The notes beneath the pieces are model-generated. The model was given only the letters and a program-made list of their open reading frames with translations. It ran no database searches and was not told the DNA's origin. Positions 1-64,000 of a stretch of 64,000 nt of DNA are shown one piece after another (the first letter of the stretch is position 1; each line of letters opens with the position of its first letter). Source of the DNA: Candidatus Gastranaerophilales bacterium (GTDB taxonomy: Bacteria; Cyanobacteriota; Vampirovibrionia; Gastranaerophilales; Gastranaerophilaceae); NCBI GenBank assembly GCA_944323695.1, contig CALUTI010000002.1, positions 1 to 64,000 of the forward strand. The letters run 5' to 3'. Position numbers and translations under genes: made by a program.

Positions 1-78
1 TATTATGCATGGAAAAATATCAATCCGGATGCGCCTGATGATGCATCTCAAACATATTGGGATGATTTTTTGAAATAG
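1..78 (+). CDS. 3' end of an unidentified protein (partial)
   Basis: The first 25 codons of the window are open in frame 1 and end at TAG, giving an acidic, aromatic-rich C-terminus that finishes WDDFLK. The start lies outside the window. The stretch is too short to assign to a family. A good promoter for the next gene begins 12 bases downstream, so this is probably the end of a separate transcription unit. Confidence 0.5.
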   Translation, partial: YYAWKNINPDAPDDASQTYWDDFLK

Positions 79-89
79 TTTTCGTCGTA

Positions 90-118
90 TTGAATTTTTT
101 TTATGTTCCTGTTAAAAT
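90..118 (+). promoter_or_regulatory. Promoter of gpmI
   Basis: TTGAAT at 90-95 and TAAAAT at 113-118 are separated by 17 bases, a sigma-70-type arrangement. The -10 ends 31 bases before the gpmI start, which carries its own AGAGGGG ribosome binding site. Confidence 0.6.
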
Positions 119-149
119 GTCCTCATATTAAGAAAGAGGGGATATAATA

Positions 150-1682
150 ATGTCTAAAAGAGTATTGTTATGTATTATGGACGGATGGGGAATAAGCAAA
201 AATCACCCCGAATTTGATGCAACAAAACTTGCTAATCCCGTTCATGTTGATAAATTGGAAAAAGAAGAACAGTTTATAAAACTTCACGCTGACGGTGAAT
301 ATGTGGGGCTTCCCGCAGGTCAGATGGGAAACAGTGAAGTCGGTCACCTGAATTTGGGTGCAGGACGCATTGTTTATCAGGATTTATCAAGAATTAATAA
401 TGCTATAAAAGACGGATCTTTCTTTGCCAATGAAAGATTCTTGATGGCAATTGACCATGTAAAGAAAAATGATTCAGCTTTACATATTTATGGTTTGGTT
501 TCAACAGGCGGTGTCCACTCATCTTTGGAACACGTTATGGCATTGATTAAACTTGCAGCTGATAACGGTTTGAAAAAAGTTTATGTCCACGCTTTTTTAG
601 ACGGCAGAGATACTCCTCCTCAAAGTGCATGCACGTTTTTGGAACCGGTTGAAGAAGAACTTAAAAAATACGGTTTGCCTCCGATTGCAACGGTTATCGG
701 ACGTTATTACATAATGGACCGTGATAATCGCTGGGATAGGGTTGAAAAAGGCTATAATGCACTATTATTGGGCGAAGGTGAACATGCATCTTCTGCCTGT
801 GAAGCTGTTAAGCAGTCTTATGCAAGAGGTGACAACGATGAATTCGTGCTCCCGACAGTTATTGGCGGTGAAGAATCAAGAATTCACGATAATGACGCGG
901 TTATTTTCTTCAATTACAGACCGGATAGAGCAAGAGAAATTACTAAAGCAATTAATTTTGCGGATTTCGACGGTTTTGAACGCAAAAAGGTGCTTAAAAA
1001 TATTTGCTATATAACAATGACAAGCTATAATGAGGATTTCACATTCCCTGTGGCTTTCCCGAAAGAACATCTGGTAAATATTTTGGGCGATGTTTTGGAA
1101 GCTAACGGAATAAATCAGTTCAGAACAGCGGAAACTGAAAAATATGCTCACGTTACCTTCTTCTTTAACGGGGGAATTGATGAGCCGCAGCCTCACGAAA
1201 CACGTGTTCTTGTCCCGTCTCCAAAGGTTGCAACTTATGATATGCAGCCGGAGATGAGTGCCCCTGAAGTTTGTGAAAATGTCTTGAAGGCAATTGAAAA
1301 CCCTGAATACGGATTTATCTTAGTGAATTTTGCAAATCCTGATATGGTTGGTCATACAGGTGTAATTGAAGCGGCAGTTAAGGCTTGCAAAACAGTTGAT
1401 GAGTGTGTCGGGGAAATTGCGGATGCTTGCAAAAAACACAATGTCATTATGCTTTTGACAGCTGACCATGGAAATTCAGAAGTTATGGTTAATCCTGAAA
1501 CAGGTAAGCCGCAGACAGCTCATACGACTAATGAAGTTCCGTTTGTTTTGATTAATGCACCTCAGGGTGTTGAATTGAAACAGACAGAAGATGGTGCATT
1601 ATGTAACATTGCACCGACAGTGTTGGCACTTTTAGGAATTGATAAACCTAAAGAAATGACAGCAGATTCATTGATTAAATAA
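150..1682 (+). CDS. gpmI: 2,3-bisphosphoglycerate-independent phosphoglycerate mutase
   Basis: Interconverts 3- and 2-phosphoglycerate in glycolysis/gluconeogenesis in the cytosol, using two metal ions (normally Mn) and a phosphoserine intermediate. The 510-residue length is normal for the family. The alkaline-phosphatase-like core shows the first metal aspartate in CIMDGWG (D11), the nucleophilic serine S62 within GNSEVGH, the substrate-binding DGRDTPP segment, and the C-terminal metal motif ADHGNSE. The start is fixed by AGAGGGG about 8 bases upstream. The next gene starts 7 bases after the stop, so the two are probably co-transcribed although their functions are unrelated. Confidence 0.97.
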   Translation: MSKRVLLCIMDGWGISKNHPEFDATKLANPVHVDKLEKEEQFIKLHADGEYVGLPAGQMGNSEVGHLNLGAGRIVYQDLSRINNAIKDGSFFANERFLMAIDHVKKNDSALHIYGLVSTGGVHSSLEHVMALIKLAADNGLKKVYVHAFLDGRDTPPQSACTFLEPVEEELKKYGLPPIATVIGRYYIMDRDNRWDRVEKGYNALLLGEGEHASSACEAVKQSYARGDNDEFVLPTVIGGEESRIHDNDAVIFFNYRPDRAREITKAINFADFDGFERKKVLKNICYITMTSYNEDFTFPVAFPKEHLVNILGDVLEANGINQFRTAETEKYAHVTFFFNGGIDEPQPHETRVLVPSPKVATYDMQPEMSAPEVCENVLKAIENPEYGFILVNFANPDMVGHTGVIEAAVKACKTVDECVGEIADACKKHNVIMLLTADHGNSEVMVNPETGKPQTAHTTNEVPFVLINAPQGVELKQTEDGALCNIAPTVLALLGIDKPKEMTADSLIK

Positions 1683-1689
1683 GGAATTT

Positions 1690-4653
1690 ATGACACAAAA
1701 CTGGGATATAGATTTTTCATTTAAAAAGAATAACGTGGATGAATTGTTTTTTAACCTTAGCGAAAATCCGGAAGGGTTTAAGAACAAGGATTTCCGCTAT
1801 ACTTTGAGCATGATTTATCAGATTGTTGAAGATGAATTTGCGGGCGTATTCTTAAGCCCCTATACCCCTGCCAGAAATACGAATTTCTATCTTGTAAACG
1901 ATAATAATAAGATTTCATTTTTTGTGACGCCTACCAATAATTTCCAATACTATTTAAAATCAAAGGGGTCACTTTTCCGCTTTAACTCTCAAGTCCTTGG
2001 AAAAGATGTAGGTTATGCGCTTGCATTGGATGTTGTGTTGGATTATTTTGGCGGATTTGGTAATATTGTTGACATTGAATCTTTGACACCGACCTTTGTC
2101 TATATGAATAAGCTGACCTATTTTGTGATGAAATTAATTGAAAAATTGTATTTCATCCCGACGGTAAAACGCCACGGGCAGATGTTCAGAATTGTTTATG
2201 AGCCGATAATTTCCAATCAGCAGCTTGCAAGAATTGTAAATCAGTTTGAGGAAAATATTCCGGAAAATCTTTTTATAAAAGGCGAAAAACCTAAAAATTT
2301 TGTTTATGAGTTTATATATAATTATTTGAATTATGTATTATATAAATTTTTAGGGATTAAGGCATACAGATTTAAGGATGTAAAATCCGGAACTTATATG
2401 ATTAAAGATCTTGAACAAAGATCTGTTATGAAGGGGCTGGATATCGCAGAAAGCTTTGCCCAGTGGTTTGATGAACTTTATCTCGGCAAGTACGACGTTA
2501 TTCCGTTCTTTAAAATTGAAAAAATCGAGGATGAATTATTCAGACTTAAAGTTTATATCAAAAATCGCAAAACCGATGAAAGCGTTTTGATTGATAAACT
2601 TTACACGGATGAAGAAGTTTTCGGGGCAAATTCGTCGGATATAGCAAGAATTGTTGAAAAGCAGTTGAATTATGCTATCCGCTATATGCCGGAACTTGAG
2701 GATTTATTTGAAGATGAAGAAAAACTTGCGCTTGATTTGAACCTTAATGAGGTTTACAAAATTATTACGCAAACTGCCTATTATCTTCAAAAAGCCCAGA
2801 TTGACGTTGTATTGCCTGATGAATTGGTTAACGTTGTTGTGCCGCGTGCGTCAATTAACGCGAAAGTTAAGGCATCACGTTCTGCGGATCTGGCAGATAT
2901 ATTTAACAGTAATTCTTCTTCAAAAATTTCGCTTGATGATATTTTGGATTTCTCATACGAAATCGCTATCGGCAACGACAAGATTTCGCTTGAGGAATTT
3001 AATAAGATGGTTGAAAATAGCACAGGGCTTATCAAATACAAAAATAAATATGTGCTTGTTGACAAAGAAGAAGGCAAAAAGATTTTTGAACAGGTCGCAA
3101 AAGCTAATCTCAAATCAATGTCCCGTATGGAATTAATTCATGCAGCGATGTCCGGTCAGATTGATGAATATGATTTTGATTACGATGATGCATTTGCGCG
3201 TGTTATAAAAGACTTTACAAAACCTGTTGAGGTTACAGTTCCTAAAACTTTGAACGGTGAATTGAGACCGTATCAGCAGGTTGGTTTAAAATGGCTTTGG
3301 ACAAATGTTTCCAAAGGTTTTGGTGCGTGTATGGCGGATGATATGGGGCTTGGTAAAACAATTCAGGTTATAAGCCTTATCTTGAAGCTTAAAGAAGAAG
3401 GCACATTAACAAAGCCTGTTCTTGTTATTTGCCCGACAACTCTTATGGGCAACTGGATGAAAGAATTGCAGATGTTTGCACCGAGCCTGGATGCGGTTGT
3501 ATACCATGGAGCGGAAAGACAGCTTGACGTTAAGCACGACGTGATTATGACAACTTATGCAATCATGAGAATTGACGTTGAAGAGTTGAAAAAGCACAAT
3601 TGGGGCATGATTATTGTTGATGAAGCACAAAATATTAAAAACCCTGATACAGCTCAAACTCTTGCTATAAAAATGCTTAAATCAGATATAAAAATTGCAA
3701 TGACCGGTACTCCGGTTGAAAACAGACTTACTGAATTGTGGAGTATATTTGACTTTATCAATAAAGGTTATTTGGGCTCTTTAAAGGATTTTCAAAAGAG
3801 TTATGCCATACCTATTGAAAGGTTTAAGGAAACTTCCCGCGCGGCAAAATTAAAAATGTCCGTATCGCCTTTTGTTTTGAGACGATTGAAAACCGATAAG
3901 CACGTAATTACCGATTTGCCTGAAAAAATGGTGCTTAACGAATACTGCTATCTCACAAAACCTCAAGCTGTTTTATATGAAAAAACACTTAACGAAATGA
4001 TGGATAAGATAAGCGGCTTTACGGGAATTAACAGGCGCGGAAACATATTCAAACTTATTACTGCGCTTAAACAAATTTGCAACCACCCTTATCAATTCCT
4101 AAAATCAGGTGAATTGGGCAAAGAATTGTCCGGTAAGATGGAAAAATGTGTTTCTACAGTACAAACAATTCTGGAAAATAACGAAAAAACGCTTATATTT
4201 ACCCAGTACAAGGAAATGGGCGATATCTTAACGAAGGTTCTGGCGCAGGAATGCAATACTGAACCGCTGTTTTTCCACGGTTCATTGACGGTTCCGCAGA
4301 GAGAAGAATTAATTGATAGGTTCCAAAATGACGACGATACAAAACTTATGATTTTGTCATTAAAAGCCGGCGGAACAGGGCTTAACCTGACAAGTGCAAC
4401 GAACGTAATTCATTACGATCTTTGGTGGAATCCGGCGGTTGAAGAACAGGCTACAGACAGAACTTATCGTATCGGTCAAGATAAAAATGTAATGGTGCAC
4501 AGAATGATTACGCTCGGTACTTTTGAGGAAAAAATCGACGAAATGCTTAAATCCAAAAAAGAGCTGGCTGATCTGGCGGTTTACGAAGGCGAAAAGATTA
4601 TCACAGAGCTTTCAGACGAGGAAATTTACAATATCTTTACGCTTTCTGCATAG
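1690..4653 (+). CDS. SNF2-family DEAD/DEAH-type helicase
   Basis: A 987-residue superfamily 2 ATPase of the bacterial SNF2/HepA type, expected to translocate on double-stranded DNA and remodel protein-DNA complexes. The C-terminal half holds the full motif set: DDMGLGKTIQ (Walker A), DEAQNIKN (motif II), GTPVENRLTELW (motif III), a helicase C domain with LKAGGTGLNL (motif V) and QATDRTYRIGQ (motif VI). The N-terminal ~500 residues are not a recognised catalytic domain; a segment near residue 450 (KYKNKYVLVDKEE) resembles the helicase-associated domain found in bacterial SNF2 proteins. It starts 7 bases after gpmI with a weak GGAA site. No methylase or nuclease partner lies beside it, so there is no contextual support for a restriction or defence role. 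Confidence 0.93.
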   Translation: MTQNWDIDFSFKKNNVDELFFNLSENPEGFKNKDFRYTLSMIYQIVEDEFAGVFLSPYTPARNTNFYLVNDNNKISFFVTPTNNFQYYLKSKGSLFRFNSQVLGKDVGYALALDVVLDYFGGFGNIVDIESLTPTFVYMNKLTYFVMKLIEKLYFIPTVKRHGQMFRIVYEPIISNQQLARIVNQFEENIPENLFIKGEKPKNFVYEFIYNYLNYVLYKFLGIKAYRFKDVKSGTYMIKDLEQRSVMKGLDIAESFAQWFDELYLGKYDVIPFFKIEKIEDELFRLKVYIKNRKTDESVLIDKLYTDEEVFGANSSDIARIVEKQLNYAIRYMPELEDLFEDEEKLALDLNLNEVYKIITQTAYYLQKAQIDVVLPDELVNVVVPRASINAKVKASRSADLADIFNSNSSSKISLDDILDFSYEIAIGNDKISLEEFNKMVENSTGLIKYKNKYVLVDKEEGKKIFEQVAKANLKSMSRMELIHAAMSGQIDEYDFDYDDAFARVIKDFTKPVEVTVPKTLNGELRPYQQVGLKWLWTNVSKGFGACMADDMGLGKTIQVISLILKLKEEGTLTKPVLVICPTTLMGNWMKELQMFAPSLDAVVYHGAERQLDVKHDVIMTTYAIMRIDVEELKKHNWGMIIVDEAQNIKNPDTAQTLAIKMLKSDIKIAMTGTPVENRLTELWSIFDFINKGYLGSLKDFQKSYAIPIERFKETSRAAKLKMSVSPFVLRRLKTDKHVITDLPEKMVLNEYCYLTKPQAVLYEKTLNEMMDKISGFTGINRRGNIFKLITALKQICNHPYQFLKSGELGKELSGKMEKCVSTVQTILENNEKTLIFTQYKEMGDILTKVLAQECNTEPLFFHGSLTVPQREELIDRFQNDDDTKLMILSLKAGGTGLNLTSATNVIHYDLWWNPAVEEQATDRTYRIGQDKNVMVHRMITLGTFEEKIDEMLKSKKELADLAVYEGEKIITELSDEEIYNIFTLSA

Positions 4654-4691
4654 CAGCAAAAAAAATATTAAGTTCGTAAAATTCCGGAGTA

Positions 4692-4779
4692 GTTGGGCAG
4701 GTATGCCCAACCTACTGACTTAGAAATTCGGGGGCGGGGCAAAGTAGATTGTTGGGCAGGTATGCCCAACCTACTGACT
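4692..4779. repeat. Two direct copies of a 29-bp palindrome-bearing repeat
   Basis: Identical 29-base copies occupy 4692-4720 and 4751-4779. Each begins with a 20-base palindrome, GTTGGGCA-GGTA-TGCCCAAC, followed by CTACTGACT. They lie in the 239-bp gap between the helicase stop and the convergent pilin-like gene. Each palindrome could fold in RNA, but no T-run follows it, so a classical terminator is not evident. They look like a REP/MITE-type dispersed intergenic repeat. Confidence 0.8.
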
Positions 4780-4825
4780 ACATTGCGATTGCGACGGTCG
4801 CTGCGCTCTCTTGCAAGGACACTGG

Positions 4826-4888
4826 CGTCATTCTGAGCGATAGCGAAGAATCTTTTTGAGATCCTTCGGCGTTGCCTCAGGATGACGT
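4826..4888. repeat. Imperfect inverted repeat of a REP-like type
   Basis: CGTCATTCTGAG at 4826-4837 is mirrored by CTCAGGATGACG at the right end, with internal AAGAATCT/AGATCCTT arms. This class of CATTCTGAG...CTCAG.ATGAC element is familiar as a dispersed intergenic repeat in many bacterial genomes. The preceding bases 4780-4825 are also unusually GC-rich. It may end transcription from either side. Confidence 0.6.
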
Positions 4889-4892
4889 AAAG

Positions 4893-5939
4893 TTAGTCAC
4901 CAATGCAAACTGCCTCAATATCGCTACGCCTGCGGACGAAGTTGCTCCAGCCCGTACTGATAGAGGTGAAGGAGCGGAAGTACGCGTGGGTGCTGCTATA
5001 CTCCTCATCGGACCACACTTGGAATCCACCTGAGCTTAGATTGAAGCCTAACTCTGCTAATTTGTCATAGTCAAGGGTTACGCCAGATTCAATTCCTGAA
5101 CTTGATACTGATGTGTTGTATACATAGTCTGCTATATCTTTTAATTGTGCTTTTGTTGGCATCTTACTAACGCCTCCGCAAGCTTTAACAGCCCCTGCCC
5201 AATAATCGTCATCATAGTTGCAATCGGATATTCCAAGAGCAGTCTTTTCGGCTTCACACTCTGCTTTTGTTAACGGTGTTGGTGTAAACGAAGCAGTGAA
5301 ACATGTTCCATTTATTTCGAAAGCACAGTTGCTTCCTCCAAGACTTGCAATATTCAAGCCTCTTAAATCTTTTTGTTGAGTATTAGGAGTTTTAAATCCT
5401 GAGGTGTCATAAAGAATAGCTAAACAATCAGTACCGATACCTTCTTTAGATACAGTAATAACTCTGTTGCTGTAAGGGTCTTGTTTACAATCTTTGTTGT
5501 AAGCGATAAGAGCATTTGTCCCGTCTGCAAACATAGCCCCGACGATATCAGTTTCTTCCCATTCATCCTGCCCAAAGTGTGAAACATTTTTAACTTTAGT
5601 CATATCAACTTCTTCATTTTCCGCACCCCAGATAACTTTATCTTCAAAGCAGGACATCAGGTCGTCATTTTTACAAACTTTGGAGATTTTCATGTGTTTG
5701 GATAATTCAGCAACGAAATCCTCGGTATTCTGATAACCAGCAAGGGAGCCCTGAGTATTCATAACAGTTAAAGCATCACCTAATTTTCTTTGGAATACTA
5801 CCGCCGCGGTAGTCCATGAGCGTTCCTGGTAATTCGCGATAAGTGTCGGAATAGTCATGGCCGCAACCACACCAATAATAGCCAGAGTAATTAGAACTTC
5901 GGCCAAAGTAAAGGCACATCTACGAACATTGTCACACAT
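4893..5939 (-). CDS. Type IV pilin-like protein with C-terminal C-lectin-like (FISUMP/DUF1566-type) domain; candidate hypervariable protein
   Basis: The open frame gives 348 residues. Residues 8-40 form a prepilin/pseudopilin signal with FTLAEVLITLAIIGVV, cut by a prepilin peptidase before the Phe and followed by a membrane helix. The C-terminal ~120 residues (YWAGAVKAC, then MPTKAQLKDIAD, then VWSDEEYSS and a final VCIGD) resemble the C-type-lectin-like domain of FISUMP and diversity-generating-retroelement target proteins. The last ~40 codons (4896-5015) are GC-rich and mostly end in C or T, unlike the rest of the gene. No ribosome binding site precedes this ATG; a strong one lies before another ATG at 6043, out of frame by one base because of a 9-C run (5995-6003). 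Likely exposed on pili or the cell surface. Confidence 0.8.
   Translation of the reverse strand: MCDNVRRCAFTLAEVLITLAIIGVVAAMTIPTLIANYQERSWTTAAVVFQRKLGDALTVMNTQGSLAGYQNTEDFVAELSKHMKISKVCKNDDLMSCFEDKVIWGAENEEVDMTKVKNVSHFGQDEWEETDIVGAMFADGTNALIAYNKDCKQDPYSNRVITVSKEGIGTDCLAILYDTSGFKTPNTQQKDLRGLNIASLGGSNCAFEINGTCFTASFTPTPLTKAECEAEKTALGISDCNYDDDYWAGAVKACGGVSKMPTKAQLKDIADYVYNTSVSSSGIESGVTLDYDKLAELGFNLSSGGFQVWSDEEYSSTHAYFRSFTSISTGWSNFVRRRSDIEAVCIGD
4896..5015 (-). other. Candidate variable region (DGR-VR-like) of the pilin-like protein
   Basis: By hand count, 68 of 121 bases at about 4896-5016 are G or C, against a clearly AT-rich remainder of the gene. Reading in frame, 24 of 28 consecutive codons in the core (YSSTHAYF through RSDI) end in a pyrimidine. 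That is what adenine mutagenesis of a template rich in AAY codons produces. The segment sits at the 3' end of a C-lectin-like domain, the usual place for a variable region. No matching template repeat or reverse transcriptase is visible in the window. Confidence 0.5.
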
Positions 5940-6043
5940 ACCTACGTGCGTAGCACCCTCAGCAAGGGTAAAACCCTTATATAGTGTTAATCTCGGGGGG
6001 GGGCGATTATCTGAACCGCTTTTGTAACAACCTTTTTCAACAT
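5940..6043 (-). other. Frameshifted leader of the pilin-like gene with poly-C tract
   Basis: On the minus strand AAGGAGG followed closely by ATG at 6043 opens a frame MLKKVVTKAVQIIAPP that stops a few codons after a run of nine C (5995-6003). The distance from 6043 to the downstream ATG at 5939 is 104 bases; adding one C (10 in total) makes the frame continuous. The joined leader would read ...LYKGFTLAEGATHVG and run into MCDNVRRCAFTLAEVL. The region also holds AAGGGT-TTT-ACCCTT and CTACG-CA-CGTAG hairpins. Confidence 0.7.
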
Positions 6044-6123
6044 ATTTAATCCTCCTTTTTCTTCCATTAAATATTATTTTTGATATTTTGTCAAGAAAAT
6101 TTTTCAGTGGATTTTTATATAAT

Positions 6124-6152
6124 TTGCTATTTTTATTTTTTTATGATACAAT
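6124..6152 (+). promoter_or_regulatory. Promoter of rpsU
   Basis: TTGCTA at 6124-6129 and TACAAT at 6147-6152 with a 17-base spacer. The same TTGCTA -35 with 17-base spacing recurs upstream of the ATP synthase operon. Confidence 0.6.
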
Positions 6153-6196
6153 TTTCCCCGTACCCAATAAGATTTATAAAGGTGGTGAAAATATAA

Positions 6197-6370
6197 ATGG
6201 CAGAAGTTAAAGTCGGAGAAAACGAATCAATCGAAAGCGCATTGAGACGTTTTAAGAAGAAAATTCAAAAAGCCGGCATTCTTTCCGAAGTTAAAAAACG
6301 TGAAAGATATGAAAAACCAAGCGTTAAAAGAAAACGCAAATCAGAAGCCGCTAGAAAAAGAAAAGTATAG
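6197..6370 (+). CDS. rpsU: 30S ribosomal protein bS21
   Basis: A 57-residue basic protein reading [19 protein letters not shown], then [10 protein letters not shown] and a lysine/arginine-rich tail ending KRKV. This matches bS21, which binds the platform of the small ribosomal subunit near the anti-Shine-Dalgarno and assists initiation. The ATG is preceded by AAAGGTGGTG about 9 bases upstream and a good promoter; a strong terminator follows at once, so it is a single-gene unit. Confidence 0.93.
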
Positions 6371-6374
6371 CAAA

Positions 6375-6404
6375 AAAGAGTCCTTCTAAGAGGGCTCTTT
6401 TTTT
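6375..6404 (+). terminator. Rho-independent terminator after rpsU
   Basis: AAAGAGTCCT pairs with AGGGCTCTTT (one G-T pair) around a six-base loop and is followed by a T-run. It ends 29 bases before the stop of the convergent gene and can serve both strands. Confidence 0.85.
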
Positions 6405-6428
6405 GTCCGAATATTATGGCCATAAAAC

Positions 6429-7499
6429 TTACTTAGTTTCAATAAAATTAGTATTAGGAATATATTCTGATTTGTGTCCGTTAATTTCAATTTTATTGAT
6501 TATATTTGCGCGTTTTTTGCGGAAAAGCATATCAACAAATGCTTCTAAACGGGTTATAAATCCGGCTTCGCCTGTGTGTTCGTCAATTGTTAAATTCAAT
6601 AAAGGTTTATTAAATCTTTTTGCTTTTCTTGTAATTCTTTCAACCATTAAAGAATCCGGCCCGCAGCCAAATGCCGTAAGTGTTATAATACCGTCAACTT
6701 TGTTGTCTTTAAGATAATGTCCGGCGTTTCCCGTCATATCATATTCATTGGCCCAGTATTGTTCGTTGCCTAATGATGCAATACCGTCATCGAGCTGTTC
6801 ATTTGATAATTGAAGCGAAGTATAAACTTTTACATCCATAGCTTCAAGTTTATCAAATATTTTCATGCAGGTTCTGTCATCATAAATGTTATATCCGTGC
6901 GAAACAAGCGCAATAGATATCGGGTATTCTTTTGTCTGGTTTTCAATGAAAACTTTTCCCTGAAGTGCATAGTTGAGCGCTTTTTTGTAGCTCATGCCGG
7001 ATTTTGACATGATATGGAAATTATTGTAGCAGCGCCAGCCTGCTTTTGAAGCTCTTTTTATAATTTTTTCGTCGGTAATCCCGAACGGTTTTGCCATTTC
7101 TGCCAAAAATTCATAAAGCCCTTGACCCTTTTCAGACTTATCAAGAGTTGCCTCTACCATTGTAAAATCACGTTTAATAACATTTCTTACCAAATCCGGC
7201 AAGCCTCTGATTTTTGAGCAGTTGTAAATCTTTGGAGCAATTGATTGGATAGACGGTACAAAAATCTTATCCACTCCTTTATCAAGAAGGTTCAAAATGT
7301 GTCCGATATATACCTTAATCGGAAGGCAAGTCTCTGTAACGACCAGCGCTGAACCGCTTGTCATGGTCTGTTTTGTTGTAACGTCAGATAAAACTATTTT
7401 TATTCCCAAATCAGTGAAAAAACCGTAATAAAAAGGGTAATTGTTGTAAAATGACATTGCTCTGGGTATTCCGATTACTTTTTCGTTGTCCATTTTCAT
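6429..7499 (-). CDS. Acyl-CoA dehydratase activase-related protein (DUF2229/COG3580 type)
   Basis: 356 residues beginning with IGIPRAMSFY and PFYYGFF, the signature of the DUF2229 family related to the BcrAD/HgdC activators and the iron-sulfur component of 2-hydroxyacyl-CoA dehydratases. Conserved cysteines occur in TETCLP, IYNCSK and FGCGPDS and could hold a [4Fe-4S] cluster. Family members are usually much larger fusions with an ASKHA ATPase domain; here that domain is absent and no dehydratase genes flank it, so the substrate is unknown. A palindrome overlapping a likely -10 lies upstream (7523-7538). Confidence 0.75.
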   Translation of the reverse strand: MKMDNEKVIGIPRAMSFYNNYPFYYGFFTDLGIKIVLSDVTTKQTMTSGSALVVTETCLPIKVYIGHILNLLDKGVDKIFVPSIQSIAPKIYNCSKIRGLPDLVRNVIKRDFTMVEATLDKSEKGQGLYEFLAEMAKPFGITDEKIIKRASKAGWRCYNNFHIMSKSGMSYKKALNYALQGKVFIENQTKEYPISIALVSHGYNIYDDRTCMKIFDKLEAMDVKVYTSLQLSNEQLDDGIASLGNEQYWANEYDMTGNAGHYLKDNKVDGIITLTAFGCGPDSLMVERITRKAKRFNKPLLNLTIDEHTGEAGFITRLEAFVDMLFRKKRANIINKIEINGHKSEYIPNTNFIETK

Positions 7500-7522
7500 A
7501 TCCCGTTTAAAATTTCTACTAC

Positions 7523-7538
7523 TTGTATAATACTACAA
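7523..7538 (-). promoter_or_regulatory. Operator-like palindrome over a -10 element
   Basis: TTGTA-TAATAC-TACAA is a 5-bp inverted repeat with a 6-base spacer. Its minus-strand centre GTATTATAC can serve as the -10 of the leftward gene at 7499, so a bound regulator would block the promoter. No named regulator fits it. Confidence 0.4.
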
Positions 7539-7598
7539 CTAAAAAATATTTGCCAGTCAAAAATATAAAATTTAACAATTTTGTTGTATTATTTAGTT

Positions 7599-8324
7599 AT
7601 GCCACACTTTTTTATATCGTCAAAATCAGTTAACAGCAATCATATATCAATTTCTGACAAAGAAAATTACAATCATATTGCAAAGTCTTTGCGGATTCGA
7701 AAAGGTGAAAAATTACTTTTAATTGACGAAAATCAAATTCAATACGAAACTGTTGTTGAAAATGTTACATCAAATGAGGTTTTCGTAAGAATTGAGAATA
7801 GTTATAGGTCTTTTAGAAGGTTGGATTTTGGATTATATCTTGCGCAAAGTCCGCTCAGAAGTGAAGCGCAATCCTTTGTTGTTGAAAAAGCTACAGAGCT
7901 TGGCGTCAAAGGAATTTATCCTGTTAGGACTGACAATTGCACTTTGTCTGATGAAGTTATTAAAAAGAAAATAGAAAAGTGGCAAAAGATTATGCTTCAG
8001 GCGTCAAAACAGTGTGAGCGTGCTGATGTTCCCGTTTGTTATGAACCTGATACATTAGAAAATCTTATAGAAAAGTTCGACAGGGTAATTGTTTTTTGCG
8101 AGAGAATTGCGATAAAAACTTTGCATGATACAGCACCTGTTCAAAAAGGTGAAAATGTTCTTGTAATAATAGGACCGGAAGGCGGTTTTTCCGAAAGAGA
8201 ATTTAAGCTGTTTGAAGATAAAGGCACTGAAATGCTTACCTTAGGAAATCTTATTTTAAAAGCGGAAACGGCTGTTACCGTTGCATTGGGGAATATAATA
8301 TATGAGTTTAGCGGAAAAAATTAA
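7599..8324 (+). CDS. rsmE: 16S rRNA (uracil(1498)-N3)-methyltransferase
   Basis: SPOUT-class methyltransferase that methylates U1498 of 16S rRNA using S-adenosylmethionine. The 241-residue length fits. The N-terminal PUA-like part (MPHFFISSK, then HIAKSLRIRKGE) is followed by the trefoil-knot motifs IGPEGGFSEREF and LTLGNLILKAETAVTVAL. An in-frame TTG six codons upstream is less likely than this ATG, which matches the usual N-terminus. There is no Shine-Dalgarno; TATTAT at 7587-7592 lies 6 bases before the ATG, suggesting a leaderless message. It overlaps the next gene by 23 bases. Confidence 0.92.
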   Translation: MPHFFISSKSVNSNHISISDKENYNHIAKSLRIRKGEKLLLIDENQIQYETVVENVTSNEVFVRIENSYRSFRRLDFGLYLAQSPLRSEAQSFVVEKATELGVKGIYPVRTDNCTLSDEVIKKKIEKWQKIMLQASKQCERADVPVCYEPDTLENLIEKFDRVIVFCERIAIKTLHDTAPVQKGENVLVIIGPEGGFSEREFKLFEDKGTEMLTLGNLILKAETAVTVALGNIIYEFSGKN

Positions 8325-9711
8325 AAACGATAAGATTTTGAATACTATTGCACAGGAATTCAACGGCGAGATTTATCTTGTAGGCGGTGCGGTTCGTGAT
8401 TTTGCGCTGGGCAAAGATACTTTTGACCGTGATTTGATCGTGTGCAGCGAGGACGCCCGTGATTTCTCCCAAAAGCTTGCCGAAAAGTTTAATGCAACCT
8501 TTGTTCCGCTGGATGAAGTTAATAAGATTTACCGTATTGTTTTTAAGGATAAGGTTAATTATCTTGATATAACAAATCCTGTTGAAAACTCGCTGGAAGC
8601 CGATATAAAGCGTCGTGATTTAACGATAAATGCCGTGGCGGTCAATATTAAAACCGGTGAAATTGTTGATTTTACGGGCGGTCTTGATGATATAAATAAT
8701 AAAAGAATAAATTTCATATCTGAAAAGAATTTTATAGATGATCCTCTGCGTTTGCTTCGAGTATACAGATTTCAGGCTACACTGGGGTTTGATATAGTGC
8801 CGGAATTGGTTGAAATCGTTAAAAAACATAAAAAACTTATACATAAACCGGCTTATGAACGCGTTATATACGAAATTGTAAAACTTTTCGGCGGAGATTA
8901 CGCACACAAGGCTATCTTAGATATGGATGAGGCAGGTCTTTTGGAGGAAATCTTTCCTGTAATGGCTGATGTTAAAAAGGTTCCGCCAAATTCGCATCAT
9001 CATCTCGATTTGTTTCATCATTCCGTGGAAACTGTCCGGCAGATTAATGAAATTTACCGCAATGCGCCGCTTGATGTAAAAGAGCACCTCAACCGTGTTG
9101 ATTTTGGCGGCTTGCCGAGGATTGCGCATTTGAAACTTGCAGGATTTTTGCATGATATAGGAAAATTTTCTACCTGGACAATAGAAGAAGACACAGGGCG
9201 CCACAGATTTATAAAACATGATGATGTCGGCTCTAAAATGGCATTGAAAATCTTAAAGGATATGCATTTTTCAAATAAGCAGATTGATTACATTACTTTA
9301 ATGATTAAAAATCACATCTACCCGTCGCATGTTATGTGCAGTCCAGAAGTTACCGAAAAAATTATGATGCGCTATGTTCGGAAAATGAATCTTAATTCCA
9401 CAGATAATATAGTTCTTGCAATGGCAGACCGTCTTTCCGCACGCGGTCCGGAAATTACTGATGCAATTGTTGAAAACAACATCAATTCGCTTAAAAAATT
9501 GACAGAATTTTATCTGTCTGTCCGCGAATCTCTTAAACCCCTGCCCAAACTCCTTGACGGTAATCAGGTTATGAAAATTCTTAAGATAAAACCTTCGCCT
9601 GCGTTGGGTGAAATTATGGACGCACTCCATGACGCTCAGTTTGAAGGTTCGGTTGTTTCCAAAGATGATGCGGTGAATTTTGTCAAAAATTTTTACCATT
9701 CTATGTCTTAA
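8302..9711 (+). CDS. CCA tRNA nucleotidyltransferase / poly(A) polymerase family protein with HD domain
   Basis: 469 residues. The N-terminal class II nucleotidyltransferase domain has YLVGGAVRD, FDRDLIV (metal aspartates) and RRDLTINAVA; a tRNA-binding helical region follows. Residues ~225-400 hold an HD phosphohydrolase domain with HHHLDLFHHSVE and GFLHDIGK. Members add or repair the CCA end of tRNAs; some are specialised for A-addition or CC-addition, which cannot be told apart here. The start ATG lies inside rsmE and follows a GGGGAAT site, so translation is probably coupled. A lone DNA-sequence assignment to cca is likely but not proven. Confidence 0.88.
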   Translation: MSLAEKIKNDKILNTIAQEFNGEIYLVGGAVRDFALGKDTFDRDLIVCSEDARDFSQKLAEKFNATFVPLDEVNKIYRIVFKDKVNYLDITNPVENSLEADIKRRDLTINAVAVNIKTGEIVDFTGGLDDINNKRINFISEKNFIDDPLRLLRVYRFQATLGFDIVPELVEIVKKHKKLIHKPAYERVIYEIVKLFGGDYAHKAILDMDEAGLLEEIFPVMADVKKVPPNSHHHLDLFHHSVETVRQINEIYRNAPLDVKEHLNRVDFGGLPRIAHLKLAGFLHDIGKFSTWTIEEDTGRHRFIKHDDVGSKMALKILKDMHFSNKQIDYITLMIKNHIYPSHVMCSPEVTEKIMMRYVRKMNLNSTDNIVLAMADRLSARGPEITDAIVENNINSLKKLTEFYLSVRESLKPLPKLLDGNQVMKILKIKPSPALGEIMDALHDAQFEGSVVSKDDAVNFVKNFYHSMS

Positions 9712-9971
9712 TTTGCAAAAAATTTACAAAAATTTACAATAAATTTGCCTCTTAAAAATTGTATTTTTTACGTTTTTTGTTTATTTTTTATCAAAAATCG
9801 ATTAAATTTTTCAAAAAATCGTTTTAAAATGTTCTATTTTTATAAAAATATTTAAAATAACGTCTTTACATTAACTTAACATTATGGCGTCACATGGCAA
9901 TTTTAGAAAGTGACCGCTTTTAATTTAATTATACTGTTGCTATAATAGCAATAGAAAAGATCCAGACATTT
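9712..9971 (+). promoter_or_regulatory. AT-rich intergenic region with extended -10 promoter
   Basis: A 260-base gap, extremely AT-rich in its left half with no ORF. Near its right end TGC-TATAAT (9938-9946) is an extended -10 for the paralogous pair downstream; no clear -35 is present. The -10 is embedded in a near-palindrome, TTGCTAT-A-ATAGCAA. No Shine-Dalgarno is evident before the ATG at 9972. Confidence 0.5.
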
Positions 9972-11531
9972 ATGATTAGTAAGATTAGTAGTGTAGACAA
10001 TAGAAGAAATACCCCGAGTTGGGATGCAAATAATCAGCAGCCTGCATTTAAAGGGCTTGGTGATGCAATTTTGCGCGGCGTTCAGCTTTGCGAAGAAGTT
10101 CCAATGCTGAATGTGTCCGTGCTTGATTTGTCCACTGCTATTGTACCGCGTACGATTATTGAAACTAAAGAATCAAATGCTTATGCAGGAATGGAAGCCT
10201 TCCGCCGTGAATCTTCAGGTTTGATTGTAAACTGCTTGCTGCCCAGCTTTATAGTTATGGGTATGGCGGCTCTTTTGCAGAAAACAGGTATGTTCAAAGG
10301 GCTTAAAGGTATGTCTAATGTCTGGGCTAATGAAGAATCTTTGAAAATTGTACAAAAATATCTTCAAAACGCCGAGGGTAAAGGTTCTATCAAGCTTGAA
10401 AATGCTATGACAGCATTTGTAAATGATTTAACCGGTATTGACGGCAGTTCTAAAAAGGCGTTTAAGGATTTTGATTTAAAATCCGGTATAAAAGCGGCTG
10501 CTAAATCTTCTCGTCTTAAAAACGGCAAAAAGCTTCTTAAAAAAGGTTATTTGGATATCGCTGACAAAACCCATATGACAGAGCACCTTGAACTTGACGG
10601 CAAAGTATTGTCTAAGAACCTCAAAGGCTATATGGAAGATTTTGTAAATGTTCAGAAGGCAGTCGAGAAAAACGGCGTAAAAACTGCGGAAGAATTCTCT
10701 AAATTTATTAATAAGTCTATTAAGTTAGTAAATTGGAAAAGTTTTGCAGGACTGGGTGTTATCCTTCCGCTTGCAATTTCTATGCAGCCATTAAACAGAT
10801 GGCTTACGGCAAGACATTCCGGTGTCAAAGGTGCTCCGATATATAAAGATTTTGCACAAAATAATGAACAGCGTGAAATGACGCCGAAAGAAAAAGCTGC
10901 ACTTTTAAAACAAAAATTTATTTCTGTAGGATCTATGCTGGGTGTTATGTTAATGTCCATGGGCTTTAAATTGCCGAGCAAGCAGATGCTCCAGTTTAAA
11001 GGAATATTCCCGACAATGGATCAGGCAAGATTTATCTCCACAGCAACATTTGCAAGCCGTATGATGGCTTCTGAAGATAAAAATGAACTCAGAGAAGCTA
11101 CAATACGTGATATAGCTACATTCTCAAGTCTGTATTTCTTAGGCGATTATGCTGCAAAAGGTGTTGCAACCTTGATTGAAAAAGTTAAACCGGATGTGAA
11201 ATTACTCAACAGATTAAAAGAAACCCCGAAAGATGCAAACGCATTGAAAAAATTCTGGCACTGGGTAAAAGATGTAAGTCTTAAATCCTCTGACGAAGTT
11301 GCCGGCAAAACAGCCAAAAACCTTCGTTCTGTATGCCAGTTAGGCAACCTTGCCTTCTCATTATTAGCTTTAGGTATATTTATCCCGCTTTATACCCGAA
11401 CGCAAACTAACAAAAAAAGGGAAGCAGAACTGAAAAAACTTGCTGAATCGGTTAATTCGACCAACGGCTTTTTGAAAGATCAAATTAAAGCCAGTTCCCC
11501 TACCTTTAAATCTTTTTTTAGTTTACAATAG
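9972..11531 (+). CDS. Uncharacterised membrane protein, first of a tandem paralogous pair, N-terminal F-x-G motif
   Basis: 519 residues with no recognised domain. The N-terminus is polar and contains PAFKGLGDA (around residue 25), then a conserved PRTI...FRRESSG block, a hydrophobic segment (CLLPSFIVMGMAAL), a charged middle, further hydrophobic stretches (FAGLGVILPLAISMQP, SVGSMLGVMLMSMGF) and a last one near the C-terminus (LAFSLLALGIFIPLY). A conserved region reads GIFPTMDQARFIS...SRMM, then KNELREATIRD. The same blocks recur in order in the next gene, 9 bases downstream. Function unknown; probably membrane-anchored. Confidence 0.85.
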   Translation: MISKISSVDNRRNTPSWDANNQQPAFKGLGDAILRGVQLCEEVPMLNVSVLDLSTAIVPRTIIETKESNAYAGMEAFRRESSGLIVNCLLPSFIVMGMAALLQKTGMFKGLKGMSNVWANEESLKIVQKYLQNAEGKGSIKLENAMTAFVNDLTGIDGSSKKAFKDFDLKSGIKAAAKSSRLKNGKKLLKKGYLDIADKTHMTEHLELDGKVLSKNLKGYMEDFVNVQKAVEKNGVKTAEEFSKFINKSIKLVNWKSFAGLGVILPLAISMQPLNRWLTARHSGVKGAPIYKDFAQNNEQREMTPKEKAALLKQKFISVGSMLGVMLMSMGFKLPSKQMLQFKGIFPTMDQARFISTATFASRMMASEDKNELREATIRDIATFSSLYFLGDYAAKGVATLIEKVKPDVKLLNRLKETPKDANALKKFWHWVKDVSLKSSDEVAGKTAKNLRSVCQLGNLAFSLLALGIFIPLYTRTQTNKKREAELKKLAESVNSTNGFLKDQIKASSPTFKSFFSLQ

Positions 11532-11540
11532 GAATACATC

Positions 11541-13097
11541 ATGAAAGTACAACAGATTAATCAACAACAAAATTTTGAAAGAAAAAACTCCCCAAACTTT
11601 ACCGGACTTGCTGATGCAGGCGTACAGTTATTAAGATTTTTGGATACAAATCAGGCTTGGGGCGCAACGGCCGTCGACTTTTCCTGCATGGTTGCACCAA
11701 GAACCATAACAGATTTTACAAGAGGTCCTCAGGCAGGTGTCGAAACATTCCGCCGTGAAGCAAGCGGTACCGTAAACCATGCTGCTGTTGGTCTTGTGTA
11801 TGGCCCGTTGGCAGGTATGTTGTTGGCTGCGGCTTTGAATAGTAAATATGGTATAAAAGCTCAAAATATTTATGCAGGTTCTGATGCTGTCGATATCTTG
11901 AGTAAATTCAGATATGATGTCTTGAAATCTGATAGCAAAGATAATGCAATTGATTACTCAAAACGTATTGCATCAAGTATTTCTTCCGGTGACGGTAAGA
12001 AATTCTTGTCTTCTGATGCGCAGGAAAAATTCGCTCAAACTCTTGCAAACGAAATTAAAGCACCGGCAAAAGAAAACAAGGCAATGCTTAAAAATATTGT
12101 TCTTTCTGATTTAGGCGAAGAATCTAATATATTGCTTAAATCTGGTAAGAAGTCTATTAAAACTTCTTTGAATGATATTGTTGAAAATGTTACTTCAATG
12201 TCAAAAGCTTTGTTTAAAGACAGAGTTGTTGAATCTTTCCAAAAAGCTGCAAAATTCGAGGATGTAAATTTTGTCAAGGCTATGAAGAATTTTGGCCTCA
12301 GAAGATCAATCCTAGGGCTTGGTATTGCATCTGCAATCGGCTGCTGTATTCAACCGTTTAACATTTATTTGACTAAAAAGAAAACAGGCAGCGACGGCTT
12401 TGTTGGTGTTGAAGGTCGAGAAAAGGATAATTCCGCAGGCTTTAAAGCTTTAAAAGCAGGAACCGCTGCCGCATTTGGTACTATGGTTTACGGATTGATA
12501 ACTAAATTTAATCCTAAAAACTTCCTGCCAAATATCCAATATAAGGGGATTACACCGACGTTGAACCAATTTAAGCTTGTTTACGGTCTGACTATTATGT
12601 CAAGATTCTTGGTTGCACGTGACAAAGATGAATTGCGTGAAGCAACCGTTAAAGATACTTTGGGCTATTTGAGCTGGCTTGTTTTAGGTAACTTTGTTGC
12701 CAGAGGCACGTTGAAAGCTCTTGATAAAAATCTTGTTGGGAAGACAAGAGACGAAGTACTTTATGGCGCTTTGAAGAAAGCCGGTATTTCTACTGTTAAA
12801 GACGGTAAAGCACTGCCGTTCAAAGAACTTTTGAAACTTCTGCCGAAAACTGATAAAGCTGCAAGAAAGAGTCTGCGATTCCTGAATATTGCACAGCTTG
12901 CAGGTTACGCATTCTCAGGTCTTGTCTTGGGCGTTGGTGTTCCGAAACTTAATATCTATATGACAAATAAGAGCGAACAAAAACGCGCTATGAAAAGAGC
13001 AATTAATCCGCAAAATATTATGCTGAAACCTGAAAATCTTGCGTTTTTAAGCAATCAGATGAACTTCACATCTAATAAAATTTTGAATAATGATTAA
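11541..13097 (+). CDS. Uncharacterised membrane protein, second of the tandem paralogous pair
   Basis: 518 residues, the same length as its upstream neighbour and collinear with it: SPNFTGLADAG near residue 20, then PRTITDF...ETFRREASGT, a hydrophobic segment, a long polar middle, SILGLGIASAIGCCIQPFN, GITPTLNQFKL...MSRFL, DELREATVKD, and a final hydrophobic segment (GYAFSGLVLGVGVPKL). Tandem gene duplication followed by divergence is the simplest explanation. Preceded by AGGAATACATC, a plausible ribosome binding site. A strong bidirectional terminator follows. Function unknown. Confidence 0.85.
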   Translation: MKVQQINQQQNFERKNSPNFTGLADAGVQLLRFLDTNQAWGATAVDFSCMVAPRTITDFTRGPQAGVETFRREASGTVNHAAVGLVYGPLAGMLLAAALNSKYGIKAQNIYAGSDAVDILSKFRYDVLKSDSKDNAIDYSKRIASSISSGDGKKFLSSDAQEKFAQTLANEIKAPAKENKAMLKNIVLSDLGEESNILLKSGKKSIKTSLNDIVENVTSMSKALFKDRVVESFQKAAKFEDVNFVKAMKNFGLRRSILGLGIASAIGCCIQPFNIYLTKKKTGSDGFVGVEGREKDNSAGFKALKAGTAAAFGTMVYGLITKFNPKNFLPNIQYKGITPTLNQFKLVYGLTIMSRFLVARDKDELREATVKDTLGYLSWLVLGNFVARGTLKALDKNLVGKTRDEVLYGALKKAGISTVKDGKALPFKELLKLLPKTDKAARKSLRFLNIAQLAGYAFSGLVLGVGVPKLNIYMTNKSEQKRAMKRAINPQNIMLKPENLAFLSNQMNFTSNKILNND

Positions 13098-13116
13098 TAA
13101 AACAACCCTGATATAA

Positions 13117-13144
13117 AAATGCCGCCTTAAAAAAGGCGGCATTT
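13117..13144. terminator. Bidirectional rho-independent terminator
   Basis: AAATGCCGCCTT and AAGGCGGCATTT form a perfect 12-bp stem with a 4-base A loop. A-rich sequence on the left and T-rich on the right allow it to stop both the paralogous pair and the converging ATP synthase operon. Confidence 0.9.
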
Positions 13145-13161
13145 ATTCTACACAAAATATT

Positions 13162-14079
13162 TTACCCTTGCGCGTTTGCACCGGATACAACTTCAATGAT
13201 TTCCTGTGTAATCGCAAATTGTCTTGTTTTATTGTATTGGATAGAAAGCTCGGTGAGCATTTTTTCAGCATTTGATGTTGCTGCGGACATCGCGGTCATC
13301 CTCGATGCAAGCTCTGATGCCTGAGCTTCCAATAACGCCTGATAAATTATATTTGTAATATATAAAGGCACAATTTTTTGTAAAATGCTTTCTTTATTGG
13401 GTTCAAACTCCATTAACTGGTCAATATTGTGCTCGTCGGTATTTTCAGGTTTTTGTACCGGCAAAACAATCCAGTCTTCGGTATAATAGCTCATCATGTT
13501 TTTGAATCTGGTTGTGACAATTTCTATTCTGTCGATTTTTTCTTCGACAAAGAATTTTGCTATATCTTCGGTAATAATATTTGCGCCTTCCGGTGTCGGA
13601 TCGTTTGCAACGCTAAGGTATTCCCCTGCTATTTCACAATCAAGATTTTTGCATTTTTTCTTTAATACGGAAATGCCTTTTTGACCGACAATAAATAACT
13701 TGCTTTTTATGCCCTGTGCTGCGTAATCTTCAATAAGCTTGATTGTTTTTCTGATTACGTTTGCATTATAAGCTCCCGCAAGCCCCTTATTTGAGGTTAA
13801 AACAAGTATCCCAGCCTCATTAACAGGTCTTGTTTTCAACAGACAAGGATAATTGTCAATTGCTTGTTTAGCATTTATATTGCAGTCATTTATATTACCG
13901 ACAGAATTCAAAAGTCTTGAAAACATAGAATTGAGTTCCGCAGTAAACGGTCTTGAGGCTTTCACTGCATTTTCCGCACGCTTAACCTTTGCCGCCGCAA
14001 CCATTTTCATGGCACGCGTAATCTTTTTTGTGCTTTCAACACTCTGTATTCTGTTTTTTATGTCCTTTAAATTCGCCAT
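13162..14079 (-). CDS. atpG: ATP synthase F1 subunit gamma
   Basis: The central rotor shaft of F1, 305 residues, slightly longer than the bacterial norm of about 290. The N-terminal helix (MANLKDIKNRIQSVESTKKI, then TRAMKMVAAAK) and the C-terminal helix (ASRMTAMSAATSNAEKML...QEIIEVVSGA) are both clear; they form the coiled-coil that turns inside the alpha3beta3 ring. It is the last gene of the cluster; beta and epsilon do not follow, as in Cyanobacteria where they lie elsewhere. I see no obvious insertion of the kind that redox-regulates plant gamma. Confidence 0.95.
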   Translation of the reverse strand: MANLKDIKNRIQSVESTKKITRAMKMVAAAKVKRAENAVKASRPFTAELNSMFSRLLNSVGNINDCNINAKQAIDNYPCLLKTRPVNEAGILVLTSNKGLAGAYNANVIRKTIKLIEDYAAQGIKSKLFIVGQKGISVLKKKCKNLDCEIAGEYLSVANDPTPEGANIITEDIAKFFVEEKIDRIEIVTTRFKNMMSYYTEDWIVLPVQKPENTDEHNIDQLMEFEPNKESILQKIVPLYITNIIYQALLEAQASELASRMTAMSAATSNAEKMLTELSIQYNKTRQFAITQEIIEVVSGANAQG

Positions 14080-14091
14080 TTGAATTACCTT

Positions 14092-15603
14092 TTAAAATGT
14101 TTTCTTGAAGTTTTCAAGAGCTTCTTTCAACTCTTTTTTGTCCTCGTCAGAAAGCGCACTGCCGTCATTGAGGTTATCAGCAAGTGTTTTCAGGTTAGCG
14201 TTAAGGTGAACGAACCATTCTTTTTTGAATCTGCTGATATCGCTTGTTTTAACGTCATCAAGAATACCTTCGTTTGCCGCAAACAAAATACTTACCTGTT
14301 CTGCAACGCTCAAAGGATTGTATTGAGGCTGTTTCAATACTTCGGTTAATTTCTCGCCTCTCAAAAGCTGATTTTTAGTTGCCTGATCAAGGTCTGACGC
14401 GAATTGTGCAAATGCTTCCAATTCTCTGAATTGAGCCAAATCAAGTCTCAACTGACCTGCAACTTGCTTAATAGCTTTTGTTTGTGCTGCACCGCCAACA
14501 CGGGATACTGAAATACCGGCGTTAATTGCAGGTCTTACACCTGCGTTAAACAAGCCTGATTCCAAGAAAATTTGACCGTCAGTAATTGAAATTACGTTTG
14601 TCGGAATGTATGCTGATACGTCACCGGCTTGTGTTTCAATAATAGGTAACGCGGTAATGCTTCCGCCGCCCAATTCGTCATTCAATTTTACGGCACGTTC
14701 AAGAAGTCTTGAGTGAAGGTAGAATACATCACCCGGATAAGCTTCACGTCCCGGCGGTCTTTTCAAAAGCAAACTCATCGCACGATAAGCCTGTGCGTGT
14801 TTTGAAAGGTCGTCATAAACTATCAAAACAGATTTGCCCTGTTCCATAAATTCTTCACCTATTGCAACACCTGCAAACGGCGCAATATATTGTAACGGAG
14901 CTGATTCATCAGCTGTTGCTGATACGATTATTGAATAATCCATTGCACCGTGGTCTTCCAATGTTTTTGCAAGCTGTGCAACTGTGGAAGCTTTTTGACC
15001 TATTGCAACGTATATACAAATTACGTCGGTATCTTTCTGGTTAATTATAGTATCAATTGCGATAGCTGTTTTACCGGTTTGTCTGTCGCCGATAATAAGT
15101 TCACGCTGACCTCTGCCGATAGGTGTCAAACCGTCAATTGCAGTCAAACCTGTTTGCAGCGGCTGGTGTACTGATCTTCTTGCAACAATACCGGGTGCAA
15201 CACGTTCAATCGGACGGGTTTTTGTATATTCAATTTCACCTTTTCCGTCCAACGGTTTGCCTGTCGGGTCGATAATTCTTCCGATTAAGTTGTCGCCTAC
15301 AGGAACTGATGCGATTCGTCCGGTCGTTTTTACTGTCATACCTTCTTTAATCTGGGTATAATCTCCCAAAATTACAACGCCGACGTTATCTTCATCAAGG
15401 TTCATTGTAATTCCGAGAGTGTCTTTACCGTCATCAAATGTAACAAGTTCGCTTGCCATTACGTTTCTTAAACCGTAGACACGAGCAATACCGTCACCTA
15501 CTTCCAAAACACTGCCTGTGTTGGCAACTTCTGTTTGTATTTCGTAATTTTCAATTCGGTTCTTAATAATAGAACTGATTTCATCAGGTTGAATTAGTGT
15601 CAT
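14092..15603 (-). CDS. atpA: ATP synthase F1 subunit alpha
   Basis: Non-catalytic nucleotide-binding subunit of F1, 503 residues, the usual length. Walker A is GDRQTGKT, and the downstream segments [30 protein letters not shown] and the arginine-finger region [15 protein letters not shown] are intact. The start overlaps the end of atpH by 4 bases (15600-15603), indicating coupled translation. Confidence 0.97.
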
Positions 15604-16148
15604 AAGTTCCCCTTTATAATATTTTTACTTAAATTCTCAAGTTTATTTTTTATGCTTGTGTCAATTACATTGTCGTCGATGTGGATTATAAGCCCGCCGA
15701 TTACTGCTTCATCTTTTTGCCACTCAGCATAAATTGTTTTATTAAGTTTTTCCTGCAATTTGTTTATGATTTTTTGTTTGTATTCCTCTGAAAGATCAAT
15801 TGCAGAAATAACGGTAATCCTTTTTACGTTATTTATTTCGTCTAATTCCTGCTTGAACGCTTCGATTATTTCTTCAAATTCGTTGAAGCGTTTCTTTTCG
15901 GCTAATATTTTAAGAAAATTCAAAATATTTTGATTAATTTGACTGTTAAAAATGTCGTTTATGATTTCTAATTTTTGTTCCGTCGGAACTGCAGGCGTTA
16001 CAAGAACATTTTTTAAATCTGCAGAGCTTTTAATAATCTCAGTCACGGTTTCAAGGTCTTTTAAAATATCGTCATAAGCCATCAAACCGTCCTGACTCAT
16101 TTTAATCAGTGCGTCCGCATATGTTTTTGCTGATTGAGATATTTTCAT
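15600..16148 (-). CDS. atpH: ATP synthase F1 subunit delta
   Basis: Peripheral stalk subunit (OSCP/delta), 182 residues, which ties the b/b' stalk to the top of F1. The N-terminal helical domain ([11 protein letters not shown]) and the C-terminal family motif [20 protein letters not shown] are recognisable. It overlaps atpF by 4 bases and atpA by 4 bases. Confidence 0.94.
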
Positions 16149-16645
16149 AATTGTACCCTGCCTATTTCATTGATACTGTCATCAATAAATTTTTCGTGTA
16201 AGCTTTTGTTTTCATTGAGTTTGTTAATGATATTTTGTTTTGCAAGCTCAATAGAATTATCAACAGCTTCCTGTGTTAATTTTGATGATAAATTCTTTTC
16301 TTCTGCCGTAATCACGCGTAAAATGTTTGACTTAATGTTTTCCATCTGGGCTTCGGTATTTTTCATGATACCCTGTGTAAGATTTTGTGCATTATCTTCT
16401 GCCGCTTTTAGCTGCCTGGCAACTTCGTTTTCTGTATTTGCTGCTGTTTTTTGAGCTGATTTAAGTTCGATTTCCGCATTTTCTTTTTCTTTTTTAGCAT
16501 TTTCGATTGCCTTTGCAACGTCGTTTTTAATTTTTTCAATAATACCCGGCAAATCTATTTTGACAAATACTACTGCCAAAATGATTACCAGAATTGCAAA
16601 GTTAAATGTATTTGATTCTACTATGAGGTTCCAAAAATCAGTCAT
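16145..16645 (-). CDS. atpF: ATP synthase F0 subunit b
   Basis: Peripheral stalk subunit, 166 residues: one N-terminal transmembrane helix (FNFAILVIILAVVFV) followed by a long charged coiled coil rich in Ala, Glu and Lys. It is preceded by a second b-type gene (b'), so the stalk is expected to be a b/b' heterodimer as in cyanobacteria and chloroplasts. Confidence 0.93.
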   Translation of the reverse strand: MTDFWNLIVESNTFNFAILVIILAVVFVKIDLPGIIEKIKNDVAKAIENAKKEKENAEIELKSAQKTAANTENEVARQLKAAEDNAQNLTQGIMKNTEAQMENIKSNILRVITAEEKNLSSKLTQEAVDNSIELAKQNIINKLNENKSLHEKFIDDSINEIGRVQL

Positions 16646-16648
16646 GTT

Positions 16649-17062
16649 TTATCCCAGTATTTTTGTTGTGATTACACCGGCAAGCTCATTAACAGTATTA
16701 TCAAGTTTTGATTTTACATCTGAATTCTGTGCCTGAAGGTCAGCTTTTTTAGCGTTAATTTCATCAGATGCATTATTTTTGGCTTGTTGAATCATGTCTT
16801 TTGAATTTGAGTTTGCTTTTTCGACACTTGAGGAAACAATTTTTTTGCTGTCCTCGCGTGCTTTGGTTAATTTGTTTTCGCGTTCGGTTAATATTCCTGA
16901 TGCCTGTTCTCTTGAGGCTTTCGCATCATTTAAAGTATCATCAACAAGTTTTTCGCGCTTTTCAATAATATCTGACAAAGGCGCGTAAAATATCTTGTTC
17001 ATAAGAAATACGAACACAAGAAAACTTATTGCTGATACTAAAAATGTTGCGTTAAATTCCAT
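16649..17062 (-). CDS. ATP synthase F0 subunit b'
   Basis: 137 residues with an N-terminal transmembrane helix (FLVSAISFLVFVFLMNKI) followed by the family motif FYAPLSDIIEKREKLVDDTL and a coiled coil. It is shorter than the b subunit next door and differs from it in sequence. A separate b' is found in Cyanobacteria, chloroplasts and a few photosynthetic or related lineages, and supports the taxonomic inference for this window. Confidence 0.92.
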   Translation of the reverse strand: MEFNATFLVSAISFLVFVFLMNKIFYAPLSDIIEKREKLVDDTLNDAKASREQASGILTERENKLTKAREDSKKIVSSSVEKANSNSKDMIQQAKNNASDEINAKKADLQAQNSDVKSKLDNTVNELAGVITTKILG

Positions 17063-17070
17063 ATTGTCCT

Positions 17071-17313
17071 CTACATCAAGCCTACTAATTTAGCTGCGAT
17101 AACGAATGCATACAAAGCACAAGCTTCTGATAATGCAGCACCAAGAAGGAAGAAACCGAAAGCTTTACCGGAAACTTCAGGCTGTCTTGAAATTGCATCC
17201 ATCAAACCTTTTGTTGCAAAACCGATACCAAGTCCGGCACCGATTGCACCAAAACCGATTGCGACACCGCCGCCTAATTGTGCCAAGTCAGAAATTGTTT
17301 TTAATTCTTCCAT
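17071..17313 (-). CDS. atpE: ATP synthase F0 subunit c
   Basis: Proteolipid ring subunit, 80 residues, two transmembrane helices joined by the RQPE loop (R43-Q44-P45). The ion-carrying carboxylate is E63 in LSEACALY. The residue after it is Ala, not Ser, and the helix-1 position that is Gln in sodium-binding rings is Ile (GLGIGFA), so the ring should carry protons and not sodium. It sits between a and b', the standard order. Confidence 0.95.
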   Translation of the reverse strand: MEELKTISDLAQLGGGVAIGFGAIGAGLGIGFATKGLMDAISRQPEVSGKAFGFFLLGAALSEACALYAFVIAAKLVGLM

Positions 17314-17331
17314 TTTTATCTCCTTATTAAA

Positions 17332-18030
17332 TTAGTGTTCATCGCCTGTCGCTGATGACACATATGCTATTGTCAACATCATAAATACGGTTGCCTGAAT
17401 AAATGCAACCAAAATTTCAAATAACATAATTGGCAGTGGAAGTAAATATGCAAATACTCCCAACGCTACAGTTACAAGGATTTCTCCTGCAAAAATGTTT
17501 GCAAAAAGTCGGATTGCAAGGCTTAAAGGTCTTGTAATCATTTCCAATAATTCAACAAGTCCCATAATTATCCCTGTAAAGCTGAATTCATGCAGGAAAA
17601 ACTTGAACCCTTTTTTCTTTAAACCCATTCCGACATAATATATTAATACAATTATTGCCATTGCGGCAGTCAGGTTTAAATCATTTGTAGGTGATGCAAG
17701 CTCACCGCTTTTTAAATGTATAATCCTTAAAGGTAATTGTCCCATAAGGTTTGCTATCAGTATAAATAAAAATAATGATGCCACAAGCGGAACGTGCTTT
17801 CTGTTATCTGTCGGAATCATGGTATCCAGAACTCCCCAGAAAAATCGCATCAAACTCTCTGATATTGCTTGCAGCTTCCCCGGAATTATTGAGAGGTTTC
17901 TTGTAGCAATGAATGCAAAAATTAATACAACTGCCATTGCAAACCACATGGTAAAAATTGTATCTAAATTGAATGAAAAACCATGCCCGCCAATTACTGT
18001 ATTATAGACCCAATGTCCGGTTTCACTCAT
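17332..18030 (-). CDS. atpB: ATP synthase F0 subunit a
   Basis: Membrane subunit that forms the ion half-channels against the c-ring; 232 residues with about five to six transmembrane segments. The essential arginine lies in RPLSLAIRLFANIFAGEI, the family signature. The start is fixed by AAGGAGAGAG. It is the first gene of the seven-gene cluster; no atpI precedes it. Confidence 0.96.
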   Translation of the reverse strand: MSETGHWVYNTVIGGHGFSFNLDTIFTMWFAMAVVLIFAFIATRNLSIIPGKLQAISESLMRFFWGVLDTMIPTDNRKHVPLVASLFLFILIANLMGQLPLRIIHLKSGELASPTNDLNLTAAMAIIVLIYYVGMGLKKKGFKFFLHEFSFTGIIMGLVELLEMITRPLSLAIRLFANIFAGEILVTVALGVFAYLLPLPIMLFEILVAFIQATVFMMLTIAYVSSATGDEH

Positions 18031-18052
18031 TTTTCTCTCTCCTTGTGAACTT

Positions 18053-18081
18053 ATTTTAACTCAAGAAAAAAAAATTAGCAA
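18053..18081 (-). promoter_or_regulatory. Promoter of the ATP synthase operon
   Basis: On the minus strand TTGCTA (18081-18076) and TAAAAT (18058-18053) are spaced by exactly 17 bases. The -10 ends 22 bases before the atpB ATG, leaving room for a short leader with the Shine-Dalgarno site. Confidence 0.65.
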
Positions 18082-18136
18082 ATATTTTTTGTTTATTATA
18101 AAATAAATCTTGTATGTTGCTTTACTCGAGGGAGAA

Positions 18137-18856
18137 ATGGAGCTTATAACCCTTAAAGAAGTCGATTCTACAAATCTTTATGCCAAGAAAAATTTAGAAA
18201 TTTTTTCTGACAGAACTGTTGTGCGCGCTTTAAGACAAACTTTTGGAAAAGGTCGGTTAAGCAGAAAATGGGTTGATCTTGGTGAAAATAATTTGTTTCT
18301 ATCAATTGTGTTAAAACCTTCTGAAATTTTTCAGGATGTTTATTCTAATTTGACCCAGTATTTATCTGTTGTTCTGTGTAAATTATTTGAAAAATACGGG
18401 TTGGAACCCCAGATAAAGTGGCCGAATGATGTTTTAATTAACGGAAAAAAAATTGCCGGAATTTTGTGTGAGACTGTTATGCAGGGTGCTAATTTCAATG
18501 GGCTTATTTTAGGTATAGGCATAAACCTTAATGCGGCTGAAAAAGATGTTAAGGCTATCCCTGACAAGGCTGTAACGGCACTTAATCTGGAACTTGGAAC
18601 TGCTGTTGATGCCGATGAATTCTTAGAGAAATTTTTGAATGATTTTTTTGCAAATTATGATGAATTTTTAAAAAAGGGTTTTGAATATATAAAATCCGAT
18701 TATATAAACAGAGCATGCTTTTTGGATAAGGAAGTATGCGTTCAGGTTTTGAATGACACAAAGCGTGGTGTTGCCAAAAGTGTTAATAATGCGGGTGAAT
18801 TGGTTCTGGACGATAACGGAAAAGAATTTTCACTGACAATTGGTGATATATTATAA
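18137..18856 (+). CDS. birA: Biotin--[acetyl-CoA-carboxylase] ligase
   Basis: Attaches biotin to the lysine of biotinyl domains via biotinyl-AMP. The catalytic core has DSTNLYAK, the glycine-rich biotin-binding loop (GKGRLSRKW, a variant of GRGRRGRxW) and KWPNDVLINGKKIAGIL. There is no N-terminal helix-turn-helix, so it is a ligase only, not a repressor. The ATG at 18137 is chosen over an in-frame TTG at 18110 because GAGGGAG precedes it. The downstream gene encodes a biotin-carrying decarboxylase, its obvious substrate. Confidence 0.92.
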   Translation: MELITLKEVDSTNLYAKKNLEIFSDRTVVRALRQTFGKGRLSRKWVDLGENNLFLSIVLKPSEIFQDVYSNLTQYLSVVLCKLFEKYGLEPQIKWPNDVLINGKKIAGILCETVMQGANFNGLILGIGINLNAAEKDVKAIPDKAVTALNLELGTAVDADEFLEKFLNDFFANYDEFLKKGFEYIKSDYINRACFLDKEVCVQVLNDTKRGVAKSVNNAGELVLDDNGKEFSLTIGDIL

Positions 18857-18873
18857 CGAAAGGGAATATATTT

Positions 18874-20655
18874 ATGGCAAAAAAACTTATCAAGGTTATG
18901 GATACATCGTTTAGAGACGGATTTCAATCCGTTTACGGCGCAAGGGTGTTTGTTGATGACTTTATCCCGGCATTGCAGTCTGCTGTTGCTGCCGGTATAA
19001 AACATTTTGAAGTGGCAGGCGGTGCCAGATTCCAATCACCCATTTTCTACTGTAATGAAAATGCTTTTGAAACAATGGATAAAATTAGGGCTGCTGTCGG
19101 ACCTGATATTAATTTGCAGTCTCTGGCACGTGGTGTAAACGTTGTAGGATTGGATTCACAGCCGAGAGGTATAATTAATCTTCACGCTAAAATGTTTAAA
19201 AAACACGGAATTACAACTGTTCGTAACTTTGATGCGTTAAATGATGTTAATAATCTTATATATTCCGGTCAGTGCATTAAAGATAACGGCTTGAAGCATG
19301 AAGTTACAATCACTATGATGGAACTTCCGATCGGATGTACAGGTGCGCATGATGTTGATTTTTATGAAAAAGTTTTGAGAAATATTCTGGATGCGGGAAT
19401 TCCTTTTGATTCTCTTGCTTTCAAAGATGCTTCAGGAACTTCTTCACCGAGAAAGGTTTATGAAACAATTAAACGAACAAGAGAAATTTTAGGCGAAGAT
19501 ATTCATATCAGATTCCATTCACATGAAACAGCAGGTACAGGTTTGGCTGCATATTTGGCAGCATTGGACGGTGGTGCTGACGGTATTGACTTATCCATGA
19601 AACCTGTTTCCGGCGGAACTGCCCAGCCTGATATTGTTTCTATGTGGCATGCTCTGAAGGGTACCGAATACGATTTGGGTATCGATATAGAAAAAATTCT
19701 TGAGACCGAAGAAGTTTTCAAAGACTGCATGAAGGATTACTTCCTGCCTCCTGAAGCTTTAGCAGTTAATCCTATGATTATCCAGTCGCCTTTACCCGGC
19801 GGAGCTTTGACGGCTAATACCCAAATGCTCAGAGATAACGGAATTATGGATAAATATCCGGAAATTGTTGCTGCAATGAAAGAAGTTGTTGAAAAAGGCG
19901 GTTTCGGTACCTCCGTAACTCCTGTTTCTCAATTCTATTTTCAGCAGGCATTTAACAATGTTATGTTCGGTAAATGGAAAAAAATCGCAGAAGGTTACGG
20001 AAAAATGGTTCTCGGATATTTTGGCAAAACTCCTTGCGAGCCTGACAGCGAAGTTGTCAAACTTGCTTCCGAACAGTTAAAATTGCAGCCGACAACCGAA
20101 TGTGTTGTTGATATTAATGATAAAGATCCGAATAAAGGAATTGAGGCTGCAAGAAAAATGCTTAAAGAAGCAGGCCTTGAAGAAACTGAAGAAAATATCT
20201 TTATTGCCGCTGCCTGCAAAGAAAAAGGTATATTGTTCCTTGAAGGTAAAGGTACAATCGGTGTAAGAAAATGCGAAGAAAAAGCAGAGGCTTCCGAAAC
20301 TTCATCAAACTCTTATACAGTAACAATTAACGGTAAAAAATATGCCGTAGCACTGGAAGGTGAAAAGGCAACAGTTAACGGAAAATTGTATGATTTTTCT
20401 ATTAAGACAGGTATTGAAGCAAAACAAGCTGTGGGCGGCGAAGGTACCCCTGTTAAAGCTGCTTTGCCGGGAACTGTATTGAAGGTTCTTGTTGAAGAAG
20501 GCGATAGCATTGAAGAAGGCGATGTTCTTGCTGTTGTTGAAGCAATGAAAATGGAAACAGAAATTAAATCACCTGTCGGAGGTACTGTTCAATCTGTTGA
20601 AATTGAAGTCGGAAACCATGTTCAAACAGGGCAAATTCTGGTGACTGTAGCATAA
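18874..20655 (+). CDS. oadA: Oxaloacetate decarboxylase alpha-type subunit (carboxyltransferase plus biotinyl domain)
   Basis: 593 residues. Residues 1-270 are an HMGL-type TIM barrel with DTSFRDGFQS and the metal-binding RFHSHETAGTG; a conserved carboxylase domain follows (~290-460); after a linker the biotinyl domain ends the protein, with the biotinylated lysine K559 in EAMKMETE. It moves the carboxyl group of a 2-oxoacid to biotin, which the membrane beta subunit decarboxylates while exporting sodium. The barrel is somewhat divergent (GGARFQSP where OadA usually has GGATFD), so the substrate is oxaloacetate by context and not by motif. A pyruvate carboxylase B subunit is the alternative, made less likely by the beta subunit next door. 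Confidence 0.87.
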   Translation: MAKKLIKVMDTSFRDGFQSVYGARVFVDDFIPALQSAVAAGIKHFEVAGGARFQSPIFYCNENAFETMDKIRAAVGPDINLQSLARGVNVVGLDSQPRGIINLHAKMFKKHGITTVRNFDALNDVNNLIYSGQCIKDNGLKHEVTITMMELPIGCTGAHDVDFYEKVLRNILDAGIPFDSLAFKDASGTSSPRKVYETIKRTREILGEDIHIRFHSHETAGTGLAAYLAALDGGADGIDLSMKPVSGGTAQPDIVSMWHALKGTEYDLGIDIEKILETEEVFKDCMKDYFLPPEALAVNPMIIQSPLPGGALTANTQMLRDNGIMDKYPEIVAAMKEVVEKGGFGTSVTPVSQFYFQQAFNNVMFGKWKKIAEGYGKMVLGYFGKTPCEPDSEVVKLASEQLKLQPTTECVVDINDKDPNKGIEAARKMLKEAGLEETEENIFIAAACKEKGILFLEGKGTIGVRKCEEKAEASETSSNSYTVTINGKKYAVALEGEKATVNGKLYDFSIKTGIEAKQAVGGEGTPVKAALPGTVLKVLVEEGDSIEEGDVLAVVEAMKMETEIKSPVGGTVQSVEIEVGNHVQTGQILVTVA

Positions 20656-20675
20656 GTAAATAAGGAAATAATAAA

Positions 20676-21881
20676 ATGGATATAGTAGAAAGTTTAGAAA
20701 AATTATGGGCATCAACAGGGATTGCAAACTTTGTGCAGCCTGTGGATCCGAATATAACAAACGGATTTGAACAATTCCTGCATCAATACGGTTCACCGAT
20801 TATGATAGTAGTTTGTTTATTTCTGCTTTGGCTTGGTATTAAAAAGCAGTTTGAACCGTTATTATTGGTTCCGATTGCATTTGGCGGGTTGTTATCTAAT
20901 ATTCCCGTCGCAGATATTGCAGGGCCTAACGGATTTTTGGGAATAATTTATGAAGCAGGTATCCACAAAGGTATTTTCCCGTTAATTATATTTATGGGCG
21001 TTGGAGCAATGACGGATTTCGGACCATTGATTGCAAACCCTAAAACCGCATTGTTGGGCGGCGCTGCACAGTTCGGTATATTCGGTGCTTTGCTATTGGC
21101 ATTGTGCGTATTCGGCTTTACGCTTCCGCAGTCTGCAGCTATAGGTATTATTGGCGGTGCAGACGGCCCGACATCTATTTATGTAACCTCAAAACTTGCG
21201 CCTGAACTTCTCGGTGCAATTGCTGTTGCGGCTTATTCTTATATGGCATTGGTTCCGGTTATTCAGCCGCCTATTATGAAGCTTTTGACAACCAAAGAAG
21301 AACGTAAAATTCAGATGTCACAACTTAGAAATGTAACCAAACGTGAAAAGATTGTTTTCCCGATTGTTGTATTGGGACTTTGCATAATATTTTTGCCTGA
21401 TGCTTGTCCTTTAATAGGTGCACTGACATTTGGTAACTTGTGCAAAGAGTGCGGTGTCGTTGAAAGATTATCAGACACTATGCAGAATGCTTTGATAAAT
21501 ATAGTGACAATTTTCTTAGGATTATCTGTAGGTTCAAAACTTTCTGCAGATCAGTTCTTAACCTTGCAGACATTATTTATTCTTGTCCTTGGCGTAACCG
21601 CATTTGCTCTTGCTACAGCAGGCGGTGTTATATTTGCTAAAGTTATGAATGCTTGTTCATACTTTATGCACAAGGTATTTAAAAAACCGCTTAATCTTGT
21701 TAACCCATTGATAGGTTCTGCCGGTGTTTCTGCTGTTCCGATGGCAGCACGTGTGTCAAATAAGGTTGGTCTTGAAGCTAATGACCAAAATTATTTGTTA
21801 ATGCACGCAATGGGACCGAATGTCGCAGGTGTCATCGGCTCAGGTGTGGCAGCAGGTATTTTGCTTGCTTTATGCGGTTAA
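20676..21881 (+). CDS. oadB: Sodium ion-translocating decarboxylase beta subunit
   Basis: 401 residues with about ten hydrophobic segments. It carries the family signature [15 protein letters not shown], with the aspartate needed for sodium transport, and the late [18 protein letters not shown] segment. It decarboxylates carboxybiotin and exports 1-2 Na+ per turnover. Starts 20 bases after oadA with AAGGAAA. No gamma subunit gene follows; the stop overlaps the stop of the convergent gene by four bases (TTAA). Confidence 0.93.
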
Positions 21882-22276
21882 ACAATTATTCCTAATTTGT
21901 ATGCAGGTAAGGGAGCAATATCAATTGAGTCCTTGCCTGTACTTTTGATTACAGCATGTACAAATGCACTAAGAGTGTCTTTTGTCATTGTGTAATAATT
22001 TTTTTCGCAATAATTATCAATTTGTTCTGCTGCTTTTTTTAATTCAGGATGGTTATCCTGTAATATTTTGCTAAGCTTATACACTGATTTGCCAAAATTT
22101 GCTTCGTCCATCTGTGAATCGTTAATATTCGTAAGCTTTCGGATGACATTTTTTTCTATATTAATTGAATTGTTTGTTCCGAAAAGATTACGTGCACTTG
22201 CAGCTTGAACCGCATCTTTAATAGGAATTTTTATGCCGAAACTGGGATTGGCATAGTTTGTTGCTTGAATTTTCAT
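21878..22276 (-). CDS. Small F-x-G protein, paralogue of the neighbouring gene
   Basis: 132 residues, no known domain, no signal peptide. The N-terminus reads [18 protein letters not shown], carrying the short F-G motif that recurs in this window. The C-terminal half ([18 protein letters not shown], then [18 protein letters not shown]) aligns with the adjacent gene upstream, so the two are paralogues in tandem. A strong AAGGAG site lies 8 bases before the ATG; there are 10 bases between the two genes. Function unknown. Confidence 0.75.
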
Positions 22277-22286
22277 ATAATACTCC

Positions 22287-22643
22287 TTATATTGTTATGT
22301 CCATCGTTTCACCAAGTTCTTTGACTATGGGTTTAACGAATTCTTGCAGATCTTTTTTGGTAGCCATTGGATTTTTATCGGTATAGTCAAGTATTTCAAA
22401 TGCTGCATCCGAAACTTTCGGGTATTTTTCAACTATTTTATCACCGATAATTTTTAGATAGTAGCGATAGCCACGGTTGCCGGTTCCTTTAAGTTTTGTT
22501 GGCCAAAGCGCATCAATAAGCGGTTTCATGTCAGAAACGGTTTCTCTTGTTATGGATTTGAAGGTTGCCGCTTCCAAAACTCTTATTGTATCAACTTTTG
22601 CGCCAAATCCGGGCTGCGTGTTTTCTATTCTGTTTATTTGCAT
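22287..22643 (-). CDS. Small F-x-G protein, paralogue of the following gene
   Basis: 118 residues from the ATG at 22643 (an in-frame ATG at 22658 is possible but gives an N-terminus unlike the family). It begins MQINRIENTQPGFGAKVD and continues with a helical domain: KYPKVSDAAFEILDYTDKN, then ATKKDLQEFVKPIVKELG, which matches the downstream paralogue. Neither start has a Shine-Dalgarno. Divergent from purM. Function unknown. Confidence 0.7.
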   Translation of the reverse strand: MQINRIENTQPGFGAKVDTIRVLEAATFKSITRETVSDMKPLIDALWPTKLKGTGNRGYRYYLKIIGDKIVEKYPKVSDAAFEILDYTDKNPMATKKDLQEFVKPIVKELGETMDITI

Positions 22644-22709
22644 ATTTATACAATACATGTAAAAATAAATTTTGCTAGCGGTAATATTTTTTTGTAATAA
22701 AATGTTACT

Positions 22710-23624
22710 ATGAGCGAGTTATATAAAAAATCAGGGGTGGATATAGGGGAAGCCAACAGCCTTTCTGAAAAATTAAAGCTGCTGGGTGCTGACTTTAAGA
22801 ATTTTGTCGGTGAAGTGTCATGCGGCAGTATTAAAATCTTGAATTGTTGTGACGGTATCGGGACAAAAATTATTCCGTTATATAGCCACAGGTTTTTCAG
22901 AACAATTGCGATTGATCTTGTTGCGGCGAATTTAAATGATATGGCCACCAAATGTGCAAAAGCAGTTGCTTTTTCTGATTACATTGCTGTTAATAAATTG
23001 AACTCTGCCTCAATAGCTGAAATTATTTTAGAGTTAAAAAAAGTGCTGGATGAGTTTGACTGTAAGCTTTTGGGAGGAGAAACTTCCGAGATGCCTGCAT
23101 TATTAAAGGATGGTGCTATTGATATATGCGGTTTTGCAATCGGAATTTCAGACGGTAATTTCATGCCGGAAAAGGTTACTGATGGTGATGTTATAATAGG
23201 GCTTAAGTCTAACGGTATTCATGCAAACGGTTTTTCTTTAATAAGAAAATTATATTCTGGTGGCAAATTATCCCTGGAAGATTATGAAGAATGCTTAAAG
23301 CCTTCTTTTATTTACTATGATTGTGTTCGCAAACTCTGGGAAAATAATCTTATTAAGGCTGCGGCAAATATTACGGGCGGCGGAATTTTAACTAATCTTG
23401 TCCGTGTTATTCCGGAAAATTTAAAACCGAAATTGGATTTTTCTCTAATTCCGAAACAGAATATCTATGAAAAATTATTCAAATTATGCGGTGATGAGTG
23501 TTATGAAGTGTTTAATTGCGGTGTAGGTTTTTGTCTTGTTGCGGACGAAAAAAATTGCGATAAAATATTTGATATTTGTAAAGGATTTGAACCGTTTGTT
23601 TTAGGAAAGGTTGTGAAAAAATGA
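22710..23624 (+). CDS. purM: Phosphoribosylformylglycinamidine cyclo-ligase
   Basis: AIR synthetase, the ATP-dependent ring closure step of purine synthesis. 304 residues, shorter than the usual ~340. Visible motifs are the N-terminal YKKSGVDI, CDGIGTK, AIDLVAANLNDM and LLGGETSEMP, and the substrate-loop region GIHANGFSLIRKL. No Shine-Dalgarno; TAAAAT at 22698-22703 lies exactly 6 bases before the ATG. It overlaps purN by 4 bases (ATGA), forming a purM-purN-purD operon. Confidence 0.92.
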   Translation: MSELYKKSGVDIGEANSLSEKLKLLGADFKNFVGEVSCGSIKILNCCDGIGTKIIPLYSHRFFRTIAIDLVAANLNDMATKCAKAVAFSDYIAVNKLNSASIAEIILELKKVLDEFDCKLLGGETSEMPALLKDGAIDICGFAIGISDGNFMPEKVTDGDVIIGLKSNGIHANGFSLIRKLYSGGKLSLEDYEECLKPSFIYYDCVRKLWENNLIKAAANITGGGILTNLVRVIPENLKPKLDFSLIPKQNIYEKLFKLCGDECYEVFNCGVGFCLVADEKNCDKIFDICKGFEPFVLGKVVKK

Positions 23625-24211
23625 CAAAACATATTGCGGTTATGGGCTCAGGTGAAGGAACTAATTTCCAGGCTATAGCAGAATATTTTAAAGATAAGGA
23701 TGTGAAAATTACATGCCTGTCTGATAAGTTAAACGCGAAAATCCTTGAGCGGGCAAAGAATCTGGGTATTGAAAATCATTATCTGCCATTTGAGGAAACT
23801 GCCGCTTATTTTGGTGCAAATAGTTTTGATTTAATAGTTCTTGCAGGATATATGAGAATTTTACCGGATGATGTTTTGGAGCTTGGTAGATTTATTAATA
23901 TTCATCCGTCGCTTTTGCCTGCTTTTAAAGGTAAAGATGCAATTCAGCGTGCTTTTCTTGCAGGGGTTAAGGTTAGCGGTGTGACGGTGCACTGGGTGAC
24001 CTGTGAGCTTGACGGCGGTAAAATTATCGCACAATATCCTGTTTTAATTGACAATTTAATGCATTTTGATGAGTTTGAACAAGAAATTCATAAAGTAGAG
24101 CACATTTTGTATCCGATTGTTATTGATAAATTGTTAAAGGACGAAGTTTTTGACTTTTCGGATTTGGTTGGCGGCTGCGGAAACTGCGGAGATTGCGGCA
24201 AATGTCATTAA
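23621..24211 (+). CDS. purN: Phosphoribosylglycinamide formyltransferase with cysteine-rich tail
   Basis: 10-formyl-tetrahydrofolate-dependent GAR transformylase, 196 residues. The formyl-transfer region is intact: VLAGYMRIL, then NIHPSLLPAFKGKDA with the catalytic Asn and His, GVTVHWV, and DGGKIIAQ. The C-terminus is unusual: after the normal end it carries GGCGNCGDCGKCH, with cysteines 186, 189, 192 and 195 in CX2CX2CX2C spacing, which could bind metal. It overlaps purM by 4 bases and purD by 10. Confidence 0.93.
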   Translation: MTKHIAVMGSGEGTNFQAIAEYFKDKDVKITCLSDKLNAKILERAKNLGIENHYLPFEETAAYFGANSFDLIVLAGYMRILPDDVLELGRFINIHPSLLPAFKGKDAIQRAFLAGVKVSGVTVHWVTCELDGGKIIAQYPVLIDNLMHFDEFEQEIHKVEHILYPIVIDKLLKDEVFDFSDLVGGCGNCGDCGKCH

Positions 24212-25281
24212 AAATTTGTGTGATTGGCTCAGGTGCCAGAGAGGAAGCTTTAAAAGATATAATATCTAAATCGCCGCTTTGCAAGGGAATTGTTTGTTCC
24301 GCGCAAGATAATCCTGATTTGATAATTTTTGGACCGGAGCAGCCTATTTGTGACGGGCTTGTCGATTATTATTCTTCAAAAGGGATTAAATGTATCGGCG
24401 TTAATAAAAAATTCTCTGCGCTTGAAAGCTCAAAACTTTTCGCTAAAAAGTTTATGGTAAATCATGGTATAAAGTGCGCTAAACTTTTACCGATTGAATC
24501 GGATATTTTCCCGCAGGTTGTGAAAGCCGACGGGCTTTGTAAGGGAAAGGGCGTTAAGGTAGTATATTGCCAATCAGAAAAAGATGAATTCACCAGAAAA
24601 ATCCCAAAACCGTATTTTATTGAAGAATACCTTGAAGGAAATGAAATTTCTTTTATGTCCTATTTTAACGGGCAAAGGCTCATAAATTTCTGCCCTGCAC
24701 GTGATTTTAAACGTCTAACCTCAGATATAAAATCCCCGAATACAGGTGGTATGGGCGCATATTGTCCTGTGGATTTGACGGAAATCCAAAAGGAAAAATT
24801 AAATATTTATCTTGAACTTTTACAAGCAGCACTTATTGAGGAAGGTGCAGATTTTAACGGATTTATATATTCCGGTTTAATCTGGGCGAAAAATGACTGG
24901 TATGTTCTTGAATATAATGTACGCCTCGGTGATCCGGAGTGTCAGGCTATATTAAATTATCTGGATAATGATTTTCTTTCAATTATCCTGAATAATGAAG
25001 AGCCGGTGTATAGAAGCGGGTATTCTGCTTGTCTTACCATAGCAAGCAAAGGGTATCCCGATAATCCGATAAAAGGCGATGAAATTATTCTTCCGCAAGA
25101 TGACAGGGTAAAAGTTTATTTTGCGGGAGTGAAATCTGAAAATGACCGTATTTATTCAAATGGTGGAAGGGTTTTGTCTCTTTGTACCGTTGCTGAAAAT
25201 CCGTTTCCGCTTCTTAAAAATTATGCTGAAAAAATTATAATGGAGCATAAAATTTTCAGAGATGATATCAACATTTTTTAA
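24202..25281 (+). CDS. purD: Phosphoribosylamine--glycine ligase
   Basis: GAR synthetase, ATP-grasp enzyme joining phosphoribosylamine and glycine. About 359 residues from the ATG, shorter than the usual ~420. Motifs: N-terminal VIGSGAREEAL, VVKADGLCKGKGVKV (ATP-grasp), FIEEYLEGNEISF, SPNTGGMGAYCP and LEYNVRLGDPE. The ATG at 24202 is preferred to an in-frame TTG at 24193. It starts inside the cysteine-rich tail of purN. Last gene of the operon. Confidence 0.93.
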   Translation: MSLKICVIGSGAREEALKDIISKSPLCKGIVCSAQDNPDLIIFGPEQPICDGLVDYYSSKGIKCIGVNKKFSALESSKLFAKKFMVNHGIKCAKLLPIESDIFPQVVKADGLCKGKGVKVVYCQSEKDEFTRKIPKPYFIEEYLEGNEISFMSYFNGQRLINFCPARDFKRLTSDIKSPNTGGMGAYCPVDLTEIQKEKLNIYLELLQAALIEEGADFNGFIYSGLIWAKNDWYVLEYNVRLGDPECQAILNYLDNDFLSIILNNEEPVYRSGYSACLTIASKGYPDNPIKGDEIILPQDDRVKVYFAGVKSENDRIYSNGGRVLSLCTVAENPFPLLKNYAEKIIMEHKIFRDDINIF

Positions 25282-25296
25282 TATTTTGTGTATAAT
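25268..25296 (+). promoter_or_regulatory. Promoter of glgC
   Basis: TATAAT at 25291-25296 with a weak TCAACA 17 bases upstream (25268-25273). A GAGGGAT ribosome site follows before the ATG. Confidence 0.5.
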
Positions 25297-25327
25297 AAGG
25301 ATATATATTAGTAGATGAGGGATTTAT

Positions 25328-26563
25328 ATGTCAATTGATGATGCATTGGTTATGATTCTTGCAGGCGGCGAGGGTAAAAGACTTTATCCTTTGACTAAAG
25401 ACAGAGCAAAGCCTGCTGTACCCTTTGGAGGTCGTTACAGGATTATTGATTTTGTAATTAATAACTTTATTAATTCGGGATTTTTCAAGATTAAAGTCCT
25501 AACTCAGTATAAATCCGATTCTTTAAACAAGCATATCACGCGCGGCTGGATGCTTTCACCGTTTTTGAATCAGTATATTGATCTTGCACCTGCGCAGATG
25601 AGAACGGGAAATGACTGGTACCGCGGAACTGCCGATGCTATTTATCAAAATATTTTCCATATTGTTGATGAAGATCCGACGTATGTTTGTATTTTTGGCG
25701 GAGATCATATCTACAAAATGGATGTATCCCAGATGCTTGATTTCCATAAAAGTAAGAATGCGGATTTATCAATTTCTGCAATTCCTATTCCTATTGAGGA
25801 AGCGTCCGAATTCGGGATTATAGAAGTTGATGATGACTGGCGTTTGATAAATTTTGTTGAGAAACCCCAGTCCGCTCCAAAATCAATTCCTGGAAATCCC
25901 AATATGTGTCTTGCGTCTATGGGGAATTATATTTTTAATAAAGATATTTTACTCGATGCTCTTGAGCGTGATGATAAAATTCAGGACTCAAGTCATGATT
26001 TTGGTAAAAACGTTATTCCAATGCTGTTAAATGAAGGAAAAAATATTTATATATATAATTTCCACGATAATATCCTCCCCGGCATGTCTGATGCTGAACG
26101 CGGTTATTGGCGTGATGTGGGAAGTATTGATGCATACTGGCAGGCTAATATGGATTTATTGCAGGCAACGCCTGAATTGGATTTGTATTCAAAAGACTGG
26201 CCGATAAGAACATTTAACTACAACTACCCGCCTGCAAAATTCATCTGGCAGGACGGTGATCGTGTTGGTATGGCAACAAATTCTATGGTGTCTGAAGGCT
26301 GTATTGTCTCAGGCGGTATGTTATCCCACTGCGTTTTGTCTCCAAAGGTCAGAATAAACAGCTATTCCATGGTCTGCGATAGTATTTTGATGGAAAATGT
26401 CGAAGTCGGCAGGTATTCTAAAATTCGTAAGGCTATCATTGACAAAAATGTTAAAATCCCGCCTAATACCAGAATTGGCTATAATTGGGAAGAAGATGTT
26501 AACCGCGGATTCCACGTTTCTCCGGGCGGGGTTACAGTTGTGCCTAAGGGGACTATTTTATAA
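25328..26563 (+). CDS. glgC: Glucose-1-phosphate adenylyltransferase
   Basis: ADP-glucose pyrophosphorylase, the committed step of glycogen synthesis. 411 residues: N-terminal nucleotidyltransferase domain with ILAGGEGKRLYPLTKDRAKPA, the sugar-binding FVEKPQSAP and IFGGDHIYKMD, and a C-terminal left-handed beta-helix (hexapeptide) domain from about residue 295 that carries allosteric sites in the family. Apparently monocistronic; the glycogen phosphorylase homologue lies at 49-51 kb. Confidence 0.95.
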   Translation: MSIDDALVMILAGGEGKRLYPLTKDRAKPAVPFGGRYRIIDFVINNFINSGFFKIKVLTQYKSDSLNKHITRGWMLSPFLNQYIDLAPAQMRTGNDWYRGTADAIYQNIFHIVDEDPTYVCIFGGDHIYKMDVSQMLDFHKSKNADLSISAIPIPIEEASEFGIIEVDDDWRLINFVEKPQSAPKSIPGNPNMCLASMGNYIFNKDILLDALERDDKIQDSSHDFGKNVIPMLLNEGKNIYIYNFHDNILPGMSDAERGYWRDVGSIDAYWQANMDLLQATPELDLYSKDWPIRTFNYNYPPAKFIWQDGDRVGMATNSMVSEGCIVSGGMLSHCVLSPKVRINSYSMVCDSILMENVEVGRYSKIRKAIIDKNVKIPPNTRIGYNWEEDVNRGFHVSPGGVTVVPKGTIL

Positions 26564-26684
26564 TTTGTATTATGTGTTATATTGATGTTGTTGATTAGCT
26601 GAAAAAGTTCTTAATATTTATTAATAAATAGAGTTTTTTGGGCAATTCTATACATTTACTATCTTTACATGCTTGGGTAGGAAT

Positions 26685-27266
26685 ATGGCATCAATAAGTT
26701 CAATACGTAATTTTTCATTTTCTCGTGCTTACGACAAATTCAGCCGTAAGGTTTCTCGTATTGCTTTAGATGCTGTGGGCAGCAGTGAAAATTTGCCTAC
26801 AATTTCCAACCCCAAAAAGCTTAATGCCATTGATTGGATAGGAAAAAATCTTTCCTCTGCAGAAAACCGCTTAATTCTTGGCGCTTCAGCTCTTTTGTCC
26901 CAGCCTTTTATTGATGCCTCCAATAAAGAAGTTGATGCAGAAACACGAAGGTATTCCATCTGCAGGACTATAGCAAAAATTATTGCCGGCACAGCTACAG
27001 GATATACTATTCGTAAGCTGTGTATCAAATCTATTGATGCGTTTGCAAAATTACCGTCAGAAATTAAACCTGATATGAAGTTTAAAAATTTAAGACAGGT
27101 TTTGGCTCCGACTTTGAAATGCACGGCAGAAGAACTTGCGCAATATAAAAATACTCTGGGAACAATTCTGGCTCTTGGAGTTATGGTATTTACCAACTTT
27201 TTAATTGATGCCCCGCTTACAAAAGCGTTAACCAACTTATTTGCAGGGAGGAGTGAAAACAAATGA
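26685..27266 (+). CDS. Uncharacterised membrane protein
   Basis: 193 residues from the ATG preceded by TAGGAAT. A basic, Ser/Arg-rich N-terminus (SIRNFSFSRAYDKFSRK) is followed by polar sequence and two hydrophobic segments (IIAGTATGYTI and TILALGVMVFTNFLI). Family unrecognised. It overlaps the next gene by 4 bases (ATGA), so the two are translationally coupled and probably work together. Confidence 0.75.
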   Translation: MASISSIRNFSFSRAYDKFSRKVSRIALDAVGSSENLPTISNPKKLNAIDWIGKNLSSAENRLILGASALLSQPFIDASNKEVDAETRRYSICRTIAKIIAGTATGYTIRKLCIKSIDAFAKLPSEIKPDMKFKNLRQVLAPTLKCTAEELAQYKNTLGTILALGVMVFTNFLIDAPLTKALTNLFAGRSENK

Positions 27267-27928
27267 ATGTAGCTTCTCTTTTCAATAATTTTAAAAATAC
27301 TATTTTAACCAAATACGGGCCGAATCCTGCTAAAATGTTGATTTATACAGGAGTTTTGGGCTGGTTTTTGTCATCTGCGGCACAGGTTGTTGCAATAGCA
27401 GTTAATGACAAGATTCCAAAAGAGCAGAAAATGTTTCTGATTCCTCAGGAAATCGGCGATGGTGCCATAAATGTTGTTTCTTTCTTCCTTGTCACTTCTG
27501 TTATTAAAAACTTTGCATCAAGGCTTGTTTCTTCAGGCCGGTTGGCAACTCCAAATATAAGAAAGTTTTTAACAGAGTCCGGGATTAACATTAAGACTAA
27601 AAAAGGCTGGAAAGTTCTTCCTAATTTTGATTTTTCAAAATTCAACATTGAAAATATGACGAATTTTTACAAGATTAAGGATGAATATAAAAGCTTTAAA
27701 AACGGTGTTGATGTAATCGGTATGACTGCCGGTTCTATTCTTTCCTGTAATATAATAACTCCTATATTGCGTAATAAGTATGCAGCAAGCCGACAAAAGA
27801 AAACTTTGGCTGAAATGAATATGATTGAGCAGGATAAAGTTAAGTACCCGAGAGGCATTTCTATGGATACTTATCAAAAATATGCCGCAATGAAGTATTC
27901 TACCCCTTCTTCATCCTTAAAAATATAG
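27263..27928 (+). CDS. Uncharacterised membrane protein, partner of the preceding gene
   Basis: 221 residues with at least three hydrophobic segments (MLIYTGVLGWFLSSAAQVVAI, AINVVSFFLVTSVI, and DVIGMTAGSILSCNII) and a basic C-terminal tail ending TPSSSLKI. No known domain. It starts inside the preceding gene (ATGA overlap) behind GGAGG. Its 3' end overlaps the convergent anti-sigma gene by 12 bases. Confidence 0.75.
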   Translation: MNVASLFNNFKNTILTKYGPNPAKMLIYTGVLGWFLSSAAQVVAIAVNDKIPKEQKMFLIPQEIGDGAINVVSFFLVTSVIKNFASRLVSSGRLATPNIRKFLTESGINIKTKKGWKVLPNFDFSKFNIENMTNFYKIKDEYKSFKNGVDVIGMTAGSILSCNIITPILRNKYAASRQKKTLAEMNMIEQDKVKYPRGISMDTYQKYAAMKYSTPSSSLKI

Positions 27929-28453
27929 TGTTGCAAGAAATCCGAATACAATTATGCTTATTAGAGCCGTAAATGCTCCTATAAGTTTATAAAACGGATC
28001 TATTTGTATTTTTTCGGGATTCTTGCTTAATTTGTTTATAATAAGTTTTGAATAATCATTTTTCCATTCGGTTCGTGTTTTTTCAAAGGAACTGTGAAGA
28101 AGCTTTTTGAAGGTGTACATATCTTCCAAATCTTTTCTCGCAAGCGGATTGGATATTGCAATTTTTTTAATGCGAATACTTTCATTTTCGTTTAACTCAT
28201 TATCTATATATGCTGACAAATTGTTTTTAAAATCCTCATATTGCTTTGTATAATACGGATTTGTCTCATCTTCGTAATCCGTAAGCGACAATATATGGCT
28301 GACAATTTTTTTAGATTGCATATAAACTTCTCTGCATTTTGGACAGTGGCGAAGGTGCTCATCTACATATTCCTTTAATCTGGAATTTAATTTATCTTCA
28401 ACGTAAAAGCTCATAAGAGCTACAACCTGATTACATGTTAATTTGTTTTCCAT
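27917..28453 (-). CDS. Putative anti-sigma factor with zinc finger (zf-HC2)
   Basis: 178 residues. The N-terminal domain has the ZAS/zf-HC2 pattern (CNQVVALMSFYVEDKL, then HLRHCPKCREVY, giving H-x3-C-x2-C), followed by a cytoplasmic linker and one C-terminal transmembrane helix (ALISIIVFGFLATLYF). Such proteins hold an ECF sigma factor inactive at the membrane. It lies 10 bases downstream of an ECF sigma gene on the same strand, its expected target. Confidence 0.85.
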   Translation of the reverse strand: MENKLTCNQVVALMSFYVEDKLNSRLKEYVDEHLRHCPKCREVYMQSKKIVSHILSLTDYEDETNPYYTKQYEDFKNNLSAYIDNELNENESIRIKKIAISNPLARKDLEDMYTFKKLLHSSFEKTRTEWKNDYSKLIINKLSKNPEKIQIDPFYKLIGAFTALISIIVFGFLATLYF

Positions 28454-28463
28454 AGAGTACTCC

Positions 28464-29048
28464 TTATATATAAGATTTCAGACCGTCTTGAAGTTTGCCT
28501 CTGGCTCGCGCAATTCGTGATTTAACAGTCCCTACGCTTGAATTTGTGACTTCGGCGATTTCTTCATAGCTGAGTCCCTGAAGTTCCCGTAAAATAATTG
28601 CGATACGGAACTGTTCAGGCAGATCACGTATTGCTTCTTTTATCATTTCTTCAAGTTCAGTTGAGAGGCATTTTTCATGAGGTTTGCATTTTTTGTCGGG
28701 TAATTGTGTTTTTATTGAATTTTCTTCGTCATCTTCATCAATAGAAATTACGTCGGGGCGGCGCTGTTTTTTTCTCAGTTCGTCGTAAAATAGGTTTGAT
28801 ATTATCTGGTTAAGCCAGCTTTTAAAGTTTTTCGGATTTTTTAAGTTATGGATATTTCTTGCAACTTTTAAAAGGGCTTCCTGAGTTAAGTCTGCTACAT
28901 TTTCGCGCTTTTTGCTCAGGTATGAAAATGCCGCGAATACATTTTTTTGTTCGCGCCTTATGAGTTCTTCAAGAGCTTTAAGATCATCTTTTTGGGATAA
29001 AACAACAAGTTCTTCAAGCGACATCTTTTTGTAATGATTTCCCGGCAT
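28464..29048 (-). CDS. RNA polymerase sigma factor, ECF family
   Basis: 194 residues with region 2 (ADLTQEALLKVARNIHNL, then FKSWLNQIISNLFYDELRKK) and region 4 (LPEQFRIAIILRELQGLSYEEIAE, with SSVGTVKSRIARARGKL as the -35 recognition helix). A region 3 domain is missing, as in other ECF factors. An acidic linker (IDEDDEENS) separates the domains. Start is supported by AAGGAGAA. Probably autoregulated with its membrane anti-sigma; target genes cannot be read from this window. Confidence 0.92.
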   Translation of the reverse strand: MPGNHYKKMSLEELVVLSQKDDLKALEELIRREQKNVFAAFSYLSKKRENVADLTQEALLKVARNIHNLKNPKNFKSWLNQIISNLFYDELRKKQRRPDVISIDEDDEENSIKTQLPDKKCKPHEKCLSTELEEMIKEAIRDLPEQFRIAIILRELQGLSYEEIAEVTNSSVGTVKSRIARARGKLQDGLKSYI

Positions 29049-29145
29049 AAAATTCTCCTTACTCTAATAGTAAGAAAAATTACCCGTAAATTACTCATTC
29101 TTTGCTATATAGTAGACCGGTTATATTTTTTTATTTAAAATTATA

Positions 29146-30387
29146 CTATTTGTCGGCAATATAGCCTCTTATTGCCGTGTATGACGCAACGTACGGGGAT
29201 GAAAGGTAAATGTATCCCTTTGTGTTACCCATTCTGCCCTGAAAATTCCTGTTTTGGGTAGAAAGGCAAACTTCATCATCCGCGAGGATTCCGGCATGTA
29301 CCCCGACACACGGGCCGCAGCCGGGCGGCAAAATTGTTGCACCTGCTTCCATAAATATTTTGATAAGTCCTTCATCAAGCGACTTCATGTAAATATCTTT
29401 TGAAGCAGGACAAATCAAAAGCCTTACACCTTCTTTAACTTTATTGCCTTTTAAAATTTTGGCAACGGTTCTCATATCTTCAAGTCTTCCGTTTGTGCAG
29501 GTTCCTATATATACCTGATCAACTTTGATTTCGCCGAGTTCATCGACTGTTTTTGTGTTATCAACCGTATGAGGACATGATACTGTGTGCTTAATATCTT
29601 CCGCGTTGATTTCAATTATTCTTTCATAATTTGCATCACTGTCGGGTTTTATTGTACGGAATTTATCTTCCCTGTTATGTTCTTTCAAATATGCTTTTGT
29701 TTTTTCGTCTGCAACAAAAAGTCCTGCTTTTGCACCTGCTTCAACTGCCATATTAGCCAGTGTAAAGCGTTCTGACATTTCCATATTGTCTATGGTGTCC
29801 CCGCAAAATTCAAGTGCTTTATATGTTGCACCATCTGCCCCAATCATACCTATTAAATGGAGCATCAAGTCTTTTGAGCAAATTCCTTCTTTGAATTTGC
29901 CGTTTACAACAATTTTGAATGTTGCAGGAACCTTAAGCCAGGTTTTGCCGAGCGCCATTGCTACCGCAATGTCGGTTGATCCCATGCCGGTTGCAAATGC
30001 TCCTAATGCGCCTGATGTGCAGGTGTGTGAATCTGCGCCGACTAATATTTCGCAGGGGTTTACGTAGCTTTCGATTAATCTCTGGTGACAAACTCCTGTT
30101 CCGACTTCTGACAGAACTGCCCCGTAATCACGCGAAAAATCCCTTAAAGTTGTGTGCATGTTTGAAAGCTCTTTTTTGGGGCTTGGTGATGCGTGATCTA
30201 TAAAAAGAATAGTTCTTTCGGGGTTGTGTAGTTTTTCTTTTCCGAGTTTTTTAAATTCCTGAACAGTCAAAGGACCTGTACCGTCTTGTACTGCACAAAC
30301 ATCGACTTTTGCAATAACAAGTTCACCGGCCTTAACATTTTTACCTGCGTGTTCTGATATTATTTTTTCTGCCAGAGTTAATCCCAT
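29146..30387 (-). CDS. leuC: 3-isopropylmalate dehydratase large subunit (LeuC/homoaconitase family)
   Basis: Aconitase-superfamily large subunit, 413 residues, which with a small LeuD subunit isomerises 2- to 3-isopropylmalate (or homocitrate to homoisocitrate). The [4Fe-4S] ligands lie in YIGTCTNGRLEDM and PPGCGPCVGVHAG; substrate residues occur in GADSHTCTSGALG. The length and ending match the archaeal/thermophile-type LeuC-HacA group rather than the ~470-residue enterobacterial type. No leuD is in the window. Start follows AAAAAGGAG. Confidence 0.9.
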   Translation of the reverse strand: MGLTLAEKIISEHAGKNVKAGELVIAKVDVCAVQDGTGPLTVQEFKKLGKEKLHNPERTILFIDHASPSPKKELSNMHTTLRDFSRDYGAVLSEVGTGVCHQRLIESYVNPCEILVGADSHTCTSGALGAFATGMGSTDIAVAMALGKTWLKVPATFKIVVNGKFKEGICSKDLMLHLIGMIGADGATYKALEFCGDTIDNMEMSERFTLANMAVEAGAKAGLFVADEKTKAYLKEHNREDKFRTIKPDSDANYERIIEINAEDIKHTVSCPHTVDNTKTVDELGEIKVDQVYIGTCTNGRLEDMRTVAKILKGNKVKEGVRLLICPASKDIYMKSLDEGLIKIFMEAGATILPPGCGPCVGVHAGILADDEVCLSTQNRNFQGRMGNTKGYIYLSSPYVASYTAIRGYIADK

Positions 30388-30433
30388 GAAAGCTCCTTTT
30401 TTTTAAGTTTATCATAAAAAAGGAGAAAATATG

Positions 30434-32212
30434 TTAACCGAAAATTTTGAAGGTTGATTCAGTATTCTTTTCAATAACTCTTTGAACAGCATCCATTTCG
30501 GTTGAGATTGCATCTTGTTCGGTATCAAGCTGTTTTAAACGCAATTCAAGATTTTTGTCCTGTGACTGTATAATTTCAATTTTTGAATTAATCTCTTGAA
30601 TAGACTGTTCGTATTGATATTTATCGTATTCATACTGGTTCATTGCGTCATCATATGCATTCTGATCTGTTATTGTATTTGTCGTAAGTGCATAGGTTGT
30701 CTGAGTACCGTCTTCATTAATTAATGTTATATTTATAAAACGTCCGGTGCTATCCTTTTCAATTTTTGCATCTTGTTGTTTTACTTCTTCTTGTCTTTGT
30801 TTTTCGCCTATTGTGTATGTTTTTACTGTTGAATGAATGTCTCCGTTGTCTGTTTTAAATCCGTTCACCATGTCATCACCATTATAAAAAATCGGATAAT
30901 ATACACCGGTTGCGGAATTTTTGACATATCTTACATACCAGCCGTTATCAGGTTTGCCATAGATTTTATTTAACTGATCCTGCCATTGTTCTTCTTCGTT
31001 AAATAATTTTTCCAGCTGATCTGAGCTCAGGCTTGCTAAATATTCGTCCTGTCCATCGTAATATAATTTTTCTTCAATTGTGTAGACATCTGTATAATCT
31101 GCGGCGTTCATATATTTGCCGTTATATTCGTCGTATTCCTCCTGCCATTTTGCGTGTGCTTCGTTATATAAGTTCTCCGGCTTTAAGTTTTCAACTTCAG
31201 ACCAGAATGATTCCCAACGTGAAAGCAGGCTGGCTGCCGTAATTGCATTGTGATCATAATTTGTTTCAGAAAGTTCGTAGTCGTGGACTTCATAACCTGA
31301 GCTTCCGCATGGGTGATCGTTCATATATAAAACAAGATCTACATACAAATCAATCATTTCCTGATACAGGTCAGGATAATAATTTTGAAGTTTTTCTTTG
31401 ATTGCTTTTGTTGTCGCATCCGGTGCGTTGCTTGCAGTTCCCCAGTCTGTACAAAGTGAAGTTAAACCTGCTACACGATTGCTTGTTAATGTTATTCCGC
31501 TTGAAGATACTATTGATTCTCCAACAGTATTCGGATCCCATATAAGTTTACATAAGTTATGCTCAATATGTCCTTGCTGTAAATTCGGATTGTCATTATA
31601 TACAGAGCTATAACACTGAGTTTGCTTGTAATCTGCAGCAAGTCCCTCCATGCTGTAATCTGACAATTGAGGTTCTTTACCTATTACAGATACAATTTTG
31701 TCATAATCAGCTTTAACAAGTTGGATTGTTTTTCCGTCTTTTGTGTAGCTCATTGACGGGGTTAACCTAAAATGCTCACCGTTTAAGTTGGTAGCCTGAT
31801 TCGCCGTTGTTAAACCTTCACCTAAAGATTTTAATTGATCTTTCCCTACATAAAATATATTTTCACCTGCATCTGTCTGAGAATTTATAACTGATGAGCA
31901 GCCTGCAGAAACTATTGAAAAATCATCTGTCCAGTTTGACAGGTAACTTACTTTATAATTACCGTTTCCTTGTGCTATTAATGAAGTGATGACGTTATTT
32001 AGATTCCCGTCATTAAATGAATAAACTGTCTGTGTATAATCTGCTACGGACGGCGGGGTAGGAACGGCCATACCTAAAAGCTGCCCGTAATAATTTGCCG
32101 TCTGATTAGCCAAAGTTGTGCGCTGTTGGTTAATCTGTTGACCTTCATATTCAACATTCGTTTTTCTTGCCGTTAAGCCTAGAAAACGTGCTTGTGATGC
32201 TGCCATTCCCAT
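30434..32212 (-). CDS. Uncharacterised protein, long member of a paralogous family (MGMAASQAR N-terminus)
   Basis: 592 residues, no known domain. The N-terminal ~100 residues (MGMAASQARFLGLTARKTN, then VEYEGQQINQQRTTLANQ) and the C-terminal ~110 residues (DQNAYDDAMNQYEYDKYQY, then a coiled coil ending ESTFKIFG) are nearly identical to those of the gene at 48048-49073. The central ~250 extra residues are unique and rich in Tyr, Asp and Asn. There is no signal peptide; coiled coils at both ends suggest an assembling filament or scaffold, but this is inference. Start follows AAGGG. Confidence 0.8.
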   Translation of the reverse strand: MGMAASQARFLGLTARKTNVEYEGQQINQQRTTLANQTANYYGQLLGMAVPTPPSVADYTQTVYSFNDGNLNNVITSLIAQGNGNYKVSYLSNWTDDFSIVSAGCSSVINSQTDAGENIFYVGKDQLKSLGEGLTTANQATNLNGEHFRLTPSMSYTKDGKTIQLVKADYDKIVSVIGKEPQLSDYSMEGLAADYKQTQCYSSVYNDNPNLQQGHIEHNLCKLIWDPNTVGESIVSSSGITLTSNRVAGLTSLCTDWGTASNAPDATTKAIKEKLQNYYPDLYQEMIDLYVDLVLYMNDHPCGSSGYEVHDYELSETNYDHNAITAASLLSRWESFWSEVENLKPENLYNEAHAKWQEEYDEYNGKYMNAADYTDVYTIEEKLYYDGQDEYLASLSSDQLEKLFNEEEQWQDQLNKIYGKPDNGWYVRYVKNSATGVYYPIFYNGDDMVNGFKTDNGDIHSTVKTYTIGEKQRQEEVKQQDAKIEKDSTGRFINITLINEDGTQTTYALTTNTITDQNAYDDAMNQYEYDKYQYEQSIQEINSKIEIIQSQDKNLELRLKQLDTEQDAISTEMDAVQRVIEKNTESTFKIFG

Positions 32213-32298
32213 AGCAATTTACCCTTAGTTTCCTTTACTTGGATTTACGGCATTTTATAAGAAAAAGTTTAGTATTTGTTACAATTCGTAATAATTAC

Positions 32299-33603
32299 TT
32301 AGATCATTCTGTGAGGTTTTGTAATCTTATCAGATTCCACACGTTCTTTTATTGCTCCAATCGGTTCATAATATGGTGAAACCGTCATAATTTGAGCCGC
32401 AATATCAGGATAGTAATAAATGAATTTTAATTCATCCGTTGTTAAAGGCTGCTGCGTATGTACGTTTGCGTAGCGGACAAGTTCAAGGATATTGCGCGCT
32501 TCGTGTTCATCTTTGAATTCAATCTCAAGATTATTGTAGACGTTTCTAAATCCTTTAATACCGCCGTATTCACCTGTTGTAATCATTCGGCCTGTTTCAA
32601 TTATCTCCGGCTCCCCGCGTCCGAGTTCTTCAAAATCATAGAGTTCGTAGTTTCTGCGATCTTTAAGTGCACCGTCAGCGTGAATTCCTGACTCATGTGC
32701 AAACGCGTTATCACCTACTGCCGGCTGATTTTTAGGAATAGGAACTCCAAAGGCGTATGCAGTATATTTTGCAAGGTGCCATGCTTTGCTTAAATCTATA
32801 TTTTCATCAATTTTATATCTGTCTTTAAAGCCTGCTGATTTTAATATGGCTAAAAGGCAGGATACAAGATCTGCGTTCCCGGCGCGTTCGCCCATCCCGT
32901 TAATTGCTGTGTTTATGTAGGCATCAACTCCGGCATCAACAGCGGCTTTTGCACCCATAACAGAACATCCGACTGCCATTCCTAAGTCATTATGAAAATG
33001 TAATTCAATCGGCATTTGGGTATGTTTTGCTATTTCATAAATCCTGTCATAAGTTGTTTTGGGGTCTTCATAACCCAAGGTGTCACAGTATCTGAATCTG
33101 TGTGCACCGCTTTTTTTAGCTTCTTTTGCATATCGGATTAAAAAGTTTATATCGCTTCTTGATGCGTCTTCTGCGTTAACGCCAATAATTTTTGCGCCAT
33201 GTGATACAGCGCATTCAACAGCTTCACATGTCATTTTTAATATATCTTCAAGAGTTTTTTTACCTTGATATTTTCCGATAGTCATTTGTTCTGAAGTAGA
33301 TTGTGAAAGATTTACATATTTAAGTTTCGGAACATTATTAAATGACTCATCAACGTCATTTGCAATTGCCCTCATCCAGCCGGAAAGTTTTGTCCTGCGG
33401 ATTGCACCGCGTTCAACAAGCTCAAGATTCCCGTTCAGGTAATTTATTTCGTGTTTTGTTGTCGGAAAGCCAAATTCGGATTGAGTAATTCCCATATCAT
33501 CAAGCATAATATTTATTATGGTTTTTTGAAGTTTGGCTAAGCCCAAACGTGAAGTCTGCACCCCGTCTCTGTTTGTTACATCAACAAAATATATTTTTCC
33601 CAT
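32299..33603 (-). CDS. 2-isopropylmalate / homocitrate synthase family protein (LeuA/NifV type)
   Basis: HMGL-type TIM-barrel synthase that condenses acetyl-CoA with a 2-oxoacid; 434 residues from an ATG backed by AAAGGGGAT. Motifs: VTNRDGVQTSRLGL (substrate Arg-Asp), ELHFHNDLGMAVG (metal histidines), NTAINGMGERAGNADL and AFAHESGIHADGALK. It lacks the ~120-residue regulatory domain of classical LeuA, so leucine feedback of that type is not expected. Whether the substrate is 2-oxoisovalerate or 2-oxoglutarate cannot be read off; leuC lies two genes downstream. A palindrome over its -10 (33620-33634) suggests transcriptional control. Confidence 0.85.
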   Translation of the reverse strand: MGKIYFVDVTNRDGVQTSRLGLAKLQKTIINIMLDDMGITQSEFGFPTTKHEINYLNGNLELVERGAIRRTKLSGWMRAIANDVDESFNNVPKLKYVNLSQSTSEQMTIGKYQGKKTLEDILKMTCEAVECAVSHGAKIIGVNAEDASRSDINFLIRYAKEAKKSGAHRFRYCDTLGYEDPKTTYDRIYEIAKHTQMPIELHFHNDLGMAVGCSVMGAKAAVDAGVDAYINTAINGMGERAGNADLVSCLLAILKSAGFKDRYKIDENIDLSKAWHLAKYTAYAFGVPIPKNQPAVGDNAFAHESGIHADGALKDRRNYELYDFEELGRGEPEIIETGRMITTGEYGGIKGFRNVYNNLEIEFKDEHEARNILELVRYANVHTQQPLTTDELKFIYYYPDIAAQIMTVSPYYEPIGAIKERVESDKITKPHRMI

Positions 33604-33619
33604 AGGCAATCCCCTTTTT

Positions 33620-33634
33620 GTGTACATTATACAC
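33620..33634 (-). promoter_or_regulatory. Palindromic operator overlapping TATAAT
   Basis: GTGTA-CATTA-TACAC is a perfect 5-bp inverted repeat. Read on the minus strand it contains TATAAT (33631-33626), the likely -10 of the LeuA/NifV-type gene. A repressor bound here would cover the promoter. The spacing does not fit the NtcA box (GTA-N8-TAC). Confidence 0.5.
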
Positions 33635-33675
33635 GAAATATTAATAACTTGCATTTTTATGGAAAGTTATTTAAA

Positions 33676-35277
33676 ATGTTATCATACACTATGGACAAGC
33701 TATTAGAGAAAAAGATTAATAAAGAGTTTAAAACAGGAAATGTCAAATCAGCTATTGAATTATGCCAGATAGGCTTGCAAAATGACCCCACAAATGCTGA
33801 TTTACATATAAGGCTTGGCGATTTGTTTTTGGCATGGCATTTGGATATTTATAATTCCTGCCAGTATATTGATGAAGCTATAACAGAATACCAGCGCGCT
33901 TTGGAAACTTATATAGACTCTGCGGAAATTTATTTCAAAATTGCTCAGGCACAGTTTTTTAAAGGTGATTTGGATAAGGCAATAAATTACCTTGATATGG
34001 CAATATCAAAAGATGAAAAATCCGCAAAGGCATACTATCTTTTGGCTGAAACTTATACTAAAAAGGCAAGATTTCTTGAAGCTGCTTTGAATGCGAAAAA
34101 AGCGATTAAATATAAACCTTTTAGAAATTCTTGCGCACATTTCTTGTTGTATTCTTTATACAGAGTTTCTTCTTACAGATGCTGGAAAACTACCTTGAAA
34201 GCTAATTTTGAACTGGTGCTTTCCTGGCTTACAATGCCATTTGATATTCAGGCTTTGAAAAATGTCGCAAAATCCCTTTCATATCTTAAATTTATGCCTA
34301 TGATGGTAAAGGGATTTTATATGGTGCAGACAAAAGGTCTGCAGGACGCGATTGAGGTTTATGCACAGGCGATTGAAAAAGCCCCCGGTTTTGTGCCTCT
34401 TTATTGTCTTTTGGGAGATATTTACAGATCTGTAGGGCAATTTGATAATGCTATTACTGAATATAAAATGGCAATCTGGCTGGATAGTTTAAATATCTCT
34501 GCTTATCGTCATCTTTGTCAGGCTTATGAGGAATTGGGCGATTACGACAGTGCGGTTGAAATTTATGAGAAGCTTATTCAAATTATGCCGAATATTCCCG
34601 AATTTCATTCAAATCTCGCAAATATACTTTATATAAAAGGTGATGCGGATGGTGCCGTATCACATTTTCAGACTGCTGTTACGTTGAATCCTAATAAGCA
34701 GTGGACAAGTGTTATTAATCAAACGCTGGGTTATGTTTTTCAGGAAAATAAATCTGATTTGAATGCCGCAATAAGTTCTTACCAGAGTGCATATCTTTTG
34801 ACGCCTGAAGATATTGATATTTACATAAATCTTGGCAGTGCTTTTTACGATAAAGAAGATTATAATAACGCGCTTGCCGTATATAGAAACGCCCTTGACC
34901 TTGAACCTGAGAATGCCAAAATCCATTGTAATTTGGGCTTTTTATATTGGGGTAAAGGCGATATTGATGAAGCTATAAAAGAGTACGAGCTTGCAATTGA
35001 GTATGACAATAACTATGATATAGCATATAACAATTTGGGCGTAATATATCTTGATGATTTAGGCAGAGTACAAAAGGCAATGGAGTTGTTTAAAAAATCA
35101 GTAGAATGTAATCCGAATTATGCACTTGCACATTTTAACCTGGCTCGCTGTATTGCTATTACAGGTGATAAAATAGAAGCTGCTAAACTCTACCAAATAG
35201 CACAGGATATAAATAAAGTTACCGGTGAGATTGATCCCCAGGATATTGTTGATAAAATTAACGGTTTGTTCGATTAG
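33676..35277 (+). CDS. Tetratricopeptide-repeat protein
   Basis: 533 residues from the second possible start. The protein is built almost wholly of TPR units, for example AIELCQIGLQNDPTNADLH, AINYLDMAISKDEKSAKAY, NALAVYRNALDLEPENAKIH and AIKEYELAIEYDNNYDIAY, with about ten to twelve repeats interrupted by a basic segment near residues 160-220. No signal peptide or enzymatic domain. Likely a protein-protein scaffold. The start is uncertain (33676 or 33691). Confidence 0.85.
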   Translation: MLSYTMDKLLEKKINKEFKTGNVKSAIELCQIGLQNDPTNADLHIRLGDLFLAWHLDIYNSCQYIDEAITEYQRALETYIDSAEIYFKIAQAQFFKGDLDKAINYLDMAISKDEKSAKAYYLLAETYTKKARFLEAALNAKKAIKYKPFRNSCAHFLLYSLYRVSSYRCWKTTLKANFELVLSWLTMPFDIQALKNVAKSLSYLKFMPMMVKGFYMVQTKGLQDAIEVYAQAIEKAPGFVPLYCLLGDIYRSVGQFDNAITEYKMAIWLDSLNISAYRHLCQAYEELGDYDSAVEIYEKLIQIMPNIPEFHSNLANILYIKGDADGAVSHFQTAVTLNPNKQWTSVINQTLGYVFQENKSDLNAAISSYQSAYLLTPEDIDIYINLGSAFYDKEDYNNALAVYRNALDLEPENAKIHCNLGFLYWGKGDIDEAIKEYELAIEYDNNYDIAYNNLGVIYLDDLGRVQKAMELFKKSVECNPNYALAHFNLARCIAITGDKIEAAKLYQIAQDINKVTGEIDPQDIVDKINGLFD

Positions 35278-35345
35278 TAACTTTTTGTAACTTTACGGGC
35301 AAAATATTTTTTTAGAAGTTTTATATCTCGTAAAAGGAGACATTT

Positions 35346-35729
35346 ATGCCAATTGTGAGCGGAATTACGAATAGAGGAACAGTTTGGATTAAAAAACTGG
35401 ATAATCATGGCAATTTATTGCAGAAACGTGTTTGCAGAAACAGAATTCAATATGATACAATCTTTAGCAAACATGACGGCCGTCCAAAACTATTTTTGAA
35501 AACTAATTTTTCAAAGAAAACCCAGACTGTATACAAATTTCCTCCAAGAGGCTTTTTGAGTAAACTAATGCCGCAAAAGAGCAAAGGTCTAAAGTCAATT
35601 GATTCGTTAAATTTTTTGACTGCAAAACATTTGCGTAATATTACCGGTTTTAATAATAAAAAATTTGACAGCATCTCTGAAAAATTATTTTGCCAATATC
35701 TTCAACAAATGGAAGATATGTTCCTTTAA
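35346..35729 (+). CDS. Small basic protein of unknown function
   Basis: 127 residues, rich in Lys, Arg, Phe and Asn (for example NKKFDSISEKLF), no known domain or signal. A strong AAAGGAG site before the ATG makes it a real gene. It is followed by the convergent sensor kinase only 3 bases away. Confidence 0.65.
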   Translation: MPIVSGITNRGTVWIKKLDNHGNLLQKRVCRNRIQYDTIFSKHDGRPKLFLKTNFSKKTQTVYKFPPRGFLSKLMPQKSKGLKSIDSLNFLTAKHLRNITGFNNKKFDSISEKLFCQYLQQMEDMFL

Positions 35730-35732
35730 AAA

Positions 35733-37493
35733 TTATGCCTTTACCATTTCATTAATTGGTAAAGTGAATCCGAATGTTGAACCTTCTCCGATTTTGGAAT
35801 TTACAAAAACTTTTCCGTTATGATGTTTTTCAATTGTTGTTTTTACAAGGTGCAGGCCGAGTCCCGTTCCTTTTATAGTATGTGTGTCATTTTCCACGCG
35901 GTAAAATCTGTCAAATATTTTCTTTTGATGCTCCTGTGAAATCCCGCAGCCTTCATCCTGAACAGTTACAACAATGTCATTTTCAGAGCCTTTATAGGTG
36001 CGTACCCGAATTGATTTTCCTTCCGGTGAATATTTTATCGCGTTTGACAAAAGATTGCGCAAAGCGCGTTCTATACTGTCATAATTGAATAAAATTTCAG
36101 GAATATTTTCTTCTTTGGAAACTTCTATTGTAATATTTTTTTCCTGCGCAAGAATTTGGATTTGATTTACGCAATTTTCAACAAGCTGTGTTATATCATT
36201 GTATGATTTGTCAAGTTCTGCATCTGAATCCAGTCTTGAAAAATCAAGAATATCATTTACCATATTTTGAAGCCGTATAATTTCATTGTTAATTGTTCCG
36301 ATGAATTCCTTTTGGGTTTCGTAATCAAACTCGTTCCCCATAGTATAGAGGGTATCTATGTAGCTTCTTAACACAGTAACAGGTGTTCTCAATTCATGTG
36401 AAACATTTGAAATGAATTGAGATTTCATCAAATCCATTTCTGTTTCTTTTGTAACGTCAATAAGCACGATAATGTACCCTACGTATTCCCCGCTTCTTGT
36501 GTACATCGGAGAAATAATAGATTTTATTATGCGTTTGTCGACCGTAATATTAAATGTTACAAATTTATTTTCGCTTGATTTGAATTCTTCAATTTTATCT
36601 TTAAAACAGAAATTACCTTCCGTATCAATGTAGTTTTGTATTGAAGTATTAAGCATCTGGCTTTCTTCAACTTCCAGAAGGTTTTGGGCGTGATTGTTTA
36701 CAAGTACAACAGTATCGTTGTTATCGCATACAACAACACCGTTTGCTATACTCATTAATACAGCTTCAAGTTTATTTCGTTCAAGTGTAAGCTGTTCAAT
36801 ATTTTGTTCTTCATACAGGTGAAGTCTTGCTGACATATCGTTGAAGGAGTTAAAAAGCTCCTGAACTTCATTACTTACGTTTTCGCCTTCAATTTTGTAG
36901 CCGAAGTTTCCGGAAGAAATTTTTTGCACACCGTCGTGAAGAATTCTGAGTTCACGTGTTATAAGATAGGTATTTATTAAAATTACAAAAGCAAACACAA
37001 GCCATGCAACCGCAAATACAAAAAGCAGCGAGGCACGGGTTGTTGAAGATATCTGGCTTATGATATTGCCTGATAGCCCTACTGTAACCGAACCTATCGG
37101 AGAATTACTTACCATATCGGTCAAGGGTGAGCTGACGGTTATATTTGGCTTTTGGGAACTCTTATGAGATTCATTTTTGCCTGAATATATTATCTTGCCG
37201 TCTTTGTCCGTAAATTCTATGAAAACTATATCGTTGTGGCTTTTTAAAATACTGTCGGTGTGTGATTTCAGAGTATTATAAATTTCATCCTGCGGAATAT
37301 TTTTAGTAATTTCATTACTTTCAATTGCAAGGGTTTTTGAAATTACCTGACCGAAATTCTGGTAGCCTTCATTGAGTTTTTTCTGGATATTCAAAACAGA
37401 AAAAACAGCTATTGCCATAATCAGTAAGGTGCTTAAAAGTAATCCGAATATAATAAGCCGGTTTTGAGTTGTTAAACTTACCTTTTTATCCAT
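35733..37493 (-). CDS. Membrane sensor histidine kinase (HAMP-PAS-HisKA-HATPase)
   Basis: 586 residues. Transmembrane helices at ~13-34 and ~154-178 flank a ~115-residue extracytoplasmic sensor; a HAMP domain (~180-230), a PAS domain (~240-345), the HisKA dimerisation helix with phospho-acceptor H366 in FISNVSHELRTP, and an HATPase domain with N, G1 (DEGCGIS) and G2 (GTGLGLHLV) boxes follow. The layout is that of WalK/PhoR kinases. No response regulator gene is adjacent, so it is an orphan here. The -10 TATAAT (37505-37500) with TTGCTC 17 bases upstream lies exactly 6 bases before the ATG, with no Shine-Dalgarno. Confidence 0.94.
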   Translation of the reverse strand: MDKKVSLTTQNRLIIFGLLLSTLLIMAIAVFSVLNIQKKLNEGYQNFGQVISKTLAIESNEITKNIPQDEIYNTLKSHTDSILKSHNDIVFIEFTDKDGKIIYSGKNESHKSSQKPNITVSSPLTDMVSNSPIGSVTVGLSGNIISQISSTTRASLLFVFAVAWLVFAFVILINTYLITRELRILHDGVQKISSGNFGYKIEGENVSNEVQELFNSFNDMSARLHLYEEQNIEQLTLERNKLEAVLMSIANGVVVCDNNDTVVLVNNHAQNLLEVEESQMLNTSIQNYIDTEGNFCFKDKIEEFKSSENKFVTFNITVDKRIIKSIISPMYTRSGEYVGYIIVLIDVTKETEMDLMKSQFISNVSHELRTPVTVLRSYIDTLYTMGNEFDYETQKEFIGTINNEIIRLQNMVNDILDFSRLDSDAELDKSYNDITQLVENCVNQIQILAQEKNITIEVSKEENIPEILFNYDSIERALRNLLSNAIKYSPEGKSIRVRTYKGSENDIVVTVQDEGCGISQEHQKKIFDRFYRVENDTHTIKGTGLGLHLVKTTIEKHHNGKVFVNSKIGEGSTFGFTLPINEMVKA

Positions 37494-37512
37494 ACAAAAA
37501 TTATACCACTAT

Positions 37513-38889
37513 TTATCCGCGTGAGCAAATAGTTCTTGCAACATGAACACCTGAGGCGGAGGCCTGAATTAATCCTCTTGTTACCCCTGCGCCGTCGCCG
37601 ATTGCAAAAAGATTTTTCACGCCTTCTGTTTCAAGTTCATCGGTTAATTTTACTCTTGCAGAGTAGAATTTAACCTCAATACCGTAAAGAAGGGTGTATC
37701 TTGATGCTGTACCCGGTGCAATTTTATCAAGTGCAAAGAGCATTTCTTTTATGCTTGTCAATTGTCTGTACGGAATTACAAGGCTTAAATCCCCCGGGGT
37801 TGCGCAAGTCAGAGTAGGTGTTATGACGCTTGCTTTAATTCTTTCGGGTGTTGAACGTCTTCCGTCTAAGAGATCTCCGAATCTTTGAACCAAAATCCCT
37901 CCGCCAAGCATATTTGCAAGACTTGCGATATGTTGACCGTACTGGATAGGCTCTTTAAACGGTTCTGTGAATTTTTCACTTACTAAAAGTGCAAAATTGG
38001 TATTCGGAGTTTTGTAATTAGCATAGCTGTGACCGTTAACCGTTGCGATACCGTTGTAATTTTCCTGAACAACTTCGCCGTTCGGGTTCATACAGAAGGT
38101 TCTGACTTCATCTCCAAATGTTGGTGAATGATAAATAAGCTTTGATTCATAAAGTTTTGAGGTTAAAGGCTCAAATACAGGTGCTGGTAATTCTACACGG
38201 ACACCGACATCAACAGCGTTGTTAACCATACCGATTTTGTGGTCTGCAAATTCTTTTGTAAGCCAATCAGCGCCTTCTCTACCCGGTGCAATAATTGTAT
38301 ATTGAGCGCAAATTGTTTCGCCGTTGCTTAATTTAATACCTTTTACCTGTTCGCATTCTACAATAAGGCTTTCGGCAGAAACATTATTCAAAATTGTAAT
38401 TCTTTCATCCAGATAATCCTGCATAGCTTTTAAAACATCAAGGCTTCTTTCTGTGCCCAGATGTCTTACCGGAGAATGTACAAGTTTTAATTCAGCAAGC
38501 ACTGCCTGATGCTCAAGCTCATGGAATGTTTTCATATCAGTTCCGAAAACTTCTTCCGTGGCTCCGAATTTTAGGTATAATTTATCTGAATAATCAATTA
38601 ATTCTTCGGCTTGCTTTCTTGTCATGTAGTCAACAAGGTTGCCGCCCACGTCAGGCGTAAGCGTAAGTTTTCCGTCAGAAAAAGCACCTGCGCCGCCCCA
38701 GCCGCATAAGAGTCCGCAGCGTTTACAGTTTACGCACTTTGGTGACCCTTCACGCAAAGGACATTTTCTAACTTCTATTTTTTGACCTTTTTCTACTAAA
38801 ATTACTTTCCAATCAGGTTTAAGCTTTGTTATTTCAAGCGCGGCAAATATTCCGGCCGGTCCTGCTCCTATTATGGCTACATTATACAT
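37513..38889 (-). CDS. FAD-dependent oxidoreductase (COG2509-type)
   Basis: 458 residues with an N-terminal Rossmann FAD motif (AIIGAGPAGIFAAL), a cysteine-rich stretch (CPLREGSPKCVNCKRCGLLCG) near residues 43-65 followed by WGGAGAFSDGKL, and a C-terminal FAD-contacting FAIGDGAGVTRGLIQ. The family is widespread in anaerobes, but its substrate is not established. The six cysteines (CX10CX2CX2CX3C) could bind a metal or iron-sulfur centre. GGAGAG precedes the start. Apparently a single gene. Confidence 0.88.
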   Translation of the reverse strand: MYNVAIIGAGPAGIFAALEITKLKPDWKVILVEKGQKIEVRKCPLREGSPKCVNCKRCGLLCGWGGAGAFSDGKLTLTPDVGGNLVDYMTRKQAEELIDYSDKLYLKFGATEEVFGTDMKTFHELEHQAVLAELKLVHSPVRHLGTERSLDVLKAMQDYLDERITILNNVSAESLIVECEQVKGIKLSNGETICAQYTIIAPGREGADWLTKEFADHKIGMVNNAVDVGVRVELPAPVFEPLTSKLYESKLIYHSPTFGDEVRTFCMNPNGEVVQENYNGIATVNGHSYANYKTPNTNFALLVSEKFTEPFKEPIQYGQHIASLANMLGGGILVQRFGDLLDGRRSTPERIKASVITPTLTCATPGDLSLVIPYRQLTSIKEMLFALDKIAPGTASRYTLLYGIEVKFYSARVKLTDELETEGVKNLFAIGDGAGVTRGLIQASASGVHVARTICSRG

Positions 38890-38966
38890 CTTTCTCTCCG
38901 ATATTTTCTCAACCAGTTAAATATAACTTAAAAATATTTATTTTAAAAGGTTTTGTGAAGATTTTG

Positions 38967-39596
38967 TTAACCTTGATTTCTGTCACTGAAGCTTATCTTT
39001 TCAAGAATAACTTTTGTGTCTTCTTTCCCTTTAACTTTATGCGGTTTTGTAGTTATTTGAACATCCATTTGCTGATATTCGCCGAATTTTTGCAACGTTG
39101 TGGTGGAAAAAGCTTCTTTTATTCTCAAGTCAAGATTATTTCCGACGGCTTTTACATAGTCCCAATAATTTTTTTTGGCTGCTTCAAGTCTTGGTGAAGT
39201 GCCTATTCCGTATATTTTGCAATCACTGCGTGCTCTGCCGATTTCCCGTCCGAGGTCGGAGATGTTTTCGGAAGGCTTCCCTGTTACAATGTATCCGCGG
39301 CCTACTCTATCATATATTATTTTAAAAAATTTTGACGCGGTAAGCTTTTGTTCTGCAACTATACTGTTGTAGCCGTGATATGCTCTTGCATACTTGTAAT
39401 CATTATCCATTACAGCAAGCTGTGACGCTATCGGTCTAAATTCGGGTTTATCCTTAAGCGGTCCTGCAAGGCCGTCAATAACATTGTGGCAGGTTTTTCT
39501 GACTATATTTTTGTCAAAAACTTCTTTACCGTCTTTTAGAACCCTAACAGGTATCACACCCGAAAAGCTTATATTATTTGTAGCTTTGACCTGCAT
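38967..39596 (-). CDS. Hypothetical protein with N-terminal F-x-G motif
   Basis: 209 residues from the ATG at 39596, preceded by AAAGGTG. It begins MQVKATNNISFSGVIPV, the same N-terminal layout as the other F-x-G proteins of the window, followed by a soluble mixed alpha/beta sequence with SQLAVMDNDYKYARAYHGYNS-type segments. No known domain, signal peptide or membrane helix. Function unknown. Confidence 0.7.
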   Translation of the reverse strand: MQVKATNNISFSGVIPVRVLKDGKEVFDKNIVRKTCHNVIDGLAGPLKDKPEFRPIASQLAVMDNDYKYARAYHGYNSIVAEQKLTASKFFKIIYDRVGRGYIVTGKPSENISDLGREIGRARSDCKIYGIGTSPRLEAAKKNYWDYVKAVGNNLDLRIKEAFSTTTLQKFGEYQQMDVQITTKPHKVKGKEDTKVILEKISFSDRNQG

Positions 39597-39665
39597 AACA
39601 ATCACCTTTTTTTATCTTAAAAACACTGAAAGCTAAATTTGCTACAAACTTAGTAATTCTTTACA

Positions 39666-40976
39666 TTATTTGGCAATATTCATATTATGTTCAATAACGC
39701 TTATAAGTTCCATTACATCCTGCGACGGCTGAATCTTTTCCGCAAGCTTTGCATATTCAAGCGCAGCATCGTATTTTTTTACATTCATATAAATATAGGC
39801 ATAATTATAGTAAATTATGAATTTTTCATTATCGGTGTTCGCGTTATCAAGTGCATTTTCCAGAGCAGCAAGTGCTTTTTTATATTGTTTTAAATCCGCA
39901 TAGGCACCGGCAAGGTTAATATATCCTACTGCAAGATTTGGTGAGGATTTTATATAGTCCATTGCTTCTTCAAGTTTTTTTTGTGCTATTTCTTCCCTGC
40001 TGCCAAGTATTATTGGTGTGAAGATTAATCCTTTTTTGTTTTCTGGGAATTTATCTGTTATTGTCGGCTCCAGCATATACAAAAGAGTCATTGTGTTGAC
40101 ATCATTACCTGAAAGATAATGGAAATCTTCGCGGTAAGGCGTGAAAATGCTGTCATTTTCCTGAGTTTGCATATACATTAAGTCATTTGTGCTGTAGCTG
40201 TGCCCCATAATCCCGAGTGCATGACCCAATTCATGCAGTACAACATTATAAATTTCCTTGTCTGAAAAATATTCTCCAACAGGATTTTTGTCATAAAGTG
40301 TTATTGTCATATTTTTCAGTTTATGCCCGGAGATTTTTGGACTTGTGTATCCTACAACAAATTTACAATAGCCATTGTCGTCACAAACGTTATCAGGCAT
40401 TTGCGCCAATAAAATTAAAATCTCAGCCTTAGACTTTTTATCAGTTGTTTCAAAGCTTACAAAATCCACTGATTTGTCCCACTGGCTCAATGCTCTTGAA
40501 ATTGCGGATTTATAATAGTCCGGAAGAGTCTGTAAGTTTTCGGTGTCTATATAAACCTTTAGCGGAAATGAATTTTTATTCCATCTGATAATATTAGCAT
40601 CAGATGGTGCTTGTTCTATGTAATTGTTGCCGATATTTTCGTGAATATTGCGTTTCCATTCAGCAATTTTCTCTTTAGCAAGAAAATTCGCACTGTCATC
40701 TTTATCATCGTTAGCTATTTTATACATTAATTTTTGGACTTTGTATGTAGGTTTCAGCTCAGCAAGTGATTTTACAAAGTAGTATCTGTAATCCTGATTA
40801 TCAGGCTGAAAAATCAAGGCTTTTTTCAGGTAATTGATAGCGGATGCGTAATTTTTATCATTATATAATGCAATGCCGCGCCAGAAAAGAATTTTAGGCG
40901 TTAAAATTGTTGTTATGCAGTATGCTGCAATAATTACAATAATACCTAAAAATAAATCTTTAGTTTTCAGGCTCAT
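39666..40976 (-). CDS. TPR-flanked matrixin-like zinc metalloprotease
   Basis: 436 residues: an N-terminal membrane anchor (~8-28), a TPR unit (~35-75), a metzincin-like catalytic domain with VVLHELGHALGIMGHS (H248, E249, H252, third ligand H259 in HExxHxxGxxxH) and a Met-turn LMYMQ at 266-270, then a C-terminal TPR pair (~350-425). Expected to act outside the cytoplasmic membrane. It overlaps scpB by 17 bases and so is the last gene of the smc-scpA-scpB operon, an unexpected association. Confidence 0.88.
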   Translation of the reverse strand: MSLKTKDLFLGIIVIIAAYCITTILTPKILFWRGIALYNDKNYASAINYLKKALIFQPDNQDYRYYFVKSLAELKPTYKVQKLMYKIANDDKDDSANFLAKEKIAEWKRNIHENIGNNYIEQAPSDANIIRWNKNSFPLKVYIDTENLQTLPDYYKSAISRALSQWDKSVDFVSFETTDKKSKAEILILLAQMPDNVCDDNGYCKFVVGYTSPKISGHKLKNMTITLYDKNPVGEYFSDKEIYNVVLHELGHALGIMGHSYSTNDLMYMQTQENDSIFTPYREDFHYLSGNDVNTMTLLYMLEPTITDKFPENKKGLIFTPIILGSREEIAQKKLEEAMDYIKSSPNLAVGYINLAGAYADLKQYKKALAALENALDNANTDNEKFIIYYNYAYIYMNVKKYDAALEYAKLAEKIQPSQDVMELISVIEHNMNIAK

Positions 40977-41478
40977 CCTCTATCCTTTTTTCCAAATCCA
41001 GCATTTTTGCAAGCGCTTTTGTATCGCCTTTTAATTTGAAATATTCCGCAAATTTTGGTGTGGTTTTTAAATTATAGCTTCTGCCGTTTTTATCTTTTGT
41101 TCTTGAAATCAAACCTTTTTCAAGAAGTTCCTGCACATGTTCATAAGCATTTGACCCGCGCATATCTTTCAAAACGGTTTGTCTTATGGGTTCTTTAAGT
41201 GCTATAACTGAAAGCGTCCTTAACACAGCCGGTTTTAATTCAACAGGGCAAAGCTTTTCCACTATATCCATATGTTCTTCTTTAACCTGAAGAATATATC
41301 CGTTTTCGTCGTCAATTTCCAATGCGCCGTCACGTGAGGAGTAATCCATAATCAAATCAAGTAAAGCTTCTTCGACAGCCTCGGTATCCGTATCAAGGAT
41401 TTCAGCGATTTCTTTTGCGCTTAAGGCTTTTGCTGTCGTAAACAAAACAGCTTCAATTCTGGATTTCAGCTGTTCCAT
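40960..41478 (-). CDS. scpB: Segregation and condensation protein B
   Basis: Winged-helix kleisin-interacting subunit of the SMC condensin; 172 residues. Family features include the N-terminal IEAVLFTTAKALSAKEIAE and AVLRTLSVIALKEPIRQT, then GRSYNLKTTPKFAEYF. The start overlaps scpA by 26 bases. Confidence 0.93.
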   Translation of the reverse strand: MEQLKSRIEAVLFTTAKALSAKEIAEILDTDTEAVEEALLDLIMDYSSRDGALEIDDENGYILQVKEEHMDIVEKLCPVELKPAVLRTLSVIALKEPIRQTVLKDMRGSNAYEHVQELLEKGLISRTKDKNGRSYNLKTTPKFAEYFKLKGDTKALAKMLDLEKRIEDEPEN

Positions 41479-42331
41479 TTTCTGCTCCTTCCTCTGCTTG
41501 TTCGTATTCTGTGCCTGCCAGGTCTGATTTTTCCCCCTTTACAACATATAAATCCGAATAAAATTCGTCCTGCTTGAGGTCGTAATCAGTTTCTGCAGTT
41601 AAAAATAAAAGGGCTATATAAGCGCTTATTTTATCCATTCCGAGCAAAGTAAGCTCTTTTAATTCAATTTTTTCTTCGTGTTCAAAAATTTGTGACAAAT
41701 TTTCTTTTAACTTCAAAACGCAGTCTTCAATATATTCTTCGTGTGCCAGATTTATGATGTCATCAGGTGTAAATCTTGAATAAGACTGTACACGGCGCTT
41801 TGCACGTTCATGTGCCTGCTGAAGTGATTGTTTTTTCTCTAATTTTTCATAAAATTGCAATTGTCTGATTAAATCGCGCAGGGTTACAACGCGGTTTCTG
41901 TTAAGTCTTACGCTGGTTCTTCTTTGAAGAACGTCATCAATTGATACAATATTACTTGTGGGTGTGAACTCCTCATCTTCCGGATATTCAACGATAAATC
42001 CGTCGTCGTCATATTCAAGGCCTTCCGTGTAATCAGGTTCACCGATTTGCAAAATTTCTTCATTGCCCTCAAGAACATTTGATTTCAGCTTCAAAAGAAC
42101 AGCCGCAAACAAAAATGTTCTGCCGGTTAATCTTAAATTCTGAGATTTCATCTCGCAGATATGCGCAAGATATTTATCGGTAACATCAATTATATCAACA
42201 TTCCATGGGTCAATTTTACCTGCTTTTGCCATAGAGACAAGAATACCGATACCCTCATCTTCGTTTGTCTGAATAAGCTCGGGCAGATTCGCACTGTTAA
42301 TATCGTAATTTATTGCTGCTTGTTCTGTCAT
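41453..42331 (-). CDS. scpA: Segregation and condensation protein A
   Basis: Kleisin that bridges the SMC heads, 292 residues. N-terminal DPWNVDIIDVTDKYL and FLFAAVLLKLKSNVL, and a C-terminal winged helix region (FLTAETDYDLKQDEFYSDL). A long acidic insert in the middle (YDDDGFIVEYPEDEEF) is typical of cyanobacterial-type ScpA. Its start overlaps the smc stop by one base; the two are coupled. Confidence 0.92.
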   Translation of the reverse strand: MTEQAAINYDINSANLPELIQTNEDEGIGILVSMAKAGKIDPWNVDIIDVTDKYLAHICEMKSQNLRLTGRTFLFAAVLLKLKSNVLEGNEEILQIGEPDYTEGLEYDDDGFIVEYPEDEEFTPTSNIVSIDDVLQRRTSVRLNRNRVVTLRDLIRQLQFYEKLEKKQSLQQAHERAKRRVQSYSRFTPDDIINLAHEEYIEDCVLKLKENLSQIFEHEEKIELKELTLLGMDKISAYIALLFLTAETDYDLKQDEFYSDLYVVKGEKSDLAGTEYEQAEEGAENGTAEIQN

Positions 42332-45300
42332 TATTCGTCGTCTCTTAATTTAATCCCTGTAACACGTGTGATGCCTTTTTCTTTTTGAGTTACACCAATT
42401 GTCCTATTAGCTGATTCTATCATAGGTTTGCGGTGACTAACTACTATAAATTGCGTATCTTTTGACTGGCTCTGCACCATATGGGCGATACGTTCAACAT
42501 TCATTGTATCAAGACTGGCATCCACCTCGTCAAATGCGTAGAAAGGTGCCGGCATATATCTTTGAATCGCAAATACAAATGCAAGTGCCGTTAATGATTT
42601 TTCGCCGCCTGACATACTTTCCAGACGCTGAAGTTTTTTGTCTCTGGGTTGTGCTTCTATTGTAAGACCGCCGGATAAAGGATCCTCCGGATTTTCAAGT
42701 TTTAATTCGCCTTCGCCTTCTGAAAGCTGATGGAACACCTCTTTAAAGTTTTCATTTATGTTGTTGTAAGTTTTCATAAATGTTTCTTTTTTAAGCTGTT
42801 CATAGCCGTGCATTCTGTCCAAAATTTCTTTTCTTTCTTTGGAAAGCGTTTCAATTTGGAGTTTTAATTCTTCCTGACGTGCAAGCACTTCTTCGTATGC
42901 CGCGAGTGCACGCATATTTACATCTCCCAACTCTTCCATTCTGCGTTCCAGACGCTGGATTTTGGAAGTTATTTCGTCAATTGAAATATTTACAGGCTCA
43001 AGTTTGTTAATTTCAACACCTGCGTTTTCAAGAACTTCGCGTGCCTGATCCATTTGAGGTTCAAGCTCTCTGCGGCGGGCTTTGAACGATTCAATCTGCT
43101 CTGCTATGCGTTCAATATCCGTTGTTTTAATATGTTTTTGTTTTTCGAGCTCAATTAAATCGTTATTGATTTCGTCGCGTTCTTTAAGAAGTTTGCCGAG
43201 TTTTTCTTCGATTTCGTCAATTTGTTCTTTTAAGCCTTCAATTTTTTGATTTAAGACTTCAATGTCAGCTTTGTACTGTTTTTTGTCCTCTTCAAGCTTG
43301 ACGTTATTTTTTTCGATAGAATCAATTTCTTCGTTTTTGGTGTCAATCAAATTTACATGGAAGGTAATCTGGCGGTTAAGCTCATTGACGTCGTTATTTG
43401 CGTTCATAAGGTTTGTTTGCAGCCGTTTTATTTCAAACTCAACGCCTTCGGTTTTTTCTTTTAATTCTTTTAAGTCTTTATCATTAATAAGTTTTTCGAC
43501 TTCTTCAATTTGGGTTTGGACGATTGAAATTTTTTCCAGAATTTGAACGTGTTTTTCTTCCATTTTGTCAAGAGTTTTGTTCAAATCTTCAATCTTAGGT
43601 GCTGTAATCTTAATTAATTCAGCTTTTTCGTTCAAAATTGTTTCACTTTGAGCGTAATTTGTGTTCATACTGTCAAGTTCAATTTTGGACTTGCTGTATT
43701 CGCTCATTGAGTCGGAATAGTTTGTGCGGACGGTATCAAGTTTTTTCTCAAGTTCTGTTTTTTTGTTTTCAAGAGAAGCTAACTTGTCTTCCATATCTTT
43801 TAATCTGATTTTGAAAGTTTCCAGCTCCGCATCATCATTCTGGCTGAAGCTTAAGCCTGAACGTCTTACCGAACCGCCTGTGATGGAACCGGATTTTTCA
43901 AAAAGTTCGCCCTGAAGGGTTACCATACGGTATCTTCCGATAAGTTTTTTAGCGCATTCCATATCCTCAACAACAAGCGTGTCGCCTACTGCGTAGAAAA
44001 ATGCGTTCAAATATTTGTCATCAAAATCCACAAGATTAATTGCAAAATCTATAACGCCTTTGTCTTTCGGTAATTGAAGTTTCCCCGGCGCACGCTGAAC
44101 TTTGTTAAGCGGAATAAATGTTGCTCTGCCGGCATTTGATGATTTTAAAAGTTCAATTGCAACTGATGCAACATGTTCATCATCAACAACCATGTGGGCC
44201 ATTCTTCCGCCGAATGCTACCTCCATTGCGGTTGAATATTCCTTATCAACAGTCCCTAATTTCACAAGCGGTGCGTGAACCCCTTTGAGGTTTGCACCCA
44301 TAATTGTATCAATTGCGCGCCCGAAATTTGCATCTTCAAATGCCTGTTTTTTGGCTTCCATTGAAGATATTTTTCTGTATGCCATTTGAATATTGTAATT
44401 CAGGTCATTAATTTCATTTTTTGTAGTATCCAAATCGTGGAGTGCATTTTGCTGAATTATTTTAAAATCCTGCAATTCTTTTTCAAGCTGTGCTACAAGC
44501 TCTTTTTTCAGCGCCTGATTTTCACTGAAATTCTGTTTCATTTCCTGAAGTTCAGCCAGTTTTGTTTTGGCTTCCTCAAGGTCTTTTTGAAGATTTTTAA
44601 GCTCATTTTCAAGCGGAAGTCTTTCTTTAATAAGATTATTTTCGCTGTCCTGAAGGTTTTCCAGCTCTTTTCTCAGAGTGTTTCTGCGCTCAATATGCTG
44701 GTCTGCAGTAGCGTTAAGCCCTGTCATATCTTCCAAAATCTTTTTTAATTCTTCGTTTTTATCTGCAATATTTTTTTCTATGATTTTGATTTCATCATTT
44801 TTAAGATTAATTTTTAATTTGAAATCTTCGATTTTTTTGTTAAAGGTTTCAATGCCGTTTTTGGCGTTTTCTATTGAGCGTAAGCCGTCGTGGATTTGCT
44901 TGTCGGCATAAATAGTTGCGTTATTTTTTCTGTCAATTTCACCTTTTAATTCTTCTTCCTGTTTTTTAAGGTTAATCTGCTGCTGTTCGCCTTCTTCTTT
45001 GAGTTTTTCGGAAACTTCCTGATATTTTTGTTTAATCAAAAGCAGGCGTTCATCCAAATCCTTGCTTTTAACTTCTTCTTCTTTTTTCTTTTTGGTGAAT
45101 TCAAGGATATTTTCATGCGCTTGTTCAAGATTTCTTTTTATATCAAAAAATCTTACGGTATTAATCTGTCCTTCCAGAGACGTTTTTTCTTCGCGGAGTT
45201 TCTGGTATTTTAAGGCAACTTCGCGTTCTTCTTTCAGCTGGTCAAGTCTTGCGTCAACTTCATTTAAAATAACTGTGGAACGTTCAACGCGCTGTTCTAC

Positions 45301-45831
45301 GGTTGTTAATTCGTTTGTAGCCTGCTCTATTCTTCTGTCAAAATCCGCAATCCCCGCGATTTCGTCAATAATTTTGCGGCGCTGTCTTGGAGAACAATTT
45401 GTAATCCCCATTACATCCCCTTGCATCATGACGTTGTAGCTGTTAGGGGTTACGTTGTATTTTTCAAGCACGGCATGAATATTTGAAAGTGTTGTAACGC
45501 TGTCATTTAAGTAATATGTACTTGCATAGCCCTGAGTTGATTTGCGGATACGGCGTGCGATACTCAAATCTTTTCCGCCCTCCATGTCGCCAAAGGTTAC
45601 CTTAACCATTGCGTCGTTGCGCTTTGTGTAGGTGGATATGAAATGCGAAAGATTTTCGGCGCGAAGCTCTCCTGCATTTGCAAGTCCGAGTGCAAAAAGT
45701 ACACTGTCAATTATGTTGCTTTTTCCGGAGCCGTTCGGACCTGAAATTGTTGTGAAACCTTTTAACAGTGGTATTTCTGATTTATTTGCAAATGATTTGA
45801 AATTATCAATTTCGAGCTGTTTTATGTACAT
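42331..45831 (-). CDS. smc: Chromosome segregation protein SMC
   Basis: 1166-residue ABC-type ATPase that compacts and segregates the chromosome. N-terminal head with GPNGSGKSNIIDSV (Walker A), two long coiled coils (~170-490 and ~670-1000) around a hinge (~500-650, with GGRMAHMVV and RYRMVTLQGELFE), and a C-terminal head with the signature MSGGEKSLTALAF and Walker B YAFDEVDASLD. First gene of an smc-scpA-scpB operon; in many bacteria smc is encoded apart from scpAB. No convincing Shine-Dalgarno is near the start. Confidence 0.96.
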   Translation of the reverse strand: MYIKQLEIDNFKSFANKSEIPLLKGFTTISGPNGSGKSNIIDSVLFALGLANAGELRAENLSHFISTYTKRNDAMVKVTFGDMEGGKDLSIARRIRKSTQGYASTYYLNDSVTTLSNIHAVLEKYNVTPNSYNVMMQGDVMGITNCSPRQRRKIIDEIAGIADFDRRIEQATNELTTVEQRVERSTVILNEVDARLDQLKEEREVALKYQKLREEKTSLEGQINTVRFFDIKRNLEQAHENILEFTKKKKEEEVKSKDLDERLLLIKQKYQEVSEKLKEEGEQQQINLKKQEEELKGEIDRKNNATIYADKQIHDGLRSIENAKNGIETFNKKIEDFKLKINLKNDEIKIIEKNIADKNEELKKILEDMTGLNATADQHIERRNTLRKELENLQDSENNLIKERLPLENELKNLQKDLEEAKTKLAELQEMKQNFSENQALKKELVAQLEKELQDFKIIQQNALHDLDTTKNEINDLNYNIQMAYRKISSMEAKKQAFEDANFGRAIDTIMGANLKGVHAPLVKLGTVDKEYSTAMEVAFGGRMAHMVVDDEHVASVAIELLKSSNAGRATFIPLNKVQRAPGKLQLPKDKGVIDFAINLVDFDDKYLNAFFYAVGDTLVVEDMECAKKLIGRYRMVTLQGELFEKSGSITGGSVRRSGLSFSQNDDAELETFKIRLKDMEDKLASLENKKTELEKKLDTVRTNYSDSMSEYSKSKIELDSMNTNYAQSETILNEKAELIKITAPKIEDLNKTLDKMEEKHVQILEKISIVQTQIEEVEKLINDKDLKELKEKTEGVEFEIKRLQTNLMNANNDVNELNRQITFHVNLIDTKNEEIDSIEKNNVKLEEDKKQYKADIEVLNQKIEGLKEQIDEIEEKLGKLLKERDEINNDLIELEKQKHIKTTDIERIAEQIESFKARRRELEPQMDQAREVLENAGVEINKLEPVNISIDEITSKIQRLERRMEELGDVNMRALAAYEEVLARQEELKLQIETLSKERKEILDRMHGYEQLKKETFMKTYNNINENFKEVFHQLSEGEGELKLENPEDPLSGGLTIEAQPRDKKLQRLESMSGGEKSLTALAFVFAIQRYMPAPFYAFDEVDASLDTMNVERIAHMVQSQSKDTQFIVVSHRKPMIESANRTIGVTQKEKGITRVTGIKLRDDE

Positions 45832-45960
45832 AAATATATAAATTTCCTACCAAGTCTCATTATTATTGAACTATAACTTTGATGACATGTCAAAATGTTA
45901 AATAAATCTTTACGTTTACAGTTTGTCAAAAACTCCAAATAATGCTATTATTATTTACAA

Positions 45961-47835
45961 ATGGAAATTACAATGCAGGATTTTAAGGAACAAAACGATA
46001 AAGAAAGAGAGTATTTCAGGCAGGATTTTTCGGAAGTTGCAAAACTCTTGTCTGCAATCCGCGCGTCTCTTGTGACAGGTGAGCCTGTCAGCCTTAAAGG
46101 GATGGAGCTTTCTAATTTTATTAAGTATAACCCTTCCGAGACTCTTACTTATATTACACTTTTTCAGGAAGGTACTAAATTTATCCGCTACGGAAGCAGA
46201 CGTAATAACTTTCTTGTAACTTTGAATCGCGATATTGAAATGATTAGAAAGCACAAGCGTTTTTCCGAGTTTGATGTTAAAGATGAAAACAAATGCCGGA
46301 TTATGCTTGAATACATGACGGATAGAAAGCGGACTGAGCTTAAAAAGCTGAACCAGTTCTATTTTAATGAAGACAGGTTTGAAATTGGCATTAACGGGCT
46401 TGAAATTATGAAAGACGGCAAGTCTTATTATTATATGCCGACGGACGCTGTCACCTTGAGCCACATGGGGCTTCCTCAGGTGCTTCAAACTCTTGCTAAA
46501 AGATCTCCTATCGGAAAAATTACGGACAAAATTTCCGAACGCTTAAAACTATTGGAGCAGGATAAGAATTTTGAATACTATCTTTTTAAAAGCAGAGCCT
46601 TTGTTTCATATAAAGATAAATGTGTCCCGCTTTATCGCGGAAACGTTTTATACAATGAATTTGATAAGGAAACTTTATTCAATCAGATGAAAACCTCTGT
46701 GGACTGGTTAATTACAAATATGTATGATGACGGCAGATTTTTATACTATTACGACTGCTGTGATGATACAAGAAAAGACCACGAACACCCTAATCGTACT
46801 GAAGATAACCTGTATTACAACGATTTGCGCCATTGCGGGGGAATTATTTCTCTTATCAGATTATATCAACTAACCTCTGACGAAAAATACATTACGGCTG
46901 CCAAAAAAGCCCTCGACTGGAGTGTCTCAATTACTCGTGAACACGAAACTCAATGGGGAAAAGGCTGCTACGCTTTTTGTAATGATAAGGCAAAACTTGG
47001 CGGAACCGGTGTTTTGCTTGTTGCAATGATGCAGTATAGGATTTCTACGGGCGACAGTTCTTATGATGAGCATATAAAAGGCTATGCACGCCATCTTTTA
47101 AGCCGAATTTGCCCAAGCGGTGAATTTTTGGGATATTATATTCATCCGGGATACCATAACGGCGAACCTTTAATCGAAATGACAGATGAGGAGCGCAAAG
47201 AAACTTTTTCATTCTATTATCCGGGAGAAGCACTGTTAGGTCTTGCACTTTTCGCAAATAATTTTCCGGATTCAGAGCTTGTTAATAAGGTTAAAAAATT
47301 GTCTGAAAAGGCTCTTGATTGGATTGTGGATGAAAGACCGAAGGTTTATGCGGATTTATTTACCAAACTGCCGTCTGATGCGTGGCTTATGCAGGCTATT
47401 GAAGAATGGTCTAAAAATGAAGAATTTCAAAAAGAAAATTATCTCGCGTTTGTATTTAATGACGCAATGACTATGATTCAAAAAACTTATAAACGTGATG
47501 ATTCACCCTATATAGATTACGAGGGCGGCTACTACTACGATCATGGTGATCATTTTTATCCTGACGGGGCTCGTTCGGAAGGTCTTGTTGCATCTTATTA
47601 TCTTGCAAACAGGCTTGGATGGTCAGAGCTTGCTCAAAAACTTCTTGAGGCTTGCAAATTGACTGCTAAATGCCAATTTTTGCTTTATAATAATGAACTT
47701 AATTCGTATTCTCATAAAAATCCGCAAAAATCTGTAGGTGCTATCAGATTTAAAGCAACCCGCCAATGGGTTCGTGTTGATTCAATTCAGCATGTTTCGT
47801 GTTTCTTTGCAAGATTGTATGCCGCGCTAAAATAG
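45961..47835 (+). CDS. Uncharacterised protein with six-hairpin (alpha/alpha) fold features
   Basis: 624 residues. From ~240 to the end the sequence shows recurring helical pairs with aromatic and acidic signatures typical of alpha/alpha barrel glycosidase-like proteins (LVTNMYDDGRF-type segments, TGVLLVAMMQYRISTG, SFYYPGEALLGLALFA and YYDHGDHFYPDGARSEG). The N-terminal ~220 residues are a separate region of unknown fold. No signal peptide, so cytoplasmic. TATTAT at 45949-45954 lies exactly 6 bases before the ATG with no Shine-Dalgarno; an in-frame ATG at 45973 is the alternative. Enzymatic activity is a guess. Confidence 0.7.
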   Translation: MEITMQDFKEQNDKEREYFRQDFSEVAKLLSAIRASLVTGEPVSLKGMELSNFIKYNPSETLTYITLFQEGTKFIRYGSRRNNFLVTLNRDIEMIRKHKRFSEFDVKDENKCRIMLEYMTDRKRTELKKLNQFYFNEDRFEIGINGLEIMKDGKSYYYMPTDAVTLSHMGLPQVLQTLAKRSPIGKITDKISERLKLLEQDKNFEYYLFKSRAFVSYKDKCVPLYRGNVLYNEFDKETLFNQMKTSVDWLITNMYDDGRFLYYYDCCDDTRKDHEHPNRTEDNLYYNDLRHCGGIISLIRLYQLTSDEKYITAAKKALDWSVSITREHETQWGKGCYAFCNDKAKLGGTGVLLVAMMQYRISTGDSSYDEHIKGYARHLLSRICPSGEFLGYYIHPGYHNGEPLIEMTDEERKETFSFYYPGEALLGLALFANNFPDSELVNKVKKLSEKALDWIVDERPKVYADLFTKLPSDAWLMQAIEEWSKNEEFQKENYLAFVFNDAMTMIQKTYKRDDSPYIDYEGGYYYDHGDHFYPDGARSEGLVASYYLANRLGWSELAQKLLEACKLTAKCQFLLYNNELNSYSHKNPQKSVGAIRFKATRQWVRVDSIQHVSCFFARLYAALK

Positions 47836-47855
47836 CTTTCGGTAGCCTGCATAGC

Positions 47856-47882
47856 AAAAAAAAACGACCGAATAGTGGTCGT
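47856..47882 (-). terminator. Rho-independent terminator for the leftward gene at 48048
   Basis: On the minus strand ACGACC-actattc-GGTCGT is followed by a run of nine T. It lies about 165 bases beyond the stop of the leftward gene, just after the stop of the rightward gene at 47835. Confidence 0.75.
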
Positions 47883-47994
47883 AAAGGAAAAAAGGGGAAA
47901 GGTAGGAGTTTACCATAAATGATGTATATGGTGAACTCATTAAATTTTTTATAGATATACGTTGTGAATAAAATTGAACAGATTGAATTCATTG

Positions 47995-48056
47995 TTCGGT
48001 TAGTGTTACCACTCTCACTTTTTTGTATTGAGAGGGTAACTTTTTTATTAACCGAA
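47995..48056. other. Long compound hairpin that includes the stop codon of the 48048 gene
   Basis: The inner stem is GTTACC-A-CTCTCA (48005-48017) pairing with TGAGAG-GGTAAC (ending 48040); outer arms TTCGGTTA (47995-48002) and TAACCGAA (48049-48056) extend it. The right outer arm is part of the last codons and stop of the leftward gene. On the plus strand a T6 run follows the inner stem, so it may also terminate rightward transcription. Confidence 0.6.
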
Positions 48057-49073
48057 TGTTTTGAATGTAGATTCTGTATTCTTTTCGATAACTTTTTGAA
48101 CAGCATCCATTTCAGTAGAGATAGCATCTTGTTCGGTATCGAGTTGTTTCAAACGTAATTCTAAGTTTTTATCTTGAGCTTGAATAATTTCAATCTTAGC
48201 GTTGATTTCCTGAATAGATTGATCGTATTGATACTTATCGTATTCATACTGGTTCATCGCGTCATCATAAGCATCCTGATCTGTCAGTGTGTTAGTTGTT
48301 AATGCGTAAGTAACCGCTTCACCGGTACCCGGATTAAGTGTTATGTTGATATAACGACCTGTTGTATCTTTTTCCAATCTTGCCGGAACACCTTTAATTT
48401 CTTCAACCTCAGCTGCTGAGCCCATTGTGTAAACATTAATATTTGATTGTGATGTTCCTTCATCAGAATATATTGCATTGTCAACCTGATCTTTTTTGTA
48501 GAACATTGGTGACCAAGTATTGGTAGAAGTGTTCTGAACATATCTTACATACCAATCATCACCTGTAGTACCGTATTTTTCATTTAATAAAGTAATATAT
48601 TCCTGTTCTTCATTTTCAAGATTTGCAATTTGATCATCAGATAGAGTCTGTAAATAAGGATCTTTATCTTTAAAGTCGTCTAAATCTTGACCCAGAACTC
48701 TTAACTCTGTGGAACCTACATAGTGTTCAGTGCCTGCATCATTTTTGGTAATGATAGCAGAACCGGCAGCAACGGGAGCAAAGTCGTTAGTCCAGGAAGA
48801 AACGTAGCTTACTAAGTATGTACCGTCTTGTTGGGCAATCAAAGAGGTAATTGAGTTAGAAAGATTACCGTCCTCGAATGTGTAAACGGTTTTTGTATAA
48901 TCTGCTGTAGAAGGCGGAGTTGGTACTTCCATACCTAAAAGCTGATTATAATAGTTAGCTGATTGGTTGGACAATGTTGTTCTTTGCTGGTTAATCTGTT
49001 GTCCTTCATATTCTACGTTTGTTTTTCTTGCTGTCAGGCCTAAGAATCTAGCCTGTGATGCTGCCATACCCAT
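48048..49073 (-). CDS. Uncharacterised protein, short member of the MGMAASQAR paralogous family
   Basis: 341 residues. The first ~100 and last ~110 residues are near-identical to those of the 592-residue protein at 30434-32212 (same MGMAASQARFLGLTARKTN start; same DDAMNQYEYDKYQY and coiled-coil ending ESTFKTFG). A shared central block reads DDWYVRYVQNTSTN. It lacks the ~250-residue central insert of the longer paralogue. No signal peptide, domain or close functional neighbour is recognised. Start is backed by AAAGGGA. Its own terminator lies at 47856-47882. Confidence 0.8.
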   Translation of the reverse strand: MGMAASQARFLGLTARKTNVEYEGQQINQQRTTLSNQSANYYNQLLGMEVPTPPSTADYTKTVYTFEDGNLSNSITSLIAQQDGTYLVSYVSSWTNDFAPVAAGSAIITKNDAGTEHYVGSTELRVLGQDLDDFKDKDPYLQTLSDDQIANLENEEQEYITLLNEKYGTTGDDWYVRYVQNTSTNTWSPMFYKKDQVDNAIYSDEGTSQSNINVYTMGSAAEVEEIKGVPARLEKDTTGRYINITLNPGTGEAVTYALTTNTLTDQDAYDDAMNQYEYDKYQYDQSIQEINAKIEIIQAQDKNLELRLKQLDTEQDAISTEMDAVQKVIEKNTESTFKTFG

Positions 49074-49200
49074 GACTTGTTCCCTTTCGTTTTTATTCCC
49101 TTGTGCTCATGTATACGACATTTTTATTTTTTTCTTTAATTTTTGAATACTTTTTTGTAATATTTCTTTACAATAAACGCCGAAATACACTAATAACAAG

Positions 49201-49233
49201 AAAAAAAGAGATTACACATGTAATCTCTTTTTT
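49201..49233. terminator. Bidirectional rho-independent terminator
   Basis: AAAAAGAGATTAC and GTAATCTCTTTTT form a long perfect stem around ACAT, with A-rich left and T-rich right flanks. It lies 27 bases beyond the stop of the leftward phosphorylase gene and ends its transcript. Confidence 0.85.
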
Positions 49234-49259
49234 AATAATATTTTTCAAAAAGTCAATAT

Positions 49260-50951
49260 TTACTTGATATTTGAAAATGTCCAGGCGTCAAAGGTCGGAG
49301 TTTCAGAGATTTTCATCTCTTTTTTAGCCGTACCTGCGCAAGAATCATCGTGTGCAATAGGTTTATACAATCTGTTGTAATATTCTATTACCATACGATC
49401 TGAATTGAAGTAGGCTTCAGAAGTTCTGATTGCCTGTCTCATCAATCTTGCCCATTCTGTTTTGTTTTCATAGTAAGTTGGAATAATCTGATTTTCAATG
49501 ATATTCATCAAGCAATCGTGATCTTTCCAGTGACGTTCTTCCCAAGGCATTTCATCATCAAGTTCAGGATACTCAACAGTATAGCCGTTAATTCCGTTAA
49601 AGGTACCTTCAACCGTCCATCCGTCATAAATAGACAGGTGTAATGCGCCGTTTGCGTTTGCTGACATACCTGATGTTCCTGATGCTTCAAACGGTCTTAA
49701 AGGTGTATTTAACCAGATATCAGAACCGCGTTTCAGCATACCTGACAATTGTAATTCATAACCGGGAAGTACAACAACATTTTTCAATGTGTGAGACTGG
49801 TTAAGAAGTTTGTTGAACATTTCTTTGCCCATAACATCATCCGGATGGAATTTACCTGCGAAAATAATTTGGATTTTATTTTCATCAAGCAGTTTATTAA
49901 TTCTGTCTCTATCCATCAAGATAAGCCATGCACGTTTGTAATCCGCAAATCTTCTTGCCCAGGTGATTGTTAATACATCCGGATCAAAGCGTTTACCTGC
50001 AACGTTTGCAATATATTTAAACAGTTCAACCTTCATTTCGCGTTTTACTGCTAAAAGCTGTTCAGGAGTGTGTGCTTCTTTAATTCGTTCATCTTGCCAG
50101 TAATGGAGATTTACAGCGTTAGTTATAGCACGGATAGGGCATCTTCCTTCTACCCATTCCCACATTTTGTTTGCAACAAGACCGTGAAGCTGAGATACTG
50201 CGTTTGCAATTCTGCTCATCCTGAGCGCTGCAACTGTTAAGGAGAAGTTTTCGCCGCCAAGATTAACTGCAGTTTCTCTTGAGCATCCTGCAAAGAATCC
50301 GCCTTCTAAAAGTGTATCTACCCAGTGAACTTCGTTACCTGCGGCAACAGGTGTGTGTGTTGTAAATACGGTTTTCTTTTTAACTTCTTCGAGGTTGCCG
50401 TTATATTGTCTCAAAAGTTCAAATGCAGCAGGTAATGCGTGACCTTCGTTCATATGGATTACATCAAAGTTATATCCTATGGTTTGAAGTATTCTTACGC
50501 CTGCTACACCAAGAACTGTTTCCTGTGCAATTCTGATTTTTTCATTACCGTCATATAATTTGTAGGAAATGCTTTTTGCCCAGTCGCTGTTACCGTCAAT
50601 ATCTGTTGTTAAAAGATATACAGGACATGTTCCGAAAAGTTCCGGTTCAACTTTGTATGCTTTAACCTTTACTTTTTCTCCAAAAATGTCAACTTCAGTT
50701 GTTACGTTAATATCAGTTAAAAAGTCATAATATTTTCTGATATATGCAACTTCTACCTGTCCTTTGTGGTCAATTCTCTGGTCATAATAACCGTATGACC
50801 ATAACATTGTTACACCTACCATAGGTAATTGAAGATATCCTGCTGATAACATGTGTGAACCTGCAAGAAATCCTAAGCCGCCTGAATAAGTGCTTAATGA
50901 CTGATCCATAGCGATTTCCATTGAAAAATATGCTACGTTTGGTAATGACAT
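49260..50951 (-). CDS. Glycogen/alpha-glucan phosphorylase family protein (GT35) lacking the PLP lysine
   Basis: 563 residues of the short (MalP/GlgP, archaeal-type) phosphorylase form. N-terminal VAYFSMEIAMDQSLSTYSGGLGFLAG, FTTHTPVAAGNE and RFADYKRAW match the family. The segment that normally holds the pyridoxal-phosphate lysine, EASGTSGMK in known phosphorylases, reads EASGTSGMSANANG here, with Ser in place of Lys. If the assembly is right the protein either cannot bind PLP in the usual way or has another activity. Context: glgC at 25 kb implies a glycogen pathway. AAAGG precedes the start. Confidence 0.88.
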   Translation of the reverse strand: MSLPNVAYFSMEIAMDQSLSTYSGGLGFLAGSHMLSAGYLQLPMVGVTMLWSYGYYDQRIDHKGQVEVAYIRKYYDFLTDINVTTEVDIFGEKVKVKAYKVEPELFGTCPVYLLTTDIDGNSDWAKSISYKLYDGNEKIRIAQETVLGVAGVRILQTIGYNFDVIHMNEGHALPAAFELLRQYNGNLEEVKKKTVFTTHTPVAAGNEVHWVDTLLEGGFFAGCSRETAVNLGGENFSLTVAALRMSRIANAVSQLHGLVANKMWEWVEGRCPIRAITNAVNLHYWQDERIKEAHTPEQLLAVKREMKVELFKYIANVAGKRFDPDVLTITWARRFADYKRAWLILMDRDRINKLLDENKIQIIFAGKFHPDDVMGKEMFNKLLNQSHTLKNVVVLPGYELQLSGMLKRGSDIWLNTPLRPFEASGTSGMSANANGALHLSIYDGWTVEGTFNGINGYTVEYPELDDEMPWEERHWKDHDCLMNIIENQIIPTYYENKTEWARLMRQAIRTSEAYFNSDRMVIEYYNRLYKPIAHDDSCAGTAKKEMKISETPTFDAWTFSNIK

Positions 50952-51183
50952 AACCTAAACCTTTCTATAATCTGTAAAACCTAATTTTTTAAACACTCTT
51001 TTGAGGGTTAATAACAGCATACCACAAAATTTTCTTTGTCAAAGATTTTAATATTTAAAAATTATATAATCCTCGAGAATTAGTTATTAATAGCTATTTC
51101 CAACTTAAAAAAACTTAACAATTATATCTGTTAGTAACAAAATTTATTTTATTCATATATTAACATGGTATGAGGATTTAAAA
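50952..51183. promoter_or_regulatory. 232-base divergent intergenic region
   Basis: AT-rich with no ORF, separating the leftward phosphorylase and the rightward zincin. It contains AAAAATTATATAATCC-type -10 material but no promoter pair convincing enough to assign to either gene. Confidence 0.35.
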
Positions 51184-52047
51184 ATGAAAATTGTTAAAAT
51201 TACTAATAATTTCAATAAGACAAATATCAACAAGAATACCAAAATTAATTCTGTAACTAATCCGCTGTCACGTGATTTGTCAGCTATTTTGCCTGAAGAA
51301 ATAGGGTATTTGAACAAAATTGGAAACTTTAATACGTTTGTCAATGAAGCTTATAAGCTCATAAAAAGTATTTCTCCGTTCAAAGAGGATATTTGTCCAA
51401 AGATATCTATAATTCCGATGCCGCCGTATTACAAGGCAATGTATTTTCCAAAAAATAATACTATTAGCGTAAATGGTGCTGTCGGAACAATTACTAAGGT
51501 TAAAATGTTTGAGGTGCTTTCACATGAATTCAAGCACTCCGAACAGATTTATAATGCCTTGAGACTTGATAAAAACAAGGAAAAAAATCTCAAGTCCCTG
51601 GTTGACTTTATTTCCAGAACCGATGAAGTCGCATATCATGATATTGTCACTAAAATGTCACCGGAATCTATTAATGAACTTTATAAATCCGGGTTAATTG
51701 ACGATAATTTTCATGAACTTGCATTAGAGGGCTGCAGAGTTTTTGATAATCAGCGCGATGTGTATGGGAAATATGAATCCAAAGTTTTTGATCAGATGAA
51801 AAATGAAAAATTAAATTTCTGGCAGCTCCTTCAAAATAATATAATAGCGGATGCGGGCTTACTGAAAGCTGATTCAAAGACAGGTAAAAAATATCAAAAG
51901 ATATTTGACAGTGCAATGAAAGAAAACAAAGTAGGACTTTCATATTTTTTCAAGCCTCATGAAAGAGATGCATATTCAGCAGGTTTCAAAGCTGCTAAGA
52001 CATATAAATCTTTACTTAGAGAGCACATTTTAAATAACGGTCTATAA
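51184..52047 (+). CDS. Uncharacterised protein with HExxH zincin motif
   Basis: 287 residues, no signal peptide. EVLSHEFKHSEQ (H114, E115, H118) fits the HExxH zinc-binding motif, with an upstream helix and candidate third ligand Glu or His later (DEVAYHD or PHERDAY). This suggests a cytosolic zinc metallopeptidase, but the family is not recognised. A polar Asn-rich N-terminus precedes it. AGGATTTAAAA gives a plausible ribosome site. Its 3' end overlaps the convergent PLP enzyme by 32 bases. Confidence 0.7.
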   Translation: MKIVKITNNFNKTNINKNTKINSVTNPLSRDLSAILPEEIGYLNKIGNFNTFVNEAYKLIKSISPFKEDICPKISIIPMPPYYKAMYFPKNNTISVNGAVGTITKVKMFEVLSHEFKHSEQIYNALRLDKNKEKNLKSLVDFISRTDEVAYHDIVTKMSPESINELYKSGLIDDNFHELALEGCRVFDNQRDVYGKYESKVFDQMKNEKLNFWQLLQNNIIADAGLLKADSKTGKKYQKIFDSAMKENKVGLSYFFKPHERDAYSAGFKAAKTYKSLLREHILNNGL

Positions 52048-53257
52048 TTTTTGATATAGCAATTTTAACGTGAGAATAGTTCAAACCGCCCTGCATGTAG
52101 GCAACGTAAGGGGGACGCATAGGCCCGTCAGCTGATAATTCAATAGTAGAGCCTTCAATAAACGTTCCGCCTGCCATAATAATTTTGTCCTCATAGCCGG
52201 GAACGTATTCCGGAATTGGTGTAACATAGCCGTTAACCGGTGAAAGCGATTGAATAGTTCTGCAAAAATGTTCCAGTGCATCAGGATCATTAAATATTAT
52301 ATTTTGAATTATATCAGAGCGTTCATCATTGTATTTTGGATAGGAATCAAATCCGATATCTTCAAATATTTTGGATGCAAGTACAGCGCCTTTTACTGCA
52401 TCAGCTACAACGGAGGGTGCCATAAACAGCCCTTGAAAAATAAGTCTGTGCTGGTTAAACATGGCACCGCCTTCAGCACCTATTCCTGGAGCTGTCAAAC
52501 GGTTTGCCGCATGGTTTACCAATTTTTCTTTGCCTGCTATGTAGCCGCCTGCTTCAACAATTCCGCCTCCGGGGTTTTTAATTAAAGAGCCAGCTATTAA
52601 ATCTGCGCCAACTTCCAGAGGCTCAATTTTTTGAACAAATTCTCCGTAACAATTGTCCACAAAGCAGATACAATCAGGATTTTTTCTTTTAACAATTTCG
52701 CATATTCTGCCTATTTCTTCGACAGTAAGAGATTTTCTTGTAGAATAACCTTTTGAACGTTGAATAAGCACCATTGTCACAGTATTATCAATTTTGTTCT
52801 CAAGTGCCTGTAAATCAACTTCGTTGCCGTTTTTTAAGGGAACTTCATCATAAATAACACCGTGCGCAATTAGTGAATCCGCTTTTGTTTCGTCATCACC
52901 TGCGGTACCTATCACTTCAAGCATTGTATCGTATGGTGTTCCGACTGCAGATATAAGCTTGTCTCCAGGTCTTAAGTTCCCGAATAAACAGCAGGCAAGC
53001 GTGTGGGTTCCTGATGCAAAATGCACGCGGGCAATTGCTTTTTCTGCCTTAAATACATCTGCAAAAACTCTGTCAAGGACTTCCCTTCCCAGGTCATCAT
53101 GCCCGTAACCTGATACCGTATAGAAATGTTCAGGAGCTACTTTATTTTCTACAAAGGCATTCAAAACCTTTTCCTGATTGTAATCTCTTATTTCGTCTAT
53201 TTTTTCAAATTCTTCCCTTAGGGCGTATTCTGCCTCTTTAATTAAATCTTTGCTCAT
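52016..53257 (-). CDS. PLP-dependent enzyme of the methionine gamma-lyase / aluminium-resistance (Alr) family
   Basis: 413 residues from the ATG at 53257 (an in-frame TTG upstream is less likely). A fold-type I PLP enzyme with FVDNCYGEFVQ and the PLP lysine in GSLIKNPGGGI; further family features are ASGTHTLACCLFG and ANRLTAPGIGAEGG. The family (COG4100, YnbB) is widespread in Firmicutes and Cyanobacteria; its substrate is a sulfur amino acid by homology only. Tail-to-tail overlap with the zincin gene. Confidence 0.9.
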   Translation of the reverse strand: MSKDLIKEAEYALREEFEKIDEIRDYNQEKVLNAFVENKVAPEHFYTVSGYGHDDLGREVLDRVFADVFKAEKAIARVHFASGTHTLACCLFGNLRPGDKLISAVGTPYDTMLEVIGTAGDDETKADSLIAHGVIYDEVPLKNGNEVDLQALENKIDNTVTMVLIQRSKGYSTRKSLTVEEIGRICEIVKRKNPDCICFVDNCYGEFVQKIEPLEVGADLIAGSLIKNPGGGIVEAGGYIAGKEKLVNHAANRLTAPGIGAEGGAMFNQHRLIFQGLFMAPSVVADAVKGAVLASKIFEDIGFDSYPKYNDERSDIIQNIIFNDPDALEHFCRTIQSLSPVNGYVTPIPEYVPGYEDKIIMAGGTFIEGSTIELSADGPMRPPYVAYMQGGLNYSHVKIAISKIIDRYLKCAL

Positions 53258-53351
53258 AATGCTTTTATGATATTGCAAGAAAAAATAAAGGTCAATTAGG
53301 TTAGATAAATTATATAGTGCGAAGTTTATGTGATTAATCCATAATTTTTAT

Positions 53352-54065
53352 ATGTTGAGGATAATGTTAGCAGTAATTTTATTCACCGGGCTTTGTGTAT
53401 TTGCAAGCGATTATAATGTTTATAATCCGCAAAATTACGGCGTGAAATCCGAACCAAATGAAAGAATTTTATTTATCATGGATTTTTCAAACAGTATGAG
53501 CGAGTATTTGGATGGCGAACGAAAAGTTGACTTAATGCTTGATACAATGGCAAAAATTCTGCCGCAGATTAACCCGAATACCTCTGTAGGCCTTCGTGTA
53601 TATGGTCATAAAATGGGATTTACCGCAATGGATGCCTGCCGTGCGTCAAGTTTACTTGTGCCGATATCTCCGTCGAGTGCAAGCTCTGTTGCAGGCGCTT
53701 TATATAAAACAAAACCGCGTGGTATGACTCCTATTACTTATTCGCTTAAACAGGCAGTTAAAAATGATTTTCTCGGGTTTTCAGGTAAGAAAAGAATAAT
53801 TCTTTTGACAGACGGCGGAGAAAACTGTGACGAAAGCCCTTGTGAATATGCAATGGAGCTTATTAAAATAAGAAAAGACATTAATATTGATGTAATTGCA
53901 TTTAACATAAATGATGAAGATGATTTGGAGCAGCTTCAATGTGCTGCGCTTGTTACAAGCGGAAAATTCTACACCGCAAATACTGCAGCTGAGCTTGCAA
54001 AAAGCATTTCAAACAGTATAAACGCCAAAAAAGACGTCGAAGCAAAGATTATCACAAACTATTGA
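53352..54065 (+). CDS. Exported von Willebrand factor type A domain protein
   Basis: 237 residues. An N-terminal signal peptide (LAVILFTGLCVFAS) is followed by a VWA domain with the MIDAS metal motif DFSNSMS (D44, S46, S48), a conserved mid-domain threonine (KPRGMTPITYSL) and LLTDGGENCDE. Expected to be periplasmic or surface-bound and to bind a partner protein via a divalent metal. CATAAT (53340-53345) lies exactly 6 bases before the ATG, with no Shine-Dalgarno. Confidence 0.88.
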   Translation: MLRIMLAVILFTGLCVFASDYNVYNPQNYGVKSEPNERILFIMDFSNSMSEYLDGERKVDLMLDTMAKILPQINPNTSVGLRVYGHKMGFTAMDACRASSLLVPISPSSASSVAGALYKTKPRGMTPITYSLKQAVKNDFLGFSGKKRIILLTDGGENCDESPCEYAMELIKIRKDINIDVIAFNINDEDDLEQLQCAALVTSGKFYTANTAAELAKSISNSINAKKDVEAKIITNY

Positions 54066-54080
54066 TTAATATAATTGCTG

Positions 54081-55883
54081 CTATTTGCAGCCGGGATCCC
54101 GCATATCAATTAATCCGTCAAAATCATTATCAATACCGTCATAGCAGGCGCCTATGGATTCCGGACCTTCGGCTCTTGCGTTGCGGGTTAAATAGATATC
54201 CGGAATTTTTGTCCAAAGATATATAAAATATGCCTTGTATTCTTTTGCAAGTTTTTCGTTTTCTATTATAAGCAGATTTTCGTCATTTTTATTTTCACCG
54301 CTGTTTGAAAAGTTCATTGAGCCTGTAATTACATATTTGTCATCTATAATAATTGATTTTGAGTGCAGTTTTCCTGCGTAATTTTCTGTTTTCAGCGGAA
54401 TTTTGTTTTGTCTTAAAAGTGCATGTTTTGTGTTTCTGGTTGATGTATTGTTTGCATCTATAATGATTTTTACATCCACATTTCTTTGTTTTGCTTTTAT
54501 AAGTGCATTTGATATTTCGCTATGTGTTATTAAAAATGCGGGAATGTAAATATATTCTTTTGCGTTGTTAATAATCGGGATAATTTTGCTTGATGCCTTA
54601 TCATAAGGCGAGAAATACACACCTATTTTTGTGCCGCTTATTTCAAAATTATCAGAAAGAGCGGGTTTTAGTTTCAGCTCGTGGAATTTACCGGAAAGCA
54701 TCTGCTCAAATTCGGCAGTATATAATTTTGCTATGTCAGGTGAATTTAACAAAACAATTACATTTGCATTGTAATCAGACATTCCGGTTCCGCTGATATT
54801 TGTTGAGCCGGTGAAAACTGTTTTGTTATCAAATATAAAAAATTTATTATGCATTAATTGATTTGTGTAAGAAGGTTTTCCTGCTAAATAATCACAAGTA
54901 TGTTCATCAGTAATTTTTAAGATATTTCCGGTTTCTTTATAATAATCTGTATCCGGCGACGTTGATTTGTCGTAAACCATTCTGATTTTAACGCCTCTGG
55001 ACTTCGCATTTTCCAGTGCAGTGTAAATTTTTGGGATAACATCCATTCCGTAGACTGCTATATCAATTGAATTTTTGGTATTATTAATCTCGTCAAGCAA
55101 AGTAAGACAGGCTTGAGTATAGCAATTTCTGTCGGGTTTTAATTTTTTTGTAAAATCCGTAAGTATAAGTTTTATATCACCGTCAGTTACAACGGCATTT
55201 GGAGCCTTATGCGTGTCTGCGGCAATTTGCGCCGGTGTGGTTTTCTTTTTAACAGGTTGTTTTTGTACATGGCAGAATTTGCATGGCTTTGCGTCTTTTG
55301 GTAATTGTTTTTCAGGAATAATTGAATATTCTGAACTCTTAAGTCCGTATTCACAGTCGAGTTTATGGTATTTCCCGCTTTTAATATTGTAAATTACGAG
55401 TTTAAGATTGCGTGCGGCATCCAGATTTTCATCAAATCTTTCTTTTATGTATTTGCCGTTTTTTGCTGCGTAACCGGAGTTAACAAGAATATCGGAATAA
55501 TTTTTCTCATTAATATAAATATCGGCAAATATGCATTGAGGAGTCCTTTGGCCGGTTAATTTAACCTTGACCGGCTTTGAAATAAGCAAACTTGACGCGT
55601 AATTGTCAGCCAGATATCCAAGAGAAATTATTTCATTTATCGATAAATTCAAATCTTTAGCAAAATCAGGTGCCTTTTCTTTATAATCAAGTGAAAATGC
55701 TTCGGTATCAGGAACGCAAAGCGTTTCATCGTCGTCAATTATCCCGTTATTATTTATATCGACCTGAATTGTGACAGGATTAATCAGCTTTAAGACAGGT
55801 GTGTAGGATTGTTTGCAGAATGTGAAAAATGCAAAACCCGTAAAAAGTATTACTATTATTCCTGCTGCAAAATATCTTTTCAT
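54081..55883 (-). CDS. Exported phospholipase D-family protein with N-terminal nuclease-like domain
   Basis: 600 residues. After an N-terminal membrane anchor/signal (~7-22) comes a staphylococcal-nuclease-like segment (VKVKLTGQRTP, then FADIYINEKNYSDILVNSGYA), a Cys/His patch (YHKLDCEYGL to PCKFCH, residues 172-205), then two PLD domains with complete HKD motifs: H345-K347-D352 followed by GSTN, and H507-K509-D514 followed by GSMN. It ends with an acidic calcium-type sequence, CYDGIDNDFDGLIDMRDPGC. Likely an extracytoplasmic nuclease or phosphodiesterase. Overlaps the YdjC gene start region by 4 bases (55880-55883). Confidence 0.88.
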   Translation of the reverse strand: MKRYFAAGIIVILFTGFAFFTFCKQSYTPVLKLINPVTIQVDINNNGIIDDDETLCVPDTEAFSLDYKEKAPDFAKDLNLSINEIISLGYLADNYASSLLISKPVKVKLTGQRTPQCIFADIYINEKNYSDILVNSGYAAKNGKYIKERFDENLDAARNLKLVIYNIKSGKYHKLDCEYGLKSSEYSIIPEKQLPKDAKPCKFCHVQKQPVKKKTTPAQIAADTHKAPNAVVTDGDIKLILTDFTKKLKPDRNCYTQACLTLLDEINNTKNSIDIAVYGMDVIPKIYTALENAKSRGVKIRMVYDKSTSPDTDYYKETGNILKITDEHTCDYLAGKPSYTNQLMHNKFFIFDNKTVFTGSTNISGTGMSDYNANVIVLLNSPDIAKLYTAEFEQMLSGKFHELKLKPALSDNFEISGTKIGVYFSPYDKASSKIIPIINNAKEYIYIPAFLITHSEISNALIKAKQRNVDVKIIIDANNTSTRNTKHALLRQNKIPLKTENYAGKLHSKSIIIDDKYVITGSMNFSNSGENKNDENLLIIENEKLAKEYKAYFIYLWTKIPDIYLTRNARAEGPESIGACYDGIDNDFDGLIDMRDPGCK

Positions 55884-56722
55884 AAACTTAAATTCTTGTA
55901 ATTCGTAATCTCAAATCCTAATCTGCGGATTTTATCTTCAAGTTTTTTGTCTAAAGTTATTGAAAATTCAGTTGAGTGAGAATTTTTAATATTCACGCTG
56001 TAACTGCAAGGATGGATCAGGGCTTCCGCTATACAATCATCATCAAGATTTCTTAAACCGTATTCAACAGTCTCTGAATCCATCATGCCTGTGTAGCCGA
56101 CGCCCAGAATATAGTCATTTGTTTTTAAATTATTCTTCTTTGCAGTTTTTTTATTAACCATAGTGAATGTATTTAAGAGCAAAATTTTAATTATATTCAG
56201 GCAATAAGCGATGCTCAGGTGCTTTTTAGCAGACGGAACAAAGTACATTTGTTCATATTGGGTTCGGATAAATGGAATTTCATATTCCAGAGCGAGCTTG
56301 CAGGTGAGTTTGAAAATTTCCGGAATAGCATGGACATGCACGTGTGAATCAATGTGATCGGGTTTCGCATATTTTTTTACAAGTTCAATCTGTGCACGAA
56401 ATTCTTGCTCCAATTCATTTAGAAAGTCCTTTTTATGTGAATTTAGGATAAAAGACAAATACCCTTTGTTAAAATTTCCGTTTTTATCCGTAAGCAATTT
56501 GCATTTTGTAAGAGATTTTCCCTCAATAGCATTTAAATGCACCCCTAAACCCAGCCCCGGGCATTCCGGCAAAATATCATTTACTGTCGCAGAAAATGCG
56601 TTTCCGTTTGCGCACAGGCTTGCAGAGGTCAGAAAACCGTTGTTATATCCGTCTAAAACTGCCTTGTTATATTCCTTTGACATGCCGAAATCATCAGCAT
56701 TCAGTATAAATTTCTTCCCCAT
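55880..56722 (-). CDS. YdjC/ChbG-family carbohydrate deacetylase
   Basis: 280 residues. The metal-dependent deacetylase core shows LNADDFGMS (catalytic Asp-Asp), GLGVHLNAIEG and DHIDSHVHVHAIP (metal His). Members remove acetyl groups from N-acetylhexosamine oligosaccharides or lipid-linked sugars (HpnK type). It is upstream of and overlapping the PLD-family gene, and divergent from a GT2 glycosyltransferase of the polyprenyl-phosphate type, so a role in lipid-linked sugar modification is plausible. AAGGAA precedes the start. Confidence 0.9.
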   Translation of the reverse strand: MGKKFILNADDFGMSKEYNKAVLDGYNNGFLTSASLCANGNAFSATVNDILPECPGLGLGVHLNAIEGKSLTKCKLLTDKNGNFNKGYLSFILNSHKKDFLNELEQEFRAQIELVKKYAKPDHIDSHVHVHAIPEIFKLTCKLALEYEIPFIRTQYEQMYFVPSAKKHLSIAYCLNIIKILLLNTFTMVNKKTAKKNNLKTNDYILGVGYTGMMDSETVEYGLRNLDDDCIAEALIHPCSYSVNIKNSHSTEFSITLDKKLEDKIRRLGFEITNYKNLSL

Positions 56723-56765
56723 AAAAAATTCCTTGCATTTATCTTATAAATATTATAGTATAAAA

Positions 56766-57728
56766 ATGATGAGTGAGTTTAAACCGATACTTGCAATAGT
56801 TATTCCGTGCTTTAATGAAGAATTATGTCTTAATTCTACCATCAGCAAGCTTTTGGAAGTTTTGCATGTTTTAGCCGAAAAAGATAAAATCAGCGATAAA
56901 AGCTATCTTTATCTTGTTGATGACGGTTCAACAGACAATACATGGAATATTATTTCCGAATTTCACAAATCAAACAAGAATGTTAAGGGCGCAAAATTTA
57001 TTAAAAATTTTGGTAACCAGAAGGCGCTTATAGCAGGTTATGAAGGTGTTAGAGAAATCGGCTGCGATTGCGCTGTATCTATTGACGCTGATTTACAGCA
57101 GGATGAATGGGCAATCGAAAAGTTTACAGAAAAATTTCTTGAAGGTGCGGATATTGTCTCCGGTATACGCAACAGCCGCGATACAGATACTTTTTTCAAA
57201 AAGACTACGGCAATATTGTTTTACAAGTTAATGTATATTTTAGGTGCAAAAATCCCGATGAACCATTCGGATTTTCGTCTTGTAAGCAAAAGAGCGCTTG
57301 ATATTATGGAGCTTTATCCGGAAAAATATTTATTTTTGCGCGGATTTTTTAATGATGTCGGCTTAAAAACCGCCTATGTAAACTTTGACGTCAAACCCAG
57401 ATTTGCAGGCGAATCCAAATTTAATTTTGTAAAATTAATGGGATTGGCGCTTAACGGTATAACTTCATTTAGCGTTGTTCCGTTAAGAATAATTTCTGTT
57501 TTGGGTTTTGTAATGGCTGCAGTGAGTTTCCTTATCGGTGCAGAAACCGTCATTGAAAAAATATTCTTCCACAATACACCGAACGGCTGGGCAACAAACA
57601 TAATCCTACTGTGCTTTTTTGGCGGAATACAAATATGCTGCCTCGGTATAATCGGTGAATACGTAGGACAGGTTTATAGAGAAGTAAAAGGCCGCCCGAG
57701 ATATATAAAAGAGACTGAATTAAAATAA
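56766..57728 (+). CDS. GT2 family polyprenyl-phosphate glycosyltransferase (GtrB/DPM1-like)
   Basis: 320 residues. A GT-A domain with VIPCFNEE, LVDDGSTDN and SIDADLQQDEW (DxD) transfers a sugar to a polyprenyl phosphate; the C-terminal ~90 residues hold two transmembrane helices (SVVPLRIISVLGFVMA and ILLCFFGGIQICCLG) ending EYVGQVYREVKGRPRY, a hallmark of this subgroup. The ATG at 56766 is chosen over upstream in-frame starts, which would run antisense through the deacetylase gene. TATAGT (56754-56759) is exactly 6 bases before the ATG; no Shine-Dalgarno. Confidence 0.92.
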   Translation: MMSEFKPILAIVIPCFNEELCLNSTISKLLEVLHVLAEKDKISDKSYLYLVDDGSTDNTWNIISEFHKSNKNVKGAKFIKNFGNQKALIAGYEGVREIGCDCAVSIDADLQQDEWAIEKFTEKFLEGADIVSGIRNSRDTDTFFKKTTAILFYKLMYILGAKIPMNHSDFRLVSKRALDIMELYPEKYLFLRGFFNDVGLKTAYVNFDVKPRFAGESKFNFVKLMGLALNGITSFSVVPLRIISVLGFVMAAVSFLIGAETVIEKIFFHNTPNGWATNIILLCFFGGIQICCLGIIGEYVGQVYREVKGRPRYIKETELK

Positions 57729-57789
57729 AAAGCCGTGCCACTGTCTATCGAATTTGTAAAATACAGTCTTTATAAATATAATCTCTTTT

Positions 57790-57988
57790 TAAAAATACTA
57801 CACCCGCAAAGATTGCCTTAGTGCTGCTATGTTTCCATCCTGACACGGTTCGGCAGTTTACGCCATAATAAGTTTAAACGTCATCAATTCTATTTATATC
57901 AAAAGTACCTTGCAAACCCTCACAACAGGCTCTGCACCCCGCATAAGCTTCGGGTCGAGAGATTGCAATTCCCCGTGGAGCACGGCTT
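57790..57988 (-). ncRNA. ffs: Signal recognition particle RNA (large form, with Alu-like 5' domain)
   Basis: The minus strand carries the conserved SRP S-domain tip: GTGTCAGG, AUG-GAAA-CAU capped by a GAAA tetraloop, then AGCAGCACTAAGG (57815-57850). The 5' part begins GCCGTGCTCCACGGGG, the same style as the Bacillus scRNA Alu domain (GCCGTGCT...CGGGG), so this is probably a large SRP RNA of about 200 nt. A minus-strand TATAAT (58000-57995) sits about 7 bases before the inferred 5' end, and the 3' end runs into a T-run. It binds Ffh (and the Alu partner) to target nascent membrane proteins. Both ends are estimates. Confidence 0.8.
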
Positions 57989-58013
57989 ACTTATATTATA
58001 TCATAAACTTAAA

Positions 58014-58766
58014 TTAATCAACTATTTTTACGCTGAGTGTCGGTATATTATTATAAAAATACGGCAATCTGTCTCCTGCGGTTGTCCAGGCGGTCCACAA
58101 AACTCCTTTTGGCATTTGTGCCAATCTTTTTTCAATATTGGATGCAGATTCCATCTTACCGACCTTAAGATTACTGATTTTGCCCAGATCTCCTATATTT
58201 ACAATTGTGCATTCCCCTGTAGCGCCAAAATGTGCCAGTGCATTACCAATAGCCTTATGTACATCTTTGAGCGGCTGTTTTTTATTGGGGTATTTAATTT
58301 CTTCTATGTGTATGCCGAGTTCTTTAGCGTGCGATAAAAATGCTTTAACATATGATTTTACTTTAGCTTCATCTTTATCAGCGATTATAAGTCCAGTTTT
58401 TAAATCTTTGTCCAAAAGTCTGCTATCGCCTAACAAAATTGCCTTCATGGGGTATAATATTTGGTCTTTTAACAGAGCGCTTGTGCGTTCCCCAAATTCG
58501 AGTTTCCCCAATCCGGCTTTTTTATTGCTCAATTCAACAACGCTTTTTGGAATTGAGTTTCTTCCAAAAAATTTTTTAAATGAGAAAAATGCCAGTCCAA
58601 CCGCTATTAAACCGCCTATAAGGTCGACTTTATTGTCCTTAAAAAAGGATTTGGGCTTGTAGGCTTCGTTTGCAGTATACAAAAACGGATTTAAAGCATC
58701 TGTCCGTTTCGCGTTTTGCTGTGCTGCAAAATTAGAATTATATAAAGAGACGCCGGCAATTTTCAT
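58014..58766 (-). CDS. Hypothetical membrane-anchored protein
   Basis: 250 residues, beginning MKIAGVSLYNSNFAAQQN, an N-terminal layout like the F-x-G proteins but without the Gly. One hydrophobic helix (DLIGGLIAVGLAFFSF) at ~48-64, then a soluble alpha/beta domain. No known family. TAAAAT (58778-58773 on the minus strand) is exactly 6 bases before the ATG with no Shine-Dalgarno. Lies just upstream of the SRP RNA on the same strand. Confidence 0.7.
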   Translation of the reverse strand: MKIAGVSLYNSNFAAQQNAKRTDALNPFLYTANEAYKPKSFFKDNKVDLIGGLIAVGLAFFSFKKFFGRNSIPKSVVELSNKKAGLGKLEFGERTSALLKDQILYPMKAILLGDSRLLDKDLKTGLIIADKDEAKVKSYVKAFLSHAKELGIHIEEIKYPNKKQPLKDVHKAIGNALAHFGATGECTIVNIGDLGKISNLKVGKMESASNIEKRLAQMPKGVLWTAWTTAGDRLPYFYNNIPTLSVKIVD

Positions 58767-58824
58767 AACATTATTTTAAACCGCCGGATTATATTTTTTG
58801 CTATATTATTAAGTTTTTTAAAGA

Positions 58825-58840
58825 TAGCTTTTACAAGCTA
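58825..58840. promoter_or_regulatory. Inverted repeat upstream of the superoxide reductase gene
   Basis: TAGCTT-TTAC-AAGCTA is a perfect 6-bp inverted repeat, 63 bases before the ATG of the superoxide reductase-ferritin pair. It could be an operator or a small hairpin. It does not match the PerR or Fur consensus. Confidence 0.35.
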
Positions 58841-58902
58841 GTTTACAAGGGTAATGCAATTAACATAGGTGCGGGATATTCTCCAAATACAGGAGGTTTT
58901 AA

Positions 58903-59295
58903 ATGACAGAACGATTAGAAATGTACCGCTGTGAAATTTGCGGAAACCTTGTACAGGTTATTCTTGAAGGAGAGGGTGAACTGGTCTGCTGCGGTCAGCC
59001 AATGGTGCTGCTTAAACCTAAAAATACTGAAAATGAGGGTTTAGAAAAGCACATTCCTGTTTTTGAAGTGAAATCCGACGGAAAGTGCGAAATTCGTGTA
59101 GGCAGCACTCCGCACCCGATGATTCCTGAGCATTATATTGAATTTGTTGAGACAATTTCAGGTGACAAAATGCACCTTTATCTAGAGTACCTGAAACCAG
59201 GAATGGAGCCTGTAATCAAGGTGGAAAATAAATATAAATCTGCCCTTGAATTTTGTAATATTCACGGACTTTGGGAGGGACATAATGATAAGTGA
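58903..59295 (+). CDS. Desulfoferrodoxin / superoxide reductase
   Basis: Reduces superoxide to hydrogen peroxide without forming oxygen, a typical defence of anaerobes. 130 residues with both iron sites: an N-terminal desulforedoxin Fe(Cys)4 centre (C10, C13, C29, C30 in YRCEICG and LVCCGQP) and the catalytic Fe(His)4Cys centre (E48, H50, TPHPMIPEHYIEF, C118 and H121 in FCNIHG). The 2Fe form. AGGAGG precedes the ATG. It overlaps the ferritin gene by 11 bases. Confidence 0.95.
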   Translation: MTERLEMYRCEICGNLVQVILEGEGELVCCGQPMVLLKPKNTENEGLEKHIPVFEVKSDGKCEIRVGSTPHPMIPEHYIEFVETISGDKMHLYLEYLKPGMEPVIKVENKYKSALEFCNIHGLWEGHNDK

Positions 59296-59794
59296 TAAAG
59301 TAAAAAATATTTTAAATGAACAAATTAATAAAGAATTTTATTCTGCATATTTGTATTTAGCAATGTCAGCATATTTTGACGATATGGGTTTATACGGCTT
59401 TGCAAACTGGACCAAAGTTCAGGCACGCGAAGAGGTTGATCATGGAATGATAATTTTTGATTACATTGTTGACCGTGACAAGACCGTTGAATTAAAGCAA
59501 ATTGACGTTCCGGATACGGATTTCAAATCACCGCTGCAGGTTTTTGAAAAAATTCTTGAGCATGAACGATATGTTACATCCTTGATAGACTCTATCGCAA
59601 ATCTTTCGATGGATGAATGCGATCTTGCTACAAGAAATTTTATTAACTGGTATTTGAAAGAACAGGTTGAAGAAGAAAAGAATGCAAGCGACATTATAAC
59701 AAAGCTGAAACTCTTTGGCGAAGAGAAGGCTTCGCTGTATCTTTTGAATGAAGAACTTGCCAAACGCAAATATCATAAACACGAATACAGCTAA
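59285..59794 (+). CDS. Ferritin
   Basis: Non-haem ferritin that oxidises and stores iron; 169 residues from the ATG preceded by GAGGG. The ferroxidase site residues E17, E50 and H53 (AREEVDHG) are present, as is a later Glu-rich helix (EQVEEEKNAS). Translationally coupled to superoxide reductase, a sensible pair: iron stored away while superoxide is removed. The longer frame beginning at 59246 runs inside the preceding gene and is not used. Confidence 0.94.
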   Translation: MISDKVKNILNEQINKEFYSAYLYLAMSAYFDDMGLYGFANWTKVQAREEVDHGMIIFDYIVDRDKTVELKQIDVPDTDFKSPLQVFEKILEHERYVTSLIDSIANLSMDECDLATRNFINWYLKEQVEEEKNASDIITKLKLFGEEKASLYLLNEELAKRKYHKHEYS

Positions 59795-59854
59795 ATATTT
59801 CGAATTTGTAAACTATTTGTCTTAAACGCAATAATAAATTATTATTATAGTGTG

Positions 59855-61441
59855 ATGGGTAAGATAGTAGTAGTAGATGATGAGAAAATGGTTACCTCAG
59901 CCTTCAAAACTTTGCTGAAAGTCGAAGGTTTTACAGACGCTGCTTTTTTTAATAACCCTAAAGAGGCTGTAGAATTTTTAAAAACTGAAACTCCGGACAT
60001 AATAATTTCAGACTTTGTAATGCCTGAAATGAACGGTCTGGAGTTTTTAAAAGCCGCCAAAAAGCTTCACCCCGAAGTCAGTATGATACTTTTAACCGGC
60101 TATGCCGACAAAGAAAACGCAATAAAAGCGATAAATGAGACAGGCTTATATAAATACATTGAAAAACCCTGGGACAACGACGACTTAATAATCAATATTA
60201 AAAACGGTATTGAAAGAAGTCATCTTTTGTCAAATCTTCGGGAAAAAATAGCGGAATTGGAAGAGGCTAAAACTAAACTTGAGGAATATTCGCAAAATCT
60301 TGAACAAATGGTAAAAGAGCGTACGGCAGAATTGGCGTCCGCAAATTCAAAACTAAGCGGTATAATAAATTACTGTGCTGACGGGATTATTATTATAGAC
60401 AATCTCGGCATAATATTACAGGTCAACCCTGCCTGTGAAAATATGACGGGATTATCTTCCGAAGCGCTCTGCCACATGAAATTGCAGGAAATTGCGTATT
60501 CCGATAATATTGACTTTAACAAAGCATCTAAAAATAAAAGCGGTATATTCGGACTTGGCGCTGATAAATCCGAAATTCTGATCCGTAACTGCTACATAAG
60601 AAATTCTTTGAGTGACAAGAGGATTCCTGTAGAAATTAATTTTGCGACAATTGTTGCGGAAGGGAAACAAAGGTATGTCGGTGTGATAAGAGATGTAAGC
60701 CTTCAAAAGGATACCGAGCGGCTCCGTGATGATTTTATTGCAACACTTACTCATGACCTCAGAACTCCGCTGCTTGCCGCTATCCAAACCCTTAAATTTT
60801 TCCTTGACGGGTCTTTGGGCGAGTTGGAGGACAAGCAAAAGGTTCTTTTATCAACTATGCTTCAAAGTAACGAGGATTTATTGGGGTTGGTTAATGCGCT
60901 TTTGGAAGTTTATAAATTTGAAAGCGGAAAACTTACCCTGTGCAAAACATGTTTTTCAGTGAAAGATTTAATTCACCAGTGCTATGATGAATTAAAGCCG
61001 CTTGCTGAAAATAAAAATATTGAATTTGTTTTAAATTGTGAAATGGATGATAATGTTGATATATACGCTGACAAAAGTGAAATTAAAAGAGTTATGATAA
61101 ATCTTTGCGGAAATGCGGTTAATTATACCAACAAAAACGGTAAAATAGTTATTTTTGCAAAAGCACAGCAAGGCGACTTTATATTCTCGGTATCGGATAA
61201 CGGGAACGGAATTCCAAAAGAAGATATTCCGCATTTATTTACAAGATTTTCACAGGGCACAAGCAAAAAACGCTCAACAGGTACAGGTTTGGGCTTATAT
61301 TTGTCAAGACAGATTGTGGAAGCACATGAAGGCAAAATCTGGCTTGAAAGTAAAATGACAAAGGGCAGCGAATTCAGCTTTTTGCTGCCGAATGCTGTAG
61401 TTAAGGATTCAGTTGATGAAAGACAGGTTGTAAATGGCTAA
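59855..61441 (+). CDS. Hybrid response regulator-histidine kinase (REC-PAS-HisKA-HATPase)
   Basis: 528 residues, soluble. An N-terminal receiver domain (D53 phospho-acceptor, K104 in YIEKPWDND) is joined through a coiled coil (~125-168) to a PAS domain (~165-285), HisKA with H300 in FIATLTHDLRTPL, and an HATPase domain (DNGNGIPKEDI, STGTGLGLYLS). The receiver at the front means it is itself controlled by another kinase. TATTAT (59843-59848) is 6 bases before the ATG, no Shine-Dalgarno. It overlaps the next gene, a NarL-type regulator, by 8 bases. Confidence 0.94.
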   Translation: MGKIVVVDDEKMVTSAFKTLLKVEGFTDAAFFNNPKEAVEFLKTETPDIIISDFVMPEMNGLEFLKAAKKLHPEVSMILLTGYADKENAIKAINETGLYKYIEKPWDNDDLIINIKNGIERSHLLSNLREKIAELEEAKTKLEEYSQNLEQMVKERTAELASANSKLSGIINYCADGIIIIDNLGIILQVNPACENMTGLSSEALCHMKLQEIAYSDNIDFNKASKNKSGIFGLGADKSEILIRNCYIRNSLSDKRIPVEINFATIVAEGKQRYVGVIRDVSLQKDTERLRDDFIATLTHDLRTPLLAAIQTLKFFLDGSLGELEDKQKVLLSTMLQSNEDLLGLVNALLEVYKFESGKLTLCKTCFSVKDLIHQCYDELKPLAENKNIEFVLNCEMDDNVDIYADKSEIKRVMINLCGNAVNYTNKNGKIVIFAKAQQGDFIFSVSDNGNGIPKEDIPHLFTRFSQGTSKKRSTGTGLGLYLSRQIVEAHEGKIWLESKMTKGSEFSFLLPNAVVKDSVDERQVVNG

Positions 61442-62105
61442 GATAAGAGTTTTGATTGTAGAAGACCATGACATGGCGCGTATGGGCTTATCGGTAATTC
61501 TATCCAAAAATCCGGATATTGAAATTGCTGATATGTCAGCAGACGGTGAAGACGGTGTTGAAAAAGCACTGAAATTAAAGCCGGATGTCGTGATAATGGA
61601 TATAGGACTTCCGACAATCGATGGAATTGAAGCAACAAGAAAAATTAAAAGTTCCAATCCTTCTATAAAGGTTTTGATGTACACCTCCCGAGAGGAAGAG
61701 GATGATATTTTTGATTCTTTCAAAGCAGGTGCTGACGGCTATATAACAAAAGGTGCAACCTCTGACCAGACAGTCGCTGCGGTAATTGCGGTTTCCGAAG
61801 GAGCAGGCTGGCTTGATCCTGCAATTGCAAAAATTGTTCTTACAAACATAAGAAAAAGCTCTGATGTTGAGAAAAAACGCGGAGTTATTAATTACAAATT
61901 AGGCAAAAACTTATACGGCTTAACCGAACGTGAAATGGAGGTTCTCGCGCTAATTGTAGACGGCATGAGCAATCCTCAAATATCTGAAAAGCTTGTGATT
62001 ACTTTATCAACTACAAAAACACATGTTCACAGTATCTTACAAAAATTATACGTTGAAAGCCGTTCAAAAGCTGTTGCTACTGCAATGAAAGAGGGTTTGG
62101 TATAA
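61434..62105 (+). CDS. NarL/LuxR-family response regulator
   Basis: 223 residues: receiver domain (phospho-acceptor D56 in DVVIMDIGLP; T/S and K switch residues in YTSREEEDD and GYITKGA) and a C-terminal LuxR helix-turn-helix (~155-215, LTEREMEVLALIVDG). Most likely the cognate partner of the hybrid kinase whose gene it overlaps. The following exported-protein gene starts 3 bases later and may be co-regulated. Confidence 0.94.
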   Translation: MAKIRVLIVEDHDMARMGLSVILSKNPDIEIADMSADGEDGVEKALKLKPDVVIMDIGLPTIDGIEATRKIKSSNPSIKVLMYTSREEEDDIFDSFKAGADGYITKGATSDQTVAAVIAVSEGAGWLDPAIAKIVLTNIRKSSDVEKKRGVINYKLGKNLYGLTEREMEVLALIVDGMSNPQISEKLVITLSTTKTHVHSILQKLYVESRSKAVATAMKEGLV

Positions 62106-62107
62106 AA

Positions 62108-63448
62108 TTGCGCAAACGTATTTTTTTATTAACCGCTGCTGTATTAATAAGCTCAATTTCCGTTGATGCGTTTTCTTTTAAGAAAAAAGACGCGCGTCAA
62201 AGAGAAGCTGAATACGTTCATAATGTTTTAAAGCAGGAGGAAAAAGAAAAATATGAACGTAAAAAACTTGACTACAAGCCTTCCGGCTTAATGACTGTTG
62301 AGGAATACGAAGCACTTTCAACTTATAAAGACAAATCACAGGATAAAATTGAAATCCCGAAGGTTGAAAAAGGTTCTGATATGAAATACGTTCCCCAGCC
62401 TACATACAGAATCGTACGCTACAATGACCCTCCGGGAAGTCCTGAATTAAATATATCAAAGAAGTTCTATCAATTACGCCAGTATAACGGTCAGGGCATC
62501 GCATCACCCGATTTTTCAATTATGGTTTATCCGGTTGTCTACTATTATCCGAACAGTGCATCAACTGCCTCTGATTTGTTTATAATTCAACTTGAGCAGG
62601 ACGGTACAAATTTAAGCAAACTTTTGCGCGCAAATGTTAAAAAGCGTCTACCTGACCCGATTGTTTCAACAGAAAAATCAATTGATAACCTGTCTGCCTT
62701 CAGAACGCTAACACCGATTGATTTTTCAGAAGACGGCACAAAACTTTTAATCAAAGAAAAAATAGGCAGTTCCCATGACGGCATCTGGAAAACAAACGCA
62801 ATAGTTTATGATTTTGATACCCAAACTTCTTACAACCTTGTCGAATTGCGTGATTCCATTATTTATTACTGGAAGGAAAGGGAGGGTTTAGACCTTGATG
62901 AAGCAAGGTGGGATATCTATCCTCTGGGCTTTTTAAAAGACGAACCGCATAGAATAGCAGCTTACGCTTATGCTTACACAGGCGGCAAGCCGATATTTTT
63001 AGGTATCTGGAGTGTTGATTGCCACGGTGAACAAACACGCCTTATGTCGTTTGATTTGGATAATATAGAATTAAGTGTGAACGGCTTTAAGGTGGTTCAA
63101 GACGGTGTTGTAAAGCCAACGGTATTGGAACAGGAAGAAAAAGCTTTAAAACGTACTGAAAAAATGCAGGCAAAAGCCGCAAAAGAAAAAGAAAAAGCTG
63201 ATTTTAAACAAATGGAGCAAGAATACAAAGAAAAAATTAAGCAGATGGATGCGGAATTTAAAGAACAGACAAAAGACTTCAAAAAACAGCAAAATATCGG
63301 CGGCACTACAACGTTTAATGAGGCTCCTACTGAATTTAGAGAAGTTAAAATTAAAGAACTGCAAAAAGATATTGCAAAAGGCGAAAAAGAGCTTGAAAAA
63401 CAGCTTAAATATATCCAAAAACTGGATAAAGAGCTGCAAAAGTTATAA
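62108..63448 (+). CDS. Uncharacterised exported protein with C-terminal coiled coil
   Basis: 446 residues. A signal peptide (RIFLLTAAVLISSISVDAF) is followed by a basic linker, then a beta-rich domain with repeated aromatics (YPVVYYYPNS, FSEDGTKLLIKEKI, GIWSVDCHGEQTRLMSFDL) that resembles a beta-propeller-like layout only loosely, and a long charged coiled coil from ~345 to the end (KEKEKADFKQMEQEYKEKI-type). The start is TTG, 3 bases after the regulator stop, with GAGGG upstream. No known family. Its position makes it a likely output of the two-component system. Confidence 0.75.
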   Translation: MRKRIFLLTAAVLISSISVDAFSFKKKDARQREAEYVHNVLKQEEKEKYERKKLDYKPSGLMTVEEYEALSTYKDKSQDKIEIPKVEKGSDMKYVPQPTYRIVRYNDPPGSPELNISKKFYQLRQYNGQGIASPDFSIMVYPVVYYYPNSASTASDLFIIQLEQDGTNLSKLLRANVKKRLPDPIVSTEKSIDNLSAFRTLTPIDFSEDGTKLLIKEKIGSSHDGIWKTNAIVYDFDTQTSYNLVELRDSIIYYWKEREGLDLDEARWDIYPLGFLKDEPHRIAAYAYAYTGGKPIFLGIWSVDCHGEQTRLMSFDLDNIELSVNGFKVVQDGVVKPTVLEQEEKALKRTEKMQAKAAKEKEKADFKQMEQEYKEKIKQMDAEFKEQTKDFKKQQNIGGTTTFNEAPTEFREVKIKELQKDIAKGEKELEKQLKYIQKLDKELQKL

Positions 63449-63504
63449 AATTAATCTTTTCGACGCCGCTCTCACCTCCGGCTCCGCTATTGTCTCAAAT
63501 AATA

Positions 63505-63765
63505 TTATTGGTTCTTTTGTATATATTTTTCTTTATCCTTGCGTGAAAGGTGTTTAATCCGGTATTCTTCTTTTTGAGCTTCTGATTTAGTTGCAAACTC
63601 TTTTTGCCAGAGTAATTTTACAGGTTTATTTGCCCTGGTGTATTTTGCGCCATGACCTTCCAGGTGCGCTTTGTAGCGTTTTTCTACATCATCAGTGTAT
63701 CCACAGTAAAAGGTGTTTCGTTCCGTCAAAAGTATATATACGTAATATTTCTTTTCCACAATCAC
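63505..63765 (-). CDS. GIY-YIG nuclease-like protein (YhbQ/UPF0213 type)
   Basis: 86 residues from a GTG start: YYVYILLTERNTFYCGYTDDVEKRYKAH shows the GIY-YIG variant YVY/CGYTDD, with the arginine after it and a conserved later Glu (QKEEYRIKHL). Small stand-alone members of this family are common in bacteria, with DNA-repair roles suggested for some. The alternative GTG at 63759 cannot be excluded. An AT-rich leader precedes it; no Shine-Dalgarno. Confidence 0.82.
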   Translation of the reverse strand: MIVEKKYYVYILLTERNTFYCGYTDDVEKRYKAHLEGHGAKYTRANKPVKLLWQKEFATKSEAQKEEYRIKHLSRKDKEKYIQKNQ

Positions 63766-63772
63766 ATTTAAA

Positions 63773-63804
63773 CAAAAAAGAACGGTTTTTATAACCGCTC
63801 TTTG
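63773..63804 (-). terminator. Rho-independent terminator for the leftward gene at the window edge
   Basis: On the minus strand AGAGCGGTT pairs with AACCGTTCT (one G-T wobble) and is followed by T6. It lies about 20 bases beyond the stop of the Gly/Cys-rich gene. Confidence 0.75.
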
Positions 63805-63824
63805 ATGTATTTAATAAGCATTTA

Positions 63825-64000
63825 TTAGCAAACTGATGAAAAACCGCCGCCGCCACCGCAAGAACCGCCTGCACAGCCGCCGGCTGAAAATCCTCCGGAA
63901 AATCCGCCGCCTGTAAAACCGCCGAGTGTTGATACAGCATTTGCAAAGCTGCCTAAGAATCCGCCCATCGCAACTGTGTCACCGCCTTCAGATGTTGTAT
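63825..64000 (-). CDS. C-terminal end of a Gly/Cys-rich protein (partial)
   Basis: The minus-strand frame is open from the window edge to TAA at 63825-63827, encoding a Gly/Ser/Ala-rich tail (GGFTGGGFSGGFSAGGCAGG, then SCGGGGGFSSVC). Such glycine-rich tails with scattered Cys occur at the end of several membrane-associated bacterial proteins (for example DUF2207-type), but the family cannot be named from the fragment. The start is outside the window. Confidence 0.55.
   Translation of the reverse strand, partial: TTSEGGDTVAMGGFLGSFANAVSTLGGFTGGGFSGGFSAGGCAGGSCGGGGGFSSVC

Follow-up and report, generated by a model that had tools for sequence, protein, structure and literature searches.

The run of nine C at positions 5995 to 6003 probably serves as a slipped-strand ON/OFF switch for a type IV pilin-like surface protein, and ∼60 loci of the same make-up are present in this genome. 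The window, the whole 64-kb stretch of DNA analysed here, comes from an uncultured Gastranaerophilales-type MAG (1.73 Mb, 97.8% complete). The gene and its leader lie on the minus strand and contain the following features:

6051–6057, minus strand: Shine-Dalgarno (SD) sequence AAGGAGG of the leader ORF, read from the sequence; the SD-ATG-leader-tract layout recurs at ∼61 loci of the genome
5987–6043, minus strand: leader ORF as sequenced with nine C, MLKKVVTKAVQIIAPPRD, its stop right behind the tract (frame reading)
5995–6003, minus strand (nine G on the plus strand): poly-C tract, the proposed switch; out of frame with the pilin at C9, in frame at C10
5913–5994, minus strand: linker between leader and pilin, without a stop in the pilin frame, RLTLYKGFTLAEGATHVGMCDNVRRCA (frame reading)
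5950–5978, minus strand: KGFTLAEGAT, a second prepilin-type motif that lies upstream, within the linker (pattern match)
5937–5939, minus strand: alternative ATG of the longest intact ORF, lacking a usable SD (sequence)
4893–5939, minus strand: type IV pilin-like gene, 348 aa counted from the internal ATG (Pfam PF07963)
5853–5924, minus strand: N-terminal methylation/prepilin motif, beginning CAFTLAEVLITLAIIGVVAAM, residues 6–29 (PF07963 match)
4917–5000, minus strand, boundaries approximate: 3′-end hypervariable stretch of putative DGR type, with codon positions 1–2 variable and the third base conserved

Read directly along the coding strand, AAGGAGG (6057–6051) is followed after a spacing of 7 nt by the ATG at 6043–6041, 40 nt of leader, nine C, the linker, and AFTLAEVLITLAIIGVVAAM. 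By frame arithmetic, the frame opened at 6043 ends in a stop after MLKKVVTKAVQIIAPPRD when the tract has nine C, while with ten C the same codons run into RLTLYKGFTLAEGATHVGMCDNVRRCAFTLAEVLITL; in the window gene, a change of one unit thus toggles between a truncated and a full-length product. The initial annotation had stated that nine C put this frame out by one base and that ten restore it, that the SD ahead of 6043 is the only strong ribosome site, and that no other G/C run in the window is as long. Direct reading confirms the first statement, the second is true for the window gene, and the third also holds, as 5995–6003 is the only G/C run of at least 8 in the 64 kb (two overlapping 8-mer matches that form one 9-mer). 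These two matches compare with 0.21 expected and were reached in 3 of 100 shuffles; a single run of this length per 64 kb is only mildly unusual, and the strength of the case comes from the whole genome. The pilin itself matches Pfam PF07963 (N_methyl) at 26.1 bits against a cut-off of 21.2, and its predicted structure (seven sequences used; pLDDT 73, pTM 0.47) has a long N-terminal helix over residues 12–62, residues 1–33 being of low confidence. A comparison of the predicted structure with the PDB returned no convincing match (best E 0.11).

Across the 1.73-Mb genome, 68 G/C runs of at least 9 were counted when 1.0 would be expected under a first-order model of the window, and by hand count ∼61 of them lie shortly behind an SD and ATG, in a short leader. 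With runs of at least 8 included, a pilin motif follows within 700 nt at 55 tract loci; the genome has 74 genes with this motif. Three leader types recur, namely ‘KAVQIVAPPPR’, which is poly-C and of the same type as the window gene, and the poly-G types ‘M(E/K)xMKxxxNGGG’ (27 nt) and ‘NTHHNYIS’ (36–37 nt). Tract lengths in this genome are G8 (3 loci), G9 (33), G10 (7), G11 (2), and G12 (3), with C9 at 6 loci and C10 at one. Surface-glycan genes are a classical home of poly-G switches. Five further runs lie on contig C5, four of them in a surface-glycan cluster, inside or at the ends of genes that, by reading the sequence, are of surface-glycan type (glycosyltransferase, nucleotide-sugar epimerase, sugar cytidylyltransferases, and hexapeptide acetyltransferase); two runs on contig C10 are doubtful. 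Poly-G tracts of 9–10 in glycan genes or at their junctions are found at G000 C5:8861, 12709, 51422, and 52751 (L071, L069, L070), and one C5 tract joins two sugar-cytidylyltransferase-like reading frames.

The frame between tract and pilin was examined in 15 genomes with tract loci (the window's own, others of the same genus, and two of the same family), in which runs of at least 8 gave 114 out-of-frame loci. It is stop-free in 113 of the 114, with 7 stops per 6176 codons, all in one locus, while the other two frames have 401 and 679 stops and are open in merely 5 and 6 loci. In a gene that was never in frame, or whose start lay downstream, this frame would not stay open, which argues that the fusion frame is real. 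Linker length varies between about 7 and over 120 codons, and many linkers are built of interspersed repeats that are translated, with few exceptions in frame; no ATG occurs in the linkers of 65 of the 114 loci, and none of ATG, GTG, or TTG in those of 36. Because the fusion frames are stop-free and the linkers of these 36 loci lack any start codon, the leader must, on the evidence of the reading frames, be the translated start, at least sometimes. A codon-position substitution test showed only weak amino-acid constraint on the linkers, so the argument rests on the missing stops rather than on conserved residues, and the constraint on a linker would mainly be to stay open. Examples of the in-frame interspersed repeats are FRDHSGAGGESVVEK, HPEAKPKDLKRFFA, and CHPEFISGSH...KQVRNDKK (as in L054, L060, and L062); they resemble the in-frame insertion of palindromic elements known from other bacteria, and they sometimes supply a second FTLAEGATHV motif.

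These observations also bear on the view that the leader is irrelevant, with translation always starting from the internal ATG (5939) and the ORF ahead of it being a relic or an attenuator. The window gene does have this in-frame ATG 9 residues ahead of the mature F, and many linkers contain an ATG. However, the site at 5939 has no usable SD, the 36 related out-of-frame loci offer no linker start codon at all, and linkers remain stop-free, so we regard a constant internal start as very improbable. Tract-less pilins of the same genome also look different, and they provide a clean internal contrast: most of them start 4–7 residues ahead of the motif, and a strong SD precedes several of these starts (MTKKA, MKKFG, MKIRA), whereas an SD-led ATG lies inside the linker at only 1 of the 55 tract loci. 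One pilin (L107, G000 C3:43900-45900) has the same kind of leader and linker without a tract (MKLLKNSGGGSVVEKIIPDYRIRVNKAFTLAEVL) and looks like a locked-on derivative.

Tract lengths range overall from 6 to 13, in comparisons that cover paralogues and different species rather than one population. Homologous leaders across the genus mostly have C9 as well, with C7, C8, C10, and C11 alleles also present, and the poly-C loci are unusually uniform at C9. Among the poly-G loci, paralogues in G001 that are 92–96% identical just downstream carry 9, 10, and 11 G, those in G024 carry 11, 12 (in frame), and 13, and in G138 and G055 the lengths are 9, 10, and 11, of which 11 is in frame. In the G009/G010 pair, an in-frame tract of nine G is matched with one of six although the pilin bodies differ by 1 mismatch in 700 nt; divergence is greater in the leader than in the body, and recombination may have played a part. 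For L172 versus L176, linker and pilin body are >99% identical between two species while leader and tract have clearly diverged, which may reflect leader exchange or recombination between species. The in-frame length is one above the modal length in the window's genus and one below it in G024, and the main leaders of G014 and G018 are one base long or two short. The register thus differs between lineages, which speaks against a systematic error of assembly as well as against one programmed frameshift.

The first of these, a tract that is in truth always in frame and is misreported, draws on the facts that the genomes are MAGs, probably from short reads, and that homopolymers are error-prone. 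Such an error would have to shorten the tract by a base in some lineages (9 for 10) yet lengthen it by a base elsewhere (13 for 12), and different projects and assemblers agree on the lengths (idba, NODE, and k127/k141 contigs); an artefact is, in our judgment, extremely improbable. The second would leave the tract fixed and obtain a constant low level of fusion product through programmed −1 ribosomal frameshifting or RNA-polymerase slippage. This would suit the dominance of C9/G9, as most such loci would be in frame with exactly one more base, and the position of C_CCC_CCC or G_GGG_GGG in frame 0, and an open fusion frame is compatible with any frame-restoring mechanism. However, the needed register is +1 in the window gene, +2 in the main leaders of G014, G018, and G024, and 0 in several loci; in-frame alleles exist in the DNA itself, among lengths of 6 to 13; tracts are found in glycan genes too; the window leader has no structure (z-score 0.51); and a mode at 9 is also seen in the phase-variable tracts of Campylobacter (PMC6321876). 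A fixed tract of this kind is therefore unlikely, and programmed frameshifting, taken seriously on account of the prevalence of 9, was set aside as the principal explanation since the register is not the same in all lineages. Slippage of the polymerase or the ribosome may nevertheless contribute some leaky expression. Phase variation by homopolymer slippage, which the initial annotation had proposed, is the best-supported reading, with ∼61 loci, open frames at 113 of 114, length variation, tracts in glycan genes, and the mode at 9 all behind it.

Under phase variation, translation would start at the leader ATG (6043), and replication slippage to nine C would stop the ribosome after 18 codons (OFF), while ten C would allow read-through via the linker into the prepilin (ON), which would be processed before the F of FTLAEVL and then displayed. 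With independent slippage at each locus and an OFF length at most of them, the cells of a population would differ in which few pilins of a large repertoire they show. The layout, the frame arithmetic, the enrichment, the retained fusion frame, and the length differences among homologous loci are observed; that slippage is frequent enough in living cells, that the prepilin is processed and displayed on the surface, and that variation towards immunity, phages, or adhesion brings a benefit in the gut is what we infer. In the window's own genome 10 of 55 tract loci are in frame, and among open loci 19 of 132 (∼15%) are, which is below one third (binomial p = 1e-6, an optimistic value since the loci are related). 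Under phase variation, a deficit of this sort calls for either selection in favour of OFF or biased tract lengths, and it suggests selection for a mostly OFF repertoire. Besides this deficit, the uniformity of the poly-C loci at C9, and the weak amino-acid constraint on linkers, two further points count against a switch. The genome has MutS, which lowers slippage but does not exclude it, and many linkers, at up to >100 aa, exceed what is usual in the leader of a prepilin. Loss of MutS was considered as a cause of tract instability and rejected, the gene being present.

The poly-G leaders have a further feature, a 6–9-nt complement of the SD region just behind the tract. Examples of SD and complement are GGAGGTTAA/TTAACCTCC, TTAAAAGG/CCTTTTAA, and TAGGAGA/TCTCCTA. 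The pairs fit better within loci than across genomes: at poly-G leaders the match of a locus with its own complement is 5.84 as compared to 5.13 for swapped partners, the maximum of 200 swaps being 5.41. The resulting stem would enclose the start codon and the tract (e.g., L051:1442-1543, L014:1409-1511, and L193:271-372), and control of translation or a slippage-promoting hairpin is a possible role for it. By the same swap test the stem is missing from the poly-C leaders, including that of the window gene, and folding of the window leader showed no structure (z-score 0.51); an SD-sequestering hairpin was accordingly ruled out as part of the explanation of this gene.

The initial annotation had also held that one gene carries two independent diversity devices, and this is supported in kind. 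A DGR-type pattern of variable NNC/NNT codons is present at the 3′ end in seven homologues, the window copy itself not matching the anchor used, but a retroelement responsible for it was not located. At L172 and L176, from two species, bodies with 1 mismatch in 700 nt have tips that are completely different and heavily substituted. The likeness to the CLec-type C-terminal targets of DGRs lies in 3′ hypervariability at first and second codon positions with a conserved third base; the difference is that here no template repeat or dedicated reverse transcriptase was located. Reverse transcriptase genes are found in the genome at C2:118865 and C7:95073, and in neither these loci nor the window was a template repeat for the variable stretch found. 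The C2 gene (L292, G000 C2:118865-119524) encodes a 387-aa reverse transcriptase beside phage-like structural genes and is possibly part of a phage DGR or another retroelement.

Taken together, it is somewhat more probable than an even chance that this family of non-photosynthetic gut Cyanobacteria has a pilin phasome, in which tens of independent poly-G/C switches per genome, mostly OFF, some with a retroelement-type hypervariable tip to the gene and many of the poly-G ones with a covarying SD/anti-SD stem, would combine combinatorial expression with targeted hypermutation of one fibre repertoire. Its components have counterparts elsewhere. The Opa repeats of Neisseria sit in the leader. As in the present loci, Opa is a multi-copy surface family in which each copy switches independently by its own repeat, but the repeat is a pentamer (CTTCT; PMC5953494) and there are at most about a dozen copies. 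In Neisseria pilC1/pilC2 (PMC5953494), a homopolymer in the reading frame of a pilus gene likewise switches a pilus phenotype; there, a pilus-associated protein is encoded by only one or two genes, whereas here dozens of pilin-like subunits are concerned. The poly-G/C contingency loci of Campylobacter jejuni (PMC6321876) are similar in having G/C homopolymers in surface-gene reading frames, tens of loci in a low-GC genome, and a mode of 9 followed by 10 (53% and 26% of Campylobacter phase-variable tracts, respectively). They comprise 18–39 genes, mostly enzymes of capsule/LOS and flagellar glycans (PMC8437040), while the present loci belong predominantly to a single pilin superfamily and the genus commonly has coding tracts of poly-C.

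The mechanism is thus a textbook one, and it is the lineage, the gene family, and the scale that appear unreported: in open-licence PMC text we found no report of phase variation in the Gastranaerophilales lineage, and in the literature searched no description of an N-terminal phase switch coupled to a DGR target. If the switch is real, an uncultured lineage common in animal guts would have a homopolymer phasome among the largest seen, most of it serving a single surface protein family, and would offer a test case for the expression of one or a few of many genes via independent switches. It would also account for the broken appearance of these pilin genes or their annotation from incorrect internal starts, and would make strain tracking and surface-antigen studies in Gastranaerophilales population-level problems. 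Of 192 genomes in the order, 91 have the SD-ATG-tract pattern, and almost all of these belong to the family of the window. In that family the number of G/C runs per genome reaches 176 (G062), 151 (G175), and 132 (G172), the pilin link having been checked for part of these runs. Several genera of the family have zero such runs, and the majority of the class's other families show fewer than 10 per genome, in larger genomes.
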